A stretch of DNA of 64,000 nucleotides from Flavobacterium fluvii (GTDB lineage: Bacteria; Bacteroidota; Bacteroidia; Flavobacteriales; Flavobacteriaceae), in assembly GCF_900129545.1 (NCBI RefSeq), contig NZ_FQWB01000002.1:124001-188000 (forward strand), given 5' to 3'. The notes below the pieces were generated by a model. The model had not been told where the DNA came from, ran no database searches, and worked only from the letters and a program-made list of their open reading frames with translations. Positions 1 through 64,000 of the stretch are shown piece after piece; position 1 is the stretch's first letter; each line of letters opens with the position of its first letter. A program made the translations under genes and the position numbers.

Positions 1-274
1 CCACTAAGGAGCCCTTTTCATTTTCTAAAGTCACTAAATATTCGTCGAAATTTTTGCATTCATCATCCACTTTATACGAAAGGAATTCGTTTTGAATATT
101 TCTGACAACTGCATCAGGATTGTTGTCCGGAGCGTATTTTGACAAATCTTTTTTAACCGGTGAAATTACTATTTCGGGTAATTTTTCAATTTTTGAAGCT
201 TCTTGCTTTTTGTCTTGTGAATAAGATACTGAAAATAAACTGAAGCATAGGGCAAAGGTGATAATTGTTTTCAT
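1..274 (-). CDS. Secreted protein of unknown function, C-terminus cut by window edge
   Basis: An open frame reads from ATG at 274 to the window edge with no stop. The first residues form a short signal peptide (MKTIITFALCFSLFSVSYSQ) followed by a charged region rich in Lys, Glu and Asp (DKKQEASKIEKLPEIVISPV). I do not recognise a family. Only about 91 residues are visible, so the protein is probably longer. The signal peptide suggests export to the periplasm or outer membrane. It is transcribed divergently from ffh. Confidence 0.7.
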   Translation of the reverse strand, partial: MKTIITFALCFSLFSVSYSQDKKQEASKIEKLPEIVISPVKKDLSKYAPDNNPDAVVRNIQNEFLSYKVDDECKNFDEYLVTLENEKGSLV

Positions 275-330
275 GATTTTTTTATTTTATGATGTTTTTT
301 ATTGAAATTTTTTATTGTTTTTTAATAGTG

Positions 331-360
331 TAAATGTACATCTATTTTTGAAACCACAAA
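331..360 (-). promoter_or_regulatory. Possible promoter for the truncated secreted protein
   Basis: On the minus strand TTTG (357-360) is followed after about 18 bases by TACATTTA (331-338), one mismatch from the flavobacterial -7 box TAnnTTTG. It lies 57 bases before the ATG at 274. The call rests on motif resemblance only, in AT-rich sequence. Confidence 0.3.
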
Positions 361-815
361 AATATTTAATTATAAATTTACTAAAAAATACGGTATTTTT
401 TTAAACATATTTTAATAAAGTGGTTTTATTTAAATTATAAATTGCATTAATTGTAATAATTTAACATTTTAACATCATTTTAAAAACCATCTTTGCGCAA
501 ACAATCAAACAAACTAAAACGTTTGATTGGAATTAATGCTAAAAGCGTAAAACGGTACTAAATTATTAATCTGATGACTTGAAAAACAAGTTCTGGATAG
601 TATAATACGACATCTAAAAAATAGGTGTATATTCATATTGCTTTTACGGTAATCAAGAATTTATGGACTTCTCTTTTTTATGCTAACAAGGCAGTATTCG
701 CAAAAAAGCAAAATCTTTCTGCTCCAAAAGAATAATCGGACTCCGGTTTTTAATTTTATTTTAAAACAATTGGTTTTTTATTTCCATTACTATTTAAACT
801 TCAATATCAAATCAT

Positions 816-823
816 TAAATTTG
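816..823 (+). promoter_or_regulatory. Candidate -7 box of ffh
   Basis: TAAATTTG matches the flavobacterial -7 consensus TAnnTTTG exactly and lies 26 bases before the ffh ATG, implying a short 5' UTR of about 20 bases. I see no convincing -33 TTG at the right distance, so the call is tentative. Confidence 0.4.
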
Positions 824-849
824 CGCCTTAATTTAAGAGAAACACAATT

Positions 850-2214
850 ATGTTCGATAATTTAAGCGATAAATTAGACAAAGCCTTTCATATACTAAAA
901 GGTCACGGAAAAATAACCGAAGTTAACGTGGCCGAAACCCTAAAAGAAGTGCGTCGTGCTTTATTGGATGCCGACGTCAACTTTAAAATTGCCAAAGATT
1001 TTACCACCAAAGTAAAAGAAAAGGCGATTGGTCAAAACGTGTTGACGACATTGCAACCGGGACAATTGTTGGTAAAATTGGTTAAAGACGAACTAACCGA
1101 ATTGATGGGTGGCGATGTGGCTGGAGTAAATCTTTCCGGGAATCCAACCGTTATATTGATGTCAGGTTTACAAGGTTCCGGGAAAACTACTTTTTCTGGA
1201 AAACTGGCCAATTATCTGCAAACTAAAAAAGGGAAAAAACCGCTTTTGGTTGCCTGTGATATTTATCGTCCAGCGGCTATTCAACAATTATATGTTGTTG
1301 GAGATTCTATAGCTGTTGAGGTATATTCAGAACCTGAAAACAAGAATCCTGTCGAGATTGCCCAAAACGCAATCAAACACGCGAAAGCCAATGGATTCAA
1401 TGTCGTGATTGTCGATACTGCTGGTCGTTTGGCCGTGGATGAAGCTATGATGACAGAAATCTCCAATGTTCACAAAGCGATTCAGCCTCACGAAACTTTG
1501 TTTGTTGTGGATTCGATGACAGGGCAAGATGCCGTGAATACTGCAAAAGCTTTCAACGATAGATTGAATTTTGACGGTGTGATCTTGACCAAATTAGACG
1601 GTGATACTCGTGGTGGAGCAGCGATTTCCATTAAATCGGTAGTGAACAAACCAATCAAGTTTGTTGGTACTGGCGAGAAAATGGAAGCAATCGACGTGTT
1701 TTATCCAGACCGTATGGCGGAACGTATCCTTGGAATGGGTGACGTTGTGTCTTTGGTAGAAAGAGCACAAGAGCAATTTGACGAAGAAGAAGCCAGAAAA
1801 ATCCAAAAGAAAATTGCCAAAAACGAATTCGGTTTTGATGATTTCCTTTCCCAAATTCAGCAAGTGAAGAAAATGGGTAACATGAAAGATTTGGTCGGGA
1901 TGATTCCTGGAGCTTCAAAAGCGATGAAAGACGTAGAAATTGAAGACGATGCATTCAAACATATCGAGGCCATCATTCATTCGATGACTCCAAAAGAAAG
2001 AAGCAAACCAGCGTTAATCGACGTGAAAAGAAAAGCCAGGATTGCAAAAGGTTCCGGTACAAAAATAGAGCAGGTGAACCAGCTGATGAAACAGTTTGAC
2101 CAAATGAGCAAAATGATGAAGATGATGCAAGGACCAGGCGGAAAAAACATGATGAAGATGATGGGGAACATGAAAGGCGGAATGCCGGGTGGAATGCCTC
2201 CAGGAATGAGATAG
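850..2214 (+). CDS. ffh: Signal recognition particle GTPase Ffh
   Basis: Ffh is the 54-kDa SRP protein that binds signal sequences of nascent membrane proteins together with 4.5S RNA and delivers them to FtsY at the inner membrane. The 454 residues have the usual order: N domain (about 1-95), G domain with P-loop GLQGSGKTT (106-114), DTAGR and TKLDGDTRGG motifs, and a methionine-rich M domain. The tail is very rich in Met, Gly and Lys, as expected for the signal-peptide-binding groove. Length is normal for the family. It is followed by folD after 120 bases. Confidence 0.97.
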   Translation: MFDNLSDKLDKAFHILKGHGKITEVNVAETLKEVRRALLDADVNFKIAKDFTTKVKEKAIGQNVLTTLQPGQLLVKLVKDELTELMGGDVAGVNLSGNPTVILMSGLQGSGKTTFSGKLANYLQTKKGKKPLLVACDIYRPAAIQQLYVVGDSIAVEVYSEPENKNPVEIAQNAIKHAKANGFNVVIVDTAGRLAVDEAMMTEISNVHKAIQPHETLFVVDSMTGQDAVNTAKAFNDRLNFDGVILTKLDGDTRGGAAISIKSVVNKPIKFVGTGEKMEAIDVFYPDRMAERILGMGDVVSLVERAQEQFDEEEARKIQKKIAKNEFGFDDFLSQIQQVKKMGNMKDLVGMIPGASKAMKDVEIEDDAFKHIEAIIHSMTPKERSKPALIDVKRKARIAKGSGTKIEQVNQLMKQFDQMSKMMKMMQGPGGKNMMKMMGNMKGGMPGGMPPGMR

Positions 2215-2294
2215 AAAAAGCGTTCAGTAATCAATTTCAGTGTTCAATCCATAATTGAAATTTTTGCTGGAACATAAAAATAAACGAGCGTCAG

Positions 2295-2310
2295 CGAACT
2301 GGCGAAGCAA
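2295..2310 (+). repeat. Copy 1 of a 16-base intergenic repeat core
   Basis: CGAACTGGCGAAGCAA occurs here, between ffh and folD, and again at 22593-22608 inside a large stem-loop element between the GGCT gene and trpA. The sequence is more GC-rich than its surroundings. I interpret it as a fragment of a dispersed intergenic repeat. Confidence 0.6.
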
Positions 2311-2334
2311 ACCAAAAACAACAAATAAGTCCTT

Positions 2335-3216
2335 ATGCAGATATTAGACGGAAAAAAAACATCAGAAGACATTAAAAACGAGATTGCGGCCGAAGTACAA
2401 AAGATGAAAGCGGATGGGCAGAAAGTGCCTCATTTGGCAGCTGTAATCGTTGGAAGCAACGGAGCCAGTTTGACTTATGTGGGAAGCAAAGTTAAATCGT
2501 GTCAACAAATTGGTTTTGACTCCACTTTAGTAGCCTTGCCAGAAACGATTTCGGAGGCAGACTTGCTTGCGAAAATCAAGGAACTGAACGAAGACGATAA
2601 TCTAGACGGTTATATTGTTCAATTGCCTTTGCCTAAACATATCGACGAGCAAAAAATCCTGATGGCTATCGATCCAGACAAAGACGTGGATGGTTTTCAT
2701 CCTGCCAATTTTGGAAAAATGGCTTTGGATATGGAAACTTTTTTGCCAGCCACTCCATTTGGAATTATGGAATTGTTGGAACGTTACAAAGTAGAAACTG
2801 CAGGGAAACATACCGTGGTTATAGGACGCAGCCATATTGTGGGAAGACCGATGAGCATCTTGATGAGCCGCAAAGGATATCCTGGAGATTCAACGGTAAC
2901 GTTGACTCACAGTAGAACCAAAAATATTGAAGAATATACCAAAAACGCCGATATCATCATCACGGCGCTTGGGGTTCCGAATTATTTGAAAGCCGATATG
3001 GTAAAAGACGGAGTGGTAGTAATCGACGTGGGAATCACCAGAGTGGAAGATGCTTCACATCCAAAAGGATATGTAATTACCGGTGATGTTGATTTTGCAA
3101 GTGTAGGTCCAAAGTCTTCTTTCATCACTCCAGTTCCTGGTGGAGTAGGACCAATGACCATTGCGATGTTGTTGAAAAACACTTTGTTGGCTAGAAAAAT
3201 TAGAAGTAGAAAATAA
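2335..3216 (+). CDS. folD: Methylenetetrahydrofolate dehydrogenase / cyclohydrolase FolD
   Basis: This bifunctional cytosolic enzyme interconverts 5,10-methylene-THF and 10-formyl-THF, supplying one-carbon units for purines and formyl-Met. The 293 residues carry the family signatures: YVGSKVKSCQQIGF with the catalytic Tyr and Lys, the DGYIVQLPLPKHI stretch, PDKDVDGFHPANFG, the nucleotide-binding GRSHIVGRPMS loop, and PVPGGVGPMTIAMLL near the C-terminus. Length is typical. An intrinsic terminator follows the stop codon. Confidence 0.97.
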   Translation: MQILDGKKTSEDIKNEIAAEVQKMKADGQKVPHLAAVIVGSNGASLTYVGSKVKSCQQIGFDSTLVALPETISEADLLAKIKELNEDDNLDGYIVQLPLPKHIDEQKILMAIDPDKDVDGFHPANFGKMALDMETFLPATPFGIMELLERYKVETAGKHTVVIGRSHIVGRPMSILMSRKGYPGDSTVTLTHSRTKNIEEYTKNADIIITALGVPNYLKADMVKDGVVVIDVGITRVEDASHPKGYVITGDVDFASVGPKSSFITPVPGGVGPMTIAMLLKNTLLARKIRSRK

Positions 3217-3240
3217 AAGAGTATCATTATTTATGGAAAA

Positions 3241-3274
3241 GCCTTAAACGAAAGTTTAAGGCTTTTTATTTTTT
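3241..3274 (+). terminator. Intrinsic terminator after folD
   Basis: A perfect 9-bp stem (GCCTTAAAC / GTTTAAGGC) closes a GAAA tetraloop and runs straight into a T-rich tail. It starts 24 bases after the folD stop. Confidence 0.9.
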
Positions 3275-3364
3275 GATAATAAGGTTAGAATAAAGTTTTT
3301 TGCCAATTATGATTAGCTGCCCAATTGCGCAATTTAAGACCAACAAATACTACTCCAATTGTCC

Positions 3365-3416
3365 CGCCGAAAGCGTCTCAACGCACGAAAGCAGCTTAAT
3401 ATAGACGCTTTCAGCG
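3365..3416. repeat. Intergenic inverted repeat
   Basis: CGCCGAAAGCGTCT (3365-3378) and AGACGCTTTCAGCG (3403-3416) are complementary over 14 bases apart from one wobble, with a 24-base loop. It is GC-rich relative to the surroundings, lies in untranslated sequence, and is not followed by a T-tract. It may be one of several dispersed repeat elements in this window. Confidence 0.6.
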
Positions 3417-3544
3417 TGACAAATAGCAAGAATAAGGACTGTCAACTATAAAAATAATTGGTGCTATTTTATTTTCGGAAGCCTTGTAAACACTTGGTTT
3501 TTTGTTTGTTAAATATACTTTTTTGAAATTTATTTATTTTAAAC

Positions 3545-3575
3545 TTGTTTGTTACATTATAATTTTATTTCTTTG
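3545..3575 (+). promoter_or_regulatory. Candidate promoter of the ABC-GntR operon
   Basis: TTG (3545-3547), a 20-base spacer and TTTCTTTG (3568-3575) fit TTG-N20-TAnnTTTG with one mismatch. The predicted start of transcription falls inside the palindrome at 3575-3596. Confidence 0.45.
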
Positions 3576-3596
3576 TGTACTAGAAAACTAGTACAC
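3575..3596. promoter_or_regulatory. Perfect palindrome, candidate GntR/YtrA-type operator
   Basis: GTGTACTAG and CTAGTACAC form a perfect 9-bp dyad separated by AAAA. It overlaps the predicted transcription start and lies 15 bases before the first gene of an operon that encodes a YtrA-type GntR protein. GntR-family operators commonly contain GT...AC half-sites, so autoregulation by the gene at 5263-5640 is the simplest reading. Confidence 0.6.
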
Positions 3597-3610
3597 TAAT
3601 AAAATATGAT

Positions 3611-4447
3611 ATGATAAATATTCAACACTTAACTTTTCGGTACAAAAAGCAGGAGGCTTTGTTTACCGATTTATCTTTTCAACAGCAAAACGGCAGTATT
3701 GTGGGATTGCTGGGCAGAAATGGCGCAGGAAAATCTACTTTACTCCAATTGATTTCTGGTTTGTTGCAACCACAATTGGGTGAATTGTCCATTAATGGTT
3801 TTAAACCCTTTGATCGATTGCCTGATTTTTTGGCGGATATCTACATGGTTTCTGAAGAGTTTTCGTTTCCTCCGATAACCATTGGAACTTATATAAAAGC
3901 AACAGCGCCTTTGTATCCAAAATTCGAATATGGAAAAATGGGCAACATTTTGCAGGAATTTGAATTGGATGCTAAAAAAAATCTGAACTCACTTTCGCAC
4001 GGGCAACGCAAGAAATTCTTGATTGCTTTTGCCTTGTCCACCAATTGTAGTTTGTTGATTCTGGACGAGCCAACGAATGGTTTGGATATTCCGTCCAAGA
4101 GTTTGTTCCGCAAAATATTGGTCAGTTCAGTTTCCGAGGAACAATTGGTGATTATTTCGACCCATCAAGTAAAAGACATTGAAACCATAATTGACAAGAT
4201 CGTGGTGCTGGACGAAGGGAAAATGGTTTACAACGAAACTGTTTTGGACATCAGCCAACAATGGCAATTCAAGACCGTTGCCAGTTTGTCGGGTATAGAA
4301 ACGCCTATCTATCAAGAAAAATGTTTGGGTGGACATCGTATAATAATGGCAGCGGACTCAGTTGAAGAAACCGAAATAGACATCGAACTGCTTTTTAATG
4401 CCATTATCAATAAAGTAACCTTAAAATCCGAAAACCATGTCGTTTAA
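3611..4447 (+). CDS. ABC transporter ATP-binding protein
   Basis: Nucleotide-binding subunit of an ABC-2-like exporter. Visible motifs are Walker A GLLGRNGAGKST (about 32-43), a signature loop LSHGQ (128-132, normally LSGGQ), Walker B LLILDEP (148-154) with NGLD, and the switch His in STHQ (about 185). At 278 residues it has a C-terminal extension of about 60 residues after the core, as in YtrB/BcrA-like proteins. It overlaps the permease gene by 11 bases, indicating coupled translation. The substrate is unknown; relatives with YtrA-type regulators often respond to cell-envelope stress or antimicrobial peptides. Confidence 0.92.
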   Translation: MINIQHLTFRYKKQEALFTDLSFQQQNGSIVGLLGRNGAGKSTLLQLISGLLQPQLGELSINGFKPFDRLPDFLADIYMVSEEFSFPPITIGTYIKATAPLYPKFEYGKMGNILQEFELDAKKNLNSLSHGQRKKFLIAFALSTNCSLLILDEPTNGLDIPSKSLFRKILVSSVSEEQLVIISTHQVKDIETIIDKIVVLDEGKMVYNETVLDISQQWQFKTVASLSGIETPIYQEKCLGGHRIIMAADSVEETEIDIELLFNAIINKVTLKSENHVV

Positions 4448-5261
4448 TACCTATTTTAATTTGAACAGATTTGCCCGTTTATTCCAGCAAGATTTGTTGA
4501 TCAATAGAACAAAATACCTGTTGACTCTTGCAGGATTGGGACTTGTTGCTTATTTATTGTCGTATATGTTTCTTAATGGATGTAAAGACAGCATGATTAA
4601 GCACGATTATTCGGTAAACCAAAATTACACGATATGTTTTGTGTTTTTTATGATGGCAGTTGGGGTTGTTATTGGCACTGCATTTCCTGATTTGTCGGAC
4701 AAAATTAAAGCGAGCAATTATTTGCTGAATCCGGGTTCCACTCTCGAAAAAGTAGTGTTGCAATTTCTGATAAGAATTGGACTGTTTGTTCCCATTGCTT
4801 TAGTTGTATTTTGGATTACCATTTGTTTGGCAAAAGCCTCTTTGAGTCCGGGAGATTCAGGATTGGATCCATCCCTAATTCCTTATTTCGAGTTTCGTCT
4901 TTTGGTGACCAACAGTGCTGATAAAAAAATTTGGGATACTTGGCAAATCCTATTCGTGTTTTTTGGATTGTTTTCTTATGGGATTTATCTTTTTGCTGGG
5001 GCAACTTATTTTAAACGCTATGCTTTAGTGAAAACTGTGATTGCTTCGGTGGTTATTTTATTGATTTCAATTACTTTTTCAGTTGTATTGTCTCATATTT
5101 TTTATCCAAAAGAAACCGAAGGTTTTAATACTAAATTGAATGAGTTTGTTGTCACAGACCATTTAACTAGTATTGAATTATTTATGGTATCACTATCACT
5201 ATTTTCTTGGCTATTCTTTTTGGTAATAGCCTATTTCAAATTAAAAGAAAAGGAGGCTTAA
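4437..5261 (+). CDS. ABC transporter permease, multi-pass membrane protein
   Basis: The 274-residue protein is strongly hydrophobic, with about six membrane segments including YLLTLAGLGLVAYLLSYMFL near the N-terminus and a final one near residues 245-265. It overlaps the ATPase gene and ends one base before the GntR gene, so it is almost certainly the membrane partner of that ATPase. Sequence identity to a named permease family is not obvious by eye. The transported substrate cannot be told from the sequence. Confidence 0.8.
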   Translation: MSFNTYFNLNRFARLFQQDLLINRTKYLLTLAGLGLVAYLLSYMFLNGCKDSMIKHDYSVNQNYTICFVFFMMAVGVVIGTAFPDLSDKIKASNYLLNPGSTLEKVVLQFLIRIGLFVPIALVVFWITICLAKASLSPGDSGLDPSLIPYFEFRLLVTNSADKKIWDTWQILFVFFGLFSYGIYLFAGATYFKRYALVKTVIASVVILLISITFSVVLSHIFYPKETEGFNTKLNEFVVTDHLTSIELFMVSLSLFSWLFFLVIAYFKLKEKEA

Positions 5262-5262
5262 T

Positions 5263-5640
5263 ATGGATTTTAAATCAACCAAAGGGATTTATCTGCAAAT
5301 AGTGGATAATCTCTGCCGGCAAATTTTGGAAGGACAATTGCAGTCCGGCGATCGGGTGGCATCGGTGCGGGATTTGGCTGCCGAATTTGAAGTGAATCAC
5401 AACACGGTAATGCGCGCTTACACCAATTTGCAGGAATCCGGCATTTTTGACAACAAGCGAGGCATCGGTTTTTTTGTCTCAGAAAAAGCCCTGGAGCAGA
5501 TAAAGGCTAATGAAAAAGCCAATTTTTTCAGCCAGGATTTACCTGATTTTCTGCTTAAAGTAAAATTGCTTCAACTCAACAGTACCGATTTAACCGAATT
5601 ATTATCCGAAATAAAAAATAACGATCATGAAAACCAGTAA
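5263..5640 (+). CDS. GntR-family transcriptional regulator, YtrA type
   Basis: A short (125-residue) GntR protein: an N-terminal winged helix with the segment GIYLQIVDNLCRQILEG, SVRDLAAEFEVNHNTVMRAY as the recognition region, and only a short C-terminal helical tail, the hallmark of the YtrA subfamily. YtrA-type regulators normally repress a linked ABC transporter, and here the gene follows the transporter genes. A matching palindrome lies at the operon start (3575-3596). It overlaps the next gene by 14 bases. Confidence 0.9.
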   Translation: MDFKSTKGIYLQIVDNLCRQILEGQLQSGDRVASVRDLAAEFEVNHNTVMRAYTNLQESGIFDNKRGIGFFVSEKALEQIKANEKANFFSQDLPDFLLKVKLLQLNSTDLTELLSEIKNNDHENQ

Positions 5641-6322
5641 CAAAATATTTATTTCTTTTTTAATTTTCCTTTTTGTCGGGATTATCCTATTGTACCTAGG
5701 TTCCAAATATCACAAGGATTATTATGATGCATCTAATTTTGCAGACCAAAAAACATTGCTTTCTCCTTTTTCGGTTGTGGTTGCGGAACCTGGAGCGAAT
5801 TTTTATCTAAAAAGTGGTAAAGAAAACAAAGTAATCCAAACGTATAGAAAAGATACTTTTGCCGATTTTTCTGCTTTTGTGGTTCGAAATGATACCCTTT
5901 TTATTTCCCCGGTCAAACAAGTGAAAGCAAAAGAGGGAGATTATAAAGTTGTCCCGGAGATTTTTTGCGTGAATATAAAAAGTTTAGTGGCCAAAGAAAA
6001 CTCGAATATTGGAACGGGAAAATTTCACGCCGATACTTTGCATATTGCCATGAATAAGTCTCGATTAAATTGGAGATTTGATAAGGCTGCTTTCATATCC
6101 ATACAGGCCAAAGATTCTGATATTTATCTTGATGGAGAAAATTTAGAAAAGATAACAATGGAATTGGAAAAGACGAAACTAAGGGTAGCGGCTAAAAAAA
6201 GAATTAATAATTTGTTAGGAAGCCTAAAAAATGATTCGAATGGTGATTTTTCTCATAGTAATAGTGTTCATCTTGATGCAGATAAAACAAGTAATTATAA
6301 CTTTTATGATTTTGGTAATTAA
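5627..6322 (+). CDS. Membrane-anchored protein of unknown function in the ABC operon
   Basis: The 231-residue protein begins with a single membrane segment (about 8-25, IFISFLIFLFVGIILLYLG). The rest is likely periplasmic, with alternating short beta-type stretches such as NIGTGKFHADTLHIAMNKS and DSDIYLDGENLEKITMELEK. That pattern recalls the beta-helical GIN-type head (DUF2807) of Bacteroidetes, but I cannot confirm the family. The 14-base overlap with the GntR gene places it in the same operon, so it may sense or assist the transporter. Function is unknown. Confidence 0.7.
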   Translation: MKTSNKIFISFLIFLFVGIILLYLGSKYHKDYYDASNFADQKTLLSPFSVVVAEPGANFYLKSGKENKVIQTYRKDTFADFSAFVVRNDTLFISPVKQVKAKEGDYKVVPEIFCVNIKSLVAKENSNIGTGKFHADTLHIAMNKSRLNWRFDKAAFISIQAKDSDIYLDGENLEKITMELEKTKLRVAAKKRINNLLGSLKNDSNGDFSHSNSVHLDADKTSNYNFYDFGN

Positions 6323-6447
6323 ACCTGTATTCAATTTTTAAATTTTAGGATTACAAACGGTCTATTTAGAATCAAATGTTAAATATGTAGTATTTAATTT
6401 ATATTCTTTTTAACATTTAATTGTAATCCTTTTGTTTTTTTAATAAT

Positions 6448-6455
6448 TATGTTTG
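6448..6455 (+). promoter_or_regulatory. Candidate -7 box upstream of the outer-membrane protein
   Basis: TATGTTTG matches TAnnTTTG exactly. The nearest TTG (6421-6423) is 24 bases upstream, slightly beyond the usual spacing. It would start transcription about 50 bases before the small frame at 6508. Confidence 0.35.
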
Positions 6456-6507
6456 AAAATAATTTAAAAACCTTACAAAAAAGCATCAATCCTTTAACGT
6501 AACAATT

Positions 6508-6663
6508 ATGAAAAAAATACCTTTTTCGCCTGTCGTGCTACAATCAATGTGTAGCTCATTTTCTCAAAAAGAAATAAAAAAACCAGTATTTGGTCTTGGT
6601 ACACTGTCAGGAAACATGATAGAAATTGAAACGACAGCGGATTTAAAATCAAATCAATTATAA
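6508..6663 (+). CDS. Possible small ORF upstream of the outer-membrane protein
   Basis: A 51-codon frame starts MKKIPFSPVVLQSMCSSFSQ and ends two bases before the next ATG. The start resembles a damaged signal peptide (Lys-rich start, SFSQ cleavage-like end) without a proper hydrophobic core. It may be a translated leader, a small secreted peptide, or a remnant of a gene removed by deletion. I do not recognise it and no motif supports a function. Confidence 0.3.
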   Translation: MKKIPFSPVVLQSMCSSFSQKEIKKPVFGLGTLSGNMIEIETTADLKSNQL

Positions 6664-6665
6664 GC

Positions 6666-9467
6666 ATGAATAAAATCTACCTTCTGATAATAACGTGCTT
6701 GTTTAGCTTTTATGCCAATGCACAATCCAAAATAATCCTAAAAGGAAAACTGATTGACAAAGAAACATCAAAACCAATAGAAGATGCGACTGTTTACATT
6801 ACCACTGTCAAAGATTCCACGATGATGAATTATTCCGTTTCCGATAAAAATGGAGTTTTCAAGATTGAAACTAAAAAGATTACGGTTCCTTTTTTCTTGA
6901 AAATTGCCGCAACCGGTTACCAAAACCATCAAATAAAAGAAAATTCAGGTACCGAGAACAAGGATTTTGGAGTCTTGTCAATTTTGAATAAACAAATAGA
7001 ACTTTCGGAAGTGGTGATAAAAAATGAAGCACCTCCTGTCAAAATCAAGAAAGACACTTTGGAATTTAATGCAGCTTCTTTTAAAGTGCGTCCCGATGCG
7101 AATGTGGAAGCTTTGATCCGACAATTGCCTGGGGCACAAATCGACGAGAACAAGACAATAACCATCAACGGAAAAGTAGTTGACAAAATATTGGTCAACG
7201 GAAAACCGTTTTTTAACGAAGACGGGAAAATAGCGATCCAGAATTTATCTGCGGACATGGTTAAAAAAGTACAGGTTTCGAATACCAAAACCAAGGAAGA
7301 AGAAATGACCAAACAGGACTCAAGTTCGAATACTTCGACTCTCAACCTGACTTTGAAGGAAGATAAAAACAAAGGTGTTTTTGGAAAATTCATGGGCGGT
7401 TACGGCACTGATGATCGTTATGAAAGCAGCGGTATTGCCAGTTATTTTAAAAACAAACGCCGTATTACCGCTATTTTTTCGTCGAACAATATCAATGCGA
7501 CCGGTTTTTCGATGGATGATGTTTTTGACAATATGGGAGGTGGTCGAAATAATGGAGGAATGAGATTTATGGGCGGCGGTGGCGGTAATTCTACTCCAAC
7601 AGGGATAACTCGTTCAACTACCGCAGGATTGAATTATGATGACGAATGGATAAAAGATTTAAGCGCACATACTTCATACAACTACAAGAATTTGGACAAT
7701 GAAAATCGTAATAAAACCTCAAGGGCAGAGTTTTTGCCAACAGGAAACATTTTTACCGAATCAGAGAGCGCGAGTAATCAATTGACGGAAGGGCATAATC
7801 TTGCCACGGAGTTTCAATATAAAATCAATGACAAGACAAATATTTATCTAAATCCGAGTTTTGCAAAAACTACCACTACGAGTAATTCTGCTTATCAGGC
7901 TAGCTCTCGGGACGACAACAATGATTTGATGAATGAAAACAGTGGCATAAGTAATTCCCACAGTGATTCGGAAAATTTTCAAAACTGGATGGGGTTTTTT
8001 AGGAGTTTCAAAAAGAAAGGGCGATATTTTAACGCTTCATTGCAAAATAACAATTCGAGAAATGAGGCCAATTCGATAAGTAATTCGGCTACCTTGTTTT
8101 ATCAGGATGCAACTCCAGACGATATTAGAAACCAAAATGTGCTGTCAGAAAGAGCAAATGACAATTTCTACTTAAATCTTTCCTATTCGGAACCTATAAC
8201 CGATTCTTTGTCTTTGTCTGTAGGAGTAAGGACAAATTGGAGTAAATCAATAGACGATACGGATACTTTTGATTTTGATGCTGCAACTGGCAGGTATTCG
8301 GACAAGAATGAATTGAGGTCAAATTATTTTGAGACGAAATCAACCCGGATTTCTCCAACTGCCGGATTGATAATTCGCAAAAAGAAACTCAATTTATGGG
8401 CGTCGTTGGGAACCTATTTTGTGGAGGCGGACAATCATTCCGATTATTTGAACACCAAAACCAATTTGTCAAAGAACTATGCTCTTCCAGAAGCGAATGT
8501 AAATTTTAATTATAATTTTTCAAAAACAAAAAACGTTCGTGCTTATTACTATCGTGGGTATTCTTTGCCTTCAGCACAACAGATTTTGCCTGTCGCAAAT
8601 CTCTCCAATCCTTTGAATACTTACATTGGGAACAGCAATTTGGATATAGGAAAAAACCATTACGCCAATTTTAATTTTGGAAATCAAAATACGGCAAATC
8701 TTTCAGGCTATTCCATTTATTCGAATGCTAATTATTACGACAGCAGTATTGCTTCCACTTCGGTTTATGACGAAAATGGAAAACAAAAAACGACCTATGT
8801 CAATATTTCGGGAAATTACAATTTTAATTTTGGTGCCAATTGGGACAAAACCGTAAAAAAAGAGCAGAATACATTCAAATATTCTTTCAAATTGAATACA
8901 GGATATGAATTTCAGAAAGGATTTACCAATGCGGAATTGTATACGGCACGGATAAAAAGTGTGTCTCCAGGAGTATCTTTCTCTTACGATTATGGATATT
9001 TTTTCACGCTGCGTCCTTCCTATAATTTTACATTTAGGCAAACGGATTATACGAATTACAGAATTGACGAGGCTTCCAACAGGGAACACAATTTCAAGAT
9101 CGAGGCGACCAATTATATCCATAAACAATGGGTTCTCGGGAATGATTTTGGATACAACTACAATTCGAATATTTCGGGAGGTTTCAAAAAAGATTTTTAT
9201 TTGTGGAATGCCAGTTTGTCCTATAAAACCAAAGAAGATCAATGGATTTTTAAAGTCAAGGTATATGATATTTTGGACCAAAACCAAAGTGCCACACGCA
9301 ACATATCGGCAACTTCCGTAACCGATTCCCAAAACACGGTTTTGAAACGCTATGGAATGTTTTCAATCACCTACAAATTCAAGAAGTTCGGAATGAAATT
9401 GGAGGAAGAAAAAGCACCTGAAAAGGCAGCTGAAAAAGTGCCCGTAAAAGCGCCCGAGAAAAAATAA
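6666..9467 (+). CDS. Outer-membrane beta-barrel protein, TonB-receptor-like with carboxypeptidase-regulatory domain
   Basis: The 933-residue protein has a signal peptide (MNKIYLLIITCLFSFYANAQ), then a carboxypeptidase-regulatory-like beta-sandwich (about 25-115, KGKLIDKETSKPIEDATVYI). A plug-like region follows (DANVEALIRQLPGAQIDENK), then a long barrel rich in aromatic beta-strands to the C-terminus. This is the organisation of the Bacteroidetes outer-membrane beta-barrel family (OMP_b-brl type). It sits in the outer membrane; the ligand is unknown. A Gly/Asn/Met-rich loop lies near residue 290. The C-terminus carries an unusual repetitive tail (EKAPEKAAEKVPVKAPEKK) beyond the last strand. 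Confidence 0.88.
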   Translation: MNKIYLLIITCLFSFYANAQSKIILKGKLIDKETSKPIEDATVYITTVKDSTMMNYSVSDKNGVFKIETKKITVPFFLKIAATGYQNHQIKENSGTENKDFGVLSILNKQIELSEVVIKNEAPPVKIKKDTLEFNAASFKVRPDANVEALIRQLPGAQIDENKTITINGKVVDKILVNGKPFFNEDGKIAIQNLSADMVKKVQVSNTKTKEEEMTKQDSSSNTSTLNLTLKEDKNKGVFGKFMGGYGTDDRYESSGIASYFKNKRRITAIFSSNNINATGFSMDDVFDNMGGGRNNGGMRFMGGGGGNSTPTGITRSTTAGLNYDDEWIKDLSAHTSYNYKNLDNENRNKTSRAEFLPTGNIFTESESASNQLTEGHNLATEFQYKINDKTNIYLNPSFAKTTTTSNSAYQASSRDDNNDLMNENSGISNSHSDSENFQNWMGFFRSFKKKGRYFNASLQNNNSRNEANSISNSATLFYQDATPDDIRNQNVLSERANDNFYLNLSYSEPITDSLSLSVGVRTNWSKSIDDTDTFDFDAATGRYSDKNELRSNYFETKSTRISPTAGLIIRKKKLNLWASLGTYFVEADNHSDYLNTKTNLSKNYALPEANVNFNYNFSKTKNVRAYYYRGYSLPSAQQILPVANLSNPLNTYIGNSNLDIGKNHYANFNFGNQNTANLSGYSIYSNANYYDSSIASTSVYDENGKQKTTYVNISGNYNFNFGANWDKTVKKEQNTFKYSFKLNTGYEFQKGFTNAELYTARIKSVSPGVSFSYDYGYFFTLRPSYNFTFRQTDYTNYRIDEASNREHNFKIEATNYIHKQWVLGNDFGYNYNSNISGGFKKDFYLWNASLSYKTKEDQWIFKVKVYDILDQNQSATRNISATSVTDSQNTVLKRYGMFSITYKFKKFGMKLEEEKAPEKAAEKVPVKAPEKK

Positions 9468-9497
9468 ATTTAAGTAAATTAATGCGGTACTTAATAA

Positions 9498-9530
9498 AAA
9501 GAGGGGATTTAATAATCCCCTCTTTTTTTA
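9498..9530. terminator. Bidirectional terminator overlapping the end of rluF
   Basis: AAAGAGGGGATT (9498-9509) and AATCCCCTCTTT (9514-9525) form a perfect 12-bp stem with a TAAT loop and A/T tracts on both sides. It serves the convergent genes on each strand. Its right arm lies inside the last codons of the pseudouridine synthase gene. Confidence 0.88.
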
Positions 9531-10321
9531 AATCTAGGATCATCTCTTTTGATGAATTCCGTTTTGCGTTTTGGAGCTTCCGTTTTGGGCAAACTTGCTT
9601 CTTCGGTTTTGCTCGAAGGTTCTATTAATTCGTTGAGTTCCTTGATTTCTGCATCGGTTAAATCGCGATAACTACCCACGGGAACATCCAGCGAAATATT
9701 GATGATTCGGATGCGTTTCAAAGCCGTTACTTCATAACCCAGATATTCGCACATTCTTCGAATTTGGCGGTTTAAACCTTGGGTCAGGACAATTTTGAAA
9801 ATAGTAGAACTGATTTTTTCCACCTTGCATTTTCGGGTAACGGTGTCCAAAATTGGCACGCCATTGCTCATTTTTTCGATAAAACGATCGGTTATTAGTT
9901 TGTTGACAGTTACAGTATACTCTTTTTCGTGATTGTTTCTGGCACGTAAAATCTTGTTGACAATATCACCGTCATTGGTCATAAAAATCAAGCCTTCACT
10001 GGCTTTGTCCAATCGTCCAATGGGGAAAATACGTTTGGGATAATTGATGTAGTCCACGATGTTGTTGCGAACCTCCAAGTTGGTGGTACATTCAATGCCC
10101 ACGGGTTTGTTGAAAGCCAAATAAACCGGTTTTTCCCTTTTCTCTCGGATTAACTTGCCGTCAATGCGCACTTCGTCGTCTGGACCCACTTTTGTTCCCA
10201 ATTCAGGAACGACTCCGTTGATGGTGACACGACCTTCTTCAATGATTTTGTCGGCTTCACGGCGAGAGCAAAAGCCTGTTTCCCCGATGAATTTATTGAG
10301 GCGTTTTAGATTTTCTTCCAT
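9509..10321 (-). CDS. rluF: 23S rRNA pseudouridine synthase, RluF-like
   Basis: It isomerises a uridine of 23S rRNA to pseudouridine. The 270 residues have an N-terminal S4 RNA-binding domain (about 5-65, [20 protein letters not shown]) and an RsuA/RluB/E/F-type catalytic domain with the aspartate motif [10 protein letters not shown]. The later motif [20 protein letters not shown] is characteristic. Overall the sequence looks closest to RluF (U2604) rather than RluB or RsuA, but that distinction is by eye. A short basic tail follows residue 235. Confidence 0.88.
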
Positions 10322-10384
10322 AGTGCAAAAGTAATCAATTTTCTCCGTCAGTTGGTTATGGTGTAGTTATTCGAGTTTAATTTT

Positions 10385-10520
10385 TTAGCCACGAATTACA
10401 CGAATTGTCACAAATTATTTTAAGCTTTAAAATTGAATTACACGAATTACAATCTATTTCAATTACACAAATTCATAAAATAGATTGTAATTCGTGTAAA
10501 TTTGTGTAATTCGTGGCTAA
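10385..10520. repeat. Nested perfect inverted repeats between hydrolase and rluF genes
   Basis: Outer arms of 17 bases (10385-10401 and 10504-10520, beginning TTAGCCACGAATTACAC) enclose inner arms of 22 bases (10438-10459 and 10478-10499). Both pairs are perfectly complementary. The motif ACGAATTACAC recurs within the arms. A T-run follows at about 10522, so it may also terminate plus-strand transcripts, but both flanking genes are on the minus strand. It fits a flavobacterial intergenic repeat element. Confidence 0.85.
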
Positions 10521-10547
10521 CTTTTTTTAAAAAATATAGTGTCTTTG

Positions 10548-11396
10548 TTATTCCGTTTCAAATAAAAACCGCGACACTTTTTGATATAATTCGTCATCGT
10601 GTAGCTTGTGTCCCAAACCTTTGGTTTCCATAAATTGGACATTTTTCCAAGCACCGGCTATTTTTTTTCCTTCTTTGAACAACACCACGATATCATCAAT
10701 ATCGTGAGCCAGAAAACCTTTTACGTCAATTTTGGAAGCGAATTCTTTTGCCGAGAATAGATCGAGACTTTGGTTTAACAAGGTTGTATATTTATCTTCC
10801 ATTGCTTTGGCAACTTTGTTGTTTAAACTCAACAGCCTAACAAAATTGTTGAGAATAATATTGAAATCACTTGGAGCTCCCAAAATCACCATTTTTTGGA
10901 TTCCGGGATTTTGATATTTATATTGGTAATACAAACTCGCTTTTCCGCCTAACGAATGTCCAATAATGTAGTGTGGTTGGTATTTTTTGACAACAATATC
11001 AATAAACTCAGCATACTTTGGAACAGAAAATTCTTTCCCGCTAGACAATCCTTGGGCAGGGCCATCGATGGCAATGATGGTACTGCCTGATTTTTTCAGG
11101 TAAGGCAACATTTTTTTCCATCGGGAAGAATTGCTTTCCCAACCGTGAATGAGCAAAATAATGGTTTCATTTCCTTTCCAAATATAGGTTTGAATGACAT
11201 CTTCATTAAACTGGATAGTTTCTGGATGTGCTTCTTTCAGAATTTTGGGAAGTTTTTTTTGGGTAAGTTTTCCTTGTCTTGGTTCGCTAAAAAAACCGTG
11301 GGCCAATTGGGCGGCTTTTTCAGGGAATACAAAGCTCATCAGGTTGATATAAAAACCTATCGATTTGGTCAACAAAAAATAAGATACTTTTTTCAT
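10548..11396 (-). CDS. Alpha/beta hydrolase
   Basis: A 282-residue alpha/beta-hydrolase-fold protein. It shows the oxyanion HGW motif (LLIHGWESNSSRWKKMLPYL), the DGPAQGLSSG segment, the nucleophile elbow GHSLGG with Ser as likely nucleophile, and a late His (GLGHKLHDDE) that could complete the triad. The substrate is not evident. I start at ATG 11396 rather than at a GTG at 11417, because the GTG lies inside a hairpin that belongs to the upstream spacer. It follows the coiled-coil protein gene on the same strand. Confidence 0.85.
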   Translation of the reverse strand: MKKVSYFLLTKSIGFYINLMSFVFPEKAAQLAHGFFSEPRQGKLTQKKLPKILKEAHPETIQFNEDVIQTYIWKGNETIILLIHGWESNSSRWKKMLPYLKKSGSTIIAIDGPAQGLSSGKEFSVPKYAEFIDIVVKKYQPHYIIGHSLGGKASLYYQYKYQNPGIQKMVILGAPSDFNIILNNFVRLLSLNNKVAKAMEDKYTTLLNQSLDLFSAKEFASKIDVKGFLAHDIDDIVVLFKEGKKIAGAWKNVQFMETKGLGHKLHDDELYQKVSRFLFETE

Positions 11397-11408
11397 AAAA
11401 ATAATAAA

Positions 11409-11425
11409 AGTCCGCACAGCGGACT
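11409..11425 (-). terminator. Second hairpin directly before the hydrolase ATG
   Basis: AGTCCGC / GCGGACT form a 7-bp perfect stem with a 3-base loop, followed on the minus strand by a T-rich run that reaches the hydrolase ATG at 11396. It is either a tandem back-up terminator for the preceding gene or a structure in the hydrolase 5' UTR. Confidence 0.6.
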
Positions 11426-11433
11426 AAATATAA

Positions 11434-11465
11434 TATAAAAAAAGTCCCGATGTGTATCGGGACTT
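11434..11465 (-). terminator. Intrinsic terminator after the coiled-coil protein gene
   Basis: AAGTCCCGAT and ATCGGGACTT form a perfect 10-bp stem with a 4-base loop, followed on the minus strand by seven T residues. It lies just after the stop at 11474. Confidence 0.88.
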
Positions 11466-11473
11466 GAATATTT

Positions 11474-12253
11474 TTAGAACTTGGCAAAAAGCTGTTCCAT
11501 TTTTTCTTTCTCTTCTTCGGCCAATACGCTGTCAACCAAGATTCTTCCAGAATGCTCGTCAGTGATGATTTTTTTTCTGGCAGCAATTTCAACCTGTGTT
11601 TGTGGTGGAATCGTGAAAAATGATCCTGCAGAAGCTCCTCTTTCGATGGAAACAACGGCCAATCCATTACGAACGCTAGAACGGATTCTGTCGTAAGCAG
11701 CCAATAAACGAGCTTCGATTGTACCTCTATACTCAACTGATTTCTCGGATAAATAAGCTTCTTCTTTGGCAGTTTCAGACATGATGGCGTCTAATTCTGA
11801 TTTTTTATGTTTCAAGTGATTCGATTTGGTTTCTAATCGCTCTTTTGATTGTGAAATGATTTCTTTTTTGTGCTCGATAGAAGCTTTCATTTCCTTGATT
11901 TGCTTCTCGGCCAATTGGATTTCCAATTCTTGAAACTCAACTTCTTTGGTCAATGAGTTGAATTCTCTATTGTTGCGAACTGTTTCTTGTTGTTTGGTGT
12001 ATCTTTTGATAGCCTCTTTGTGCTCATCAATAGAATTTTTTCTGGTCTTGATCAGTTCTTCGATAGTTTCGAGTTCGCTTTTCAATTTTTCTGAACGTGT
12101 GCTTAATCCTGCAACTTCATCTTCTAAATCTTCTACTTCAAGAGGAAGTTCACCTCTCACGTTTCTAATTTCGTCAATTCTAGAGTCAATCAATTGTAAA
12201 TCGTAAATTGCTCTTAATTTGTCTTCAACACTCAATTCTTTTGTAGTCGCCAT
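11474..12253 (-). CDS. Coiled-coil protein of the C4 zinc-ribbon (CT398-like) family lacking its cysteines
   Basis: The 259-residue protein has a long coiled coil (about 35-175, KLKSELETIEELIKTRKNSI and following heptads). A C-terminal segment corresponds to the zinc ribbon of the CT398/DUF164 family: RGASAGSFFTIPPQTQVEIA and IITDEHSGRILVD. In typical members these read as CxxC pairs around IPPQ and CxxCGRIL. Here the four metal-binding cysteines are replaced by Ser, Ala and Asp, so zinc is probably not bound. Cytosolic; molecular function is poorly defined in the family. It is followed downstream by two hairpins and preceded by the NIF3 gene 10 bases away, suggesting one operon. Confidence 0.85.
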   Translation of the reverse strand: MATTKELSVEDKLRAIYDLQLIDSRIDEIRNVRGELPLEVEDLEDEVAGLSTRSEKLKSELETIEELIKTRKNSIDEHKEAIKRYTKQQETVRNNREFNSLTKEVEFQELEIQLAEKQIKEMKASIEHKKEIISQSKERLETKSNHLKHKKSELDAIMSETAKEEAYLSEKSVEYRGTIEARLLAAYDRIRSSVRNGLAVVSIERGASAGSFFTIPPQTQVEIAARKKIITDEHSGRILVDSVLAEEEKEKMEQLFAKF

Positions 12254-12263
12254 ATTCTATTGT

Positions 12264-13358
12264 CTATAAGTACTTAACTGGATTTGTATTTTCTTCTGAT
12301 AAAACGATTGCAAAATTAAGGATTTTTTTCCGAAGAAAATCAACAATATAATTTTTTGTATAACGTTCGCTTTCAAAATGTCCAATATCGGCTAAAATCA
12401 ACTGATTTTCGGCTTCATAAAATTGGTGATACTTTAAATCAGCCGTCAAAAAAGCATCTGCTCCAGCCTGAATGGCGTTTTTTATGGCGAAACTCCCAGA
12501 ACCACCAAGAACAGCCACTTTTTTTATCGACTTGCCTAGAAATGAACTATGTCGAATGCCGTCCGCCTGCATTTTGTCTTTCACGAAATTCAGGAAGGAT
12601 GTTTCCTCCATTGGAACAGTCAATTCGCCAATCATTCCCAAACCAATGTTTTGGTTTTTGTTCTGCAAATCATAAATTTCATAAGCCACTTCTTCGTAAA
12701 TATGGTTTTTGAACAGCGCTTTCAGGATTTTATTTTCCAAATGTTTTTCGAATGTCACCTCGATTTTGATTTCCTCGTTTTCCACAAATTCAAAGCGTTC
12801 GCCAATCTCGGGATTGCTGTGCTCATTGCCCATGTAAGTGCCAATTCCTTTCGAGTTGAAACTGCAATTTTCATAATTGCCAATGTTTCCCGCACCGGCA
12901 TCAAACAAGGCATTTCTAAGTTTTTCGGCATTTTCGAGAATGGTATACGTGACTAATTTCCGAATGAAATTCGACTTCGGAATCAGGATTTTGGTATTGG
13001 TCAACCCCAAGGCGTCACAAAATATTTTGTTCACGCCCTCTTGATGATTGTCCAATGCGGTGTGGACGGCATAAATGGCAACATCATTTTTTATGGCCTT
13101 GATAATGGAACGCTCCACGTAGTTTTTGCCCGTTATCTTCTTCAATCCGGAAAATAGAATTGGATGAAAACAAACCACCAAATTGCATTTTTTGGCAATC
13201 GCTTCATCAATCACGCTTTCCAGGGCATCGTGGCAAACCAAAACTCCCGTGGTTTCCGAGTTTTGATCTCCCACCAACAAACCTACATTGTCAAAATCTT
13301 CGGCATAGGCGAGGGGCGCCATTTCTTCGAGTTCAGAAATTATTTCTTTGATTTTCAT
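12264..13358 (-). CDS. NIF3/DUF34 family metal-binding protein, long form
   Basis: A 364-residue member of the NIF3-like family (YbgI/YqfO type). Conserved metal-site pieces are visible: VVCFHPILFSG, AVHTALDNHQEGVN and the C-terminal ADIGHFESER. The length and the middle section (about 125-230) fit the long form with an inserted PII-like domain. Proposed roles include GTP cyclohydrolase-like or hydrolase activity, but the physiological role is unsettled. I start at ATG 13358; a GTG three codons upstream also reads in frame. It precedes the coiled-coil gene on the same strand by 10 bases. Confidence 0.88.
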   Translation of the reverse strand: MKIKEIISELEEMAPLAYAEDFDNVGLLVGDQNSETTGVLVCHDALESVIDEAIAKKCNLVVCFHPILFSGLKKITGKNYVERSIIKAIKNDVAIYAVHTALDNHQEGVNKIFCDALGLTNTKILIPKSNFIRKLVTYTILENAEKLRNALFDAGAGNIGNYENCSFNSKGIGTYMGNEHSNPEIGERFEFVENEEIKIEVTFEKHLENKILKALFKNHIYEEVAYEIYDLQNKNQNIGLGMIGELTVPMEETSFLNFVKDKMQADGIRHSSFLGKSIKKVAVLGGSGSFAIKNAIQAGADAFLTADLKYHQFYEAENQLILADIGHFESERYTKNYIVDFLRKKILNFAIVLSEENTNPVKYL

Positions 13359-13405
13359 ATGGAACACAGATTTACTTTGTCAGTTCTACCTTGCAGGTCT
13401 CGAGT

Positions 13406-13442
13406 CACGGATTTTTACAAGTTGTTTTTATGAAAATCCGTG
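13406..13442. repeat. Inverted repeat in the nif3-lpxK divergent spacer
   Basis: CACGGATTTT (13406-13415) and AAAATCCGTG (13433-13442) are perfect 10-base arms. The CACGGATT core also forms arms of the larger element at 22480-22616, suggesting a common repeat family. Confidence 0.6.
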
Positions 13443-13484
13443 TTAGAATTATAATCCAAAGATAAAATATTATACTTTCGTATT

Positions 13485-14510
13485 ATGAATTTACTTCGAA
13501 AAATACTCTTTCCATTTGCCATTTTGTATGGATTCATTACCAGCATTCGGAATTTTCTTTTTGACATAGGTATTCTGAAATCCTATTCTTTTGAAGTTCC
13601 CATTATTGCCGTTGGAAACCTTAGTGTTGGCGGAACAGGAAAGACTCCACAAATCGAATATTTGATTCGTTTGCTTTCGCCAAATTACCAGATTGCCACA
13701 TTGAGTCGCGGTTACAAAAGACAGTCCGAAGGTTTTCTTTTGGCTGATTCCACTTCGAATGCCGCAATTCTTGGAGATGAACCTTTCCAGTTTTACACAA
13801 AATTCAATACTATTCAAGTGGCTGTTGATGCCGATAGAAAAAATGGTATTGAACAATTGCTTTCCCAAGAAGAAAAACCAGCAGTAATTTTGCTTGACGA
13901 TGCTTTTCAACACCGGAAAGTGAAGGCAGGTTTCTATATTTTGCTGACTTCTTACGGCGATTTGTATTCGGATGATTACATGTTGCCAACGGGGAATTTG
14001 CGCGAAAGCAGGAGCGGGGCAAAAAGAGCCAATGTGGTTATTGTTACAAAATGTCCCCCGACTCTTTCGCTTGAAGAACAAAACAAAATCAAGATCCAAT
14101 TGCAATTGGATTCCAGTCAAGAATTGTATTTCTCCTATATCGATTATGACGATTCCGTTTATTCAGGAGACAAGATTTTGAAAGTGGACGAAATCAAGAA
14201 TGTTGATAAATTACTTCTGGCAGGAATCGCAAAACCCGAACCTTTTTTCAGATATTTACAAGACGAAAAAGAAGGATGTTTGACCTATCCAGACCATCAT
14301 CATTTCACGGAAAATGATTTATTGGAAATTAAAAACAAAGCTCAAAACAAGATAATCATCACCACCGAAAAAGATTTTGTGCGTTTGAAAGAAGGTATTC
14401 CAAAGGATCAGCTTTTCTATTTGCCGATACGGAGTTCCTTTTTTTCAGGGAGTGAAAATTTTGATAAAACCATTACAAATTATGTGGGAACAAGTACAAG
14501 AAGCCGTTAG
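13485..14510 (+). CDS. lpxK: Tetraacyldisaccharide 4'-kinase LpxK
   Basis: LpxK phosphorylates the 4' position of the lipid A disaccharide at the inner membrane, using ATP. The 341-residue protein has an N-terminal hydrophobic anchor (about 4-28) and the family P-loop in VGNLSVGGTGKTP. It also has SRGYKRQSEGF, GDEPFQF and the DDAFQHRKV motif. Length is typical. It overlaps the purine nucleoside phosphorylase gene by 29 bases, so the two are probably co-transcribed. It confirms a Gram-negative LPS-bearing host. Confidence 0.95.
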   Translation: MNLLRKILFPFAILYGFITSIRNFLFDIGILKSYSFEVPIIAVGNLSVGGTGKTPQIEYLIRLLSPNYQIATLSRGYKRQSEGFLLADSTSNAAILGDEPFQFYTKFNTIQVAVDADRKNGIEQLLSQEEKPAVILLDDAFQHRKVKAGFYILLTSYGDLYSDDYMLPTGNLRESRSGAKRANVVIVTKCPPTLSLEEQNKIKIQLQLDSSQELYFSYIDYDDSVYSGDKILKVDEIKNVDKLLLAGIAKPEPFFRYLQDEKEGCLTYPDHHHFTENDLLEIKNKAQNKIIITTEKDFVRLKEGIPKDQLFYLPIRSSFFSGSENFDKTITNYVGTSTRSR

Positions 14511-15294
14511 TTACATAAAAACAAAAACCAATTTCAATCCAGAATACGGCGTGATTTTAGGTTCGGGATTGGGGAGTTTTACGGATGATATCCAAATCGA
14601 ATTTACCTTGCCTTATTCTGAAATTCCAAATTTTCCGGTTTCGACGGTTCAAGGTCATAAAGGAGCCCTGGTTCTTGGAACCATTGGAAACAAAAAAGTG
14701 GTTGCCATGCAAGGGCGTTTTCATTTTTATGAAGGTTATTCGATGCAGGTGGTTACGTTTCCGGTTCGCGTGATGAAATTTTTGGGAGTCGAAAAATTGA
14801 TTGTTTCCAATGCTTCGGGTGGTGTAAATCCGAATTACAATGTAGGTGATGTCGTGTTGATTAACGATCATGTCAACATGATGCCGGAGCATCCTTTGCG
14901 GGGAAAAAATGACGAGCGTTTTGGGCCAAGATTCGTGAACATGAGTGAGGCTTATTCAAAAAAAATGATTGCGAAAGCCAAAGAAATAGCCCAAAAATTA
15001 AACATTGAAGTCAAAGACGGCGTTTATCTAGGATTGCAAGGACCAACATTTGAAACCCTTGCCGAGTACAAGATGGTAAAAAACATCGGTGCTGATTGCG
15101 TGGGAATGTCAACCGTTCCCGAAGTAATCGTGGCGCGACACATGGGAATGGAAACCTTTGGGTTGTCGGTGATTACTGATATGGGAGACGAAGACAATAT
15201 TGAAACTATTTCGCACGACGAAGTGCTGCATGCAGCAAAAAGTGCCGAACCCAAAGTGAGAATCCTGATCAAGGAATTGATTTTGGAATACTAG
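14482..15294 (+). CDS. punA: Purine-nucleoside phosphorylase, type I trimeric
   Basis: It cleaves purine ribonucleosides with phosphate to the free base and ribose 1-phosphate in purine salvage. Motifs of the PNP/MTAP family are visible: GVILGSGLGSF, the phosphate-binding QGRFHFYEGY, VSNASGGVNPNYNVGDVVLI, the HPLRG segment, and GPTFETLAEY. I take the ATG at 14482 (start MWEQVQEAVSYIKTKTNF); an upstream in-frame ATG at 14452 adds ten residues that run over lpxK and do not fit the family. That gives 270 residues, normal length. Confidence 0.93.
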   Translation: MWEQVQEAVSYIKTKTNFNPEYGVILGSGLGSFTDDIQIEFTLPYSEIPNFPVSTVQGHKGALVLGTIGNKKVVAMQGRFHFYEGYSMQVVTFPVRVMKFLGVEKLIVSNASGGVNPNYNVGDVVLINDHVNMMPEHPLRGKNDERFGPRFVNMSEAYSKKMIAKAKEIAQKLNIEVKDGVYLGLQGPTFETLAEYKMVKNIGADCVGMSTVPEVIVARHMGMETFGLSVITDMGDEDNIETISHDEVLHAAKSAEPKVRILIKELILEY

Positions 15295-17474
15295 AATTTC
15301 GAGATGTGTTTGGAGATAATGGCATAAAAATCTTCCGGAACAAATGGTTTTGTGATGACGTCATTCATGCCGTAGGACAAAAGTGTTTTCCTGTTTTCGT
15401 TTAGTGAAATTGCAGTAAGGGCTATAATTGGGGTTTTCTTGTCAAATTCCCTGATTTTTTCCGTGGCGATGGTTCCATTTATCCCCGGTAAATGAACGTC
15501 CATTAAAATCATGTCGAATTTATTGTTTTTTGAAATTTCTATGGCATCTTCTCCATTGTCAATTATCTCGCAATAAATACCCTTGTTTTCCAACATTTTT
15601 TTGGAAATCATTTGGTTGATTTTATTGTCCTCAACCACCAATATTTTTTTGTCAATTAAGTTTGAATCATTGATGGTTATTGGTTTTTTTTCCACTTTTA
15701 TTGGTTTTTCCCCCACTTTGAAAGGCAATTCAAAACTGAAAGAAGACCCAATGTTCACCACACTTTCGAGTTTTATTTCCCCGCCCAAAATTCCCACTAA
15801 TTTTTTCACGATGGTCAATCCTAAACCGGTTCCTCCGTATTTTCGATTTATCCCAACAGAACCTTGGGAGAAACTGTCGAATACCGTTTCTAGTTTGTCT
15901 TCCGGAATCCCTATTCCGCTATCCTTTACTTCAAAGTATACGAACGCTTGTTCGTCTTTCAGTGTATCAAGTTTTGAAATCACCATTACCTTTCCTTCAT
16001 GGGTGAATTTCAAGGCATTGTTGATTAAATTCATTAATATTTGTGACAATTTAGTTGGGTCACCTATCAAATAATCAGGAATGTCCGAATCAATGGTGAG
16101 GCTAAAATCATTTTTGTTATCAGAAGCCAATTCCTTTAAAGAGCTTTGTATGTTCTCCAATAATTGTTTGAGATTGAAATTGATGTTTTCAATTTCGGCT
16201 TTCTTGGAATCAATTTTATTGATTTCCAGTATGTCGTTGATGAAGTTGGTTAGGTAGTTACCCGAAAATTGCAATGATTCCAAATAGTGCATTTGCGATT
16301 TCTTTGGTTTGTCTTCCAATAGTAAATGGGCAATTCCGTTGATGGCATTCAGGGGAGTTCGTAACTCGTGGCTCACCGTCGAAAGGAATTCAGTTCTGGC
16401 ATTCGATGCTTTTTCCGCTTTTTCTTTGGCCAATATCAATTCCTTGTTTTTTTCTTCCAACAACTGATTTGATCGGGTTCTAATGATGTTATTCTTGTAC
16501 AACGACAAACTCAATAGGGATAAAATGGAAATCAAGGCAATCGCAAGGATGCTGATCAGTTTAGAAAATTTGCTGGTCTTTTCTTTTTGGAGGTTCTCCT
16601 TGTTTATTCTTGCGATTTCTTCTAATCGTTCCGTTTCCTTGAATTTTTCATAATCATCAACACCCAGTTTTTCGTTGTCCAAAAGCGTAATGCTTTCCTT
16701 TAGATTGGTGTGTTGTTTCAAGTAAGTATAGGCCGTGTTTTTGTCCAACATTTTTTCATAAACAGTGCTCAAGGCTAGCAAAATATCGGATTTTTGCTCC
16801 AAATTTGTATTCTTTGCATTCAAATCCATGGCTCTGTTGAAATAATTCAAGGCCAAATTGTTCCTGTTGCGGGTCATTTCGATTGTTCCAATTTGGTACA
16901 ATGCTTCTGCTTTGGCGTCTAAAATATCAGGTGTGTTAGGTTTTGCAACTATTGTGCTAAAAATTGCTGCTGCCAAATCGAGATTTCCGGTTGATTTATT
17001 GATAATCCCTTTTTGGAGATTTATTAAATCGGTAGTTTTGGTGATTTTCTGGATATTATACAATGCCTGGGACTTGTCAAAACTAATTTGTGCATTAGAA
17101 AAATCCTTTTTTTTCAGGTAACACAAACCAAGATAGTAATGGGAAGACGCCAGTTCAGAAGTTGGCTGCAAGATATTGGACAGTGCTATGTTTTTTTTGA
17201 AGGCAGTTATTGCTTCGTCATATTTTTTTACGTCGTAATATAGTTTTCCCAAGCTATAGTTTTGGTTTGCTTGCGCTTGAGTGTTGTGTTTTGTTTTGGA
17301 GAAATTGATCCCTTTTTGGGTGTAATAAAGCGCATTTCTATACTTGTTTTCACTTACACTGGATTTGGCTAAATTGCTGTAATAGGCAACACTGTCCACT
17401 TTCTCTGTTGTATTGTTTTTTTGTGAAAACAGGAGTGGACTAACTAAAATAAAAAGCAATTTTAAGAATCTCAT
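15291..17474 (-). CDS. Hybrid sensor histidine kinase with TPR sensor region
   Basis: The 727-residue protein has a signal peptide (MRFLKLLFILVSPLLFSQ) and a periplasmic TPR region (about 25-270, repeats such as ARNALYYTQKGI-type helices and ALNYFNRAMDLNAKN). One membrane segment (about 305-325) is followed by a HisKA domain with STVSHELRTPLNAINGIAHL and an HATPase domain with DSGIGIPEDKLE and GGTGLGLTIVKKLV. A C-terminal receiver domain carries VVEDNKINQ and the phospho-acceptor Asp in MDVHLPG. No DNA-binding domain follows, so it must signal to a separate partner. The stimulus is unknown. Its stop codon shares a CTAG with the punA stop. Confidence 0.92.
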   Translation of the reverse strand: MRFLKLLFILVSPLLFSQKNNTTEKVDSVAYYSNLAKSSVSENKYRNALYYTQKGINFSKTKHNTQAQANQNYSLGKLYYDVKKYDEAITAFKKNIALSNILQPTSELASSHYYLGLCYLKKKDFSNAQISFDKSQALYNIQKITKTTDLINLQKGIINKSTGNLDLAAAIFSTIVAKPNTPDILDAKAEALYQIGTIEMTRNRNNLALNYFNRAMDLNAKNTNLEQKSDILLALSTVYEKMLDKNTAYTYLKQHTNLKESITLLDNEKLGVDDYEKFKETERLEEIARINKENLQKEKTSKFSKLISILAIALISILSLLSLSLYKNNIIRTRSNQLLEEKNKELILAKEKAEKASNARTEFLSTVSHELRTPLNAINGIAHLLLEDKPKKSQMHYLESLQFSGNYLTNFINDILEINKIDSKKAEIENINFNLKQLLENIQSSLKELASDNKNDFSLTIDSDIPDYLIGDPTKLSQILMNLINNALKFTHEGKVMVISKLDTLKDEQAFVYFEVKDSGIGIPEDKLETVFDSFSQGSVGINRKYGGTGLGLTIVKKLVGILGGEIKLESVVNIGSSFSFELPFKVGEKPIKVEKKPITINDSNLIDKKILVVEDNKINQMISKKMLENKGIYCEIIDNGEDAIEISKNNKFDMILMDVHLPGINGTIATEKIREFDKKTPIIALTAISLNENRKTLLSYGMNDVITKPFVPEDFYAIISKHISKF

Positions 17475-17523
17475 CTAATAGGTGATAGGCTTGTGACAGA
17501 AAATAAAGGTAGTAAATTATTTC

Positions 17524-18513
17524 TTAAATTAATATAATTAAATCTATAATTCTAGAGGAATAGCCAATCTCATTGTCATACCAACCCACCACTTTCACCA
17601 TTTTATCAATCACCGAAGTGAGTTGTGCATCAAACAAACAAGAGTTTTTGTTGCCAATAATATCCACGGAAACAATTGGGTCTTCGGTATAAGCCAAGAT
17701 GCCTTTCAAATTGGTTTGGGAGGCAAGTTTAAATGCAGCGTTGATTTCCTCAATACTCACTGCACGTTTTACATTGAAAGTAATGTCCGTCAATGAACCA
17801 TCGGGAACGGGAACACGAATGCCACAACCGCCTATTTTGCCTTCAAATTCAGGGAAAATTTTGGTCAATGCCTTGGCCGCGCCAGTTGTGGTTGGAACTA
17901 TGGATTGGCTGGCACCACGAGCACGACGCAAATCCTTGTGAGGCTGGTCGTGTAAACTCTGGTCTGTGGTATAAGAGTGAATAGTAGTGATGTACGCTTG
18001 TTCGATGCCGCAAAGTTCATTGATGACTTTCATCATCGGAGCGGCGTTGTTTGTGGTGCAACTGGCGTTCGAAACAATGGTTTCGGTTCCGTCCAAAATA
18101 TGTTCGTTGACACCCAGAACCACTGTTTTTATGGAATCCACTTCGGAAGGAGCCGATAGAATTACTTTTTTGGCTCCAGCCAAAATATGGGCGTTGATTT
18201 CGTCGAAAGTTTTATATTTTCCTGTCGATTCCACCACCACGTCAATGTTTACGGATTTCCAATCGAGGTTGGAGATTTTTTTTTCGTGAAAAAACAGGAA
18301 CTGCTTTCCATCAACGATAATTCCTTTTTCGTCGTGGGAAACTTCGAAAGGCAAAACCCCGTGGATGCTGTCGTATTTAATCAAATGCGCCATCGTCTTG
18401 GTGTCGGCAATGTCGTTGATGGCAACAACTTCAATGGTGGGGTGGTTTAAAAGCAGGCGAAATAAATTTCGTCCAATTCTTCCAAAACCGTTTATGGCAA
18501 TTCTTGTTTTCAA
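17524..18513 (-). CDS. gapA: Glyceraldehyde-3-phosphate dehydrogenase, phosphorylating
   Basis: A cytosolic glycolytic enzyme that oxidises GAP to 1,3-bisphosphoglycerate with NAD. The 329 residues include the N-terminal Rossmann start IAINGFGRIGRNLFRLLL, the active-site NASCTTNNAAPMMKVI with catalytic Cys, the HSYTTDQ segment with the catalytic His, the RGASQSIVPTTTGAAKAL stretch, and the C-terminal WYDNEIGYSSR. Length is typical. A non-phosphorylating GapN-like gene also occurs at 32388. Confidence 0.95.
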   Translation of the reverse strand: MKTRIAINGFGRIGRNLFRLLLNHPTIEVVAINDIADTKTMAHLIKYDSIHGVLPFEVSHDEKGIIVDGKQFLFFHEKKISNLDWKSVNIDVVVESTGKYKTFDEINAHILAGAKKVILSAPSEVDSIKTVVLGVNEHILDGTETIVSNASCTTNNAAPMMKVINELCGIEQAYITTIHSYTTDQSLHDQPHKDLRRARGASQSIVPTTTGAAKALTKIFPEFEGKIGGCGIRVPVPDGSLTDITFNVKRAVSIEEINAAFKLASQTNLKGILAYTEDPIVSVDIIGNKNSCLFDAQLTSVIDKMVKVVGWYDNEIGYSSRIIDLIILI

Positions 18514-18539
18514 AGTTTTTGGTTTAATCGGTTAATTGT

Positions 18540-18583
18540 TTAACTGGTTAATTGTTCAACCGTTTAAACAATTAACCAGTTAA
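18540..18583. repeat. 17-base perfect inverted repeat between lipA and gapA
   Basis: TTAACTGGTTAATTGTT (18540-18556) and AACAATTAACCAGTTAA (18567-18583) are perfectly complementary with a 10-base loop. The unit GGTTAATTGTT also occurs as a direct repeat just upstream (18530-18540). There is no T-run after the stem on the minus strand, so it is not a classic terminator for lipA. Confidence 0.75.
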
Positions 18584-18588
18584 CCTCT

Positions 18589-19458
18589 TTAAAGAATATG
18601 TTTTTGGGCTTTATAGGAAGAACGCACCAATGGTCCGCTTTCTACGTGACGGAAGCCTAATTCCAATCCGAATTTTTCGTATTTGGCAAATTGTTCCGGT
18701 GTTATGAATTCTTTTACCGGCAAATGTTTTTTGCTCGGTTGCAAGTATTGACCAATGGTCACGATATCTACTTTGGCATCGTATAAATCCCGCATCGTTT
18801 GGAAAACTTCTTCTTCCAATTCGCCAAGACCCAACATAATTCCTGATTTGGTTCTGTTGATTCCTTGTTCTTTCAAGTATTTCAACACTTCCAGGCTACG
18901 GTCGTATTTGGCTTGAATGCGGACTTCGCGAGTCAATCTTCGAACGGTTTCCACGTTGTGTGAAACCACTTCTGGATTGGCTTCCACGATTCGGTCTATG
19001 TTTCTTTCGATTCCTTGAAAATCGGGAATCAGGGTTTCCAAAGTCGTGTTGGGGTTCATTCTGCGAATGGCTTTCACGGTTTCGATCCAAATAATGGAAC
19101 CGCCATCTTTCAAATCGTCCCTGTCCACGCTGGTAATTACGGCGTGTTTGATTTTCATTAATTTTATGGAACGCGCCACTTTTTCCGGTTCATCCCAGTC
19201 CACGGTTTCAGGTCTTCCGGTTTTTACGCCGCAAAATCCACAAGAACGCGTGCAGATATTTCCCAAAATCATGAAGGTCGCCGTTCCTTCGCCCCAGCAT
19301 TCGCCCATATTCGGACAACTTCCAGAGGTGCAAATGGTGTTCAATTTGTAATTGTCGACCAAGCCTCGAAGTTCTGTATATTTTTGACCGATTGGGAGTT
19401 TTACTCTCAACCATTTTGGCTTTCCTACCGGTAACTCATTCTCTACAACAGTTTCCAT
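18589..19458 (-). CDS. lipA: Lipoyl synthase
   Basis: A radical-SAM enzyme that inserts sulfur at C6 and C8 of protein-bound octanoyl groups to make lipoyl cofactor. The 289 residues carry both clusters' cysteines: the auxiliary cluster in [13 protein letters not shown] and the radical-SAM CTRSCGFC. The conserved RSSYKAQ-type C-terminus ([13 protein letters not shown]) supplies the serine ligand of the auxiliary cluster. Length is typical. It lies upstream of gapA on the same strand with a 75-base repeat-containing spacer. Confidence 0.96.
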
Positions 19459-19665
19459 AAATCAAATTTTGAAAGTGCAAAGATAAGCAAAGTTGTTTTA
19501 GGAACGGGAATTTGGGTTTTAAGATTTTTGATGCAGGAATTGACATTTTGTTATAAATTGAAGTCATTCGTTTTGTAATTGTTTGAGAGTGACCACTTAG
19601 GTGAATTCTCTCCAAAATTGTGAATATCTATTTTTGGAATGCTGTCGTTTTTCTTCCCTAAAATC

Positions 19666-19673
19666 TATCTTTG
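19666..19673 (+). promoter_or_regulatory. Candidate -7 box of the DUF4494 gene
   Basis: TATCTTTG fits TAnnTTTG exactly and lies 23 bases before the ATG at 19697. A second match, TATTTTTG, lies at 19629-19636. Neither has a well-placed TTG. Confidence 0.4.
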
Positions 19674-19696
19674 GCATCCTTTAAAAAAAATAAATT

Positions 19697-20251
19697 ATGA
19701 GCGGAATGTGGTACGAATGCAAAGTAAAATACAGAAAAACAGATGAAACTGGAAACCAAAAGGTTACTACCGAACCTTATTTGGTAGATGCGTTGTCTTA
19801 TACGGAAGCGGAGTCCAGAATCAACGAAGAAATGAAGGCCTATATTAGTGAAGAATTTAAAATCACCAATATAAAAGTGGCGAATTATGCCGAAATTCAT
19901 CCTTTCGAAAATGCCGATCGTTGGTTTAAATCCAAAATTTCGTTGTTGGCTTACGACGAAGAAAGCGGCAAAGAACGCAAGACGAACATGTATGTTTTAT
20001 TGCAAGCCAACGACGTGAAGGAAGCTTTTGACAACACCGTTCAAGTGATGAAAGGCACGATGGGCGACTACACCATTCCTGCCATTTCGGAATCCCCAAT
20101 CATGGATGTTTTTCCTTATTTTTCTGGTGAAGAAGACGAATTGGAACAAATGGAAAAGTTCAATGCACTCAAAGCCTCGAAACTTGAAAATACCGTGGAA
20201 GTAGAAGATACTATGGAATTTGATGCCGAGGTGGTGTCGGAGAATTATTGA
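19697..20251 (+). CDS. DUF4494 domain-containing protein
   Basis: A 184-residue cytosolic protein of a Bacteroidetes family known as DUF4494. The typical start MSGMWYECKVKYRKTDETG, the YTEAESRINEEM segment and FENADRWFKSKISLLAYDEESGKE are visible. No enzyme motif or membrane segment is present. Function is unknown. It is a single-gene unit between divergent lipA and an intrinsic terminator at 20273. Confidence 0.85.
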   Translation: MSGMWYECKVKYRKTDETGNQKVTTEPYLVDALSYTEAESRINEEMKAYISEEFKITNIKVANYAEIHPFENADRWFKSKISLLAYDEESGKERKTNMYVLLQANDVKEAFDNTVQVMKGTMGDYTIPAISESPIMDVFPYFSGEEDELEQMEKFNALKASKLENTVEVEDTMEFDAEVVSENY

Positions 20252-20272
20252 TTGTAAACAATATTAAATATG

Positions 20273-20300
20273 AAAGAGGCTTTTTAGGCCTCTTTTTTTG
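20273..20300 (+). terminator. Intrinsic terminator after the DUF4494 gene
   Basis: AAAGAGGC (20273-20280) pairs with GCCTCTTT (20288-20295), followed by further T residues. It starts 22 bases after the stop. Confidence 0.85.
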
Positions 20301-20332
20301 TTGTATAATTTGGTTCTATAATTTTATCTTCA

Positions 20333-20354
20333 TTGCTAGCGGGACGCTCGCGCT
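20333..20354. repeat. Short GC-rich palindromic intergenic repeat
   Basis: CTAGCG and CGCTAG flank a GGACGCTCG core (sequence GCTAGCGGGACGCTCGCGCTAG). It stands out from the AT-rich surroundings and resembles a short palindromic repeat that I associate with flavobacterial intergenic regions; copy number in the genome cannot be judged here. Confidence 0.5.
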
Positions 20355-20372
20355 AGTTGTGGAAAATTTACC

Positions 20373-21476
20373 CTAATTAAAACGATTGAATTTTACTGCG
20401 GTAAATTTTATTTTGTATTTGGTTTTATCTTTAAACCATTTTCCAATTAAATATTTATGGACTTGGTTTGGTTCGTATATAAAAATGCCTTCATCGGTAT
20501 ATTCGGTTTCAAATTTTAAAACAAAATTTCCGGTGTTTACATTATTAGTGTATTCGCTTAATTCTATTGTGTTGTTTGAATATTTACCGCCCAGTTTTAT
20601 TTTTTGTTTTTTCTTGTCGTAATAGTAATAACCACTCACAGTGTTGTCCTTTTTAGAAAGAGTCAAAGCAATGCTAACAGGGTATAAGTTGTTTATTTTT
20701 CCAAAAAGATAGATGTTGTTTTCACAATTGGGTTTTTCTTTTTGGTTCATTAAAAATTTATCGATTCCTTTTTTTGAAGTGTAATTTTCTTTGAATAACA
20801 ATCGATATCCTAAATCGCTTAAATAGGGTTTCAAAATTTCTTTCGAAATCTCTTTTGTTAAATAGGGAGTACATGCTTTTGCTACGTGAGGATAGCAATC
20901 ATTTGTGATTGAAAAACTTAATTTATTGGCAATCACTTCATAATTTTCAATATCATAATAGGAGCAATAAGGAGGAGTGCCATCACAATCACTTGTAGAT
21001 ACTGCAAAATCATTTTGAATGTCCTTAAGCCAATATTTATCTATAAAATCCAAATAGCCATTCAAAGTGAACAAGGCTTGAAAAGGTAGGCTTTCACTTT
21101 CCACGATTTCTCCAGTTTTTATTTCGAAAACATATTCTCTTTCAAATTCACTTGGATATGGACCATAATAGCCACCTTCCGTTTTTAAGAATAAATACTT
21201 TTCATTTATTTGATATTGAAAACTGCTACCCGAAAATCGAAAATCTTCATCTTTTTTTAATTGATAATCTTCAATTTGATATTCTTCTAAAATAAATTGA
21301 TTAATCTTTTTAGCTGATACTTCAAATTCCTTTTTTAAGGCAACAACTTTTGGGAGTTCATTTTTTGTTTGAAAAGACAAGGATGATTGTATTGTGATTG
21401 TTTTAACTACTATTTTGTCTTGACCATTACAAAAAATAGAAGTTAACAGTAGTAATAGGAAAATATTTTTTTTCAT
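20373..21476 (-). CDS. Secreted protein of unknown function
   Basis: The 367-residue protein begins with a signal peptide (MKKNIFLLLLLTSIFCNGQ). A first half contains the segment YYGPYPSEFEREYVFEIKTG, and the middle holds a Cys-containing stretch STSDCDGTPPYCSYYD and NDCYPHVAKACTPYL, which may form disulfides after export. The C-terminal half looks beta-rich (VSGYYYYDKKKQKIKLGGKY). I do not recognise a family. It lies just after the trp operon terminator and has its own candidate -7 box. Confidence 0.75.
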   Translation of the reverse strand: MKKNIFLLLLLTSIFCNGQDKIVVKTITIQSSLSFQTKNELPKVVALKKEFEVSAKKINQFILEEYQIEDYQLKKDEDFRFSGSSFQYQINEKYLFLKTEGGYYGPYPSEFEREYVFEIKTGEIVESESLPFQALFTLNGYLDFIDKYWLKDIQNDFAVSTSDCDGTPPYCSYYDIENYEVIANKLSFSITNDCYPHVAKACTPYLTKEISKEILKPYLSDLGYRLLFKENYTSKKGIDKFLMNQKEKPNCENNIYLFGKINNLYPVSIALTLSKKDNTVSGYYYYDKKKQKIKLGGKYSNNTIELSEYTNNVNTGNFVLKFETEYTDEGIFIYEPNQVHKYLIGKWFKDKTKYKIKFTAVKFNRFN

Positions 21477-21506
21477 CTATAATAATTTATTTGTCTGAAT
21501 TCACTT

Positions 21507-21514
21507 CAAATATA
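21507..21514 (-). promoter_or_regulatory. Candidate -7 box of the secreted protein gene
   Basis: TATATTTG on the minus strand matches TAnnTTTG exactly, 31 bases before the ATG at 21476. The -33 position falls in the T-tract of the trp terminator and shows no TTG. Confidence 0.4.
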
Positions 21515-21529
21515 GTGCAAAAAAAATAA

Positions 21530-21591
21530 AAAAAAAAGACCACTAATTCGCAAATTATAACAAGCATTCAATGCTCAATAATTTGCGAATT
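21530..21591 (-). terminator. Terminator of the trp operon
   Basis: On the minus strand AATTCGCAAATTAT and its perfect 14-base complement (21545-21558 and 21578-21591) form a stem. It extends with mismatches through ACC/GGT and is followed by a run of ten T residues. The loop holds a smaller AGCATT/AATGCT hairpin. It lies 33 bases after the trpA stop. Confidence 0.82.
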
Positions 21592-21624
21592 TGCGGTTTA
21601 ATAATTTATGAAATAGGAACTTGC

Positions 21625-22386
21625 TTATCGAATCGTTTTCACGAAGCTTTCAATTTTTCCGCTTCCATTTTCTTTTAAATGTGTGATAAAAGCACTACCT
21701 ATAATCGCGCCTTTGGCAAATTGTGTGGCTTGGTTGAAAGTTTCCTGATTGCTGATTCCAAAACCGATGATTTGAGGATTTTTTAGGTTCATGTCGGCGA
21801 TGCGTTTGAAATAGGTTTCCTGAGTGTTTCCAAAACCGGATTGCGAACCGGTAACACTTGCCGAGCTTACCATATAAATAAATCCGTCAGAAACGCTGTC
21901 GATAAAACGAATGCGCTCCTCTGAAGTTTGTGGCGTAATCAGGAAGATGTTTTTAAGTCCGTATTTGTCGAAAGTAGCTTTGTATTCTTCTGCATACACG
22001 TCAACCGGAAGGTCTGGAATGATCAATCCGTCGATTCCTATTTCGGCACATTTTTGGCAAAATGCTTCCACGCCATATTGCAACATTGGGTTGAAATAAC
22101 CCATAATTACCAATGGAATCGATACTGTTTTTCTAATGTCTTTTAATTGGTCAAACAAAATTTGAGAAGTCATTCCGTTTTGTAAAGCCGTTGTTGAGCT
22201 CGCTTGAATCGTAGGTCCATCGGCCAAGGGATCGCTGAACGGCAATCCGATTTCGATCATGTCGACACCGTTTTTTTCCAAGTCCTGGATGATTTGTACC
22301 GTATCGTCCAGATTAGGATATCCCGCCGAAAAATAGATGGAAAGTATCTTTTTGTTTTCTTGTAATTTTTGGTTTATTCTGTTCAT
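21625..22386 (-). CDS. trpA: Tryptophan synthase alpha chain
   Basis: It cleaves indole-3-glycerol phosphate to indole and GAP; indole is channelled to TrpB. The 253-residue TIM barrel includes the catalytic Glu in VDMIEIGLPFSDPLADGPTIQ (motif with the downstream Asp) and the phosphate-binding GFGISNQET. FNPMLQYGVEAF and GLIIPDLPVD are also typical. It is the last gene of the trp operon, separated from the preceding GGCT gene by a 283-base repeat element, so its expression may partly depend on read-through across that element. Confidence 0.96.
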   Translation of the reverse strand: MNRINQKLQENKKILSIYFSAGYPNLDDTVQIIQDLEKNGVDMIEIGLPFSDPLADGPTIQASSTTALQNGMTSQILFDQLKDIRKTVSIPLVIMGYFNPMLQYGVEAFCQKCAEIGIDGLIIPDLPVDVYAEEYKATFDKYGLKNIFLITPQTSEERIRFIDSVSDGFIYMVSSASVTGSQSGFGNTQETYFKRIADMNLKNPQIIGFGISNQETFNQATQFAKGAIIGSAFITHLKENGSGKIESFVKTIR

Positions 22387-22479
22387 TTTATTTGTTTTTA
22401 AACCAGACAGGTTTCCAAAATCTGTCTAGCTTAGTTGTTTTTATTCATTTAAACCTAAACTCGATTAATGCTAAATTGG

Positions 22480-22616
22480 GACACGGATTTAGCAGATTTA
22501 TACAGATTAAAATGGGTTAAGCTTCAATTTTATATTATTGATTAATTGAGTTAAAAAAATCAGCGATAATCCGCTAACCCGAGACCAAAGGTCGAACTGG
22601 CGAAGCAATCCGTGTC
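22480..22616. repeat. Large stem-loop repeat element inside the trp operon
   Basis: GACACGGATT (22480-22489) and AATCCGTGTC (22607-22616) are perfect outer arms. Inside them TTAGCAGATT pairs with AATCCGCTAA with one mismatch. The right half contains GACCAAAGGTC and the 16-base core CGAACTGGCGAAGCAA that is also found at 2295-2310. It lies in the spacer between the GGCT gene and trpA and looks like a dispersed intergenic repeat, not a terminator (no T-run). Confidence 0.75.
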
Positions 22617-22669
22617 ATCTGCGTGCCATTCACTACAAACAGTCATCTTTTGATTAATTAGACTCGCAC

Positions 22670-22990
22670 TTACAGTGCTGCACTATAAACCCAAACCGTT
22701 TCGTTGGAATGCAATTGCACTTGGATGCGTCTGTAATGCATTCCTTCGTATTTGTCGGCCAGTTCCAATTCTCGATCGTTGAGCTGATAGCAGATTCCAT
22801 CGATGCTGTCCTCTGGATTTTGGGTTTCGGTAATTATGGGATATTGAATGATTCCAAATTCTTCTTCAATAGGAATTCCCTTTACTGCATAGCCTATTAA
22901 TTTGTCGGGAGTTCCTTTTAGAACACGTCCAAAAACTCTTTCTTGAATTTCTTTATCTTTTAAAGTTCCGTAAGCAAATAAATTTTCCAT
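22670..22990 (-). CDS. Gamma-glutamylcyclotransferase-like (GGCT/AIG2) protein
   Basis: A small 106-residue GGCT-fold protein. It starts with the typical NLFAYGTLKD (substrate-binding YGTL motif) and has the conserved acidic residue in LADKYEGMHYRR. Family members cyclise gamma-glutamyl amino acids or gamma-glutamylamines to 5-oxoproline; the substrate of this one is unknown. It lies between trpB and trpA on the same strand, 65 bases after trpB, with no known role in tryptophan synthesis. Confidence 0.85.
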   Translation of the reverse strand: MENLFAYGTLKDKEIQERVFGRVLKGTPDKLIGYAVKGIPIEEEFGIIQYPIITETQNPEDSIDGICYQLNDRELELADKYEGMHYRRIQVQLHSNETVWVYSAAL

Positions 22991-23055
22991 TTTTCATTGG
23001 TATTAATAATGACTCCGTTTTTTTGGCGAACACCCGACCCTTTGGGCAACGCCAA

Positions 23056-24237
23056 TTATAATTTGAAATAATCAATATAGGTGTTCAAATCTTTGTCGCC
23101 ACGACCCGAAAGGCTGATGACCACGACATCGGTTGGTTTGAATTTTCTTTCTTTCAGGACAGCCAAGGCGTGCGAAGATTCGATGGCGGGAATGATGCCT
23201 TCGAGCTTACATAATTCAAGTCCTGATTCCATTGCATCATCATCGGTCACGGAATAGAATTCGGCACGACCTGTTTGTGCCAAATGCGCGTGCATAGGCC
23301 CTACACCAGGGTAATCTAATCCCGCAGAAATAGAATACGGTTCTGTAATTTGTCCATCGGGAGTTTGCATCAACAGGGTTTTGCAACCGTGAATGATACC
23401 AATTTTCCCCAATTTGCTCGTGGCAGCACTGTGTCCGCTATCAACACCTTTTCCGGCAGCTTCTACAGCGATGATGCCTACTTTTTCTTCGTCAAGGAAG
23501 TGGTAAAAAGTTCCGGCGGCATTACTACCTCCACCGATACAGGCCACTACATAATCAGGGTTTTCACGACCTTCTTTTTCCTGTAATTGCCATTTGATTT
23601 CTTCGGAAATGATGCTTTGAAAACGGGTCACCATATCAGGATAAGGGTGTGGACCGATGGCAGAACCAATGATGTAATGTGTGTCAACCGGATTGTTGAT
23701 CCAATCGCGAATGGCTTCGTTGGTGGCGTCTTTCAAGGTTCTTGAACCAGAAAGTGCTGGACGAACTTCGGCTCCCAACATTTTCATGCGGGCAACGTTT
23801 GGCGCTTGACGCTTGATGTCGATTTCACCCATGTACACAATACATTCCAATCCCATAAGGGCGCAAACGGTGGCCGTGGCAACGCCGTGTTGTCCTGCGC
23901 CAGTTTCGGCAATGATTCGTTTTTTGCCCAATTTTTTGGCAACCAATATTTGGCCAATGGTGTTGTTGATTTTATGGGCACCTGTATGGTTCAAATCTTC
24001 TCTTTTGAGGTAGATTTTAGTGTTGTATTTTTCAGATAATCTTTTGGCAAAATACAACGGACTTGGACGACCCACGTAATCTTTGAGCAGTTGCTCAAAT
24101 TCTTTTATAAAATCGGGTTGGGCCGTTATTTCAAGATATTTTTGGCGTAATTCTTCCACATTTGGGTATAGCATTTCGGGGATGTAAGCTCCTCCAAATT
24201 CACCATAATAACCCTTTTCGTTTACGTTGTATGACAT
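23056..24237 (-). CDS. trpB: Tryptophan synthase beta chain
   Basis: A PLP enzyme that condenses indole with L-serine to tryptophan. The 393 residues show [19 protein letters not shown], the Schiff-base Lys in [33 protein letters not shown], the PLP phosphate loop [12 protein letters not shown], and the C-terminal [10 protein letters not shown]. This is the TrpB1 form that partners TrpA. It lies 9 bases after trpF. Confidence 0.97.
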
Positions 24238-24246
24238 TTTATTTAT

Positions 24247-24873
24247 TTATAACTGTTGGGACAATTCTCGAATTGTCTTTACAAAATTGATATTTTTTAA
24301 TCCAGGTTCGATTTCCAATTTACTGTTCACGTCGATGGCATAAACGGGTAAATTGGTTTTTAAAATTTCATTTACGGCCTCCATTTCGTCAATTCCGATT
24401 CCTCCGCTAAGGAAAAAAGGTTTGCTTGAAGGATATTGTTGCAATACTTTCCAGTCAAAAGTGGTTCCGTTCCCGCCAGGCAATTTTCCTTTGGTGTCAA
24501 AAAGGAAATAATCACATACCGATTCGAAAGGTTTTAATGCCGCAAAGTCAAAGGTATCTAAAATTGAAAATACTTTTATGACTTCTATCAGTTTTGGCAT
24601 ATTTTTTTTCAATGTTTCGCAAAATTCCACCGATTCGTGACCGTGAAGTTGAACAGCCTGCAAATCGTGTTTTTGAATTTTCTCCAGAATTTCTTCCAAA
24701 GGCGCATCGACAAAAACGCCTGTCTTCTTGATTGATTTTGGTAATTCAGGAATGATGCCGTCAAAATAGCGTGCCGACTTTTCCCAGAATATAAAGCCCA
24801 TATAATCGGGTAGGAGCGCACCTACTTCGAGCATATTTTCGGGGTATTTCATTCCGCAGATTTTGAGTTTCAT
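24247..24873 (-). CDS. trpF: Phosphoribosylanthranilate isomerase
   Basis: It isomerises PRA to CdRP, the third step after anthranilate. The 208-residue TIM barrel begins MKLKICGMKYPENMLEVG with the catalytic Cys, and has VFVDAPLEEI, LQAVQLHGHES, the catalytic Asp region in YFLFDTKGKLPGGNGTTFDW, and FFLSGGIG. I start at ATG 24873; the frame opens further upstream to 24909, but those codons run over a repeat sequence (24886-24925) and do not fit the family. Confidence 0.95.
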   Translation of the reverse strand: MKLKICGMKYPENMLEVGALLPDYMGFIFWEKSARYFDGIIPELPKSIKKTGVFVDAPLEEILEKIQKHDLQAVQLHGHESVEFCETLKKNMPKLIEVIKVFSILDTFDFAALKPFESVCDYFLFDTKGKLPGGNGTTFDWKVLQQYPSSKPFFLSGGIGIDEMEAVNEILKTNLPVYAIDVNSKLEIEPGLKNINFVKTIRELSQQL

Positions 24874-24885
24874 TTTGTTTTTTTT

Positions 24886-24925
24886 TACCGCAAAGACGCT
24901 AAGGCGCAAAGTTTGCTAAGGTTTT
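24886..24925. repeat. Intergenic repeat fragment between trpC and trpF
   Basis: The stretch begins ACCGCAAAGACGCTAAGGCG and includes two copies of a GCAAAG/GCTAAGG-type unit. A related fragment (AAACCACAAAGTTCACTAAG) lies between trpG and the cytochrome gene at about 27550. Such sequences look like decayed copies of a dispersed intergenic repeat. Confidence 0.5.
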
Positions 24926-24933
24926 TACGTGTA

Positions 24934-25716
24934 TTAAATTAATTTTGAAATAAATTCCGTTGCCGCTTTTCCTGCGTTATCCGTTTTCATGAAGTTTTCT
25001 CCAATCAAGAAACCTTTGTAGCCATAAGGTTTTAGTTCGTTGATGGCTTCGATAGAGGAAATGCCGCTTTCTGAAACTTTCACGAAATCATTCGGGATTT
25101 GGTCTGCCAATTGTTTGCTGAAATCCAGACTTACTTCGAAAGTTTTCAGGTTTCTGTTGTTCACGCCAATCATATCCAAAGTTGGCATTATTGATTTTTC
25201 CAGTTCTTCCAAATTATGTACTTCCAATAATACTTCCAGTCCTAGACCTTTGGCAAATTCTGATAAAGATTTGATTTCTTCACGGGTTAAAACTGCTGCA
25301 ATTAGCAAAATTAAATCGGCTCCATGGGCCTTGGCTTCCAGGATTTGGTATTCGTCAATGATGAATTCTTTTCGCAAAAGCGGAATATTTACTGATGCTC
25401 TTGCCAACAATAAATCGTCCAAAGAACCACCAAAATATTTGCCATCCGTTAAAACTGAAATTCCGCAGGCACCAGCATCTTCATATCCTTTTACCACTTC
25501 TTCAACCGTGAAACTATAATTAATTTCAGCTTTGGAAGGGGAACGGCGTTTGTGTTCGGCAATAATTCCAGAGTTGCTGTTTCTTAAATTTTGACTTAAA
25601 GAAATCGTCTTTTTTCCAAAGAAAACCGAAGCTTCCAATTGTGAAACCGGAATGATTGATTTTTTTAGAATGACTTCTCTTTTTTTGTCAACTATGATTC
25701 TATCTAGTATGTTCAT
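24934..25716 (-). CDS. trpC: Indole-3-glycerol-phosphate synthase
   Basis: It closes the indole ring from CdRP with loss of CO2. The 260 residues include the catalytic Lys in IIAEHKRRSPSKAEIN, the GGSLDDLLLARASVNIPLLRKEFIID segment with a second catalytic Lys, LEVLLEVHNLEELEK, IGVNNRNLKTFEV, and VSESGISS. Monofunctional (no TrpF fusion). Only two bases separate it from trpD. Confidence 0.97.
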   Translation of the reverse strand: MNILDRIIVDKKREVILKKSIIPVSQLEASVFFGKKTISLSQNLRNSNSGIIAEHKRRSPSKAEINYSFTVEEVVKGYEDAGACGISVLTDGKYFGGSLDDLLLARASVNIPLLRKEFIIDEYQILEAKAHGADLILLIAAVLTREEIKSLSEFAKGLGLEVLLEVHNLEELEKSIMPTLDMIGVNNRNLKTFEVSLDFSKQLADQIPNDFVKVSESGISSIEAINELKPYGYKGFLIGENFMKTDNAGKAATEFISKLI

Positions 25717-25718
25717 TT

Positions 25719-26711
25719 TTATTTGCTTAATTCTTGTAATTTATTCAAAGCTGCCAATCCTTTTCCTGATAGCAAACTTTCTTTTGCCAACTGGAAACTT
25801 TCCAGAGGTGAACTTCCATTCACCGTCGCAATTGCCATCGCCGCATTGGCACAAACCACGTTATTTTGGGCTTCGGTTCCTTTTCCGGAGATGATATTCA
25901 TAAACATTGCTGCCGATTCTTCGATGGTTTTTCCACCTTCGATTTCATTTTGCAACAATTGTCGAACACCAAAATCTTCCGGTTTTATGACGCCTTCCAT
26001 TCTTTTTGTGATGGTTTTGGTTGGCCCCGTCAAAGATACTTCATCATAACCGTCCAACGAATGTAAAATGGTGAAATTTATATCGGTGTTTTGATACAAA
26101 TACGCATACATTCTGGCGAGTTCCAAATTGAAAACACCCACCAATTGGTTTTTAGGAAATGACGGGTTTATCATTGGTCCCAACATGTTAAAAAAGGTTC
26201 TTACGCCTAATTCTTTTCGGATTGGGGCTACGTTTTTCATGGCAGGATGGAATAATGGTGCGTGTAAAATGCAAATTCCGGCCTGATCGATACATTTTTC
26301 CAGGAAATTAGTATCGTTGCTGAATTTCACGCCCAGTTTTTCCATTACATTGCTCGAACCCGAAATAGAAGAAACCCCGTAATTACCGTGTTTTGCCACT
26401 TTTATTCCTGCTCCTGCAGCTACAAATGAAGCTAAAGTGGATATGTTGAATGTGTCTTTTCCATCGCCGCCCGTTCCGCATAAATCGATGGTGTTGTAGG
26501 CTGATAAATCAATTCGGATGCACAATTCCAACAAGGCTTCGCGAAAACCTGCCAATTCATCAATGCTGATGCTTCTCATCATGTAAACGGTAAGAAAAGC
26601 AGCAATTTGGCTTGGATTGTAACTTCCGTTGGAGATATTGACCAATACATTTTTGGCTTCTTCTTTCGAAAGCATTTCGTGGTTGATAAGCCTGTTTAGG
26701 ATGGTTTTCAT
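25719..26711 (-). CDS. trpD: Anthranilate phosphoribosyltransferase
   Basis: It transfers phosphoribose from PRPP to anthranilate. The 330 residues have the family hallmarks DLCGTGGDGKDTFNIST, AKHGNYGVSSISGSSNVMEKLG, the HPAMKNVAPIRKELGVRTFFN segment, and DGYDEVSLTG. It is not fused to TrpG, which is encoded separately. Its start codon directly follows the stop of the cytochrome gene, indicating co-translation. Confidence 0.97.
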   Translation of the reverse strand: MKTILNRLINHEMLSKEEAKNVLVNISNGSYNPSQIAAFLTVYMMRSISIDELAGFREALLELCIRIDLSAYNTIDLCGTGGDGKDTFNISTLASFVAAGAGIKVAKHGNYGVSSISGSSNVMEKLGVKFSNDTNFLEKCIDQAGICILHAPLFHPAMKNVAPIRKELGVRTFFNMLGPMINPSFPKNQLVGVFNLELARMYAYLYQNTDINFTILHSLDGYDEVSLTGPTKTITKRMEGVIKPEDFGVRQLLQNEIEGGKTIEESAAMFMNIISGKGTEAQNNVVCANAAMAIATVNGSSPLESFQLAKESLLSGKGLAALNKLQELSK

Positions 26712-27545
26712 TTATATTTTCTTTTTATTTTCAGACATGTATTTTAAATAATCAACAATTTCTTGGGATTGTTGTTTGGTGATTCCGAGTGTCGGCATTT
26801 TTACTTTGTTTCTGAAAGAAGCCGGATTCACGATATAATCGACCAATTCTTTTTCTTTCCAATATTCGGTGACGCTTTTTGGAAAATTTAATTCCGGTCC
26901 CATTGTTCCTCCAATTCCGTTGATGGCGTGACAAGTTATGCACTGGTTTTTGAATAATGTATAACCCGATTGTAATTTTCTGTTTTTCAACGGAAATAAT
27001 TCCAATGTTGATTTGTTCAGCGGTTCCAAATACATTTTTACCAAATTATAAGGCCATTTGTAACGAGTGTCTTTCTCTAAAACCGAAGTGTAAACGATAT
27101 AAAACGGTTCGGCATTCATTTCGTTTCCATCCTTTACAATGGTTTCCCATTTCGTTCCTTTTGGAGCATCAACATCTTCGAATGCCAGATAAGGGTTTGC
27201 GTTTAAAAACAATTCCAAAGGCATTTCTGGTTTGTAACCATCGATGCATTCAAACACTATTTTGGTATTTTTAGGGTCAATTTTGGTTAAATCAATTTCA
27301 GTTTGAATCAAAAGCGACGCGCTCACAGCCTTGAATTTCTTTGCTTTGTGATAAACCGGATCATTGCCAATCGTTACAACAGTATCTTTTCCCAGTTTGT
27401 TTTTTGCCTGTAAATCCAATAAATCCAGCTTGGTTTCCGATTGGACAATACTCGTTGTTTCTATTTTTTGCTCCTTTTTTTGGTTACAAGAAAGGAAGCT
27501 AAAAATAAAAAGACAAAGTATAAGATGGATTTTGACTTTTTTCAT
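26712..27545 (-). CDS. Lipoprotein with C-terminal cytochrome c domain, inside the trp operon
   Basis: The 277-residue protein begins with a lipoprotein-type signal (IHLILCLFIFSFLSCNQ), so it is likely anchored on the periplasmic side. The middle part (about 60-190) with the segments FECIDGYKPEMPLELFLN and KWETIVKDG recalls an oxidoreductase molybdopterin-binding-like fold, but I cannot prove it. The C-terminal domain (about 190-270) has one heme-c site, CITCH, and a likely axial Met in KMPTLGI. It sits between trpG (20 bases upstream) and trpD (no gap). No role in tryptophan synthesis is known. Confidence 0.85.
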   Translation of the reverse strand: MKKVKIHLILCLFIFSFLSCNQKKEQKIETTSIVQSETKLDLLDLQAKNKLGKDTVVTIGNDPVYHKAKKFKAVSASLLIQTEIDLTKIDPKNTKIVFECIDGYKPEMPLELFLNANPYLAFEDVDAPKGTKWETIVKDGNEMNAEPFYIVYTSVLEKDTRYKWPYNLVKMYLEPLNKSTLELFPLKNRKLQSGYTLFKNQCITCHAINGIGGTMGPELNFPKSVTEYWKEKELVDYIVNPASFRNKVKMPTLGITKQQSQEIVDYLKYMSENKKKI

Positions 27546-27565
27546 TTTTTAAACCACAAAGTTCA

Positions 27566-28132
27566 CTAAGATTTCAACCAGTTTTCCAGAATCTTCTTTC
27601 CGTTTGGAGTCAATACACTTTCTGGATGAAATTGTACGCCTCGAACATCAAACGTTTTGTGGCGCAACGACATTACTTGTCCGTTTTCGTCGAATGAAGT
27701 GGCTTCCAAAACATCCGGTAAATCGGCATTAACCACCCAAGAATGGTAACGTCCCACTTCGAATTCATTTCCCAAGCCTTCAAACAAAAGTTCGTCGTCA
27801 ACAGATGTTTTCACCATTGAAGAAACGCCATGATACACTTTGTCCAAGTTGGAAAGCGTTCCGCCGAAAACTTCTCCGATGGCTTGTTGTCCAAGGCAAA
27901 CACCAAGGATACTTTTCGTTGATGCATATTTAGCGATTACAGGTTTCAATAAACCTGCTTCATCAGGAATTCCAGGTCCTGGAGAAAGCAATATTTTATC
28001 GAAACCCGAGATTTCGTCAATATCAAATTCATCGTTTCTGTAAACGGTAACTTCGCAATCTAAATCTTCCAGATAATGCACCAGGTTGTAAGTGAAGCTA
28101 TCGTAATTGTCTATGACTAGTATTTTTTTCAT
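27566..28132 (-). CDS. trpG: Anthranilate synthase component II (glutamine amidotransferase)
   Basis: It supplies ammonia from glutamine to TrpE. The 188-residue class I amidotransferase has VIDNYDSFTYNLVHYL at the N-terminus, the oxyanion LLSPGPGIPDEAGL, the nucleophile Cys in LGVCLGQQAIGEVFGG, and the His-Glu pair in VQFHPESVLTPNG. It could also serve p-aminobenzoate synthesis as in other bacteria, but its position in the trp operon favours TrpG. Confidence 0.96.
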   Translation of the reverse strand: MKKILVIDNYDSFTYNLVHYLEDLDCEVTVYRNDEFDIDEISGFDKILLSPGPGIPDEAGLLKPVIAKYASTKSILGVCLGQQAIGEVFGGTLSNLDKVYHGVSSMVKTSVDDELLFEGLGNEFEVGRYHSWVVNADLPDVLEATSFDENGQVMSLRHKTFDVRGVQFHPESVLTPNGKKILENWLKS

Positions 28133-28196
28133 TTTGTTGTTTTTTTAATTTCAGTCTTTAGATTCTGTAAACTGAGACTGAACACTGTGTACTTTT

Positions 28197-29597
28197 TTAA
28201 ATAGTTTCTGCCAAGTCCAACGCTTTATTCAGTGCCAATAATTTATTGTACACTTCCTGCATTTCGCTTTCTTCGTCTGAGTCTGCAACAATTCCTGCTC
28301 CAGCCTGACAATGCAATTGGTGATTCTTGCTTAGGAAAGTTCGAATCATGATGGCGTGATTGAAGTTGCCTTCAAAATCCATAAAACCGATGGCGCCTCC
28401 GTAAAAATTACGATTTGTTTTTTCGTAATCTTCTATCAATTGCATTGCTCTGTGTTTGGGCGCTCCGCTCAACGTTCCTGCCGGGAAAGTATCGGCAACG
28501 ACCTGCATTGTTGTGGCTTTTTCGTGTAAATGTCCTGTCACTTTGGAAACCAAATGGATTACGTGGGAGAAAAACTGGACTTCCCTGTATTTTTCTACAT
28601 TCACATTGTGACCGTGGCGGCTTAAATCATTTCGGGCCAAATCGACCAACATCACGTGTTCGCTGTTTTCTTTTTTGTCTTCGGATAATTTTTTGGCAAG
28701 AACAGCATCTTTTTCGTCATCGCCGGTTCGTCTGAAAGTTCCTGCGATGGGGTGAATTTCGGCTTTGCGGTTTTTGACGATAATTTGGGCTTCGGGTGAA
28801 GAACCAAATATCTTGAAATCGCCATAATCGAAAAAGAATAGGTAAGGGGAAGGGTTGATGCTTCTCAACGCCCTGTAAACATTGAATTCATCGCCTTTGA
28901 AACCTTGGGTAAATCTTCTGGACAACACCAATTGGAACACGTCGCCTCTGTGGCAATGTTTTTTTGCCAATGCCACATTGTGTTTGAATTCCTCGTCAGT
29001 TAGGTTGGATTTACCTTCGCCATCTCTGGTGAATTTATACGATGCAATATTTCGGGATTGCAACAATTGTTCGATTTCCGAAATGTTGTTTTTTCCATCC
29101 AAACTGTGACAGAAGATATAGGCTTCGTTTTTGAAATGATTGATGGCAATGATGTTTTGGTACACCGCATAATACATATCAGGAATTGTAGTTTCTCCAT
29201 CTTTCTTTGCGATGGTCACTTTCTCGAAATAACGAACGGCATCATAAGAAATGTAACCAAACAATCCGTTGTTGATGAATTTGAAATTGTTTTTCTCTGA
29301 TTTGAATTGTCCTGAAAATTCCTGAATTACTTGAGGAACATCAGTTTTTGCATTTATTGAAAGGATTTCTGTACTTCCATCAGGGAAAATTTTGGAAATG
29401 GTTTCGTTTTCGATTTTAATGGAAGCAATCGGGTTGCAACAGATATATGAAAAACTGTTGTCGTTACCGTGATAATCGCTGCTTTCCAAAAGTAAACTAT
29501 TTGGAAATTTGTCTCGAATTTTGAAATATACGCTTACCGGAGTAATCGTGTCGGCAAGGATTTGCTTGTAATGTGTATTTAGAGTAAATGTTTTCAT
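28197..29597 (-). CDS. trpE: Anthranilate synthase component I
   Basis: It converts chorismate to anthranilate. The 466 residues include the feedback-inhibitor region LLLESSDYHGNDNSFSYI, the chorismate-binding core with FQLVLSRRF, GSSPEAQI, IHPIAGTFRRTGDD, EHVMLVDLARNDLSRHG, and GTLSGAPKHRAMQLI. The LLES motif suggests normal feedback inhibition by tryptophan. It is the first structural gene of the trp operon and is preceded by the leader attenuator at 29645-29769. Confidence 0.97.
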   Translation of the reverse strand: MKTFTLNTHYKQILADTITPVSVYFKIRDKFPNSLLLESSDYHGNDNSFSYICCNPIASIKIENETISKIFPDGSTEILSINAKTDVPQVIQEFSGQFKSEKNNFKFINNGLFGYISYDAVRYFEKVTIAKKDGETTIPDMYYAVYQNIIAINHFKNEAYIFCHSLDGKNNISEIEQLLQSRNIASYKFTRDGEGKSNLTDEEFKHNVALAKKHCHRGDVFQLVLSRRFTQGFKGDEFNVYRALRSINPSPYLFFFDYGDFKIFGSSPEAQIIVKNRKAEIHPIAGTFRRTGDDEKDAVLAKKLSEDKKENSEHVMLVDLARNDLSRHGHNVNVEKYREVQFFSHVIHLVSKVTGHLHEKATTMQVVADTFPAGTLSGAPKHRAMQLIEDYEKTNRNFYGGAIGFMDFEGNFNHAIMIRTFLSKNHQLHCQAGAGIVADSDEESEMQEVYNKLLALNKALDLAETI

Positions 29598-29644
29598 TTG
29601 GTTTATATTTTTGATAGAGACTTTTACGGCTCATAGTATTTTTG

Positions 29645-29680
29645 AAAATAGAAAAAGGCTTGTCGTGATGACAAGCCTTT
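29645..29680 (-). terminator. Attenuator terminator of the trp operon
   Basis: AAAGGCTTGTC and GACAAGCCTTT (29670-29680 and 29654-29664) make a perfect 11-bp stem with a 5-base loop, followed on the minus strand by TTTTTCTATTTT. It lies between the Trp-rich leader peptide and trpE, with no gene end just before it other than the leader peptide stop. Its 5' arm, loop and 3' arm can alternatively pair with the leader (see the antiterminator entry). Confidence 0.88.
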
Positions 29681-29719
29681 CATATTTATAGTTTATACTA
29701 CAGGTGCTTTGTTCACGAC
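29666..29719 (-). promoter_or_regulatory. Predicted trp antiterminator
   Basis: GTCGTGA at the leader-peptide stop (29719-29713) is a perfect complement of TCACGAC in the terminator loop and 3' arm (29672-29666). The following ACAAAGC can further pair, with small bulges, to GCTTGT of the terminator 5' arm. A competing early hairpin TTTACG/CGTGAA (about 29730-29711) would act as the 1:2 structure. A ribosome stalled at the Trp codons leaves GTCGTGA free; one that reaches the stop covers it. Confidence 0.72.
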
Positions 29720-29769
29720 GTTTGACGTAAATTGTTCCACCACCAAGTATTGTTTAATATCGTTTTCAT
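29713..29769 (-). CDS. trpL: trp operon leader peptide with three consecutive Trp codons
   Basis: ATG at 29769 opens an 18-residue frame, MKTILNNTWWWNNLRQTS, ending in TGA at 29713. Three adjacent TGG codons at positions 9-11 in such a short peptide, directly ahead of trpE and of an intrinsic terminator, are the signature of ribosome-mediated attenuation: the ribosome senses charged tRNA-Trp. The stop codon is built into the predicted antiterminator arm. The predicted transcription start lies within a few bases of the ATG, so the peptide may be translated from a nearly leaderless mRNA. Confidence 0.88.
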   Translation of the reverse strand: MKTILNNTWWWNNLRQTS

Positions 29770-29773
29770 TCGA

Positions 29774-29803
29774 CAAATATATAAATCAAATTTGATTATT
29801 CAA
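29774..29803 (-). promoter_or_regulatory. trp operon promoter with palindromic spacer
   Basis: On the minus strand TTG (29803-29801), a 19-base spacer and TATATTTG (29781-29774) match the flavobacterial promoter consensus perfectly. The spacer contains a perfect 14-base palindrome AATCAAATTTGATT (29784-29797) that could be an operator, although AT-rich palindromes also arise by chance. Confidence 0.75.
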
Positions 29804-29839
29804 ATAGATTGAAAAAAAATCACTAATTTTTTTGGTTTT

Positions 29840-29875
29840 GTGTAAAATAAGAAACCCCGACAATTGCTTGTCGGG
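29840..29875 (-). terminator. Terminator of the marR-nitroreductase-YceI operon
   Basis: CCCGACAA and TTGTCGGG form an 8-bp perfect stem with a 4-base loop at 29856-29875, followed on the minus strand by TTTCTTATTTT. It lies 30 bases after the YceI stop and just ahead of the trp promoter. Confidence 0.85.
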
Positions 29876-29904
29876 ACTTGCCTATATTGTTTGTGTATCC
29901 TGAA

Positions 29905-30471
29905 TTAGAATTTCAAAGCTACTTTCAATTCGAATTCATCATAGATAGCTTTGTCTCCAATGGTATCGAAAAATGATTTAGAGTTGTATTTGATTCCGTA
30001 TTTAGTACGATCTACGTTGAAAGTTGTAGTAGCCGTGTTTCCGTTTACAGTGATGTCAAAAGTAACTGGTTGAGTGATTCCTTTGATGGTTAAATCAGCA
30101 GTTGCCGTGTAAACGTTAGCTGATTTAGCTCCGATTTTTTTGATAACTAAAGTTGCTGTTGGGAATTTGTCAGTTCCGAAGAAATCATCAGCTTTTAAGT
30201 GACCGTTCAATTTTCCTAGGTATTCTCCAGAAAGGTCAGTAGCAGTCAATGAAGCCACGTCAACTGTAAATGATCCACCAACTAATTTTTTTCCTTTGAA
30301 AACTACAGCTCCTTCTTTGAAGTTTACTGTACCATTGTGTTGTCCAGTCACTTTTTTTCCTAACCATTCGATAGAACTTGTTTTAACGTCGATTTTCTTG
30401 GTTTGAGCTGATGCTAATGTTGTAGATAAAACTACTACTAATGCTAATGCAATTGATTTTAAATTTTTCAT
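29905..30471 (-). CDS. YceI-family periplasmic protein
   Basis: The 188 residues start with a signal peptide (MKNLKSIALALVVVLSTTLASAQ), then the YceI lipocalin-like barrel: IDVKTSSIEWLGKKVTGQHNG, GGSFTVDVASLTATDL, LNGHLKADDFFGTDKFPTATL and TADLTIKGITQPVTFD. Members bind polyisoprenoids or other lipid-like molecules in the periplasm; the ligand here is unknown. It is the last gene of a three-gene operon with a MarR regulator and a nitroreductase-like oxidoreductase, 28 bases after the latter. Confidence 0.93.
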   Translation of the reverse strand: MKNLKSIALALVVVLSTTLASAQTKKIDVKTSSIEWLGKKVTGQHNGTVNFKEGAVVFKGKKLVGGSFTVDVASLTATDLSGEYLGKLNGHLKADDFFGTDKFPTATLVIKKIGAKSANVYTATADLTIKGITQPVTFDITVNGNTATTTFNVDRTKYGIKYNSKSFFDTIGDKAIYDEFELKVALKF

Positions 30472-30499
30472 TGTTTTGAATTTGATTGTTTGTAAATAA

Positions 30500-31132
30500 T
30501 TAAAGGGTGATAAATAATTCTTTGTTTGATTTTCTAACTTTTTTCTGATGTTGGGTAGCGTCCTCTTCGTGTCTGTATCCTACCGTGGCTATTAAACTGG
30601 CGTTCAATCCCAATTCGTTTAATCCGAGTATTTCATTTACTTGGGCAGGGTCGAAACCTTCCATTGGAGTTACGTCAATTTTCAATTCAGCAGCGGCATT
30701 CAACAAGTTTCCAAGAGCCAAATAAGTTTGTTTTGAATTCCAGGTGTTTTGGGCGTCTTCCGATAATTCATTGATTTTGCCTTTCATGAATCCTTGGTAT
30801 CCAGATAAGGCTTCCAAAGGAATTTCTCTTGTTTTGCTGATGTTTTCGAAAAAGGCATCCACTTCATCCTCATTGATGGTTGTTCTGTTTGCAAAAATGA
30901 TAAGGTGTGAAGCCTCCACAATTTGTGATTGTCCCCAAGCAGCAGGTTGAACTTTTGCTCTTAATTCAGGACTTTCAACTATTATAACTTTATAAGGTTG
31001 CAATCCATAAGAAGAAGAACTCAAGCGAATGGCTTCTTTTAAGGTGTTTAAATCTTCAGTTGTTATTTTTTTGGTGGAGTCGAATTTTTTTGTTGCGTAT
31101 CTCCAGTTTTGATTTTCTATAAAAGCACTCAT
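30500..31132 (-). CDS. NAD(P)H-dependent FMN oxidoreductase, nitroreductase family
   Basis: A 210-residue nitroreductase-fold flavoenzyme. Family pieces are WRYATKKFDSTKKI with the FMN-phosphate Arg/Lys, RLSSSSYGLQPYKVIIV, the ALGNLLNAAAELKIDVTPMEGFDP segment, and GYRHEEDA near the end. Such enzymes reduce quinones, nitroaromatics or other electrophiles using FMN and NAD(P)H. Position behind a MarR regulator suggests a response to electrophilic or oxidative compounds. The spacer to marR is 18 bases. Confidence 0.92.
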   Translation of the reverse strand: MSAFIENQNWRYATKKFDSTKKITTEDLNTLKEAIRLSSSSYGLQPYKVIIVESPELRAKVQPAAWGQSQIVEASHLIIFANRTTINEDEVDAFFENISKTREIPLEALSGYQGFMKGKINELSEDAQNTWNSKQTYLALGNLLNAAAELKIDVTPMEGFDPAQVNEILGLNELGLNASLIATVGYRHEEDATQHQKKVRKSNKELFITL

Positions 31133-31150
31133 ATTATTTTGATTTATTAT

Positions 31151-31609
31151 TTAATTCTGATTTCTATATTTTTCTAACAGACTATTCAATTGGATTATTT
31201 CGTCTGCATCTAAATTTTTTGAAAAATGTTGTTCATGTGCAATTACTTTTGGATCTAGTTCTAGTAAGACGTCTAATCCTTTTTGAGTAATTGTAACTTC
31301 TATTTTACGTCTGTTTTCTGGACAAACTTTTCGGGTTACCAGGTCTTTCAGCAATAATTTATCCACTAAGCGGGTGGTGTTGCTGGTTTTGGCCAACATT
31401 CGTTCCTGTATCACGCACATATTTGCCGGACAACCTTTTTGACCTCTTAATATCCGTAGCACATTATACTGTTCTCCCGATATTTCGTAAGGCTTTAATA
31501 TTTCATTAAAATTATCTGTAATAACATTTTGGGTATACAAAACGTTCAGAATAATTTTTTTTGAATTATCCATTGGAACGGTTGATTTTATTACTTCTTC
31601 AATTTTCAT
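31151..31609 (-). CDS. MarR-family transcriptional regulator
   Basis: A 152-residue winged-helix protein: helical dimerisation ends, PYEISGEQYNVLRILRGQKG in the core, recognition region IQERMLAKTSNTTRLVDKLLLKDLV and the wing CPENRRKIEVTITQKG. Cys residues at KGCPANMCV and VCPENRR could make it redox-sensitive, as in some MarR/DUF24-like regulators, but that is inference. It is the first gene of the operon and three matching operator-like repeats overlap its promoter. Confidence 0.92.
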   Translation of the reverse strand: MKIEEVIKSTVPMDNSKKIILNVLYTQNVITDNFNEILKPYEISGEQYNVLRILRGQKGCPANMCVIQERMLAKTSNTTRLVDKLLLKDLVTRKVCPENRRKIEVTITQKGLDVLLELDPKVIAHEQHFSKNLDADEIIQLNSLLEKYRNQN

Positions 31610-31670
31610 ATTTGTATATATGTTATTTGTTGGTACAAATGTAACAAGTTTTTTATTTGTATATACAAAT
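31610..31670. promoter_or_regulatory. Three MarR-type operator repeats
   Basis: ATTTGT-N4-ACAAAT occurs perfectly at 31625-31640 and 31655-31670 (centres 30 bp apart). An imperfect copy with an intact left half lies at 31610-31625, 15 bp from its neighbour. They sit over the -7 and -33 boxes of the marR promoter and just before its ATG, so binding would block the promoter. Autoregulation by the adjacent MarR is the likely meaning. Confidence 0.75.
31636..31668 (-). promoter_or_regulatory. marR operon promoter
   Basis: On the minus strand TTG (31668-31666), a 22-base spacer and TACATTTG (31643-31636) fit the flavobacterial promoter pattern. Both boxes are embedded in the operator-like repeats. 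Confidence 0.6.
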
Positions 31671-32006
31671 GTGTTGTTAAGTTTTTGTTAAAAATATTTC
31701 AGGGTTTTGATTTTGGGGTAATTATTTAATGTACTTTCATAAAGAGAATCCTATTGTGTTCAATGAAAAAAGGAGGTTTTTGTATGAAATTGGACGTTTG
31801 TGAATTTGGTGTAATTATGAATATAAGCTTGTTTAATTGAATATAGAATGTATTTAAAAGTAATTTTTTGCAGTTTATTTGATAAATTCGTAATTCCGCC
31901 TGTTTTACGGTTATTCGAAAACGTTTTCTTTAAAATTTTATCTAATTAACAATTGTATCGAATCATTTTACTCAAAAACATTGTAATTTTACCAAAAACA
32001 ATACTT
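31671..32006. other. AT-rich divergent intergenic region
   Basis: About 335 bases between the marR operators and the rhodanese gene. I see only short chance frames and no clear promoter box or hairpin for the rhodanese gene. Confidence 0.45.
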
Positions 32007-32312
32007 ATGAATTTAACACAAGAAGATTGGGTTTCTCAATATGAAGCCGACGATAATGCAGTAATTCTGGATGTAAGAACTGAAGCCGAAGTTAATGAAG
32101 GAATGATTCCTAATGCCGTCAATATTGATATTTATGAGGGTCAAGGTTTTATTGATAAGTTGGCAGCCTTGGACAAATCAAAAAATTATTACGTGTATTG
32201 CCGCTCCGGAGCCAGAAGTGCCAAAGCCTGCGATGTGATGAATGAACTTGGTTTCGAAAACGCCTATAATTTGTTGGGTGGATTTTTGGAATGGGATGGC
32301 GAAGTAGTCTAA
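32007..32312 (+). CDS. Single-domain rhodanese-like protein
   Basis: A 101-residue cytosolic rhodanese domain: VILDVRTEAEVNEGMIPNAVNID, the active-site loop YCRSGARSAKAC with the catalytic Cys, and GFENAYNLLGGFLEWDGEVV. It transfers sulfane sulfur to thiol or cyanide acceptors; the physiological acceptor is unknown. I take ATG 32007 because upstream in-frame codons encode non-homologous sequence. It precedes the aldehyde dehydrogenase by 75 bases. Confidence 0.92.
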   Translation: MNLTQEDWVSQYEADDNAVILDVRTEAEVNEGMIPNAVNIDIYEGQGFIDKLAALDKSKNYYVYCRSGARSAKACDVMNELGFENAYNLLGGFLEWDGEVV

Positions 32313-32387
32313 CCCAACTTATAAGAAGCAAAGTCTTCATTTTTATTTACGCTTTCTAATGGAAAGCACAACCTATTTATAATTATA

Positions 32388-33968
32388 ATGAATACAATAC
32401 CTCAAGAATTTCAAATTACCTCATTGCTTGCACAAGATACGTACTTGGTTAATGGTGAATTAAAAAAATGGGCGGGTCAAATGACCCCAGTTTATTCCAC
32501 AATTTCTTCCACTGAAAAATACGAACCCACTTTATTGGGAACTATCCCTTTTATGGGTGAAGCAGATGCTATGGAAGCTCTCGAAGCAGCCTCGTCGGCT
32601 TACAATAATGGACAAGGTTTGTGGCCTACCATGAAAGTGGTGGATCGCATCAAGTGTATGGAGAAATTCGTTGCACAAATGAAGACCACCCGAACTGAAG
32701 TGGTTAAATTTTTGATGTGGGAAATTGGAAAATCATTGGGTGATTCTGAAAAAGAATTCGATAGAACGGTGGAGTATATTTACGATACCATCGAACATTA
32801 CAAACAATTGGACAGAAACAGTGGTCATTTTACAAAAAGCCAAGGCGTAAATGCCATGATTCGTCGTGGACCACTTGGAGTAGTTTTGTGTCTTGGACCT
32901 TACAATTATCCATTGAATGAAACTTTCTCCCTGCTTATTCCAGCATTAATAATGGGAAATACCGTGATTTTCAAGCCGGCAAAACACGGAGTTTTATTAA
33001 TTTCACCTTTATTGGAAGCTTTCAGAAGCAGTTTTCCAAAAGGGGTAATCAATGTTTTATACGGAAGAGGTCGTGAAGTGGCTTCTCCAATAATGAAATC
33101 TGGAAAAGTCGATATTTTGGCTTTGATTGGAAACAGTAAGTCTGCAATTGCCTTGCAAGACCAACATCCAAATAAAAACAGATTGCGTTTGGTTCTTGGT
33201 CTGGAAGCCAAAAATCCGGCGATTATTTTACCAGATGCCGATTTAGATTTGGCGATCCAGGAATGTATCACGGGAACATTGTCGTTTAATGGACAACGTT
33301 GCACGGCTTTGAAAGTGTTGTATGTTCACGAATCAATTGCAGCCGAATTCAACAAACGATTTGCCGCCAAAGTGGACGAACTTGTTTTCGGAAATCCTTG
33401 GGACAAATCGGTTTCGCTAACGCCATTGCCGGAGAAAGAAAAACCAGCCTATATCCAGGAATTGATTGACGATGCAACCAGTAAAGGAGCAAAAGTAATC
33501 AATGCCAAAGGAGGAGAAATTTCGGATAATTTTATATTTCCGGCAGTTTTGTTTCCAATAAACAAAGAAATGCGTGTGTATCACGAAGAGCAATTTGGAC
33601 CTGTTGTTCCTATATTGACTTTCAAGGACATTCAAGAACCTTTGAATGATATGGCGGAATCTAATTATGGACAACAAGTGAGTTTGTTCGGAAAAGACAT
33701 CAAAACCATTGCGCCGCTTATTGATACTTTGGTAAACTTGGTTTGTAGAGTAAACTTGAACAGTTCTTGTCAAAGAGGACCGGATTTATATCCTTTCACG
33801 GGTCGAAAAGATTCAGCCGTGGGAACTTTGAGTATTTTTGATGCCTTGCGTTCTTTCTCTATTAGAACATTTGTTGCTTCAAAAGACAATGAGTACAACA
33901 ATGCCATTTTACAGGAATTGTTGAACAGCAAAGAATCGAATTTCATTAACACGGATTATATCTTGTAA
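32388..33968 (+). CDS. gapN: NADP-dependent non-phosphorylating GAPDH-like aldehyde dehydrogenase
   Basis: A 526-residue aldehyde dehydrogenase. The catalytic Cys is in [10 protein letters not shown] and the general-base Glu in [12 protein letters not shown]; the cofactor region includes [20 protein letters not shown] and FKPAKHGV. The late motif [20 protein letters not shown] is close to that of GapN, which oxidises GAP to 3-phosphoglycerate with NADP. Because it borders a rhamnose cluster, oxidation of L-lactaldehyde is an alternative, but RhaEW already covers that step. It is a separate transcription unit with its own terminator. Confidence 0.85.
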
Positions 33969-33994
33969 TTGTTTATGAGAATCCATTTCAATAC

Positions 33995-34037
33995 AAACCC
34001 GACAGTTTTTTTTAAGCTGTCGGGTTTAATTTTTTTA
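33995..34037 (+). terminator. Intrinsic terminator after the aldehyde dehydrogenase
   Basis: AAACCCGACAG (33995-34005) and CTGTCGGGTTT (34017-34027) form a perfect 11-bp stem, followed by a T-rich tail. Confidence 0.9.
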
Positions 34038-34130
34038 ATAACATGCTCTTAAAATATTATTTTTAGGATTAGGCATTTTGTTTTGCACTAATTGTTATTT
34101 TTACACTTCAATTTTTTACTCAATATAATT

Positions 34131-34895
34131 ATGTTTTCATTACAAAATAAAAAAGCGGTGGTTACCGGTGGTGGTAGCGGAATCGGAAAGGCAATTGCAA
34201 GTCTGTTTGCAAAACAAGGTGCGGAAGTGCATATCGTGGAATTGACCGAAGAAAGTGCCAAAGAAGCTGTTGCGGAAATTAGTGCTGCAGGAGGAAAAGT
34301 TTTTTCCCACGCTTGCAATGTGGCCAGTCAACAAGAAGTATTGGCAACATTCGAAAAAATCGGTAATATCAATATTTTGATCAACAATGCAGGAATTGCG
34401 CACGTGGGAAAAGTGGAAACCACGCCCGAAGCCGATTTTGACCGAGTGATGAGCGTAAACGTAAAAGGAGTTTACAATTGTTTGTATGCGGCCATACCGC
34501 AATTGCGACTTTCGGGTGGCGGCGTTATCCTCAATATGGCATCCATTGCCGTTTGGGTGGGATTGTCGGATCGATTTGCTTACTCCACAGCGAAAGGTGC
34601 GGTAATGTCGATGACTTTGTCTGTTGCCAAAGATTATATTGGCGAAAATATTCGTTGCAATTCGATGTCGCCAGCACGAGTACACACTCCTTTTGTGGAT
34701 GGATTTATTGCCAAGAACTATCCAGACAATCAAGACGAAATGTTCGATAAATTGTCGAAATCACAACCGATAGGTCGTATGGGAAAACCAGAAGAAGTAG
34801 CAGCCTTGGCCTTGTTTTTATGCAGTGACGAAGCTGGTTTTATCACGGGTAGCGATTATCCTATCGACGGAGGATTTATTAAATTGAATAGCTAA
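34131..34895 (+). CDS. SDR oxidoreductase, 2-keto-3-deoxy-sugar-acid or sugar dehydrogenase type
   Basis: A 254-residue short-chain dehydrogenase: cofactor loop VVTGGGSGIGKAIA, INNAGIAHVG, and the active site Ser in NMASIAVWVG with YSTAKGAVMS (Tyr and Lys). The C-terminus ends GSDYPIDGGFIKLNS. Its close pairing with an FAH-family hydrolase suggests a 2-keto-3-deoxy-L-fuconate/rhamnonate dehydrogenase, as in the non-phosphorylative fucose and rhamnose routes of Xanthomonas and Sphingomonas; a simple L-fucose or L-rhamnose dehydrogenase is an alternative. I start at ATG 34131 because the frame upstream opens only with TTG. Confidence 0.85.
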   Translation: MFSLQNKKAVVTGGGSGIGKAIASLFAKQGAEVHIVELTEESAKEAVAEISAAGGKVFSHACNVASQQEVLATFEKIGNINILINNAGIAHVGKVETTPEADFDRVMSVNVKGVYNCLYAAIPQLRLSGGGVILNMASIAVWVGLSDRFAYSTAKGAVMSMTLSVAKDYIGENIRCNSMSPARVHTPFVDGFIAKNYPDNQDEMFDKLSKSQPIGRMGKPEEVAALALFLCSDEAGFITGSDYPIDGGFIKLNS

Positions 34896-34925
34896 ATAAA
34901 ATACTAATAAAATAAAAAGAGAAAG

Positions 34926-35780
34926 ATGAAACTGATACGTTTTGGAGAAGCGGGTAAAGAGAAACCGGGAGTTTTAATTGGAGAAAAAAGATGGGATGTT
35001 TCCTCTATCGTAACTGATTATAACGAAGCATTTTTTGAGGAAAATGGATTGGAAAAATTAAAAAAAGCATTGGAAAGCAATCCTTCATTACCAGAAGTTG
35101 CTGATACAGTTCGTTTGGGATCTCCAGTGGCAAGACCTTCCAAAATTATTTGCATTGGATTGAATTATGTGGATCATTGCGTGGAAACAGGAGCGCCGAT
35201 TCCAACCGAACCCATTATTTTCTTCAAATCGACAACTGCTTTGTGTGGGCCAAACGACGATTTGGTGATTCCAAAAAATAGCGAAAAAACCGATTGGGAA
35301 ATTGAATTGGCATTTGTGGTAGGAAAGAAAGCCAGTTATGTTGACGAAGCTGATGCAATGGATTATGTGGCTGGATATTGCTTGCACAACGATTATAGTG
35401 AAAGAGCTTTTCAATTGGAACGCGGCGGACAATGGGCAAAAGGAAAGGGTTGCGATACTTTCGCACCACTTGGCCCCTTTATGGCCACGACAGACGAAAT
35501 TGCCGATGTGAATAATTTGTCAATGTGGTTGACCGTGAATGGTAAAACCTATCAAAATAGTAACTCTTTGAATTTAGTGTTCAAAATTCCTTATTTGGTT
35601 CACTATTTGAGCCAGTTCATGACTTTGCTTCCAGGCGACGTGATTAGTACGGGAACGCCTCCAGGAGTTGGTTTGGGAATCAAGCCAAATCCAGTATATA
35701 TCAAAGCAGGCGATGTAATTGAATTGGGAATGGAAGGATTGGGTTCCAGCAAACAAGTTGCGGTTGCTTACAAGAAATAA
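34926..35780 (+). CDS. Fumarylacetoacetate hydrolase family protein, likely 2,4-diketo-3-deoxy-sugar-acid hydrolase
   Basis: A 284-residue FAH-fold enzyme: the core begins at IICIGLNYVDHCVETG, metal-binding acids lie in KTDWEIELAFVVGKKA, and HNDYSERAFQLERGGQWAKG and GDVISTGTPPGVGLG follow. This subgroup hydrolyses 2,4-diketo-3-deoxy-L-fuconate or -rhamnonate to pyruvate and L-lactate. It follows the SDR gene by 30 bases, so the two would act consecutively. L-lactate formed here could feed LutABC, but the upstream steps of that route are not in this window. Confidence 0.85.
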   Translation: MKLIRFGEAGKEKPGVLIGEKRWDVSSIVTDYNEAFFEENGLEKLKKALESNPSLPEVADTVRLGSPVARPSKIICIGLNYVDHCVETGAPIPTEPIIFFKSTTALCGPNDDLVIPKNSEKTDWEIELAFVVGKKASYVDEADAMDYVAGYCLHNDYSERAFQLERGGQWAKGKGCDTFAPLGPFMATTDEIADVNNLSMWLTVNGKTYQNSNSLNLVFKIPYLVHYLSQFMTLLPGDVISTGTPPGVGLGIKPNPVYIKAGDVIELGMEGLGSSKQVAVAYKK

Positions 35781-35800
35781 TTTTTCAAAAAGATTATAAA

Positions 35801-35833
35801 AAAAACAGCGGGATTTTTCACGCTGTTTTTTTT
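35801..35833. terminator. Terminator between the FAH gene and the convergent regulator
   Basis: AAAAACAGCG (35801-35810) and CGCTGTTTTT (35821-35830) form a 10-bp stem with flanking A and T runs, so it can work for both converging genes. Confidence 0.88.
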
Positions 35834-35861
35834 ATGGTTTTAAATCTCTGAAAGATTAAAC

Positions 35862-36908
35862 TTAAATCGAATTCCTGTCTATAAAATTAAAAGGAACTTT
35901 TATCTTTCCTTTTTCGCCGTTAAGAATCATTCGAGCTGCGGTTTCACCCATTACCTTGAAATCGGTTGAAATTACCGTTATGCCAAGTAATTCTTTTAGT
36001 GGAGTGTCATTATAGGATATTACTCCAATGTCTTTTCCCAAAACCAATTCGTCATCCCTTATTTGTTTTACCAGATTAACCAAGTCGGATTCTTCAATGG
36101 TAATAAACAAGTCCCCTTTTTTAAGGATCATGTCGGCATATACATGATTGTGGATTTCAAAATTCAAGGAATTTTCGATGCAAAACTTTTTGAATCCAAT
36201 CAAAATCCTTCTTGGGTAAGGATAGATTGCATTTTCGGGATAAATTAAAATTAATTTTTTATATTTTGCTATTTTGTCAATGCCCTCACTTAGGGCTTGG
36301 TAGATGTCGTTTTCAAAATCTTGGTAAACTTCCAGTATTTCGCCATCCATTCCAAGTTTTATGTTGTCCATAATGACAAGCTTTTCTTTGGGTAAACTTT
36401 TTATGGCTTTTACCACTTCATCGGTATAACTGATGTGTTTTAGGCTGTCCGTTTTGAAGTGTGGCATTATTACATAGTAATCATAGTCGTTTTTGTATTT
36501 GTCCAGCAGGTTCAAAAACAAGGTTTCGTCACAATGGTAAATATGCAAATCGGTATGTGAATTGGCTCCAATACCATTAACAAAAGCATTGTAAGTGGCC
36601 ATTTTATAGGAACTTAATTTATTGAATAAAAACAAGATGTTTACCTTGGAAATTAGTTTGGTCCTGGTAATATAATAACCCTTGCCTTTTATGGATGAAA
36701 TTACTTTTCTTTCCTTGAGGATATTATAGGCCTTTTCCACGGTATCCCTCGACATGTAAAATTCCTCGCTAAGGATGTTGATCGACGGGATTTTTTGGTC
36801 TATTTTCAGATTGCCATTGGCTACATTAAAAATAATGGAGTCCACGATTTGCTGATACTTCGGCACTCGTGAATCTTCGTCAATCTTAATAAATTTAATC
36901 ATGTTCAT
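35862..36908 (-). CDS. GntR-type winged-helix regulator with LacI/periplasmic-binding-like sensor domain
   Basis: The 348 residues have an N-terminal GntR winged helix (about 12-80: VPKYQQIVDSIIFNVANG, SRDTVEKAYNILKERKVI, GKGYYI) and a long C-terminal domain resembling LacI-type sugar-binding folds (about 90-345: NILFLFNKLSSYKMATYNAF, VISYNDTPLKELLGITVIST, METAARMIL-type end). This is the architecture of Bacteroidetes sugar regulators such as those of fucose and rhamnose clusters. It is divergent from rhaT, so control of the rhamnose genes is the obvious prediction; the effector is not known. Confidence 0.87.
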   Translation of the reverse strand: MNMIKFIKIDEDSRVPKYQQIVDSIIFNVANGNLKIDQKIPSINILSEEFYMSRDTVEKAYNILKERKVISSIKGKGYYITRTKLISKVNILFLFNKLSSYKMATYNAFVNGIGANSHTDLHIYHCDETLFLNLLDKYKNDYDYYVIMPHFKTDSLKHISYTDEVVKAIKSLPKEKLVIMDNIKLGMDGEILEVYQDFENDIYQALSEGIDKIAKYKKLILIYPENAIYPYPRRILIGFKKFCIENSLNFEIHNHVYADMILKKGDLFITIEESDLVNLVKQIRDDELVLGKDIGVISYNDTPLKELLGITVISTDFKVMGETAARMILNGEKGKIKVPFNFIDRNSI

Positions 36909-37116
36909 GTTTAATAAATTATACCTATTTCAGGTAATTTATATTTCAAACCGTTGCCGTTTCGTTTAAGTCTAGTTCAGAAAAAGGAATGTTCTTGTTT
37001 CTAATTCCTTTAAATCTCCAAATTTTAGTTTCATTGAAAGTTTAGAACTAAATTCAATTGATGAGATTTTAGTGGTTTTCACTTTTTTGAATGAAGAGCA
37101 CCATATAATTATATCG

Positions 37117-37130
37117 TTTGCGCAAATATA
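37117..37130 (-). promoter_or_regulatory. Regulator -7 box overlapped by a TTTGCGCAAA palindrome
   Basis: TATATTTG on the minus strand (37130-37123) matches the -7 consensus; the 10-bp palindrome TTTGCGCAAA (37117-37126) overlaps it. A CG-centred palindrome over the promoter would suit autoregulation, but the same 10-mer also occurs at 492-501 near ffh, so it may be incidental. Confidence 0.4.
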
Positions 37131-37356
37131 ATATTAAAAATAAAAGTGTTGCTATTAAAAATGATTTTATAACATTGATTTCTGATGAAAAGTATGAAAA
37201 GTAATAAAGAAGCCTTGGTGTTGGTGTCTTAGAAAGAATGGTTTTTGTGGATTTTGTTTTGAAAACCTTATTTTTTGTTATTGTCCATTTTTTTTGAAAT
37301 ACGGATTTAGGCGTAAATTATCTAACATTAAAAAAAGATATTGTTAAAAAGTGCTG

Positions 37357-37390
37357 TTGGTTAAATAGTTATAAATTTTTAGTAAATTTG
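37357..37390 (+). promoter_or_regulatory. Candidate rhaT promoter
   Basis: TTG (37357-37359), a 23-base spacer and TAAATTTG (37383-37390) match the flavobacterial consensus at its upper spacing limit. Confidence 0.45.
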
Positions 37391-37583
37391 GTAGGGAAAT
37401 TTAAAACCGCTTTCTAGTTTGGCAGGTGTTTCTAGCTAAAATCTTAATTTGTAGCGATAAATCAGGAGTTTACATTGAAATTATTTTTGATTTTTTTTAT
37501 TCTTCATGACAAGAATGGAGGGGGAATCAAGGCTTTTTGGTTTGTATAATTTGTTTATGGGTAAAAACAGCTGTTCTGGTAAA

Positions 37584-37600
37584 GGATAGTACAGGATAGT
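37584..37600 (+). promoter_or_regulatory. 10-bp-spaced direct repeat upstream of rhaT
   Basis: GGATAGT occurs at 37584-37590 and 37594-37600, exactly one helical turn apart, 87 bases before the rhaT ATG. A nearby palindrome AACAGCTGTT lies at 37566-37575. Either could bind a regulator. Confidence 0.35.
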
Positions 37601-37686
37601 TTACTCTTCCTTATTCTTTTATTTTACGACACTATAACGATTGACCTTAAACCAAATTATAAAATAACCATTAATCTAATTATCAA

Positions 37687-38742
37687 ATGCAAGTATTACT
37701 CGGAATTATTTTTCACTCCATAGGAGGTTTTTCATCAGGAAGTTTTTATATGCCTTTCAAAAAGGTCAGGGGATGGGCTTGGGAAAGTTATTGGATTGTA
37801 GGAGGATTTTTCTCTTGGTTGATCGTTCCGCCACTTGCGGCTTATTTGACTGTTCCGGGATTTGTTGACATTATCAGTAATACAGCTCCAGCGATAAAAG
37901 CGGTTACTTATTCTATGGGATTGATTTGGGGAATCGGGGGACTTACTTATGGTCTTGGTGTTCGCTATTTGGGAATGTCATTGGGTAATTCAATAACCTT
38001 GGGTTTTTGTTCGGCTTTTGGGGCGTTGGTTCCTTCCATATATTATAACTTTTATCCTGTAGCTGGCAAAACATCTTTTACCGACATGTTGCACAGCACT
38101 GGTGGGCAAATGGTTTTGTTGGGAGTCGTGGTATGTTTGCTGGGAATCGCTTTCTCGGGTAGAGCAGGCATGCTCAAGGAACTTGATTTTGAAGGGGCAG
38201 ATACGACGCATATTAGAGATAAAGATTTTAGCTTGGTAAAAGGGCTTATCATAGCAATTATTTCAGGTATTTTGAGCTCTTTTTTCAATTTTGGTATTGA
38301 AGCTGGAAAACCAATGGCTGATGAAGCGGTTGCTCAAGGTTTTAATCCCTTGTTTCAAAACAATGTAACTTACATTGTGATACTTTGGGGTGGATTGACA
38401 GTCAACTTTATATGGTGTATGTATCTTAACTTTAAAAACAAAACATTTGGTGATTATGCCAACAGCCAAACGCCAATAACCAAAAACATTTTGTTTTCGG
38501 CTTTGGCAGGTACAATGTGGTTTTTGCAATTCTTCTTTTATGGAATGGGGGAAAGCAAATTGGGTAACGGAGCCAGTTCTTGGATTTTGCACATGGCGAC
38601 GATTATTTTGACGGCCAACTTTTGGGGATTTTACTTGAAAGAATGGACAGGTGTTTCGAAAAAAACCTTCAGTACATTCCTTATTGGCATCGGTCTTATC
38701 CTTGCCTCGATTGTGATAGTGGGGATTGGAAATTCACTTTAA
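37687..38742 (+). CDS. rhaT: L-rhamnose-proton symporter
   Basis: A 351-residue inner-membrane protein with about ten hydrophobic segments and the RhaT-family start GIIFHSIGGFSSGSFYMPFK. Also visible are WGIGGLTYGLGVRYLGMSLG and FFNFGIEAGKPMADEA. RhaT imports L-rhamnose (and L-lyxose in E. coli) with protons. It heads the rha gene set, followed by rhaEW after 40 bases, and divergently faces the GntR-LacI-like regulator. Confidence 0.93.
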   Translation: MQVLLGIIFHSIGGFSSGSFYMPFKKVRGWAWESYWIVGGFFSWLIVPPLAAYLTVPGFVDIISNTAPAIKAVTYSMGLIWGIGGLTYGLGVRYLGMSLGNSITLGFCSAFGALVPSIYYNFYPVAGKTSFTDMLHSTGGQMVLLGVVVCLLGIAFSGRAGMLKELDFEGADTTHIRDKDFSLVKGLIIAIISGILSSFFNFGIEAGKPMADEAVAQGFNPLFQNNVTYIVILWGGLTVNFIWCMYLNFKNKTFGDYANSQTPITKNILFSALAGTMWFLQFFFYGMGESKLGNGASSWILHMATIILTANFWGFYLKEWTGVSKKTFSTFLIGIGLILASIVIVGIGNSL

Positions 38743-38782
38743 TGCGGAATAAAAAAAATATTAATATAAATATATAACAACA

Positions 38783-40924
38783 ATGTCAAATATAAATTCA
38801 AACAACATGACTTTTAAGCACGTAAGCTACCTATGGGATGAAGAAAAGGCTGCAGCATTAGCAGGAGATGAAGTAGCACTTTTTATTTACCGTTCCAATT
38901 TATTGGGAGCGGATTTAAGATTAACAAACTACGGAGGTGGAAACACTTCTGTAAAAATCACGGACAAAGACCCTTTGACAGGAGCTCCTTCTGAAGTGAT
39001 GTGGATTAAAGGTTCTGGTGGAGACATTGGAACATTGACAAAATCAGGTTGTGCAGCACTTTATTTGGAAAGGTTGCTAAACCTTGAAAACGTATATAGA
39101 GGAATTGAATTCGAAGATGAAATGGTTGAATTGTTCAATCACTGTATTTTTGACTTGGCTTCCAAAGCGCCTTCCATTGATACGCCATTGCACGGTTTCT
39201 TGCCTTTCAAGCACATTGACCACTTGCATCCAGATGCTGCAATTGCCATTGCTGCCGCAAAAGATGGTGCGAAAATCACCGAAGAATTGTTCAACGGAGA
39301 AATCGGTTGGGTGGGATGGCAACGTCCAGGTTTTGACCTTGGATTGCAAATGCGCGCTTGTCTTCAAGAAGCTGAAGCAAAAGGAAAAAAACTAAAAGGA
39401 GTAATGTTGGGTTCTCACGGTTTGTTTACTTGGGGTGACACGGCTTACGAAAGTTATGTAAACACACTTGAAGTTATCGAAAAGTGTGCAGAATATTTAG
39501 AGTCTAACTATGGTAAAACTCGTCCAGTATTTGGAGGTCAAAAAATAGAAAGTCTTCCAGTTGATGCCCGTAAATTGCAAGCTGCAAAATTGGCTCCAAT
39601 CTTGAGAGGTTTCTGTTCTTCAGAACGTAAAATGATTGGTCACTATACTGATGATTCTAGAGTATTGGAATTCATCAACTCTAATGATTTGGAAAAATTG
39701 GCTCCTCTTGGAACTTCTTGCCCTGACCACTTCTTGCGTACCAAAATCAGTCCGTTGGTAATTGAATTGGCTCCAAACGAAGATTTATCTGATGTGGAAG
39801 CAATCAAAGCAAAGTTAGCTCCAGCTTTTGAAGCTTACCGTCAAATGTACTCTGAGTACTATAACACTTGCAAAAAATCAAACTCACCAGCAATGCGTGA
39901 TCCAAACCCGGTTGTAATTTTATATCCTGGAGTTGGTATGTTTACTTTTGCAAAAGACAAAACAATGGCTCGTTTGGCATCTGAATATTATACAAATGCC
40001 GTAAACGTGATGAAAGGTGCTGAAGCAGTTTCAGAATATACTTCATTGCCACGTCAAGAAGCTTTCGATATCGAATATTGGTTGCTTGAAGAAGCTAAAT
40101 TGCAACGTATGCCAAAACCAAAAGCATTATCTGGAAGAATTGCCTTGATTACAGGTTCTGCAGGAGGAATTGGAAAAGCTATCGCCAAGAAATTTGCTGA
40201 AGAAGGAGCTTGCGTGGTTATCAACGACATCAACGAAGAGCGTTTGGCTGGAGCCACGGCTGATTTTACCAAAGCTTTTGGTAAAGATGCAGTTTCAAGC
40301 ACTTTATTGAACGTGACAGATGAAAAAAGTACTGAATTAGCATTGGATGCAGCTTGTTTGGCATTTGGTGGAGCAGACATCATCGTGAATAATGCGGGAA
40401 TCAGTATTTCTAAATCTATTGCAGAACATTCTTTGGAAGAGTGGGACAGATTGTATGATATTTTGGTAAAAGGACAATTTATTGTTTCTAAAGCTGGAAT
40501 TGAAGTAATGCGCAAACAAGGTTTTGGTGGAGATATCGTGAATATCGTATCTAAAAATGCAGTAGTTGCAGGACCAAACAATCCTGGATATGGTTCAGCT
40601 AAAGCGGCTCAAGCTCACTTGACTCGTTTGATGGCTGCCGAATTGGGAGCAGACAAAATCCGCGTGAATACGGTAAACCCTGATGCGGTAATCTCTGATT
40701 CCAATATTTGGTCAGGTGGTTGGGCTGAAGGACGTGCAAAAGCTTACGGTATCACCGTTGCTGAATTGCCTGCATACTATGCAAAACGTACTTTATTGAA
40801 TGAAATCATATTGCCGGATGATATTGCCAATGCTTGTTTTGCATTCGTGGGAGGCTTGTTGGGTAAATCAACAGGAAATGCCTTGAATGTGGACGGTGGT
40901 GTATCAATGGGCTTCTATAGATAA
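38783..40924 (+). CDS. rhaEW: Bifunctional rhamnulose-1-phosphate aldolase / L-lactaldehyde dehydrogenase
   Basis: A 713-residue fusion. The N-terminal part (about 1-420) is a class II aldolase/adducin domain with NLLGADLRLTNYGGGNTSVK and the metal-binding HGFLPFKHIDHLHPDA and LGSHGLFTWG. The C-terminal part (about 430-713) is an SDR domain with LITGSAGGIGKAIAKKF, VNNAGISISKS and YGSAKAAQAHL. The pair splits L-rhamnulose 1-phosphate to DHAP and L-lactaldehyde and oxidises the latter to L-lactate. It is the YuxG-type enzyme found in Bacillus and many Bacteroidetes. It is followed by rhaI after 215 bases with two weak hairpins. Confidence 0.93.
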   Translation: MSNINSNNMTFKHVSYLWDEEKAAALAGDEVALFIYRSNLLGADLRLTNYGGGNTSVKITDKDPLTGAPSEVMWIKGSGGDIGTLTKSGCAALYLERLLNLENVYRGIEFEDEMVELFNHCIFDLASKAPSIDTPLHGFLPFKHIDHLHPDAAIAIAAAKDGAKITEELFNGEIGWVGWQRPGFDLGLQMRACLQEAEAKGKKLKGVMLGSHGLFTWGDTAYESYVNTLEVIEKCAEYLESNYGKTRPVFGGQKIESLPVDARKLQAAKLAPILRGFCSSERKMIGHYTDDSRVLEFINSNDLEKLAPLGTSCPDHFLRTKISPLVIELAPNEDLSDVEAIKAKLAPAFEAYRQMYSEYYNTCKKSNSPAMRDPNPVVILYPGVGMFTFAKDKTMARLASEYYTNAVNVMKGAEAVSEYTSLPRQEAFDIEYWLLEEAKLQRMPKPKALSGRIALITGSAGGIGKAIAKKFAEEGACVVINDINEERLAGATADFTKAFGKDAVSSTLLNVTDEKSTELALDAACLAFGGADIIVNNAGISISKSIAEHSLEEWDRLYDILVKGQFIVSKAGIEVMRKQGFGGDIVNIVSKNAVVAGPNNPGYGSAKAAQAHLTRLMAAELGADKIRVNTVNPDAVISDSNIWSGGWAEGRAKAYGITVAELPAYYAKRTLLNEIILPDDIANACFAFVGGLLGKSTGNALNVDGGVSMGFYR

Positions 40925-40934
40925 GAGCTGCTTG

Positions 40935-40960
40935 TAAAAGCGCAGTAACATTCGCTTTTA
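40935..40960 (+). repeat. Hairpin after rhaEW
   Basis: TAAAAGCG (40935-40942) and CGCTTTTA (40953-40960) form an 8-bp perfect stem 11 bases after the rhaEW stop. No T-run follows, so it may stabilise or process the mRNA. Confidence 0.5.
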
Positions 40961-41008
40961 TAGATAATAATACTACTTTGGTTTGGTTAGTAGTTAAGTT
41001 GATTTTTC

Positions 41009-41032
41009 TAACGTCCGATATTTCGGGCGTTA
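41009..41032. repeat. Second hairpin in the rhaEW-rhaI spacer
   Basis: TAACGTCCGA and TCGGGCGTTA make a 10-bp stem with one wobble and a TATT loop. No T-run follows. Two hairpins in one spacer suggest differential expression of the flanking genes. Confidence 0.5.
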
Positions 41033-41139
41033 GATTATCTAAAATCTGCAAACAATACAATCACGAAGACTTTTTTAAAGTAACTTCAACCCAGTAATGG
41101 GTAAAGAAGTTTTATATTTAATTTTAAAATAAAAATATT

Positions 41140-42414
41140 ATGTTAATCGAATCAAGCAAAATTGCTTCACATAATGACGGTTTATTAAAATCTCATAAAA
41201 ATAAATTGGTTTTCACGGCTTCTGAAATTGCAGAAACGGAAAGCATCATCCAAAAATTAATTGATTTCCAAATTGCCATTCCATCTTGGGCTTTAGGCAC
41301 GGGAGGAACACGTTTTGGTCGTTTCCCGGGTGGTGGAGAACCTCGTTCTTTGGAAGAAAAAATCGAAGACGTAGGTTTGCTACACGCTTTGAACAATGCT
41401 TCTGGTGCTATTTCTTTGCACATTCCTTGGGATATTCCAACAGATCGCAATGCGATTAAAGCATTGGCGGCACAACACGGATTGAAATTTGATGCGGTTA
41501 ATTCGAACACTTTTCAAAATCAAGCTGATCAAGAGCATTCTTATAAATTTGGGTCTTTGCAAAACGTGAACAAAGCGGTTCGCAAACAAGCCATTGCACA
41601 CAATATTGAAGTAATCCAACAAGGAATCGAATTGGGTTCCGAGTCATTGACTGTTTGGCTTGCCGACGGTTCTTGTTTTCCGGGACAACTAAATTTCCGT
41701 AAAGCGTATCAAAACACTTTGGAAAGTTTGGAAGAAATTTATGCTGCCTTGCCTTCTAACTGGAAATTATTCTTGGAATACAAATGTGCCGAGCCTAATT
41801 TCTATTCAACTACAGTTGCCGATTGGGGGCAATCGTATTCTTATGTGAAAAAATTGGGAGACAAAGCTAAAACTTTAGTTGATTTAGGGCACCACCTTCC
41901 AAACGCCAATATCGAGCAAATTGTTTCTTTATTGTTGATGGAAGATAAATTAGGTGGATTCCACTTCAATGATTCTAAATACGGTGATGACGATTTAACT
42001 GCCGGTGCATTGAAACCTTATCAATTGTTCTTGATTTTCAATGAATTGGTTGAAGGTATGGATGCTAGAGGAATGAACCACGCAACTGACTTAGGTTGGA
42101 TGATTGATGCTTCACATAACGTGAAAGACCCAATGGAAGATTTGTTGCAATCTGTAGAAGCGATCATGGTGGCTTATGCACAAGCGCTTTCTGTTGACAG
42201 AAAAGCATTGGAAATTGCACAGGAAGAAAATGATGTGGTAAAAGCGCAAGAGATTTTACAAAATGCTTTCCGTACCGATGTTCGTGCATTAGTAGCTGAA
42301 GCTCGTTTGCGTTCTGGTGCTGCGCTTAATCCAGTTGGATTATACCGTCAGTTGGCTGTACGTGATGCTTTAATTGGAGAAAGAGGATTGAAAACGGTAG
42401 CTACTGGTTTGTAA
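41140..42414 (+). CDS. rhaI: L-rhamnose isomerase, RhaI type
   Basis: A 424-residue TIM-barrel isomerase of the RhaI kind (Pseudomonas stutzeri type) rather than RhaA. Typical features are WALGTGGTRFGRFPGGGEPR, SLHIPWD, the metal-binding Glu in LFLEYKCAEPNFY, Asp/His in LVDLGHHLPNANIEQI and GFHFNDSKYGDDDL. It converts L-rhamnose to L-rhamnulose. It lies between the aldolase/dehydrogenase and kinase genes, completing the phosphorylative pathway. Confidence 0.94.
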   Translation: MLIESSKIASHNDGLLKSHKNKLVFTASEIAETESIIQKLIDFQIAIPSWALGTGGTRFGRFPGGGEPRSLEEKIEDVGLLHALNNASGAISLHIPWDIPTDRNAIKALAAQHGLKFDAVNSNTFQNQADQEHSYKFGSLQNVNKAVRKQAIAHNIEVIQQGIELGSESLTVWLADGSCFPGQLNFRKAYQNTLESLEEIYAALPSNWKLFLEYKCAEPNFYSTTVADWGQSYSYVKKLGDKAKTLVDLGHHLPNANIEQIVSLLLMEDKLGGFHFNDSKYGDDDLTAGALKPYQLFLIFNELVEGMDARGMNHATDLGWMIDASHNVKDPMEDLLQSVEAIMVAYAQALSVDRKALEIAQEENDVVKAQEILQNAFRTDVRALVAEARLRSGAALNPVGLYRQLAVRDALIGERGLKTVATGL

Positions 42415-42550
42415 TTCAAATCTTTGTGAATAAATAGAAGTTGCACAAATTTGACACGATTTTAAACTAAATAAGTGTTGGGTTTGTGCAATTCTTGGAT
42501 AATAAAATGAATATAATCCGTTTTTCGGACTGTCTATAAAATAGTTAAAA

Positions 42551-43906
42551 ATGAATGTAGTTGCGATTTTTGATATTGGGAAAACAAACAAGAAAGTCTT
42601 TTTGTTCAACGAAAATTATCAAATTGTATGGGAGAAATCAGTGATTCTTGCCGAAACGGTGGATGAAGATGGTTTTCCCTGCGAAAATATTTTGGAACTC
42701 AGCAAATGGGTAGCCGATAGATTGACTGAACTGAAAGAATTGAAAGATTATATCCTGAAAGCTATTAATTTCAGTACCTATGGCGCCAGTTTTGTCTATG
42801 TTGATGAACAAGGCAAGGCTTTGACACCGCTGTACAATTATTTGAAGCCTTATCCGGAAACCTTGTTGGAGAATTTTTATCCAAAATACAAAGGGAAGAA
42901 AAAATTTGCCGTTAAAACTGCTTCACCTGTTTTGGGAAGTTTGAATTCTGGAATGCAAATTTATAGATTCAAGGAAGAAAAACCAGATTTGTTCGCGAAG
43001 GTAAAATATTGCCTGCATTTGCCCCAGTATTTGAGTTCCATTTTGACTCAGCAATATTTCACGGATATTACAAGCATTGGTTGCCATACCGGACTTTGGA
43101 ATTTCAAGAAGATGAAGTATCATAAATGGGTGACCAACGAAGGAATAATAGACAAATTGCCGCCTATTCAAAATGTGGAAGAAACCTTGAAAATCGAGGA
43201 CGGAATTTCGGTTGGAATTGGTTTACATGACAGTTCTTCGGCCTTAATTCCATATACCATAAATTTTACGGAGCCTTTTGTGTTGTTGTCAACAGGAACT
43301 TGGAGCATTTCCATAAATCCGTTCAATGATACGCCTTTGACTTCCGATGAATTGAAAAAAGACTGTTTGTGCTTCTTGCAAAACAAAAAAATACCGGTAA
43401 AAGCTGCCCGATTGTTCGCCGGAAATACACATGAAGTTCAATCCAAACGTATTTCGGAACATTTTGGTTTGCCAAATGATTTCTACAAAGAGATTACCTA
43501 TAACAAGGATATTATTGCCGATTTGAGGATTACAAACTTCAAGGAAAGCTCTTTTAACACCGATAGTTATATCGAAAAATGTCCTTTTGAGAACAGAAAT
43601 CTGGAAGGTTTTAAAAACCACGAGATTGCCTACCATCAATTAATTTTGGACATCATTGCACAACAAGTGCTTTCGACAAGATTGGTCATCGACAACAGTC
43701 CTGTCAAGAAAGTTTTTGTGGATGGCGGTTTCAGCAAGAATTCCATCTTCATGAATTTATTGGCGCAGGCTTTCCCAGAAATGGAGGTCTATGCCGCTTC
43801 AATGGCGCAAGCCAGTGCTTTGGGAGCTGCTTTGGCCATTCACGAAAGCTGGAATCCAAAACCGATTCAAAACGACTTGATTGATTTGAAATTTTACAAA
43901 CATTAA
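42551..43906 (+). CDS. FGGY-family carbohydrate kinase, probable rhamnulokinase
   Basis: A 451-residue FGGY kinase. The phosphate-1 motif is VVAIFDIGKTNKKVFLFNE, the second is LLSTGTWSISINPF, and the adenosine motif is VFVDGGFSKNSIFMNLLAQA followed by ASALGAAL. FGGY kinases phosphorylate sugars or polyols; between rhaI and the lut genes, phosphorylation of L-rhamnulose at O1 is the straightforward role. It is not obviously orthologous to E. coli RhaB, so the substrate is inferred from context. Confidence 0.88.
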   Translation: MNVVAIFDIGKTNKKVFLFNENYQIVWEKSVILAETVDEDGFPCENILELSKWVADRLTELKELKDYILKAINFSTYGASFVYVDEQGKALTPLYNYLKPYPETLLENFYPKYKGKKKFAVKTASPVLGSLNSGMQIYRFKEEKPDLFAKVKYCLHLPQYLSSILTQQYFTDITSIGCHTGLWNFKKMKYHKWVTNEGIIDKLPPIQNVEETLKIEDGISVGIGLHDSSSALIPYTINFTEPFVLLSTGTWSISINPFNDTPLTSDELKKDCLCFLQNKKIPVKAARLFAGNTHEVQSKRISEHFGLPNDFYKEITYNKDIIADLRITNFKESSFNTDSYIEKCPFENRNLEGFKNHEIAYHQLILDIIAQQVLSTRLVIDNSPVKKVFVDGGFSKNSIFMNLLAQAFPEMEVYAASMAQASALGAALAIHESWNPKPIQNDLIDLKFYKH

Positions 43907-43948
43907 ATGGATTGTGCTTAACTGATACTTAAAATATATTTTTATGTG

Positions 43949-44016
43949 AATTTCACGAATTAACACGAATTTTTAATCTAAAATATAGACTGGAATTGGT
44001 TAAAATTCGTGAAATT
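43949..44016. repeat. Inverted repeat after the rhamnulokinase gene
   Basis: AATTTCACGAATT (43949-43961) and AATTCGTGAAATT (44004-44016) are perfectly complementary. The motif CACGAATTA also occurs in the 10385-10520 element, pointing to one repeat family. Confidence 0.7.
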
Positions 44017-44137
44017 TGTGTTTTAAAAATAGTTGTAGTCCACAAAGTGGATAATCATAAAATAATTTGATTATCCGTTACTAATGCCAACAGGAATTTT
44101 GTTGGTTTATAAAAAAAATAAAGTTATTTTTCTCTTG

Positions 44138-44193
44138 AAACCATTAAGATATTAAGGTTCATTAAGGATAAAAACTTAATATCTTAATGGTTT
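44138..44193. repeat. 19-base perfect inverted repeat before lutA
   Basis: AAACCATTAAGATATTAAG (44138-44156) and its exact complement (44175-44193) enclose an 18-base loop that itself contains a third ATTAAGG unit. It forms a long stem in the 353-base spacer between the kinase gene and lutA; no clear promoter was found there. Confidence 0.8.
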
Positions 44194-44259
44194 AAAAAAA
44201 TATAGTAATTTTTTTGGTTTGCTTTGCGGACAGTAATACAAAATAATAAATAACTTACC

Positions 44260-45015
44260 ATGAAAATAGGACTTTTTATACCCTGTTATGTAGATCAGTT
44301 TTATCCGAAAGTGGGTATTGCCACCTATGAATTGTTACAAAAATTAGGATGTGATGTTAGTTTTCCAATGAAGCAAACCTGTTGTGGCCAGCCAATGGCA
44401 AACAGCGGATACGAGCATTTGACCAAAGGTTGCGATGCCAATTTCGTGGCCAATTTTGCCGAATTCGATTACATCGTTTGTCCTTCTGGAAGTTGTGTCT
44501 TGCACGTAAAAGAGCATTTGCACGACGAAAAAAACGAAGCATTGGCTACCAAAATCAGAAAATCCGTTTTCGAATTAACGGAATTCATCACCGATATTTT
44601 GAAAGTGGAAAGCATAGACGGTCATTTCCCACACAAAGTAGGTTTGCACCAAAGCTGCCACGGACAACGTGGATTGAAGCTTTCGCAAATGAGCGAGTTG
44701 AATGCTCCTTTTTTCTCCAAACCAGAACAATTGTTGGCTAAAATGAGCGGAATCAATTTGGTTTCCTTGAACAGAAAAGATGAATGTTGTGGTTTTGGAG
44801 GTACGTTTTGCGTGACCGAGGAAGCCATTTCCGTTAAAATGGGAAAAGACCGCATCAAAGACCACGAAGCCCATCAGGTTGAATATATTACTGGTTTCGA
44901 CATGTCTTGCTTGATGCATATGGAAGGTATTTTGAGAAGAGAGCAAAGTCCAATCAAGACGATTCACATTGCCGAAATATTGAATTCGTCCACAGTGAAA
45001 ATCGAAATTAAGTAA
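44260..45015 (+). CDS. lutA: L-lactate utilisation protein A, (Fe-S)-binding oxidoreductase subunit
   Basis: A 251-residue protein with two cysteine-rich CCG-type domains: MKQTCCGQPMANSGY in the first half and HQSCHGQRGLKLS with KDECCGFGGTFCVTE in the second. These ligate Fe-S clusters as in heterodisulfide-reductase-like and glycolate/lactate oxidase subunits. With LutB and LutC it oxidises L-lactate to pyruvate, passing electrons to the quinone pool. It is separated from lutB by a GH28 gene 33 bases downstream. Confidence 0.93.
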   Translation: MKIGLFIPCYVDQFYPKVGIATYELLQKLGCDVSFPMKQTCCGQPMANSGYEHLTKGCDANFVANFAEFDYIVCPSGSCVLHVKEHLHDEKNEALATKIRKSVFELTEFITDILKVESIDGHFPHKVGLHQSCHGQRGLKLSQMSELNAPFFSKPEQLLAKMSGINLVSLNRKDECCGFGGTFCVTEEAISVKMGKDRIKDHEAHQVEYITGFDMSCLMHMEGILRREQSPIKTIHIAEILNSSTVKIEIK

Positions 45016-45048
45016 CGAATTTTTTAGTCTTAAAAATTTAACTCCATA

Positions 45049-46419
45049 ATGAAAAAATTGACCCTGGGTTTAGCCGTATTTGTTTCACTTGTTTTCTTGT
45101 CATTCAAGACGGATAAATCTACTGTTACCATAAAAGAAGTTGTCGTTGAAGCGCCTTTTGAAATGTCGGCCATTAAAACACCGGATTTCAGCAATTGCAA
45201 GAAACTGTCCATTGTTGATTTTGGTGCAATAAAAGGGGACAAGGAGAAAACTTCCAAAGCCATCAATAAAGCGATTGAAAAAGCCAGTAAAATGGGTGGT
45301 GGAATAGTCGTTATTCCCGAAGGAGAATGGCTGACAGCGAAAATTCACTTCAAAAGTAATGTCAATCTGCATTTGGATAAAGGAGCAGTCCTGCTTTTTT
45401 CTGAAGATCCAAAGGATTATTTGCCTGCCGTAAACAGTACTTGGGAAGGATATGAATGCCTTAATTATTCTCCGTTGATTTATGCTTACCAATGCAAAAA
45501 TATCGCCATTACGGGTGAAGGACAATTAAAAGCAAAAATGGATGTTTGGAAAACTTGGTTTACAAGACCCAAAGGACACATGGAAAGCTTGAAGCGTTTA
45601 TACAATTTGGCTTCTTACAATAAACCAATGGAAGAGCGACAAATGGTCAATGACAGCGCACATTTCCGTCCCCAATTCATACAATTTAACCGTTGCGAAA
45701 ATATTTTGATGGATGGTGTTACCATAACGAATAGCCCTTTTTGGACGATTCACCTTTTTCTTTCCAAGAATGTTATTCTTAGAAACCTAAAAGTGTATGC
45801 ACACGGTCACAACAATGACGGAGTAGATCCAGAAATGAGTGAAAATGTATTAATTGAAGATTGTGTTTTCGACCAAGGCGATGATGCTATTGCAATTAAA
45901 TCGGGTTGTGGTAAAGGTGCTTGGTTATTAAATACACCGTCTAAAAATATTGTTATCCGAAACTGTACCATTAAAAATGGACACCAATTGGTAGCCATCG
46001 GAAGCGAATTATCGGGTGGTGTCGAAAACGTGTTTATCGACAAATGTACTGTCGTGGATGGCGCCAAATTAAACCATTTGCTGTTTATAAAAACCAATGA
46101 GCGAAGAGGAGGATACGTGAAAAATATTTACATGAGCAATATCGTTGCGGGCAAAATCGACCAAGGAATCATGGGAATCGAAACGGATGTATTGTATCAA
46201 TGGCGAGATTTGGTTCCTACCATAGAACGAAGACTTACCCCGATAAAAAATGTCTATCTCGAAAACGTGAAAGCTACCGACGTGAAATTCATTTCGAGAG
46301 TATTGGGGCAGAAAGAGCTTCCTGTGGAAAATGTATTTCTGAAGAATGTTCATGCCGATTTGATTAAAGGAAACCTTAGCATACACGAAAATCTCTTGAA
46401 TTTCGAGAGCCAGAATTGA
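45049..46419 (+). CDS. Glycoside hydrolase family 28 (polygalacturonase-like), inside the lut genes
   Basis: A 456-residue right-handed beta-helix enzyme with an N-terminal signal or anchor (about 1-19). The catalytic Asp set is recognisable: NNDGVDP (Asp257), the pair in QGDDAIAIKSG (Asp278, Asp279) and the His of NGHQLVAIGSE (312). The usual RIK motif reads FIK (346-348), so a substrate-binding Arg is replaced by Phe. GH28 enzymes cleave polygalacturonan, xylogalacturonan or rhamnogalacturonan from pectin. Location between lutA and lutB, next to rhamnose genes, favours a rhamnogalacturonan-derived substrate. Confidence 0.9.
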   Translation: MKKLTLGLAVFVSLVFLSFKTDKSTVTIKEVVVEAPFEMSAIKTPDFSNCKKLSIVDFGAIKGDKEKTSKAINKAIEKASKMGGGIVVIPEGEWLTAKIHFKSNVNLHLDKGAVLLFSEDPKDYLPAVNSTWEGYECLNYSPLIYAYQCKNIAITGEGQLKAKMDVWKTWFTRPKGHMESLKRLYNLASYNKPMEERQMVNDSAHFRPQFIQFNRCENILMDGVTITNSPFWTIHLFLSKNVILRNLKVYAHGHNNDGVDPEMSENVLIEDCVFDQGDDAIAIKSGCGKGAWLLNTPSKNIVIRNCTIKNGHQLVAIGSELSGGVENVFIDKCTVVDGAKLNHLLFIKTNERRGGYVKNIYMSNIVAGKIDQGIMGIETDVLYQWRDLVPTIERRLTPIKNVYLENVKATDVKFISRVLGQKELPVENVFLKNVHADLIKGNLSIHENLLNFESQN

Positions 46420-46509
46420 TAAAATAAGCATTGGAAAAGGTGCTAAAAGTTATAACATAAAAATGATTGCAGAGAGTTTATAATCTTCAATTTTTAAACT
46501 GATAAAAAG

Positions 46510-47910
46510 ATGTCTTCAAACAAAATAATGCAACATAGCGAAGCCGCTGCCATTTTCAACAAAGATGAAAAAAGGGTAGATTGGCACGACGAAACTCTTT
46601 GGTTTGTTCGAGAAAAAAGGGATAAAGCCGCTTTTCAAATTGCGGACTGGGAAGTATTGCGAGAAACCGCTTCGCAAATCAAGAACAACGTGCTTTCGAA
46701 TATCAATGATTATTTGGTCGAATTTGAAGCAAATGCCCTTAAAAACGGCATCATTGTGCATTGGGCTGCCGATGGAGCCGAACACAATAGAATTGTCCAT
46801 TCCATTATGGAAAAACACGGCGTGAAGCAAATGGTCAAGTCCAAATCGATGCTTACCGAAGAATGTCACCTGAACGAATATTTGTCCGAAAAAGGAATTG
46901 ACGTCATCGATTCCGATTTGGGTGAACGCATCGTACAACTTCGAAAAGAACCGCCAAGTCATATCGTTTTGCCTGCCATACACCTTAAAAAACAAGATGT
47001 AAGCGAGACTTTCCACGAACATCTTGGAACCGAAAAAGGGAACAACGACCCACAATATTTAACCGAAGCCGCGCGATTGCACCTCAGGGATACTTTCCTT
47101 ACCAGAAAAGTGGCCTTGACGGGAGTCAATTTTGCCATTGCCGAAACGGGAGAAATCGTGGTTTGCACCAATGAAGGAAATGCCGACATGGGCGTTCACC
47201 TTGCCGACGTGCATATTGCCTGCATGGGTTTCGAAAAAATAATCCCGCAACGCAAACATTTGGGGGTTTTCTTGAGATTATTGGCTAGAAGTGCAACGGG
47301 GCAACCTATTACCACTTTTTCGAGCCATTTCAAAAAACCAAGAGACGGAAAAGAATTGCACATTGTCATTGTGGACAATGGCAGAACTACGCAATTGGGT
47401 AGAGCAGATTTCAGGAATTCATTGAAATGCATCCGTTGTGGTGCTTGCATGAATACCTGTCCAGTTTACAGACGAAGCGGCGGACACAGTTATCATACTG
47501 CCGTGGCGGGACCAATTGGATCCATCTTGGCACCAAATCTCGATATGAGCAAGAATGCCGATTTGCCTTTTGCCAGTACGCTTTGCGGTTCTTGTACCAA
47601 TGTTTGTCCCGTGAAAATTGACATTCACGACCAATTGTACAAATGGCGTCAAGTATTGGTAAAAGAAGGTTATACGCCAACGTCAAAAACCATTGCCATG
47701 AAAGGAATGTCGGCTGTTTTGTCTAATCCAACCGTGTTTGATTTGGCAGGTAAAATGGGAAGATTCGTGATTAAAAATGCGCCTTTTATGGTAAACAATA
47801 GCCTGAATGCGTGGTACAAGCAAAGAGAAATGCCTGCGCCACCCGAAGAATCATTCAGGGAATGGTACAAGAAAAACGGAAAAGAATTTAAAGGAAAAGA
47901 CAATGAGTAG
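46510..47910 (+). CDS. lutB: L-lactate utilisation protein B, iron-sulfur subunit
   Basis: A 466-residue protein with an N-terminal LUD domain (about 50-300, including VNFAIAETGEIVVCTNEGN) and a ferredoxin-type region with CIRCGACMNTCPVYRR and CGSCTNVCPVKIDIHDQLY, giving two 4Fe-4S clusters. A C-terminal domain of about 90 residues follows. It is the catalytic core partner of LutA and LutC. The last codons overlap the lutC start by 8 bases. Confidence 0.95.
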   Translation: MSSNKIMQHSEAAAIFNKDEKRVDWHDETLWFVREKRDKAAFQIADWEVLRETASQIKNNVLSNINDYLVEFEANALKNGIIVHWAADGAEHNRIVHSIMEKHGVKQMVKSKSMLTEECHLNEYLSEKGIDVIDSDLGERIVQLRKEPPSHIVLPAIHLKKQDVSETFHEHLGTEKGNNDPQYLTEAARLHLRDTFLTRKVALTGVNFAIAETGEIVVCTNEGNADMGVHLADVHIACMGFEKIIPQRKHLGVFLRLLARSATGQPITTFSSHFKKPRDGKELHIVIVDNGRTTQLGRADFRNSLKCIRCGACMNTCPVYRRSGGHSYHTAVAGPIGSILAPNLDMSKNADLPFASTLCGSCTNVCPVKIDIHDQLYKWRQVLVKEGYTPTSKTIAMKGMSAVLSNPTVFDLAGKMGRFVIKNAPFMVNNSLNAWYKQREMPAPPEESFREWYKKNGKEFKGKDNE

Positions 47911-48490
47911 CAGAGCCAGTATTTTAGAAAAAGTAAAGCAAAACCAGCCTTCAACGGTTAGTGAATTGCCCAATCTGACTTTTTTGGGGTTGGAAACTTA
48001 TGATATTCTCGAAAAGTACAAAACGATCCTGAAAAGTATTGGAGGTGATTTTGTTGAAGTTTCAAATTACGATGGTGTAATTGACTTTGTCAAGAAAAAT
48101 TATGCAACCGATAAACGTATGATTACCACCATTCCCGAATTGGCTGAAATTGATACTACTGATTGGTTCAATGACGATCCCCATTCCTTGGAAGACGTGG
48201 AATTGACTTTGGTCAAAGCCCATTTTGGCGTTGCCGAAAACTCTGCTCTTTGGGTAACGGACGATATTTTGGGACAAAGAGTTTCGACTTTTATTCCGCA
48301 ATATTTGGCCATAATCGTCAATAAAAAGGATATTGTGTCCACGATGCATCAAGCTTATGAGCGCATCGGAAACCAAGAATATGGTTTCGGGACTTTCATT
48401 GCCGGTCCGTCCAAAACTGCCGATATTGAGCAATCGTTGGTATTGGGAGCTCACGGTGCGAGAGGTTTGACCGTGTTTTTGATGGAGTAA
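47903..48490 (+). CDS. lutC: L-lactate utilisation protein C
   Basis: A 195-residue LUD-domain protein: start MSSRASILEKVKQNQPST, then FGVAENSALWVTDDILGQR and FIAGPSKTADIEQSLVLGAHG with the conserved glycine-rich end. I use ATG 47903, which overlaps the lutB stop; the longer open frame upstream would duplicate lutB codons in another frame. With LutAB it makes the non-flavin lactate dehydrogenase complex. Confidence 0.94.
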   Translation: MSSRASILEKVKQNQPSTVSELPNLTFLGLETYDILEKYKTILKSIGGDFVEVSNYDGVIDFVKKNYATDKRMITTIPELAEIDTTDWFNDDPHSLEDVELTLVKAHFGVAENSALWVTDDILGQRVSTFIPQYLAIIVNKKDIVSTMHQAYERIGNQEYGFGTFIAGPSKTADIEQSLVLGAHGARGLTVFLME

Positions 48491-48512
48491 ATTGAAATTG
48501 TATATAAACAAC

Positions 48513-48550
48513 AAAATCCTGTAAATCATTTGGTTAACAGGATTTTTTTT
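48513..48550 (+). terminator. Intrinsic terminator after lutC
   Basis: AAAATCCTGT (48513-48522) and ACAGGATTTT (48537-48546) form a 10-bp stem followed by more T residues, ending the lut transcript. Confidence 0.88.
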
Positions 48551-48699
48551 GGAATGGATTTGTGAATGCGTACTTAGGTTGTTGTTTTTAGTTTAAAAAT
48601 AAACAGTAATTTTCGTTAGACTTACTTCGTCAGTTTGTTGTCAATCGGGTATTATGGTTGCGAATATGGAGAGGTAGAGTTCAATTCAATTATCGGCAT

Positions 48700-48707
48700 T
48701 ATTTTTG
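48700..48707 (+). promoter_or_regulatory. Candidate -7 box for the MG2-like gene pair
   Basis: TATTTTTG matches TAnnTTTG exactly, 83 bases before the first ATG at 48790. No TTG stands at the expected upstream distance. Confidence 0.35.
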
Positions 48708-48789
48708 ATAAACTTAATAATTGTTTTCTTAGAAAAATAAAGATATTTTGTGAAATAAAACTAAAAATAATTTGTCTGTTCCAAAGCCA

Positions 48790-51117
48790 ATGAATCTAAA
48801 ATTACACCGATTTTCGAAGTTTTTATATCTCGTCCCATTGTTTTTGGGTTTTTCGTCCTATGCGCAAAATAACGTTGTCATTGTGGACTCATTAACCAAA
48901 CAGTTGCAAAGGTTGCCCAAAAACAATGTTTCCGAATCGGTTTATTTGCAGACCAGCAAAGGCATTTATGAAACTGAGGAGGACGTATGGTTTAAGGGCT
49001 ATGTATTGGATGCACAACATTTTTATCCGTCAGCACGCAGCAAAACACTCTTTGTGCAATTGATAGAAGACAAAACCGATCAGGTTGTTTGGGAGAAAAA
49101 ATACGAAATAGAAAATGGTTTTGTGGATGGGCATCTCTTTTTGAAAAATGAATTGCCGGAAGGAATATACACCCTGTCAGCCTATAGCGCCCATTCTGCT
49201 GACGGCAACGCTAAAGAGTTTTATGCCGCAAAGAAGCTGGAGATTCAAAAAACAATAAAACGCAAAACCACTGTGGCTCCAATTCAAAAAGACAGTATCG
49301 TACTTTTTACGACCTATCCGGAAGGCGGAAAATTAGTCTCCGGTATCGAGAGTACATTGGCTTTTAAAGCCGTCAATTCGAAAGGATTACCCGTGGAAGT
49401 ATTGGGAACTTTATTCGAAAACAATGTTCCTTTGATCCCTTTTAAAAGTAGCCATGCCGGTATGGGCGGTTTCGATTTCACGCCGGATGTAAACAAAAAA
49501 TACCATATTCAGCTTAATGAACCGGCATCGGACAAAATGTATGACATTGCCACTATCGAACCAAGCGGAAAAGCAATACACCTATTGGGCAATACCAAAG
49601 AAGCGGTGTTCTTTAAAATCGCGCAAAGCGATGGTCTAAAAGAAGAAACGATATATCTAAGACTCCAGATGAGGGGTATAGTTTACGGTATGGCAACTGA
49701 TTTGTTGAAAAAAGAACTGGTCATCAAAATTCCGTTAACTGATATTCCCCAAGGCATTTCCGAAGTGACCCTTTTCGACCAAAATGCGGTTCCTCTGGCT
49801 GAGCGGTTGGTCTATGTCAACCAAGACCAAAAATTAGCTATCACAACAGAACTCGACAGAAGTGCATATACTGTAAAGGAAAAGGTAAAACTAAAAATAA
49901 AAGTGACGGACCAAAACGGCCAGTCCATTGTGGCACATTTGGGATTGAGCGTGTATGACGAATTGTATCAAAACAAGCAGGACTCAAAAAATATCAAGAG
50001 CCATTATTTGCTTTCCACACAACTAAAAGGAAACATTTATGACCCCGCCTATTACTTTAACGAGCAAAATAAAGACCGCAAGGAGGCATTGAATTTATTG
50101 ATGCTCACCCAAGGATGGCGAAATTACGTTTGGAATGAAGACAATTTGAAGCTCCAAGGCAATAGCTTCCCCATCGTTTTTGACGAGATGGAAGGAAAAG
50201 TCCGTTTAAAGAACCCCAATGACACCGTAATGAAAAAAATTAGAAATTACTCCAAGGGCCTAATGGAAGCCATTAGAAAAACTAGAGAAATTAGAAAAAA
50301 AGGAATATTCGTAATTTCAGGAGACGAAAGCAATGGAAAAAATTTTATAATGACAGATACTACGGGGCGGTTTACTGTTGGCCCAAAAGAATTAAAAAAA
50401 GGGGAAGGAGGCAATACATATTTTCAACTAATAACTCGTAAACCAGTAAATGATACTCCTGAACCTAAATATCTTATAAATGTCATGGATGTTTCATTTG
50501 AAGAAATCAATAAACAGCGCAAAGACAAAACCATTTTTTATCCCATATCAAAGATTGTGAAGCCAAACGAAAAAGTGGCTGCTCCTTCAATGGATCGGAT
50601 AACTATAAACAAACTAAAAGAAGTTGTGATTACTTCAAAAAAGAAATTTAGGGATAAGATTATCGGGAAGCTTGATAGTTTAGCTAGATTAAAAGACTAT
50701 GTATGCAGGTTTAATATTTTAAATTGTTCCAACCATATAGGGGAATTTGATAATAGAAAACCTAGGGAAGGCCAAATTTACGAGGGAGCTGGTGGAATTC
50801 CATATCACTACGGAGACCGAACCGAAGCCGAACTTTTGGCACGTATAAATGTCGCAAAGTTGGAAGGCTATTATGGCAAAAAAGTGTTTTATGAAACGGT
50901 GTATGATGAAGTAACAATCACTGATACAGCGCCAGATTATCGCAATACCTTATTTTGGAAACCGGATATTATCACTAACAACCAAGGAGAAGCTACAATC
51001 GATTTTTTCTGTTCGGATATTAACTCCTTGTTTATAGGAAACATCGAAGGAGTAAGTGGCAATGGCTTGTTGGGATCGGATAATTTTGAATTTAAAGTTG
51101 GAAAAAAAGTGAATTAA
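48790..51117 (+). CDS. Secreted MG2/alpha-2-macroglobulin-like protein, copy 1
   Basis: A 775-residue protein with a signal peptide (HRFSKFLYLVPLFLGFSSYAQ). The following beta-sandwich domains resemble macroglobulin MG1/MG2 modules: YLQTSKGIYETEEDVWFKGY, PEGIYTLSAYSAHSADGNAK and SEVTLFDQNAVPLAERLVYVN. The C-terminal part ends with an IDFFCSDINSLFIGNIEGVSG-type domain seen in Bacteroidetes macroglobulin-like/TonB-plug proteins. No thioester motif was seen. Probably periplasmic or surface-associated; function unknown. I start at ATG 48790 rather than an upstream TTG. A near-duplicate gene follows 14 bases downstream. Confidence 0.85.
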   Translation: MNLKLHRFSKFLYLVPLFLGFSSYAQNNVVIVDSLTKQLQRLPKNNVSESVYLQTSKGIYETEEDVWFKGYVLDAQHFYPSARSKTLFVQLIEDKTDQVVWEKKYEIENGFVDGHLFLKNELPEGIYTLSAYSAHSADGNAKEFYAAKKLEIQKTIKRKTTVAPIQKDSIVLFTTYPEGGKLVSGIESTLAFKAVNSKGLPVEVLGTLFENNVPLIPFKSSHAGMGGFDFTPDVNKKYHIQLNEPASDKMYDIATIEPSGKAIHLLGNTKEAVFFKIAQSDGLKEETIYLRLQMRGIVYGMATDLLKKELVIKIPLTDIPQGISEVTLFDQNAVPLAERLVYVNQDQKLAITTELDRSAYTVKEKVKLKIKVTDQNGQSIVAHLGLSVYDELYQNKQDSKNIKSHYLLSTQLKGNIYDPAYYFNEQNKDRKEALNLLMLTQGWRNYVWNEDNLKLQGNSFPIVFDEMEGKVRLKNPNDTVMKKIRNYSKGLMEAIRKTREIRKKGIFVISGDESNGKNFIMTDTTGRFTVGPKELKKGEGGNTYFQLITRKPVNDTPEPKYLINVMDVSFEEINKQRKDKTIFYPISKIVKPNEKVAAPSMDRITINKLKEVVITSKKKFRDKIIGKLDSLARLKDYVCRFNILNCSNHIGEFDNRKPREGQIYEGAGGIPYHYGDRTEAELLARINVAKLEGYYGKKVFYETVYDEVTITDTAPDYRNTLFWKPDIITNNQGEATIDFFCSDINSLFIGNIEGVSGNGLLGSDNFEFKVGKKVN

Positions 51118-51131
51118 ATTTTGAAAAAAGA

Positions 51132-53348
51132 ATGAAAACAAAAAAATGTCATTTTTTAAGGTTTTTATATCTCGTCCCATTTTTTTTGGGTTTTTCTTCC
51201 TATGCGCAAAATAACGTTGCCGTTCCAGATTCATTAACCAAACAGTTGCAAAGGATGCCCAAAAATCCTGTTTCGGATTTGGTGTATTTGCAAACCAGCA
51301 AAAATATTTATGAAACCGAGGAAGACATATGGTTTAAAGGCTATGTCTTGGATGCACAATATTTTTATCCTTCAGGGCGCAGCAAAACTTTGTTTGTGCA
51401 ATTGATAGAAGACAAAACCGACCAGGTCGTTTGGGAGAAAAAATACGAAATAGAAAACGGTTTTGTTGACGGGCATCTTTTTTTGAAAAACGAATTGGCG
51501 GAAGGAATTTATACTTTGGCAGCCTATAGTTCCCATTCTTTTGTCGGCAATGCCAAAGAGTTTTATTCCGCAAAGAAGTTGGAGATTCAAAAAACAATAA
51601 GTCTTAAAAAGATTGTTGCCCCGATTGAAAAAGACAGTATCGTGCTTTTTACGACTTTTCCCGAAAGCGGAAAATTAGTTTCTGGAATCGAGAGTACATT
51701 GGCTTTTAAAGCCGTCAACTCAAAAGGATTTCCCGTAGCTGTTTTGGGAACTTTGTTTGAAAACGGCATTCCTTTATTCCCTTTTAAAAGTAGTCACGCC
51801 GGTATGGGCGGTTTCGATTTTATTCCAGACAGCAACAAAAAATACCATATTCAACTCACGGAACCGGCATCGGAAAAAAAATATGACATTGCTCCAATTG
51901 CATCGAATGGGAAAGGATTACATTTTATAGGCAATACCAAAGATGTGGCTTATTTTAAAATTGCGCAAAGCGATGGACTAAAGGAAGAAAGGGTTTACTT
52001 GAGATTGCAAATTCGAGGAGTAGTTTATTCTATTGCAACGGGTTTGTTGAAAAAAGAATTGGTAGTCAAAATTCCTTTAAAAGAGATACCTCAAGGAATT
52101 GCCGAAGTCACCCTTTTTAATGAAAATTTTGTGCCACTGGCAGAGCGATTGGTGTATGTGAACCTGGAGCAAAAATTAAATATCAAGACTGAACTTAATC
52201 AAAGTGGATTTGCTGTCCGGGACAAGGCCAACTTAAAGATAAAAGTGACAGACGCGAATGGTCAGCCCATAGTGGCTCATTTGGGAGTAAGCGTGTATGA
52301 CGGATTGTACCAAAACAAGCAAGATTCCAAAAACATCGAGAGTCATTATTTGCTTTCTACGCAGTTAAAAGGAAACATCCACGATCCTGCTTATTATTTC
52401 AACGAAAATAATAAAGACCGAAAACAAGCATTGAATTTATTGTTGCTCACCCAAGGATGGAGAAATTATGTGTGGAATGAAGACAATTTAAAAGAAAAAG
52501 GCAATTATAATCCCATTGTTTTTGATGAGATGAAAGGAAAAGTTCGTTTAGCAAATCCCAACAAGAAAGGAACTGAACCCGTTGGGGGAAAAGTGATAAT
52601 AGTCTCTTCAGCCGATGATCATAAAGGCAATGATTTTTTAATAACGGATTCAACGGGAGTTTTTACCATTACTCCCGAACAGATAAAAAAAGGAGAAGGT
52701 GGTTATGCTTATTTACAACTGAGAACTCCTCCGAAACCTAAGTACCGTATCAATCTTGCCAATAATTTTTTTGAAGGAATCAATAAGAATCGTAAAAATA
52801 AAAACCTGATTTATCCCATTTCAAGATTAGAAGAAAAAAAGACTGAAGCGACTTCCCCTTTTGTTGGACGAGAAACGATAAACAAATTGAAAGAAGTTCA
52901 GATTGTTTCAAAAAAGAAGGGTTTTCGAGATAAATTCATAGGGAAGCTGGATAGTTTGGCTAGATTGGATCGAATTGTGGATTATTGGTGTATTAATGGT
53001 ATTAAGAACTGTCCAAGACATATAGAATCTCGTCCTCATTATGAAGATTTAACTGAAGCCGAACTTTTAGAAATGTTTAATGTGGTAATGATAGAAGGGT
53101 ATTATGGCAAAAAAGAGTTTTATGAACCCATTTATGATGAGGTGACAATAAATGACAGTACCCCAGATTTTCGAAATACTTTGTTTTGGAAGTCGGATGT
53201 CATAACCAATAAAGATGGAGAAGCCAGCGTGGATTTTTTCTGTTCGGACATCAATTCCTTGTTTATAGGAAATATTGAAGGAGTCACAGGTGATGGGTTA
53301 TTGGGAGCGGAGAATTTTGAATTTAAAGTCAAGAAAAAAATAAATTAA
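51132..53348 (+). CDS. Secreted MG2/alpha-2-macroglobulin-like protein, copy 2
   Basis: A 738-residue paralogue of the preceding protein, in tandem. Signal peptide and the first 480 residues align almost without gaps (YLQTSKNIYETEEDIWFKGY versus YLQTSKGIYETEEDVWFKGY). A variable stretch of about 150 residues begins near residue 480 and differs in length. The C-terminal domain is again conserved (VDFFCSDINSLFIGNIEGV). Nucleotide identity around the signal peptides is very high, so duplication is recent or maintained by gene conversion. Function unknown. Confidence 0.85.
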   Translation: MKTKKCHFLRFLYLVPFFLGFSSYAQNNVAVPDSLTKQLQRMPKNPVSDLVYLQTSKNIYETEEDIWFKGYVLDAQYFYPSGRSKTLFVQLIEDKTDQVVWEKKYEIENGFVDGHLFLKNELAEGIYTLAAYSSHSFVGNAKEFYSAKKLEIQKTISLKKIVAPIEKDSIVLFTTFPESGKLVSGIESTLAFKAVNSKGFPVAVLGTLFENGIPLFPFKSSHAGMGGFDFIPDSNKKYHIQLTEPASEKKYDIAPIASNGKGLHFIGNTKDVAYFKIAQSDGLKEERVYLRLQIRGVVYSIATGLLKKELVVKIPLKEIPQGIAEVTLFNENFVPLAERLVYVNLEQKLNIKTELNQSGFAVRDKANLKIKVTDANGQPIVAHLGVSVYDGLYQNKQDSKNIESHYLLSTQLKGNIHDPAYYFNENNKDRKQALNLLLLTQGWRNYVWNEDNLKEKGNYNPIVFDEMKGKVRLANPNKKGTEPVGGKVIIVSSADDHKGNDFLITDSTGVFTITPEQIKKGEGGYAYLQLRTPPKPKYRINLANNFFEGINKNRKNKNLIYPISRLEEKKTEATSPFVGRETINKLKEVQIVSKKKGFRDKFIGKLDSLARLDRIVDYWCINGIKNCPRHIESRPHYEDLTEAELLEMFNVVMIEGYYGKKEFYEPIYDEVTINDSTPDFRNTLFWKSDVITNKDGEASVDFFCSDINSLFIGNIEGVTGDGLLGAENFEFKVKKKIN

Positions 53349-53679
53349 TTTTTGGAGTTATTAAGACTGTATTACTCTGTAAGACAATAAATTCTGTCGG
53401 TTTGGATAGCTGGAATTGCATTCTGTTCCCAGAAACGGGATAACAATCTACAAGCTAAATAAGTAAACTACATCTATTTTTTTTATTCAAAATTAAAGAT
53501 TAAGTACGGCTATAAAATTTTATGACAGATTGGAAAGAATAATAAGTGAATTCAAAATTAGTAATATATAGTCTTGAAAAATTTTAATGAATTAATAATC
53601 CCCTCTCAATTATAATCGAGAAGGGGATTGTAGTTAAATTGTTTTAAGCGGGATTCTTTATTTATGGTTTTATCCAAAT
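53349..53679. other. 331-base convergent intergenic region
   Basis: Contains one hairpin (53597-53629) between the MG2-like pair and the convergent pectate lyase gene. Otherwise AT-rich with no gene. Confidence 0.5.
53597..53629. terminator. Hairpin, possible bidirectional terminator
   Basis: AATCCCCTCTC (53597-53607) pairs with GAGAAGGGGATT (53618-53629) with one bulge. T-tracts on either side are weak, so termination efficiency is uncertain. Confidence 0.5.
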
Positions 53680-56202
53680 TTATTGTTTAATAATTCTTTG
53701 GGTAGATGTGCCTTGATCTGTAGTCACTTTTACCAAATAAATTCCAAGACTTAGATTACTCACATCGATAGCTTCTACCTCTTTTCCTATGCTTTTAACC
53801 AATGTACCGGTCATATTGTAAATCTCTACTTTTTCTATTTTCTGGTTAAAGGAAGATAGGAATATGGTGTTTGTTACCGGATTTGGATACAAAGTGAATT
53901 TCGGAGCTTGATTGTTTTCTTCTATGCCTAATGTGCCATACGAAGTTTTCATATAGAACAAGGCGTTTTCTGCACTTCCTTTAGCAATGGTATGACTACC
54001 AGCAAGAAGACTAACAGTAATTACTCCTCCTGTTTCAGGTGCAACTGCAGCCACAGCAGTATAAAGCACATTGTCAACTTTGATAGTGCTTCCTGCAGTT
54101 GCAACAAGCAAAGTTAATGTACTTGGTTGTGTGGTTGTGTATGTAATAACAGTTCCTGAACCTGTTTTTATACACTGTTTTATTATTAAACTTTTATAAA
54201 TAACTGTTCCTTTCGAAGTAGAAAGCGAACCTGTCAAAGGAGTGATGTTGTAAAATGAGTTAGCTGTTCCTGAATCAAAATTATGTATTTCGTCACTAAG
54301 AGAACTGCTTGTAAGTGTAATGGCTCCTGATTGTGTAATTGCTGTGCCATTTCCAACAGTTGTAATTGTATAAGTTCCAGTTGCTGTAGGTGTTCCAGTA
54401 ATAGTAAGTGTTTTTGCTGTAGTATCGGCCGTAGCAGTAAGACCTGCAGGCAAATCAGTTGCTGCAGCATTTATGGCATCTCCACCAAAGCTGAAAACAA
54501 TAGCATTGATTGCAGTAGCAGTTGGCACTGATTGATTTTTGTTAGCTGGAGTACTTAGGGTGTGAGCACTTAAAGATGCTTCTCCCTGAACTGAAACCAA
54601 TGCTGATTGATATGCAAGAATAGCCGCTTTCAATGGCAGGTTTACCTCGTGATCATTATCATCTACTGAATTGTCAAAAGTCCATTTGAAATCCCCTTTG
54701 TTTATTCTTCCTGCGTATGCAATTGCATTAGCTTTTGCATCATCAGGAGAGTCTGGATTAGAAATATACATTGTTGGGTCCGTGTCAAAATTATTGTATG
54801 GCCAAGCCCCATTAAAGGATACTACAGTAGGAGGAACAATTTCATTTCTAGTATTGGCAAGATAGGCATCAAACTGAGTCGGATTCGCAGTATGATAAAC
54901 TAATTTATCAGAATTGTCAAACTTGTTGTTGTACGCTTTTGTCATTCCGCCTGCCTGACCAGAGAAAGTACCTTTTAGCGAATAACTACCAGTTGCGGTA
55001 TCATACTTATCTGTTCCCTGTCCTGAAATCATCATTGGACGATCGCTGTTACGGAAGTAATTTCCTTCTATAAAAGCAGAAGTTTCAGTAGTGTTCCCAA
55101 TAGAATATACAGAAACACCATCGTAATAGTTGTTGTAAACGTGTGCCGTGATATAATGCAAACGCGGTGCTCTTGAATCGATATGGTCGAACCAGTTGTG
55201 ATGGAAAGTTATTTTTAGGTTGGATGTTTCGCCAGTCGCTCCGCCACAGCCCATTGCCTTGCCTGAATCCCAAAAGTGATTGTACGAAATAGTAATATCT
55301 GATGAATTCGCTTTCATGTCAATAGTTCCATCTCCTTTAACCTGATCGGCGTCACTTCCTGGTTTTCCATAAAAGAAATCGTTATTATGAACCCAGATAT
55401 TAGAATTATCTCCATCCATACCTATAGCATCATCGCCAAACATAGTTATACCAACGTTTCTAATTTCAATCCCGCCAGAACGTTTTAAACCAAATCCATA
55501 TCCATAAACGAAAGCATCTTCGCCTACACCTTCGAATGTAATATTCTCCGTTTTTCTTGTTGTAGCGTTAGATCCACGAAAGTCAAGAAAGTTCCCTGCA
55601 TTTAATCCAGTAACCTCATTGTCTCTAAGAGTTCCAATCAGACGAATAATTAAAGGCGTTTTATCATAACCTGCACCACGAGCTGATAAAATATTCACCA
55701 AACCTGTCGCTGGAACAGCAGTGCCATTATTGTCTAATACCGTACCAGCCACTGTATTTGCTGTAGCACCTGTAATGTAAATGATTTTTGCCCCTGTTTT
55801 TGGAGTGCCATCCATATTGTATGCGCCAGGGATAATGCCGTTGGCAAAGGCAAAACCTTCTCTGTTGTGAGATTTTACAGTAAGTAATCCTGTAATTGCA
55901 GCATTTGCAATACTTTCTGTACCACTAATTACTGGAACAATTTTCAATGTATAGCTTCCAGCAGCAAGACCTAAAACATCGGCACGAAAATAAGTACCAT
56001 AGCTGCGGATCAGTTGGGTGTCAATTTTTTTATCGGTTTGACCACCGCCAGTGTAATAAACATTGTAACTGTCAGCTCCGGCAAAAGGTGTCCATTTAAC
56101 TGATGCTGATTCTAGCCAAGCAGTCGTTTCGGTAATGGTTACTTGCGACCAAATATTCACCGAAGCAAATAAAAGAGTCATACAGAGTAAAATTTTTTTC
56201 AT
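53680..56202 (-). CDS. T9SS-secreted pectate lyase, polysaccharide lyase family 1
   Basis: An 840-residue enzyme: signal peptide (KKILLCMTLLFASVNIWSQ), an FN3-like domain (about 20-110), and a PL1 beta-helix (about 115-450) with DDAIGMDGDNSNIWVHNNDFF, KAMGCGGATGETSNLKITFH and HHNWFDHIDSRAPRLHY, where the Arg of RAPR is the likely base. Ig-like modules (about 540-620, LPAGLTATADTTAKTLTITG) and a further beta domain follow. A C-terminal T9SS sorting domain (FTLYPNPVTNTIFL to QRIIKQ) ends the protein. It cleaves pectate by Ca-dependent beta-elimination outside the cell. The start at ATG 56202 gives the signal peptide; a TTG upstream does not. Confidence 0.92.
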   Translation of the reverse strand: MKKILLCMTLLFASVNIWSQVTITETTAWLESASVKWTPFAGADSYNVYYTGGGQTDKKIDTQLIRSYGTYFRADVLGLAAGSYTLKIVPVISGTESIANAAITGLLTVKSHNREGFAFANGIIPGAYNMDGTPKTGAKIIYITGATANTVAGTVLDNNGTAVPATGLVNILSARGAGYDKTPLIIRLIGTLRDNEVTGLNAGNFLDFRGSNATTRKTENITFEGVGEDAFVYGYGFGLKRSGGIEIRNVGITMFGDDAIGMDGDNSNIWVHNNDFFYGKPGSDADQVKGDGTIDMKANSSDITISYNHFWDSGKAMGCGGATGETSNLKITFHHNWFDHIDSRAPRLHYITAHVYNNYYDGVSVYSIGNTTETSAFIEGNYFRNSDRPMMISGQGTDKYDTATGSYSLKGTFSGQAGGMTKAYNNKFDNSDKLVYHTANPTQFDAYLANTRNEIVPPTVVSFNGAWPYNNFDTDPTMYISNPDSPDDAKANAIAYAGRINKGDFKWTFDNSVDDNDHEVNLPLKAAILAYQSALVSVQGEASLSAHTLSTPANKNQSVPTATAINAIVFSFGGDAINAAATDLPAGLTATADTTAKTLTITGTPTATGTYTITTVGNGTAITQSGAITLTSSSLSDEIHNFDSGTANSFYNITPLTGSLSTSKGTVIYKSLIIKQCIKTGSGTVITYTTTQPSTLTLLVATAGSTIKVDNVLYTAVAAVAPETGGVITVSLLAGSHTIAKGSAENALFYMKTSYGTLGIEENNQAPKFTLYPNPVTNTIFLSSFNQKIEKVEIYNMTGTLVKSIGKEVEAIDVSNLSLGIYLVKVTTDQGTSTQRIIKQ

Positions 56203-56225
56203 AATTGATTCACTGTTTTTTTTAG

Positions 56226-56284
56226 AATCCAATCGGGAGTAGCCATCATAGAATATATATTCTTGTGCTACTCCCGATTGGATT
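56226..56284. repeat. 18-base perfect inverted repeat between the two PL1 genes
   Basis: AATCCAATCGGGAGTAGC (56226-56243) and GCTACTCCCGATTGGATT (56267-56284) are exact complements, and the loop holds the palindrome AGAATATATATTCT. It follows the stop of the upstream (minus strand) PL1 gene by 14 bases. No T-run follows on the minus strand; partial termination or mRNA processing between the two lyase genes is possible. Confidence 0.85.
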
Positions 56285-56297
56285 ATTTAGTATTTAA

Positions 56298-59200
56298 TTA
56301 TTTTGTAACGAGTACTTTTCTAATGGTTTCTCCATTAGCTGTTTTGATAAGGACGAGATACATTCCATTTTTAAATCCGCTAAGGTTTAATTCCGCAGAC
56401 AGATCGTTAATTGTTAGGTTTTCTAACTGACGGCCATCCATTGAATAAATTTGAACAGACTTGATTTCAGATTCTGCCGACTTAATGTAAACCACATCTT
56501 TGGCCAATGTCGGATATAGTTGAATTTCATCGGTTTTCTTATCAACTGGATTATTAATACCCAAAGTCACATTAAGTAAATAATAAGCTGCGTTTTTGAC
56601 AATAGAAACTCCGTCATCTGTAACATTTGCATAAGATGCACTATTTAGTCCTATTTGAATAAATTTCTGGGGAATTAATGTGCCCGATATGTTTGTGCCA
56701 GCAGGAACTTCAAAAATACTTACATTGGAAGAAAAACCTTTTACACTAGCTAATGACGTGATTATACCACCAGAAACGCTATTGAAAGACGCTGGATTCA
56801 TATAGGTAATTCCTTTGGCACCATCCACAGCAGATAAAACTTGAACTTCATTTCCGTTAATCCAAGTAACATCTTTGAACATTGGATGTGTTTTATTGGC
56901 AACAACAAGGTTTGTTTCATATGCTTCCTGGCCATAACCTGAACTTGCCCAACTCCATGCAGCAGCATCCATTTTATAAGAATGTACCTTCATCATGATA
57001 AATGGTTTGTTCAATCCTTTTAATTGTGCTATACCTGCATCAGTAGATCCAGACACTTCACTGAATATCACTAAATCATAGGCATCATAAAAACCGGCAG
57101 GTTTTACAGTTGCTGTACTCACTTCAGTCACATCCATATAAATATTTGAATTAAGCGCAGGGAATATTTTCGAATCGTTTACGTATGATATTGATGAACT
57201 ATTGGTCACGTAAGCAACTTTAGGAACAATAGCTGTAGCCTTAAGTTTAATGGTTCCACTAACTGAAACTGAAACGCCTGTGCCGCCAACAGTTGTAACC
57301 GTATAAGTTGACAATGCAGTAGGAATGCCACTTAGAGTAAGTGTCTTGTTTCCAGAATCTTTAGCAGAAGTGATTCCTGAAGGAAGTGCAGTAACATTAA
57401 GATCTGTAGCTCCACCACCCCAAGTGTAAACAATTGGATCGATAGCCGTACCAACTACAACTGTTTGGCTTTTGTTCGCTGGAGTGGTAACTGTTGGAGG
57501 AGGAATAGAAGTTATTGTAATTGTACCTTGTTTTGAAGTTACTCCAGCTGTTCCACCAGTTGTGGCAACAGTGTAAGTTCCATCCACTGTAGGCGTGCCA
57601 CTGATTATAAGTGTTTTGTTGGTTGGATTCACTACACTTGTTAATCCTGCAGGTAATCCTGATACAGAAGCGCCTGTTGCAGTACCACCCCAAATATAGG
57701 TTATGGTTGTTATTGCATTACCAGTAAAAACATCTTGAATAGTATTTGCAGTGCTGGTAAGAATTGGACTTGGAGTACAATTACTAGTTATTATACCCTC
57801 AGCAGATACAAGTAATGTAGCACCTGCACCACAAGATGTACTTGAAACAGCAGCAACCACATCTGTTCTATTCATTGGTTTGTAATCGTATGTAGGAGGA
57901 GTTGCAAGTCCTGCATCAACCGCGTCGCCATAGTTCGGTTTAGTTAAAGGCAATCCGCCATAAGTGGTGTCATAAAACAAAACTGACTGAGGTTGAGGTC
58001 CATCCAATTGAACAGCATCTCCAACACCACTGAATACAGAACTTTCTAAATATAAAGTCGAACCATTAACGCCGCCTGTAAAACCAATATTATCGCTTGC
58101 CACCGGACTGTTCCAATATGAGTTTAAATAGTGTACATCAGCATTACGGGCACGAGCCATACGGGCTACGATACCAGCACCGTAATAAACATTTTGGAAA
58201 GTGACACTATAATGTCCATCAGCCGGGAAAGCTTCGTCTCCACCTCCAATAAGATTCGCAAAACGGTGGTCGCTAGACCCACCTGGACCTCCAGATTTAT
58301 AAGGAATTAAATTAGAAAATTTACACCAAGAAATAGTAACATCATCAGCTGAACCAGTGTTGTCAAAACTGTCATCAACACCATCTTGAAATTCACAGTG
58401 ATCAACCCAAAGTTTGGTACAACCATAATTACTAATTAAGTCATTGCCATCAACATCATAAGCACCTGCTCCCTTAAAAAGAATATTACGAATGATAACA
58501 TTATGTGAACCAGCCCCTAAAGATATATTACCTGTTTTTTCAGGTATAAGCCTCTCCGTATTATAAATTGTAGCCCCAGGTAAACCAATAAGAGATTTGT
58601 TTTTCAATACAATCGAAATAGGAGCATTTAATGTTATCGTTCCAAACACTAAAATCACTGATTTAGTCCCTTTAAGAGCCGCTTCAAGTTCTGTTGCATT
58701 GGTTACTGTTATTGTGTTTGAAGCAGTTGGAGTACCACCACCAGTTGTTCCTTCTCCATATCCAATTGGTTCAGATAACCAAGTAGAAGCTGGAGTTGTA
58801 AATGTAATTTCGTTTCCATAAACTGTACCCACGCTATTAATTGCATAAGCGCGAATATAATAGGTAGTGGACTCTACCAAATTAAGCATGTCTCCAGTAA
58901 ATGTGCCTTCATTTACACCACAAACCGTTTTATTGTTTGCAATTGTAGGGTTTGGTGTCAAACTCCAACAAATTCCTCGTGTTGTCCAAGCATTTCCATC
59001 ATTGGTTACTTCGCCATTTCCTTTTGCTTTGAAATAAAGAAGAGATGAAACAGGCAATGTGGTAACTTGTGGAAGTGTAACTGCCGTTGTTGTGAAAGTA
59101 GCTACAGCTCCATAACCAGTGGTTGTCTCGTTGGTTGCGTAGGCACGATAGTAATAAGTTGTATTTGGTGTCAGGTTTTTAAGCAAAGTAGAGAAAGTTG

Positions 59201-60977
59201 CCGTGCCACTGGTATCTGTTGTTTTGCTGTCAGCGATTGTAGGATTACCAGTTGTATTCCAGCAAATACCTTCTGCAGCAATTGCAGCACCACCATTATC
59301 GGAAACAACTCCACCTGCTACGGCTGTTTCGCCCTTAATTTGAGATGCAGTTGTTGTTGCAAGAATTGGTATTGTTGCCGGTAATGTGTTAAAAGTAAGC
59401 TCATCACCGTAAGCAGTACCAGCATTAGTTATGGCATAGGCTCTTATGTGAATAGTCCTGCCGGCAGGCAAATCTGTTAAAGAACACGTAAACGAACCTA
59501 AACCTGACCCACTTGCCACTTTATGGTCGGCTGTAAAAGGAAAAGTTAATGTACTCCAACAAACACCTCGCTCCGTAACAGGACCTTTGTCTCCTGCTGC
59601 GGTAATATTTCCTCCTGCAACTGCAGCATTTTTTTGAATTGAAGAACCGTTTACAGTTGTTAAAGTTGCTTTCGTGCCTGATGGAAAACCTGTAATAGAG
59701 ATATTATCGATATCGGAATCGCTTCCAGATTCATTCGCGATTTTTATACGGTTAACAACAGCATTATTAATGGTTACTGAATTGTTTCCTCTAATGGTGG
59801 TTATTGTTTGAAAAGGAGCCCAAGTAGCACCACCGTCAAGAGAAGTATAAACAGTTAGAGCTCTTGCGCCACGTCCTTCGTCAAAAGTTAGTTTAATTAC
59901 ACCTGAATTTAAAAGAGGAGTGATAACATAAGTGCCATTTTTTGGCACACGTAAACTACTTCCTGAACCATCTACAACATAAGCGGAATTTGTGTTTTTG
60001 AATGAACCATAATAGGTCCAGTCACCTTGATTTGGCACATTAAAAGTAATTTCAGGAATGGCAGTTGCACTTGTAGGCATTATCGCCGAATCTTGAAATG
60101 GTTGTGTCCAATAAGTAAGTAGATCAGCTGGACGTGTCACAAATGATATTTGAGGTCCATAATTGATGCCTTTTGCACTCACGCTATACGCTTTTGCATA
60201 ATAAGTCGTATTTGGTGCCAAACCGTTTAAAGTTGCAGAAAAGGAACCAGTAGTTCCAGAAACAGCTACTTTGGATGAGTTAACATCGATATACCCGGTG
60301 GTGCCATAACAAACGCCACGACTCGTAATAATGTCTCCGCCTGTAGCGGCAATTGTGCCTCCTACTACCGCAGATACATCTTGAAGATCTACTGCTGCGG
60401 TGGTTTGAACAGAAATTGTTGAAGAACCATTACTGGTGATTAAAATATCGTCTAGATAAGTTCCGCCAGTTGAATTGGTGTCAAATTTAATGTACCTGAT
60501 GTTTTGGTTTTCAAGAATTACCTTGCGTTCAGACCAAGTACTTAAGGCTACAAAAACATCAATGTTTGTCCAAACCGTACCAGCCGTAATTACAGCATCT
60601 GTTGTAGAGGAAACGGTAATGGTTCTACTACCAGTTTTTATTACATTGTATGTAAGTACCCCAGCACCATTGTCAAGAATTGGCGTGATCAAAGAATTTG
60701 TTTTTTGAGCCAAAACCAAACAATAGGTACCGGAATTTGCGGTTACAACACCCGTGCTTTGGATATTGTTTTTGGCTGCTGTCCAAGTTCCTGTAGAAGA
60801 AACAATAGGGTTATTTGTATTTGGAGCACTTGCCCATACAGATTGCTCAAAACTTTCGGCAGTATAGGTGTAGCTTTGGGCATGGGATATGAGCCCAATT
60901 AAAAGGAACAAGATTAAAAATCGAATTTTGGTAAAAATGTTGCTGGCACATAAATACCGTAAACGGGTGTAAAACAT
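56298..60977 (-). CDS. Giant multidomain T9SS-secreted pectate lyase, PL1
   Basis: A 1559-residue protein. After a signal peptide ([17 protein letters not shown]) come two jelly-roll-like modules (about 35-185 and 300-440) and four repeats carrying RGVCYG/RGVCWS/EGICWN/RGICWS and TTYYxRAYA motifs. The PL1 helix spans about 740-1075 and shows [37 protein letters not shown] and [18 protein letters not shown]. Two Ig-like modules follow (about 1105-1275), then an alpha/beta domain of unclear identity (about 1280-1480), and a T9SS sorting domain at the end ([17 protein letters not shown]). It is likely a cell-surface or secreted pectinase with binding modules. The smaller PL1 gene follows 66 bases after its stop. 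Confidence 0.9.
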
Positions 60978-61129
60978 AGGTTGGTTTTTTGTTAGGTTAA
61001 TAATTGTTGCAAACCTCCAAATAAACCATTAATAATGCATTAAAATTTCGGAAATAGACTGGTACAAATCGGAATTCGCACCAATGATAGAGTGTTAAAT
61101 ATTGTAAATGAACGATTAAGGTTGAAGTG

Positions 61130-64000
61130 TCAAGATTTAAGAGAGTTGATAAAATCTGTAGGCGATGTCTGGTATTGTTTTTGAAAACACTTGCTAAAAT
61201 AGCTTGGACTGGAAAAACCCACTTCGTATGCCACTTCTGAAATAGTCAGTTTTTGTTCTATCAAAAGTTCTGAAGCTCGTTTCAAACGCATTTTTTGAAT
61301 GAGTTCAACGGGCTTGAATTCGGTTAAAGATTGAATTTTATTTAGCAAATGTCTGCTGCTTAAACCAATTTCAGAACTTAATACATCCACATTAAAATCA
61401 GGTTCGCTCATGTTGGCTTCGATTATGGCAATGACTTTTTTCAGGAATTCAGAATCAACTTTGGTTTCGATTTTTGTTGATGGTAGTTGCAATAAATTTT
61501 TGCTGAATTGCTCTTTCAATGTTTTTCGAATCTCGACTAGATTCAGTATTCTAGCTTTAAGCAATGTTATGCTAAATGGTTTCAGCAGATAATCATCGGC
61601 TCCGGATTTATAGCCGTCCAGATAGTGTTCTTCTGTTGAACGTGAGGTTAACAAAATTACGGGAATATGGTTGATTAGTTCATCATTTTTTATGGCTTTG
61701 CATAGCTCAATTCCATTCATTTCAGGCATCATTACATCGCTGATAATTAAATCCGGCAAGATTTCCAATGCTTTTTCCAGTCCTTTTTTTCCGTCTGAAG
61801 CCAGCGTAATCATAAAATCATCACTTAATGATTGATAGACAAACTGGCGCAGTTCCTCGTTGTCATCTACAAACAAAACACTTGGTTTGTGTTTTTCATT
61901 CTTCGATTTGGGAGGTTTGTTATTTGCTTCTTCTGAACAGCTATTAGCGATAGTATTTAAGGATGGTAAAGAACTGTTTAGTTGTGGATTGTTATTTTCA
62001 TCCTTTTGCAATGAATCAGATTTAAGTGGAAGTATTACCTCAAAACACGTTCGATAACCTTCATTATTGTCAGGTTGAATCAGTATGACTTTTATTGAAC
62101 CTGAATGCAACTCAACCAGGTTTTTGACAAAAGACAAACCAATTCCTGTTCCTTGGTTAGAAAATGTTATGCCCGACGGAGCTTGGTAAAATGGTTCAAA
62201 TATCTTTTCGGTTTCTGAAGGATCAATTCCGATACCGGTATCCATTACCTTGATTTTATAATTGGTGCCTGCAAGTTCAATTGAAAGTTTTACTTTTCCG
62301 CCTTCGGGAGAAAATTTTATGGCATTGGAAATAAGATTGATAATTATTTTTTCCAATTTATCCTCATCAAACCAAGCATCAATTTTTTCAACCTTTTTAT
62401 CAAACAGTAATTCAATATTTTGTTTTTCGGCAAAAAGCTTAAAACTAAAATAGAGTTCTTCCAGAAAGACCACAACATCACCTTGACTTTCTCTCAAAGG
62501 CATTTGTCCGGATTCCAGTTTACGAAAATCCATTAATTGATTAATTAACTTCAAAAGTCTGTTGGAATTTCGTTCAATGGTATTCAAATCATCCTTTGTT
62601 GAGGTATTGAATTCTTGAGTGGATTGTTGTAGAATGCGGCTAATATTACCCGTAATTAAAGTAAGTGGTGTTCGGAATTCATGCGAAATATTGGTAAAGA
62701 AGCGCATCTTGGCATTCATTCCCTCCATTTCTCGTTGGTTTTGTTCCACTATTTGTTCTTTTTGAACTTCCAGTTTGTCTTTCGACAGGGCCAATTTTTG
62801 GTTCAATCGTGACAATTGGTAATTTCGATTGTGGATACGCTTTTGATAAATTATTACAACCACGATGAAAAGGATAATTAATAAAATGAACCAGATTTGT
62901 TTCCAAATAGGAGGCGATACAACAAACTCAATTTTGGCAGGGGTATCATCAATATTAAAGTCCAAATCTCGGGATCGGACTTCAAAGGTGTATTTGCCGT
63001 CGGTCAGTCCGTAATAAGTGAAATAGTTTTTTTCCAGAAACGGAGACCATGCTCCATTATTCAAACGGTAGGAGTAGGAAAGTCTTTCTGTTGGAGTAGT
63101 ATTGAAATAATCTTTGCCGGACCAATCAATCACGATGCTGCTCAAATACGGAATTGTATTGGGTTTTGTTATTATGTTGGTTTCCGGTAAGTTGTGATCT
63201 GGTTTGTAGTTGTAAGAAAAGAAATTCTGTTTTACATCATTGCCCAATAGGTTGTTGGTTAATGTTCTTCTTTTCCATTCCCGCACGGATTTATTGACCC
63301 ATAAAGATCCATTCAAATCTAAAAAAAGTTCGCCTCCCTCTCTTGTAAAAGTCATTTGTCCTGAAAAAACACTGTTAGCCCAATTTACACCATCATACCT
63401 GCAAAAACCCTTGTCTGTGGCTACCCAAATATTTTTATTATTTATAGGCAAAATACTTATGATGGCATTGCTAAGCAATCCATTTTCCCTGTTATAATTT
63501 TGCCATTGGCGTCCATCAAAACTAAATACGCCATAATAGCGTGATCCAATCCACATTTTTCCGTTGGGTAAAGTACTGATGTATTCCTGATATTGAAACT
63601 GTTCTACGGGTTTGTCGTATCGTTTCCATTGATGTCCATCAAATGATGCTAAGTGGCTTCCTCCAACCCAAATACGTCCATCTTTTGACTGACCAATACC
63701 ATAAGCATTATACATTTCCGTACTTTGACTTGCAGGATAATGAACTACTTTATAGGTGCCATCATGAAATTGGTAGCATAGCACACCAGCTTTTTCACCT
63801 TTTTCAACACGAATGTCAACAGCAGCTCCAAACCAGACATTACCGGATCTGTCTTCGAAAGCAGAGCGGTAGTCAATTCCCCACGATAAATTGGGGTAAA
63901 GATTCATTGTCCATTTTCCTTCTATGCAATTGGCAATGGCAGCAGTTTTATTGTGACTGCCAACAACCCATAATTGTTTATTTCGGGTTAAAAATACTTT
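61130..64000 (-). CDS. Hybrid two-component system regulator (propeller/Y_Y_Y/HisKA/REC/AraC), N-terminus cut by window end
   Basis: The frame is open to base 64000, so the start is outside the window; 956 residues are visible. They show beta-propeller repeats (NVWFGAAVDIR, GRIWVGGSHLASFDGHQWKR, NIWVATDKGFCRYDG), a Y_Y_Y-type domain (YSYRLNNGAWSPF), one membrane segment (IWKQIWFILLIILFIVVVII), HisKA (FTNISHEFRTPLTLITGN), HATPase (MDTGIGIDPSETEKI), REC (VLFVDDNEELRQF, ISDVMMPEMNG) and an AraC helix-turn-helix (ISEVAYEVGFSSPSYFSKCF). Such regulators sense oligosaccharides in the periplasm and activate polysaccharide-utilisation loci; pectin-derived oligosaccharides are likely here. Confidence 0.93.
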   Translation of the reverse strand, partial: KVFLTRNKQLWVVGSHNKTAAIANCIEGKWTMNLYPNLSWGIDYRSAFEDRSGNVWFGAAVDIRVEKGEKAGVLCYQFHDGTYKVVHYPASQSTEMYNAYGIGQSKDGRIWVGGSHLASFDGHQWKRYDKPVEQFQYQEYISTLPNGKMWIGSRYYGVFSFDGRQWQNYNRENGLLSNAIISILPINNKNIWVATDKGFCRYDGVNWANSVFSGQMTFTREGGELFLDLNGSLWVNKSVREWKRRTLTNNLLGNDVKQNFFSYNYKPDHNLPETNIITKPNTIPYLSSIVIDWSGKDYFNTTPTERLSYSYRLNNGAWSPFLEKNYFTYYGLTDGKYTFEVRSRDLDFNIDDTPAKIEFVVSPPIWKQIWFILLIILFIVVVIIYQKRIHNRNYQLSRLNQKLALSKDKLEVQKEQIVEQNQREMEGMNAKMRFFTNISHEFRTPLTLITGNISRILQQSTQEFNTSTKDDLNTIERNSNRLLKLINQLMDFRKLESGQMPLRESQGDVVVFLEELYFSFKLFAEKQNIELLFDKKVEKIDAWFDEDKLEKIIINLISNAIKFSPEGGKVKLSIELAGTNYKIKVMDTGIGIDPSETEKIFEPFYQAPSGITFSNQGTGIGLSFVKNLVELHSGSIKVILIQPDNNEGYRTCFEVILPLKSDSLQKDENNNPQLNSSLPSLNTIANSCSEEANNKPPKSKNEKHKPSVLFVDDNEELRQFVYQSLSDDFMITLASDGKKGLEKALEILPDLIISDVMMPEMNGIELCKAIKNDELINHIPVILLTSRSTEEHYLDGYKSGADDYLLKPFSITLLKARILNLVEIRKTLKEQFSKNLLQLPSTKIETKVDSEFLKKVIAIIEANMSEPDFNVDVLSSEIGLSSRHLLNKIQSLTEFKPVELIQKMRLKRASELLIEQKLTISEVAYEVGFSSPSYFSKCFQKQYQTSPTDFINSLKS

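Follow-up and report, generated by a model that had tools for sequence, protein, structure and literature searches.

The DNA directly before trpE in Flavobacterium fluvii raises two questions: does it encode an attenuator that works as the Escherichia coli trp leader does, and what in it, if anything, is new? An earlier note, made from the sequence, had described a complete ribosome-mediated trp attenuator here and had implied that it was novel. We present here a computational analysis of this locus within the window, by which we mean the whole 64,000-nt stretch that was analyzed (assembly GCF_900129545.1, contig NZ_FQWB01000002.1, positions 124,001 to 188,000 of the forward strand), and of its counterparts in related genomes.

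Placement in a known RNA family

An Rfam search of the whole window returned one match over threshold, RF01692 (Bacteroid-trp), with 65.7 bits against a cut-off of 49 and an E value of 7e-06. The match covers the full model and lies before a trpE gene whose closest protein relatives are from Flavobacterium; full-length match, location, and Trp-codon leader are shared with the family. The Rfam model stops inside the 5′ arm of the terminator and depicts only the 1:2 hairpin, whereas the window element has the terminator too. Weinberg et al. 2010 (PMC2864571) include Bacteroid-trp RNA in their Table 1, and a 2019 paper on F. psychrophilum places such an element before the trp operon of that species and describes it as resembling the E. 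coli trp leader (PMC6414381). A 2021 F. psychrophilum transcriptome with start-site mapping reports strong clues for leader-peptide attenuation at amino acid operons; the word tryptophan is absent from its main text (PMC9723704). Because the family is catalogued and the F. psychrophilum element published, the novelty that had been implied does not hold: the mechanism proposed is right yet not new as a kind. Among the open-licence papers listed, we recognized neither an experimental test (mutational or tryptophan shift) of a flavobacterial trp attenuator nor a description of a leaderless one. The window element belongs to RF01692 and adds a predicted leaderless variation.

Architecture of the leader

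The elements listed by the earlier note are present on the minus strand (Table 1), with amendments to two of them. Directly before trpE lies an 18-codon frame with three adjacent Trp codons, and GTCGTGA extends over its stop codon. The antiterminator pairs that had been described also exist, as 7 bp of GTCGTGA with TCACGAC and 6 bp of ACAAAGC with GCTTGT, with one bulge; they overlap the base pairs of the terminator, so the two structures are mutually exclusive. The 11-bp terminator stem stands as described and was picked up independently by a mechanical scan; its T-tail is there but interrupted by C and A. The TTTACG/CGTGAA hairpin exists as well, but it is only the inner part of the 1:2 structure for which it had been taken, the Rfam model and the comparative counts adding an outer helix. 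In that outer helix, Thr-Trp codons (ATACT, GGTG) pair with a stretch past the stop codon, which makes it the helix that a stalled ribosome would melt. The fold of positions 29772-29640 has a z score of −4.26 (0 of 200 shuffles equally stable), and the complementarity between leader and terminator in the window has a z score of −2.35 (3 of 300 shuffles equally good).

Table 1. Features of the trp leader region in window coordinates; leader nucleotides (nt) are numbered along the minus strand, nt 1 being the A of the ATG at 29769
Feature	Position	Strand	Basis
TTTG, "−33" element, at −35 to −32 if +1 = 29769	29801..29804	−	Sequence
TATATTTG, exact match to Bacteroidetes −7 box TAnnTTTG, 4 nt before leader ATG	29774..29781	−	Sequence
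RF01692 Bacteroid-trp match, full model 1-131	29670..29789	−	Rfam search
trp leader peptide gene, MKTILNNTWWWNNLRQTS + TGA	29713..29769	−	Sequence; predicted leaderless, +1 = A of ATG 29769
1:2 hairpin, outer ATACT/AGTAT + GGTG/CACC, inner TTTACG/CGTGAA	29695..29750	−	Rfam model structure, comparative counts
Three adjacent Trp codons (TGG), presumed ribosome stall site	29737..29745 (nt 25-33)	−	Sequence
Antiterminator 5′ strand GTCGTGAACAAAGC, overlapping stop codon	29706..29719	−	Complementarity; GTCGTGA exact in 80/80
GTCGTGA spanning leader stop codon	29719-29713 (nt 51-57)	−	Sequence
Stop codon TGA of leader frame	29715-29713	−	Sequence
Intrinsic terminator stem-loop AAAGGCTTGTC-ATCAC-GACAAGCCTTT, 11-bp stem	29654..29680 (nt 90-116)	−	Sequence, mechanical scan
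Antiterminator 3′ strand GCTTGTCATCACGAC, = terminator 5′ arm + loop + first 3 nt of 3′ arm	29662..29676	−	Complementarity
T tail of terminator, broken by C and A, TTCTATTTT after stem	29645..29653	−	Sequence
trpE, first structural gene, 56 nt past terminator stem	28197..29597	−	PF00425, PF04715

These elements suggest the following switch. RNA polymerase would start at the leader AUG or no more than about one base away, and ribosomes would load without a Shine-Dalgarno sequence. When charged tRNA-Trp is scarce, the ribosome would wait at the three Trp codons and melt the 1:2 hairpin, leaving GTCGTGAACAAAGC free; this strand would then pair with the 5′ arm and loop of the terminator, and transcription would proceed into trpE. 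When tryptophan is plentiful, the ribosome would reach the UGA inside GTCGTGA and cover that strand, and the terminator would form. The transcription start, the stalling, and the response to tryptophan are steps that we infer. An E. coli-type reading is supported by the RF01692 match, by leaders with three adjacent Trp codons (WWW) in 80 of 80 close relatives and with WW or WWW in 10 of 10 more divergent loci, by compensatory change in the terminator, and by a folding model with E. coli trpL as its control (all below). The element is very probably a ribosome-mediated transcription attenuator of the Flavobacterium trp operon within RF01692.

T-box RNAs, TRAP, and the Trp repressor are known trp controls in other bacteria, and one of them might in principle sense tryptophan at this leader. 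RF01692 alone reached the Rfam threshold in the window, and a profile search of the genome gave no match to TrpR (PF01371) or TRAP (PF02081), with PF01371 positive in both E. coli and Bacillus subtilis and PF02081 positive in B. subtilis as controls. Sensing by any of the three is extremely improbable, and this candidate was rejected. The locus, together with the lack of a TrpR or TRAP match in the genome, also supports the view that Flavobacterium depends on classical attenuation for its trp operons.

The window leader shares with E. coli trpL adjacent Trp codons (three here, two in E. coli) and an antiterminator and terminator that exclude each other. It differs in that its antiterminator pairs through the terminator loop into the 3′ arm, in the genome's lack of a TrpR match, and in belonging to the Bacteroidetes, which are described as lacking Shine-Dalgarno sequences (PMC6847099).

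Conservation across relatives

At E ≤ 0.001, RF01692 was matched in 25 of 60 relatives and in 30 of 296 genomes of the phylum, F. fluvii itself being counted in both sets; 24 and 28, respectively, were over the cut-off. Searches on this scale are filtered, and weak matches are lost. Among the 53 loci chosen through Rfam, 51 lie before trpE and 2 (L024 and L029) before trpB, and WWW is present in 51 of the 53 leaders.

To keep the RNA from being the selection criterion, 80 loci were picked by their TrpE protein. They are the best 80 of 558, all of them close relatives (Flavobacterium and near kin) with TrpE 83 to 93% identical. All 80 carry a WWW leader and an exact GTCGTGA, bearing out the expectation that a Trp-rich short frame is kept in related species. 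The terminator was found by script in 79 and is visible by eye in the 80th (L077). In 5 of the 80, the leader frame stops early, at a TAG that takes in the first base of GTCGTGA; the motif is intact where the frame ends before it and is thus kept as RNA, not as peptide.

TrpE was also sought in 31 genomes that lack an Rfam match, comprising 29 of 35 from the relatives set (all but 6 distant ones) and 2 of 266 from the phylum set. Ten gave a full-length match at 46 to 70% identity, taken as TrpE, and the leader upstream has WWW in 7 and WW in 3, each with a terminator after it. The 10/10 count identifies divergent leaders that the large RF01692 searches missed and indicates a family wider than its Rfam model detects. 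As controls, 20 genes with weaker matches (27 to 33% identity), presumably PabB- or MenF-like, had no WW or WWW leader (0/20), and shuffled upstream sequence was positive in the leader test in 11 of 2,000 cases. Fourteen of the genomes without an Rfam match belong to the same genus. TrpE is full length in 3 of them, each time behind a WW or WWW leader; a fourth has just a 54-residue piece, and the other 10 gave neither. Several of the 14 assemblies are incomplete.

Two other arrangements were seen among the relatives. In L024 (same genus) and L029 (same class), a Trp-rich leader and a terminator lie directly before trpB, whose products are 67% and 69% identical, respectively, to TrpB of the window. 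Two genomes of one genus in another family of the same order (L025 and L136) have tandem WWW leader frames before trpE. In L025 (L025:77-350) these are MQKINTIWWWQSKL followed by MLNNKINNWWWPVLTQYAGQSCYNII, with a terminator-like hairpin after each, the second identified by eye; the pair is a possible double attenuator.

Comparative evidence for the hairpins

The Rfam-chosen leaders, less three identical rows (L014, L037, and L040), gave an alignment of 50 distinct leaders. The earlier note had expected compensatory changes in both hairpins; these proved clear in the terminator, moderate in the 1:2 hairpin, and within the range of the controls in the nearly invariant antiterminator.

In the terminator, 8 of 11 pairs carry changes in both partners (double changes), and 98.9% of cells are paired. 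None of 500 shuffles scored as high (shuffle mean, 1.0), and versions slid along the alignment reached at most 3. The 1:2 hairpin is supported, less firmly. Double changes occur in 7 of its 15 pairs, a count matched or exceeded in 3 of 500 shuffles; the cell count is 25 against 8.4 in shuffles, and 84.0% of cells are paired against 41 to 60% in slid versions. The control slid by −3 had 10 double-change pairs against 7 for the hairpin, with a covariation score of 0.136 against 0.155. Pair nt 28-65 of the drawn hairpin forms in only 3 of the 50 leaders.

The antiterminator is paired in 94.2% of cells in its first helix and 77.6% in its second. Double changes occur in only 2 of its 13 pairs. As many or more arose in 121 of 500 shuffles, slid versions gave as many as 5, and the covariation score of the antiterminator was equalled by 374 of 500 shuffles. 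Covariation is unusable here because the columns are nearly invariant, and it was dropped as proof. Overall, 86.5% of antiterminator cells are paired against 23 to 48% in slid versions, so that this structure is supported by conserved complementarity, not by covariation. Leader by leader, the complementarity to the terminator has a z score below −2 in 36 of the 53 Rfam-chosen loci and above −2 in 17.

The distant leader L051 has a changed terminator, and its leader keeps TCAAAGTCTT, complementary to the changed arm AAGACTTTGA. This antiterminator co-change, seen by eye and with a shuffle z score of only −0.87, is not captured by the alignment counts.

Folding model of the switch

Folding was modeled with the RNA accessible up to the loop and the GAC of the terminator 3′ arm. 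The ribosome edge was assumed to lie 15 nt past the first P-site base, and the stalled state was defined by the third Trp codon in the A site. In the stalled state, every one of the 81 leaders formed at least 8 nt of antiterminator pairing, 13.2 nt on average. Moving the ribosome to the stop codon lowered the average to 0.8 nt, and 13 of 81 leaders retained at least 3 nt. E. coli trpL, the positive control, changed in the same direction, with about 5 of 7 nt of region 3 paired in the stalled state and 0.1 at the stop codon.

For the full transcript at equilibrium, the terminator wins in every ribosome state (0.98). Equilibrium folding was therefore rejected as proof of switching, and antitermination must be kinetic. 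The same result is what would be expected of a plain intrinsic terminator with constant partial read-through, behind a leader frame that is translated with no regulatory effect. E. coli trpL, however, also gives a terminator that wins at equilibrium, and a plain terminator does not account for three adjacent Trp codons in 80 of 80 relatives or for a GTCGTGA that outlasts the frame around it. We regard the plain terminator as very improbable and retain attenuation.

In the model without a ribosome, the antiterminator would form transiently, outcompeting the 1:2 hairpin, with 12.3 nt paired in the window leader and a mean of 11.4 nt; the figure for E. coli trpL is 2.0 paired nt out of the 7 in region 3, a measure not identical to the flavobacterial one. 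The basal state with no translation may thus be less well protected than in E. coli.

Promoter and predicted start of the leader

The −7 box TATATTTG and its distance from the leader ATG (Table 1) fit published Flavobacterium promoter spacing. In F. psychrophilum, the TAnnTTTG box is reported at −12 to −5 (PMC9723704), and a study of F. johnsoniae accepted boxes as probable promoters when they preceded a start site by 4 or 5 nt (PMC6847099). On this spacing, +1 would fall on the A of the AUG, and the leader is predicted to be leaderless. In the 80 TrpE-chosen loci, the gap between box and ATG is 4 nt in 13, 15 to 19 nt in 67, and 5 to 14 nt in none. In the 53 Rfam-chosen loci, which span more genera, the strict pattern gives gaps of 4 nt in 7, 5 to 7 nt in 8, and 15 to 22 nt in 34; it is absent in 4 (L002, L007, L009, and L025), of which 1 has a relaxed match only and 3 have none. 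Leaders from other genera, and from one other family, also have gaps of 4 to 7 nt.

It is an evenly balanced proposition that part of the genus has a leaderless trp attenuator starting at a 5′-terminal AUG, with sister species using the same kind of promoter and a predicted 5′ untranslated region (UTR) of 11 to 15 nt. F. frigoris would be a close relative of the leaderless kind, and F. saccharophilum a leadered one. Alternatively, transcription may start upstream or several bases off, the 4-nt spacing to TATATTTG being coincidental or the box a weak promoter. The start site in the window is a prediction, the longer gap prevails among the relatives (67/80), and leaderless mRNAs are a small share in F. 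psychrophilum, at 5.5% of mRNAs (PMC9723704); in F. johnsoniae, 87% of predicted transcripts have leaders over 10 nt (PMC6847099). Against this stand the exact box at 4 nt in the window and in 13 of 80 relatives with none at 5 to 14 nt, the short gaps outside the genus, and the TTTG at −35 to −32, an element that is weak in general (just 28 of 80 relatives have a TTG 18 to 26 nt ahead of the −7 box). A start elsewhere is accordingly judged rather unlikely.

The best trpE tree has 81 rows, 14 of them leaderless, and accounting for these takes 4 changes of state. Taken with the lack of intermediate spacings, this would mean, if the leaderless reading is true, that the initiation mode of one attenuator switched repeatedly, and that 5′ UTRs of about 1 to 10 nt are avoided in the genus. 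The well-supported branches force only 1 change, and a single origin of the leaderless form may be compatible with them.

What seems fresh in the window element is a detail, the predicted position of the leader peptide gene at the very first base of the message. Canestrari et al. in 2020 reportedly described leaderless polycysteine attenuators in mycobacteria; judged by title, these resemble the present prediction in using a leaderless short frame as an amino acid attenuator and differ in amino acid and phylum. The trp attenuator of Sinorhizobium meliloti, which is not a Bacteroidete, likewise has an RNA that begins at the leader ATG, as is predicted here (PMC7298713). Since it is already reported in other phyla, leaderless attenuation is not new as a general principle.

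Roles in trans have been reported for the S. meliloti leader RNA and peptide (rnTrpL/peTrpL), the RNA having been called a possible small leaderless mRNA (PMC7298713), and the terminated leader RNA or peptide might act in trans here too. The terminated RNA would be about 120 nt long and stably folded. The cis mechanism is enough to explain the conservation, and an additional trans role appears distinctly improbable. The predicted leaderless form would offer a simple natural system for studying how flavobacterial ribosomes, which work without Shine-Dalgarno sequences, initiate at a 5′-terminal AUG, because the leaderless species and their leadered sisters have promoter box and leader in common.

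Other leaders and genes in the genome

Elsewhere in the F. fluvii genome, no attenuator pattern was found before two ilvD-like genes (L165 and L166) or one homoserine dehydrogenase gene (L169). A His-rich leader frame, MLSTQLHHHHFHYCSQAMC, followed by a terminator lies 174 to 56 nt before the first ATG of hisG (L164) and is a probable his attenuator. The nearest TAnnTTTG is 33 nt before its leader ATG, so the his leader is not predicted to be leaderless.

Within the trp cluster of the window, two further genes lie between trp genes on the minus strand. A cytochrome c domain gene (PF00034, 26712-27545) is located between trpG and trpD and has an N terminus that looks lipoprotein-like by eye. 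A gamma-glutamyl cyclotransferase-like gene (PF06094, 22670-22990) is located between trpB and trpA.
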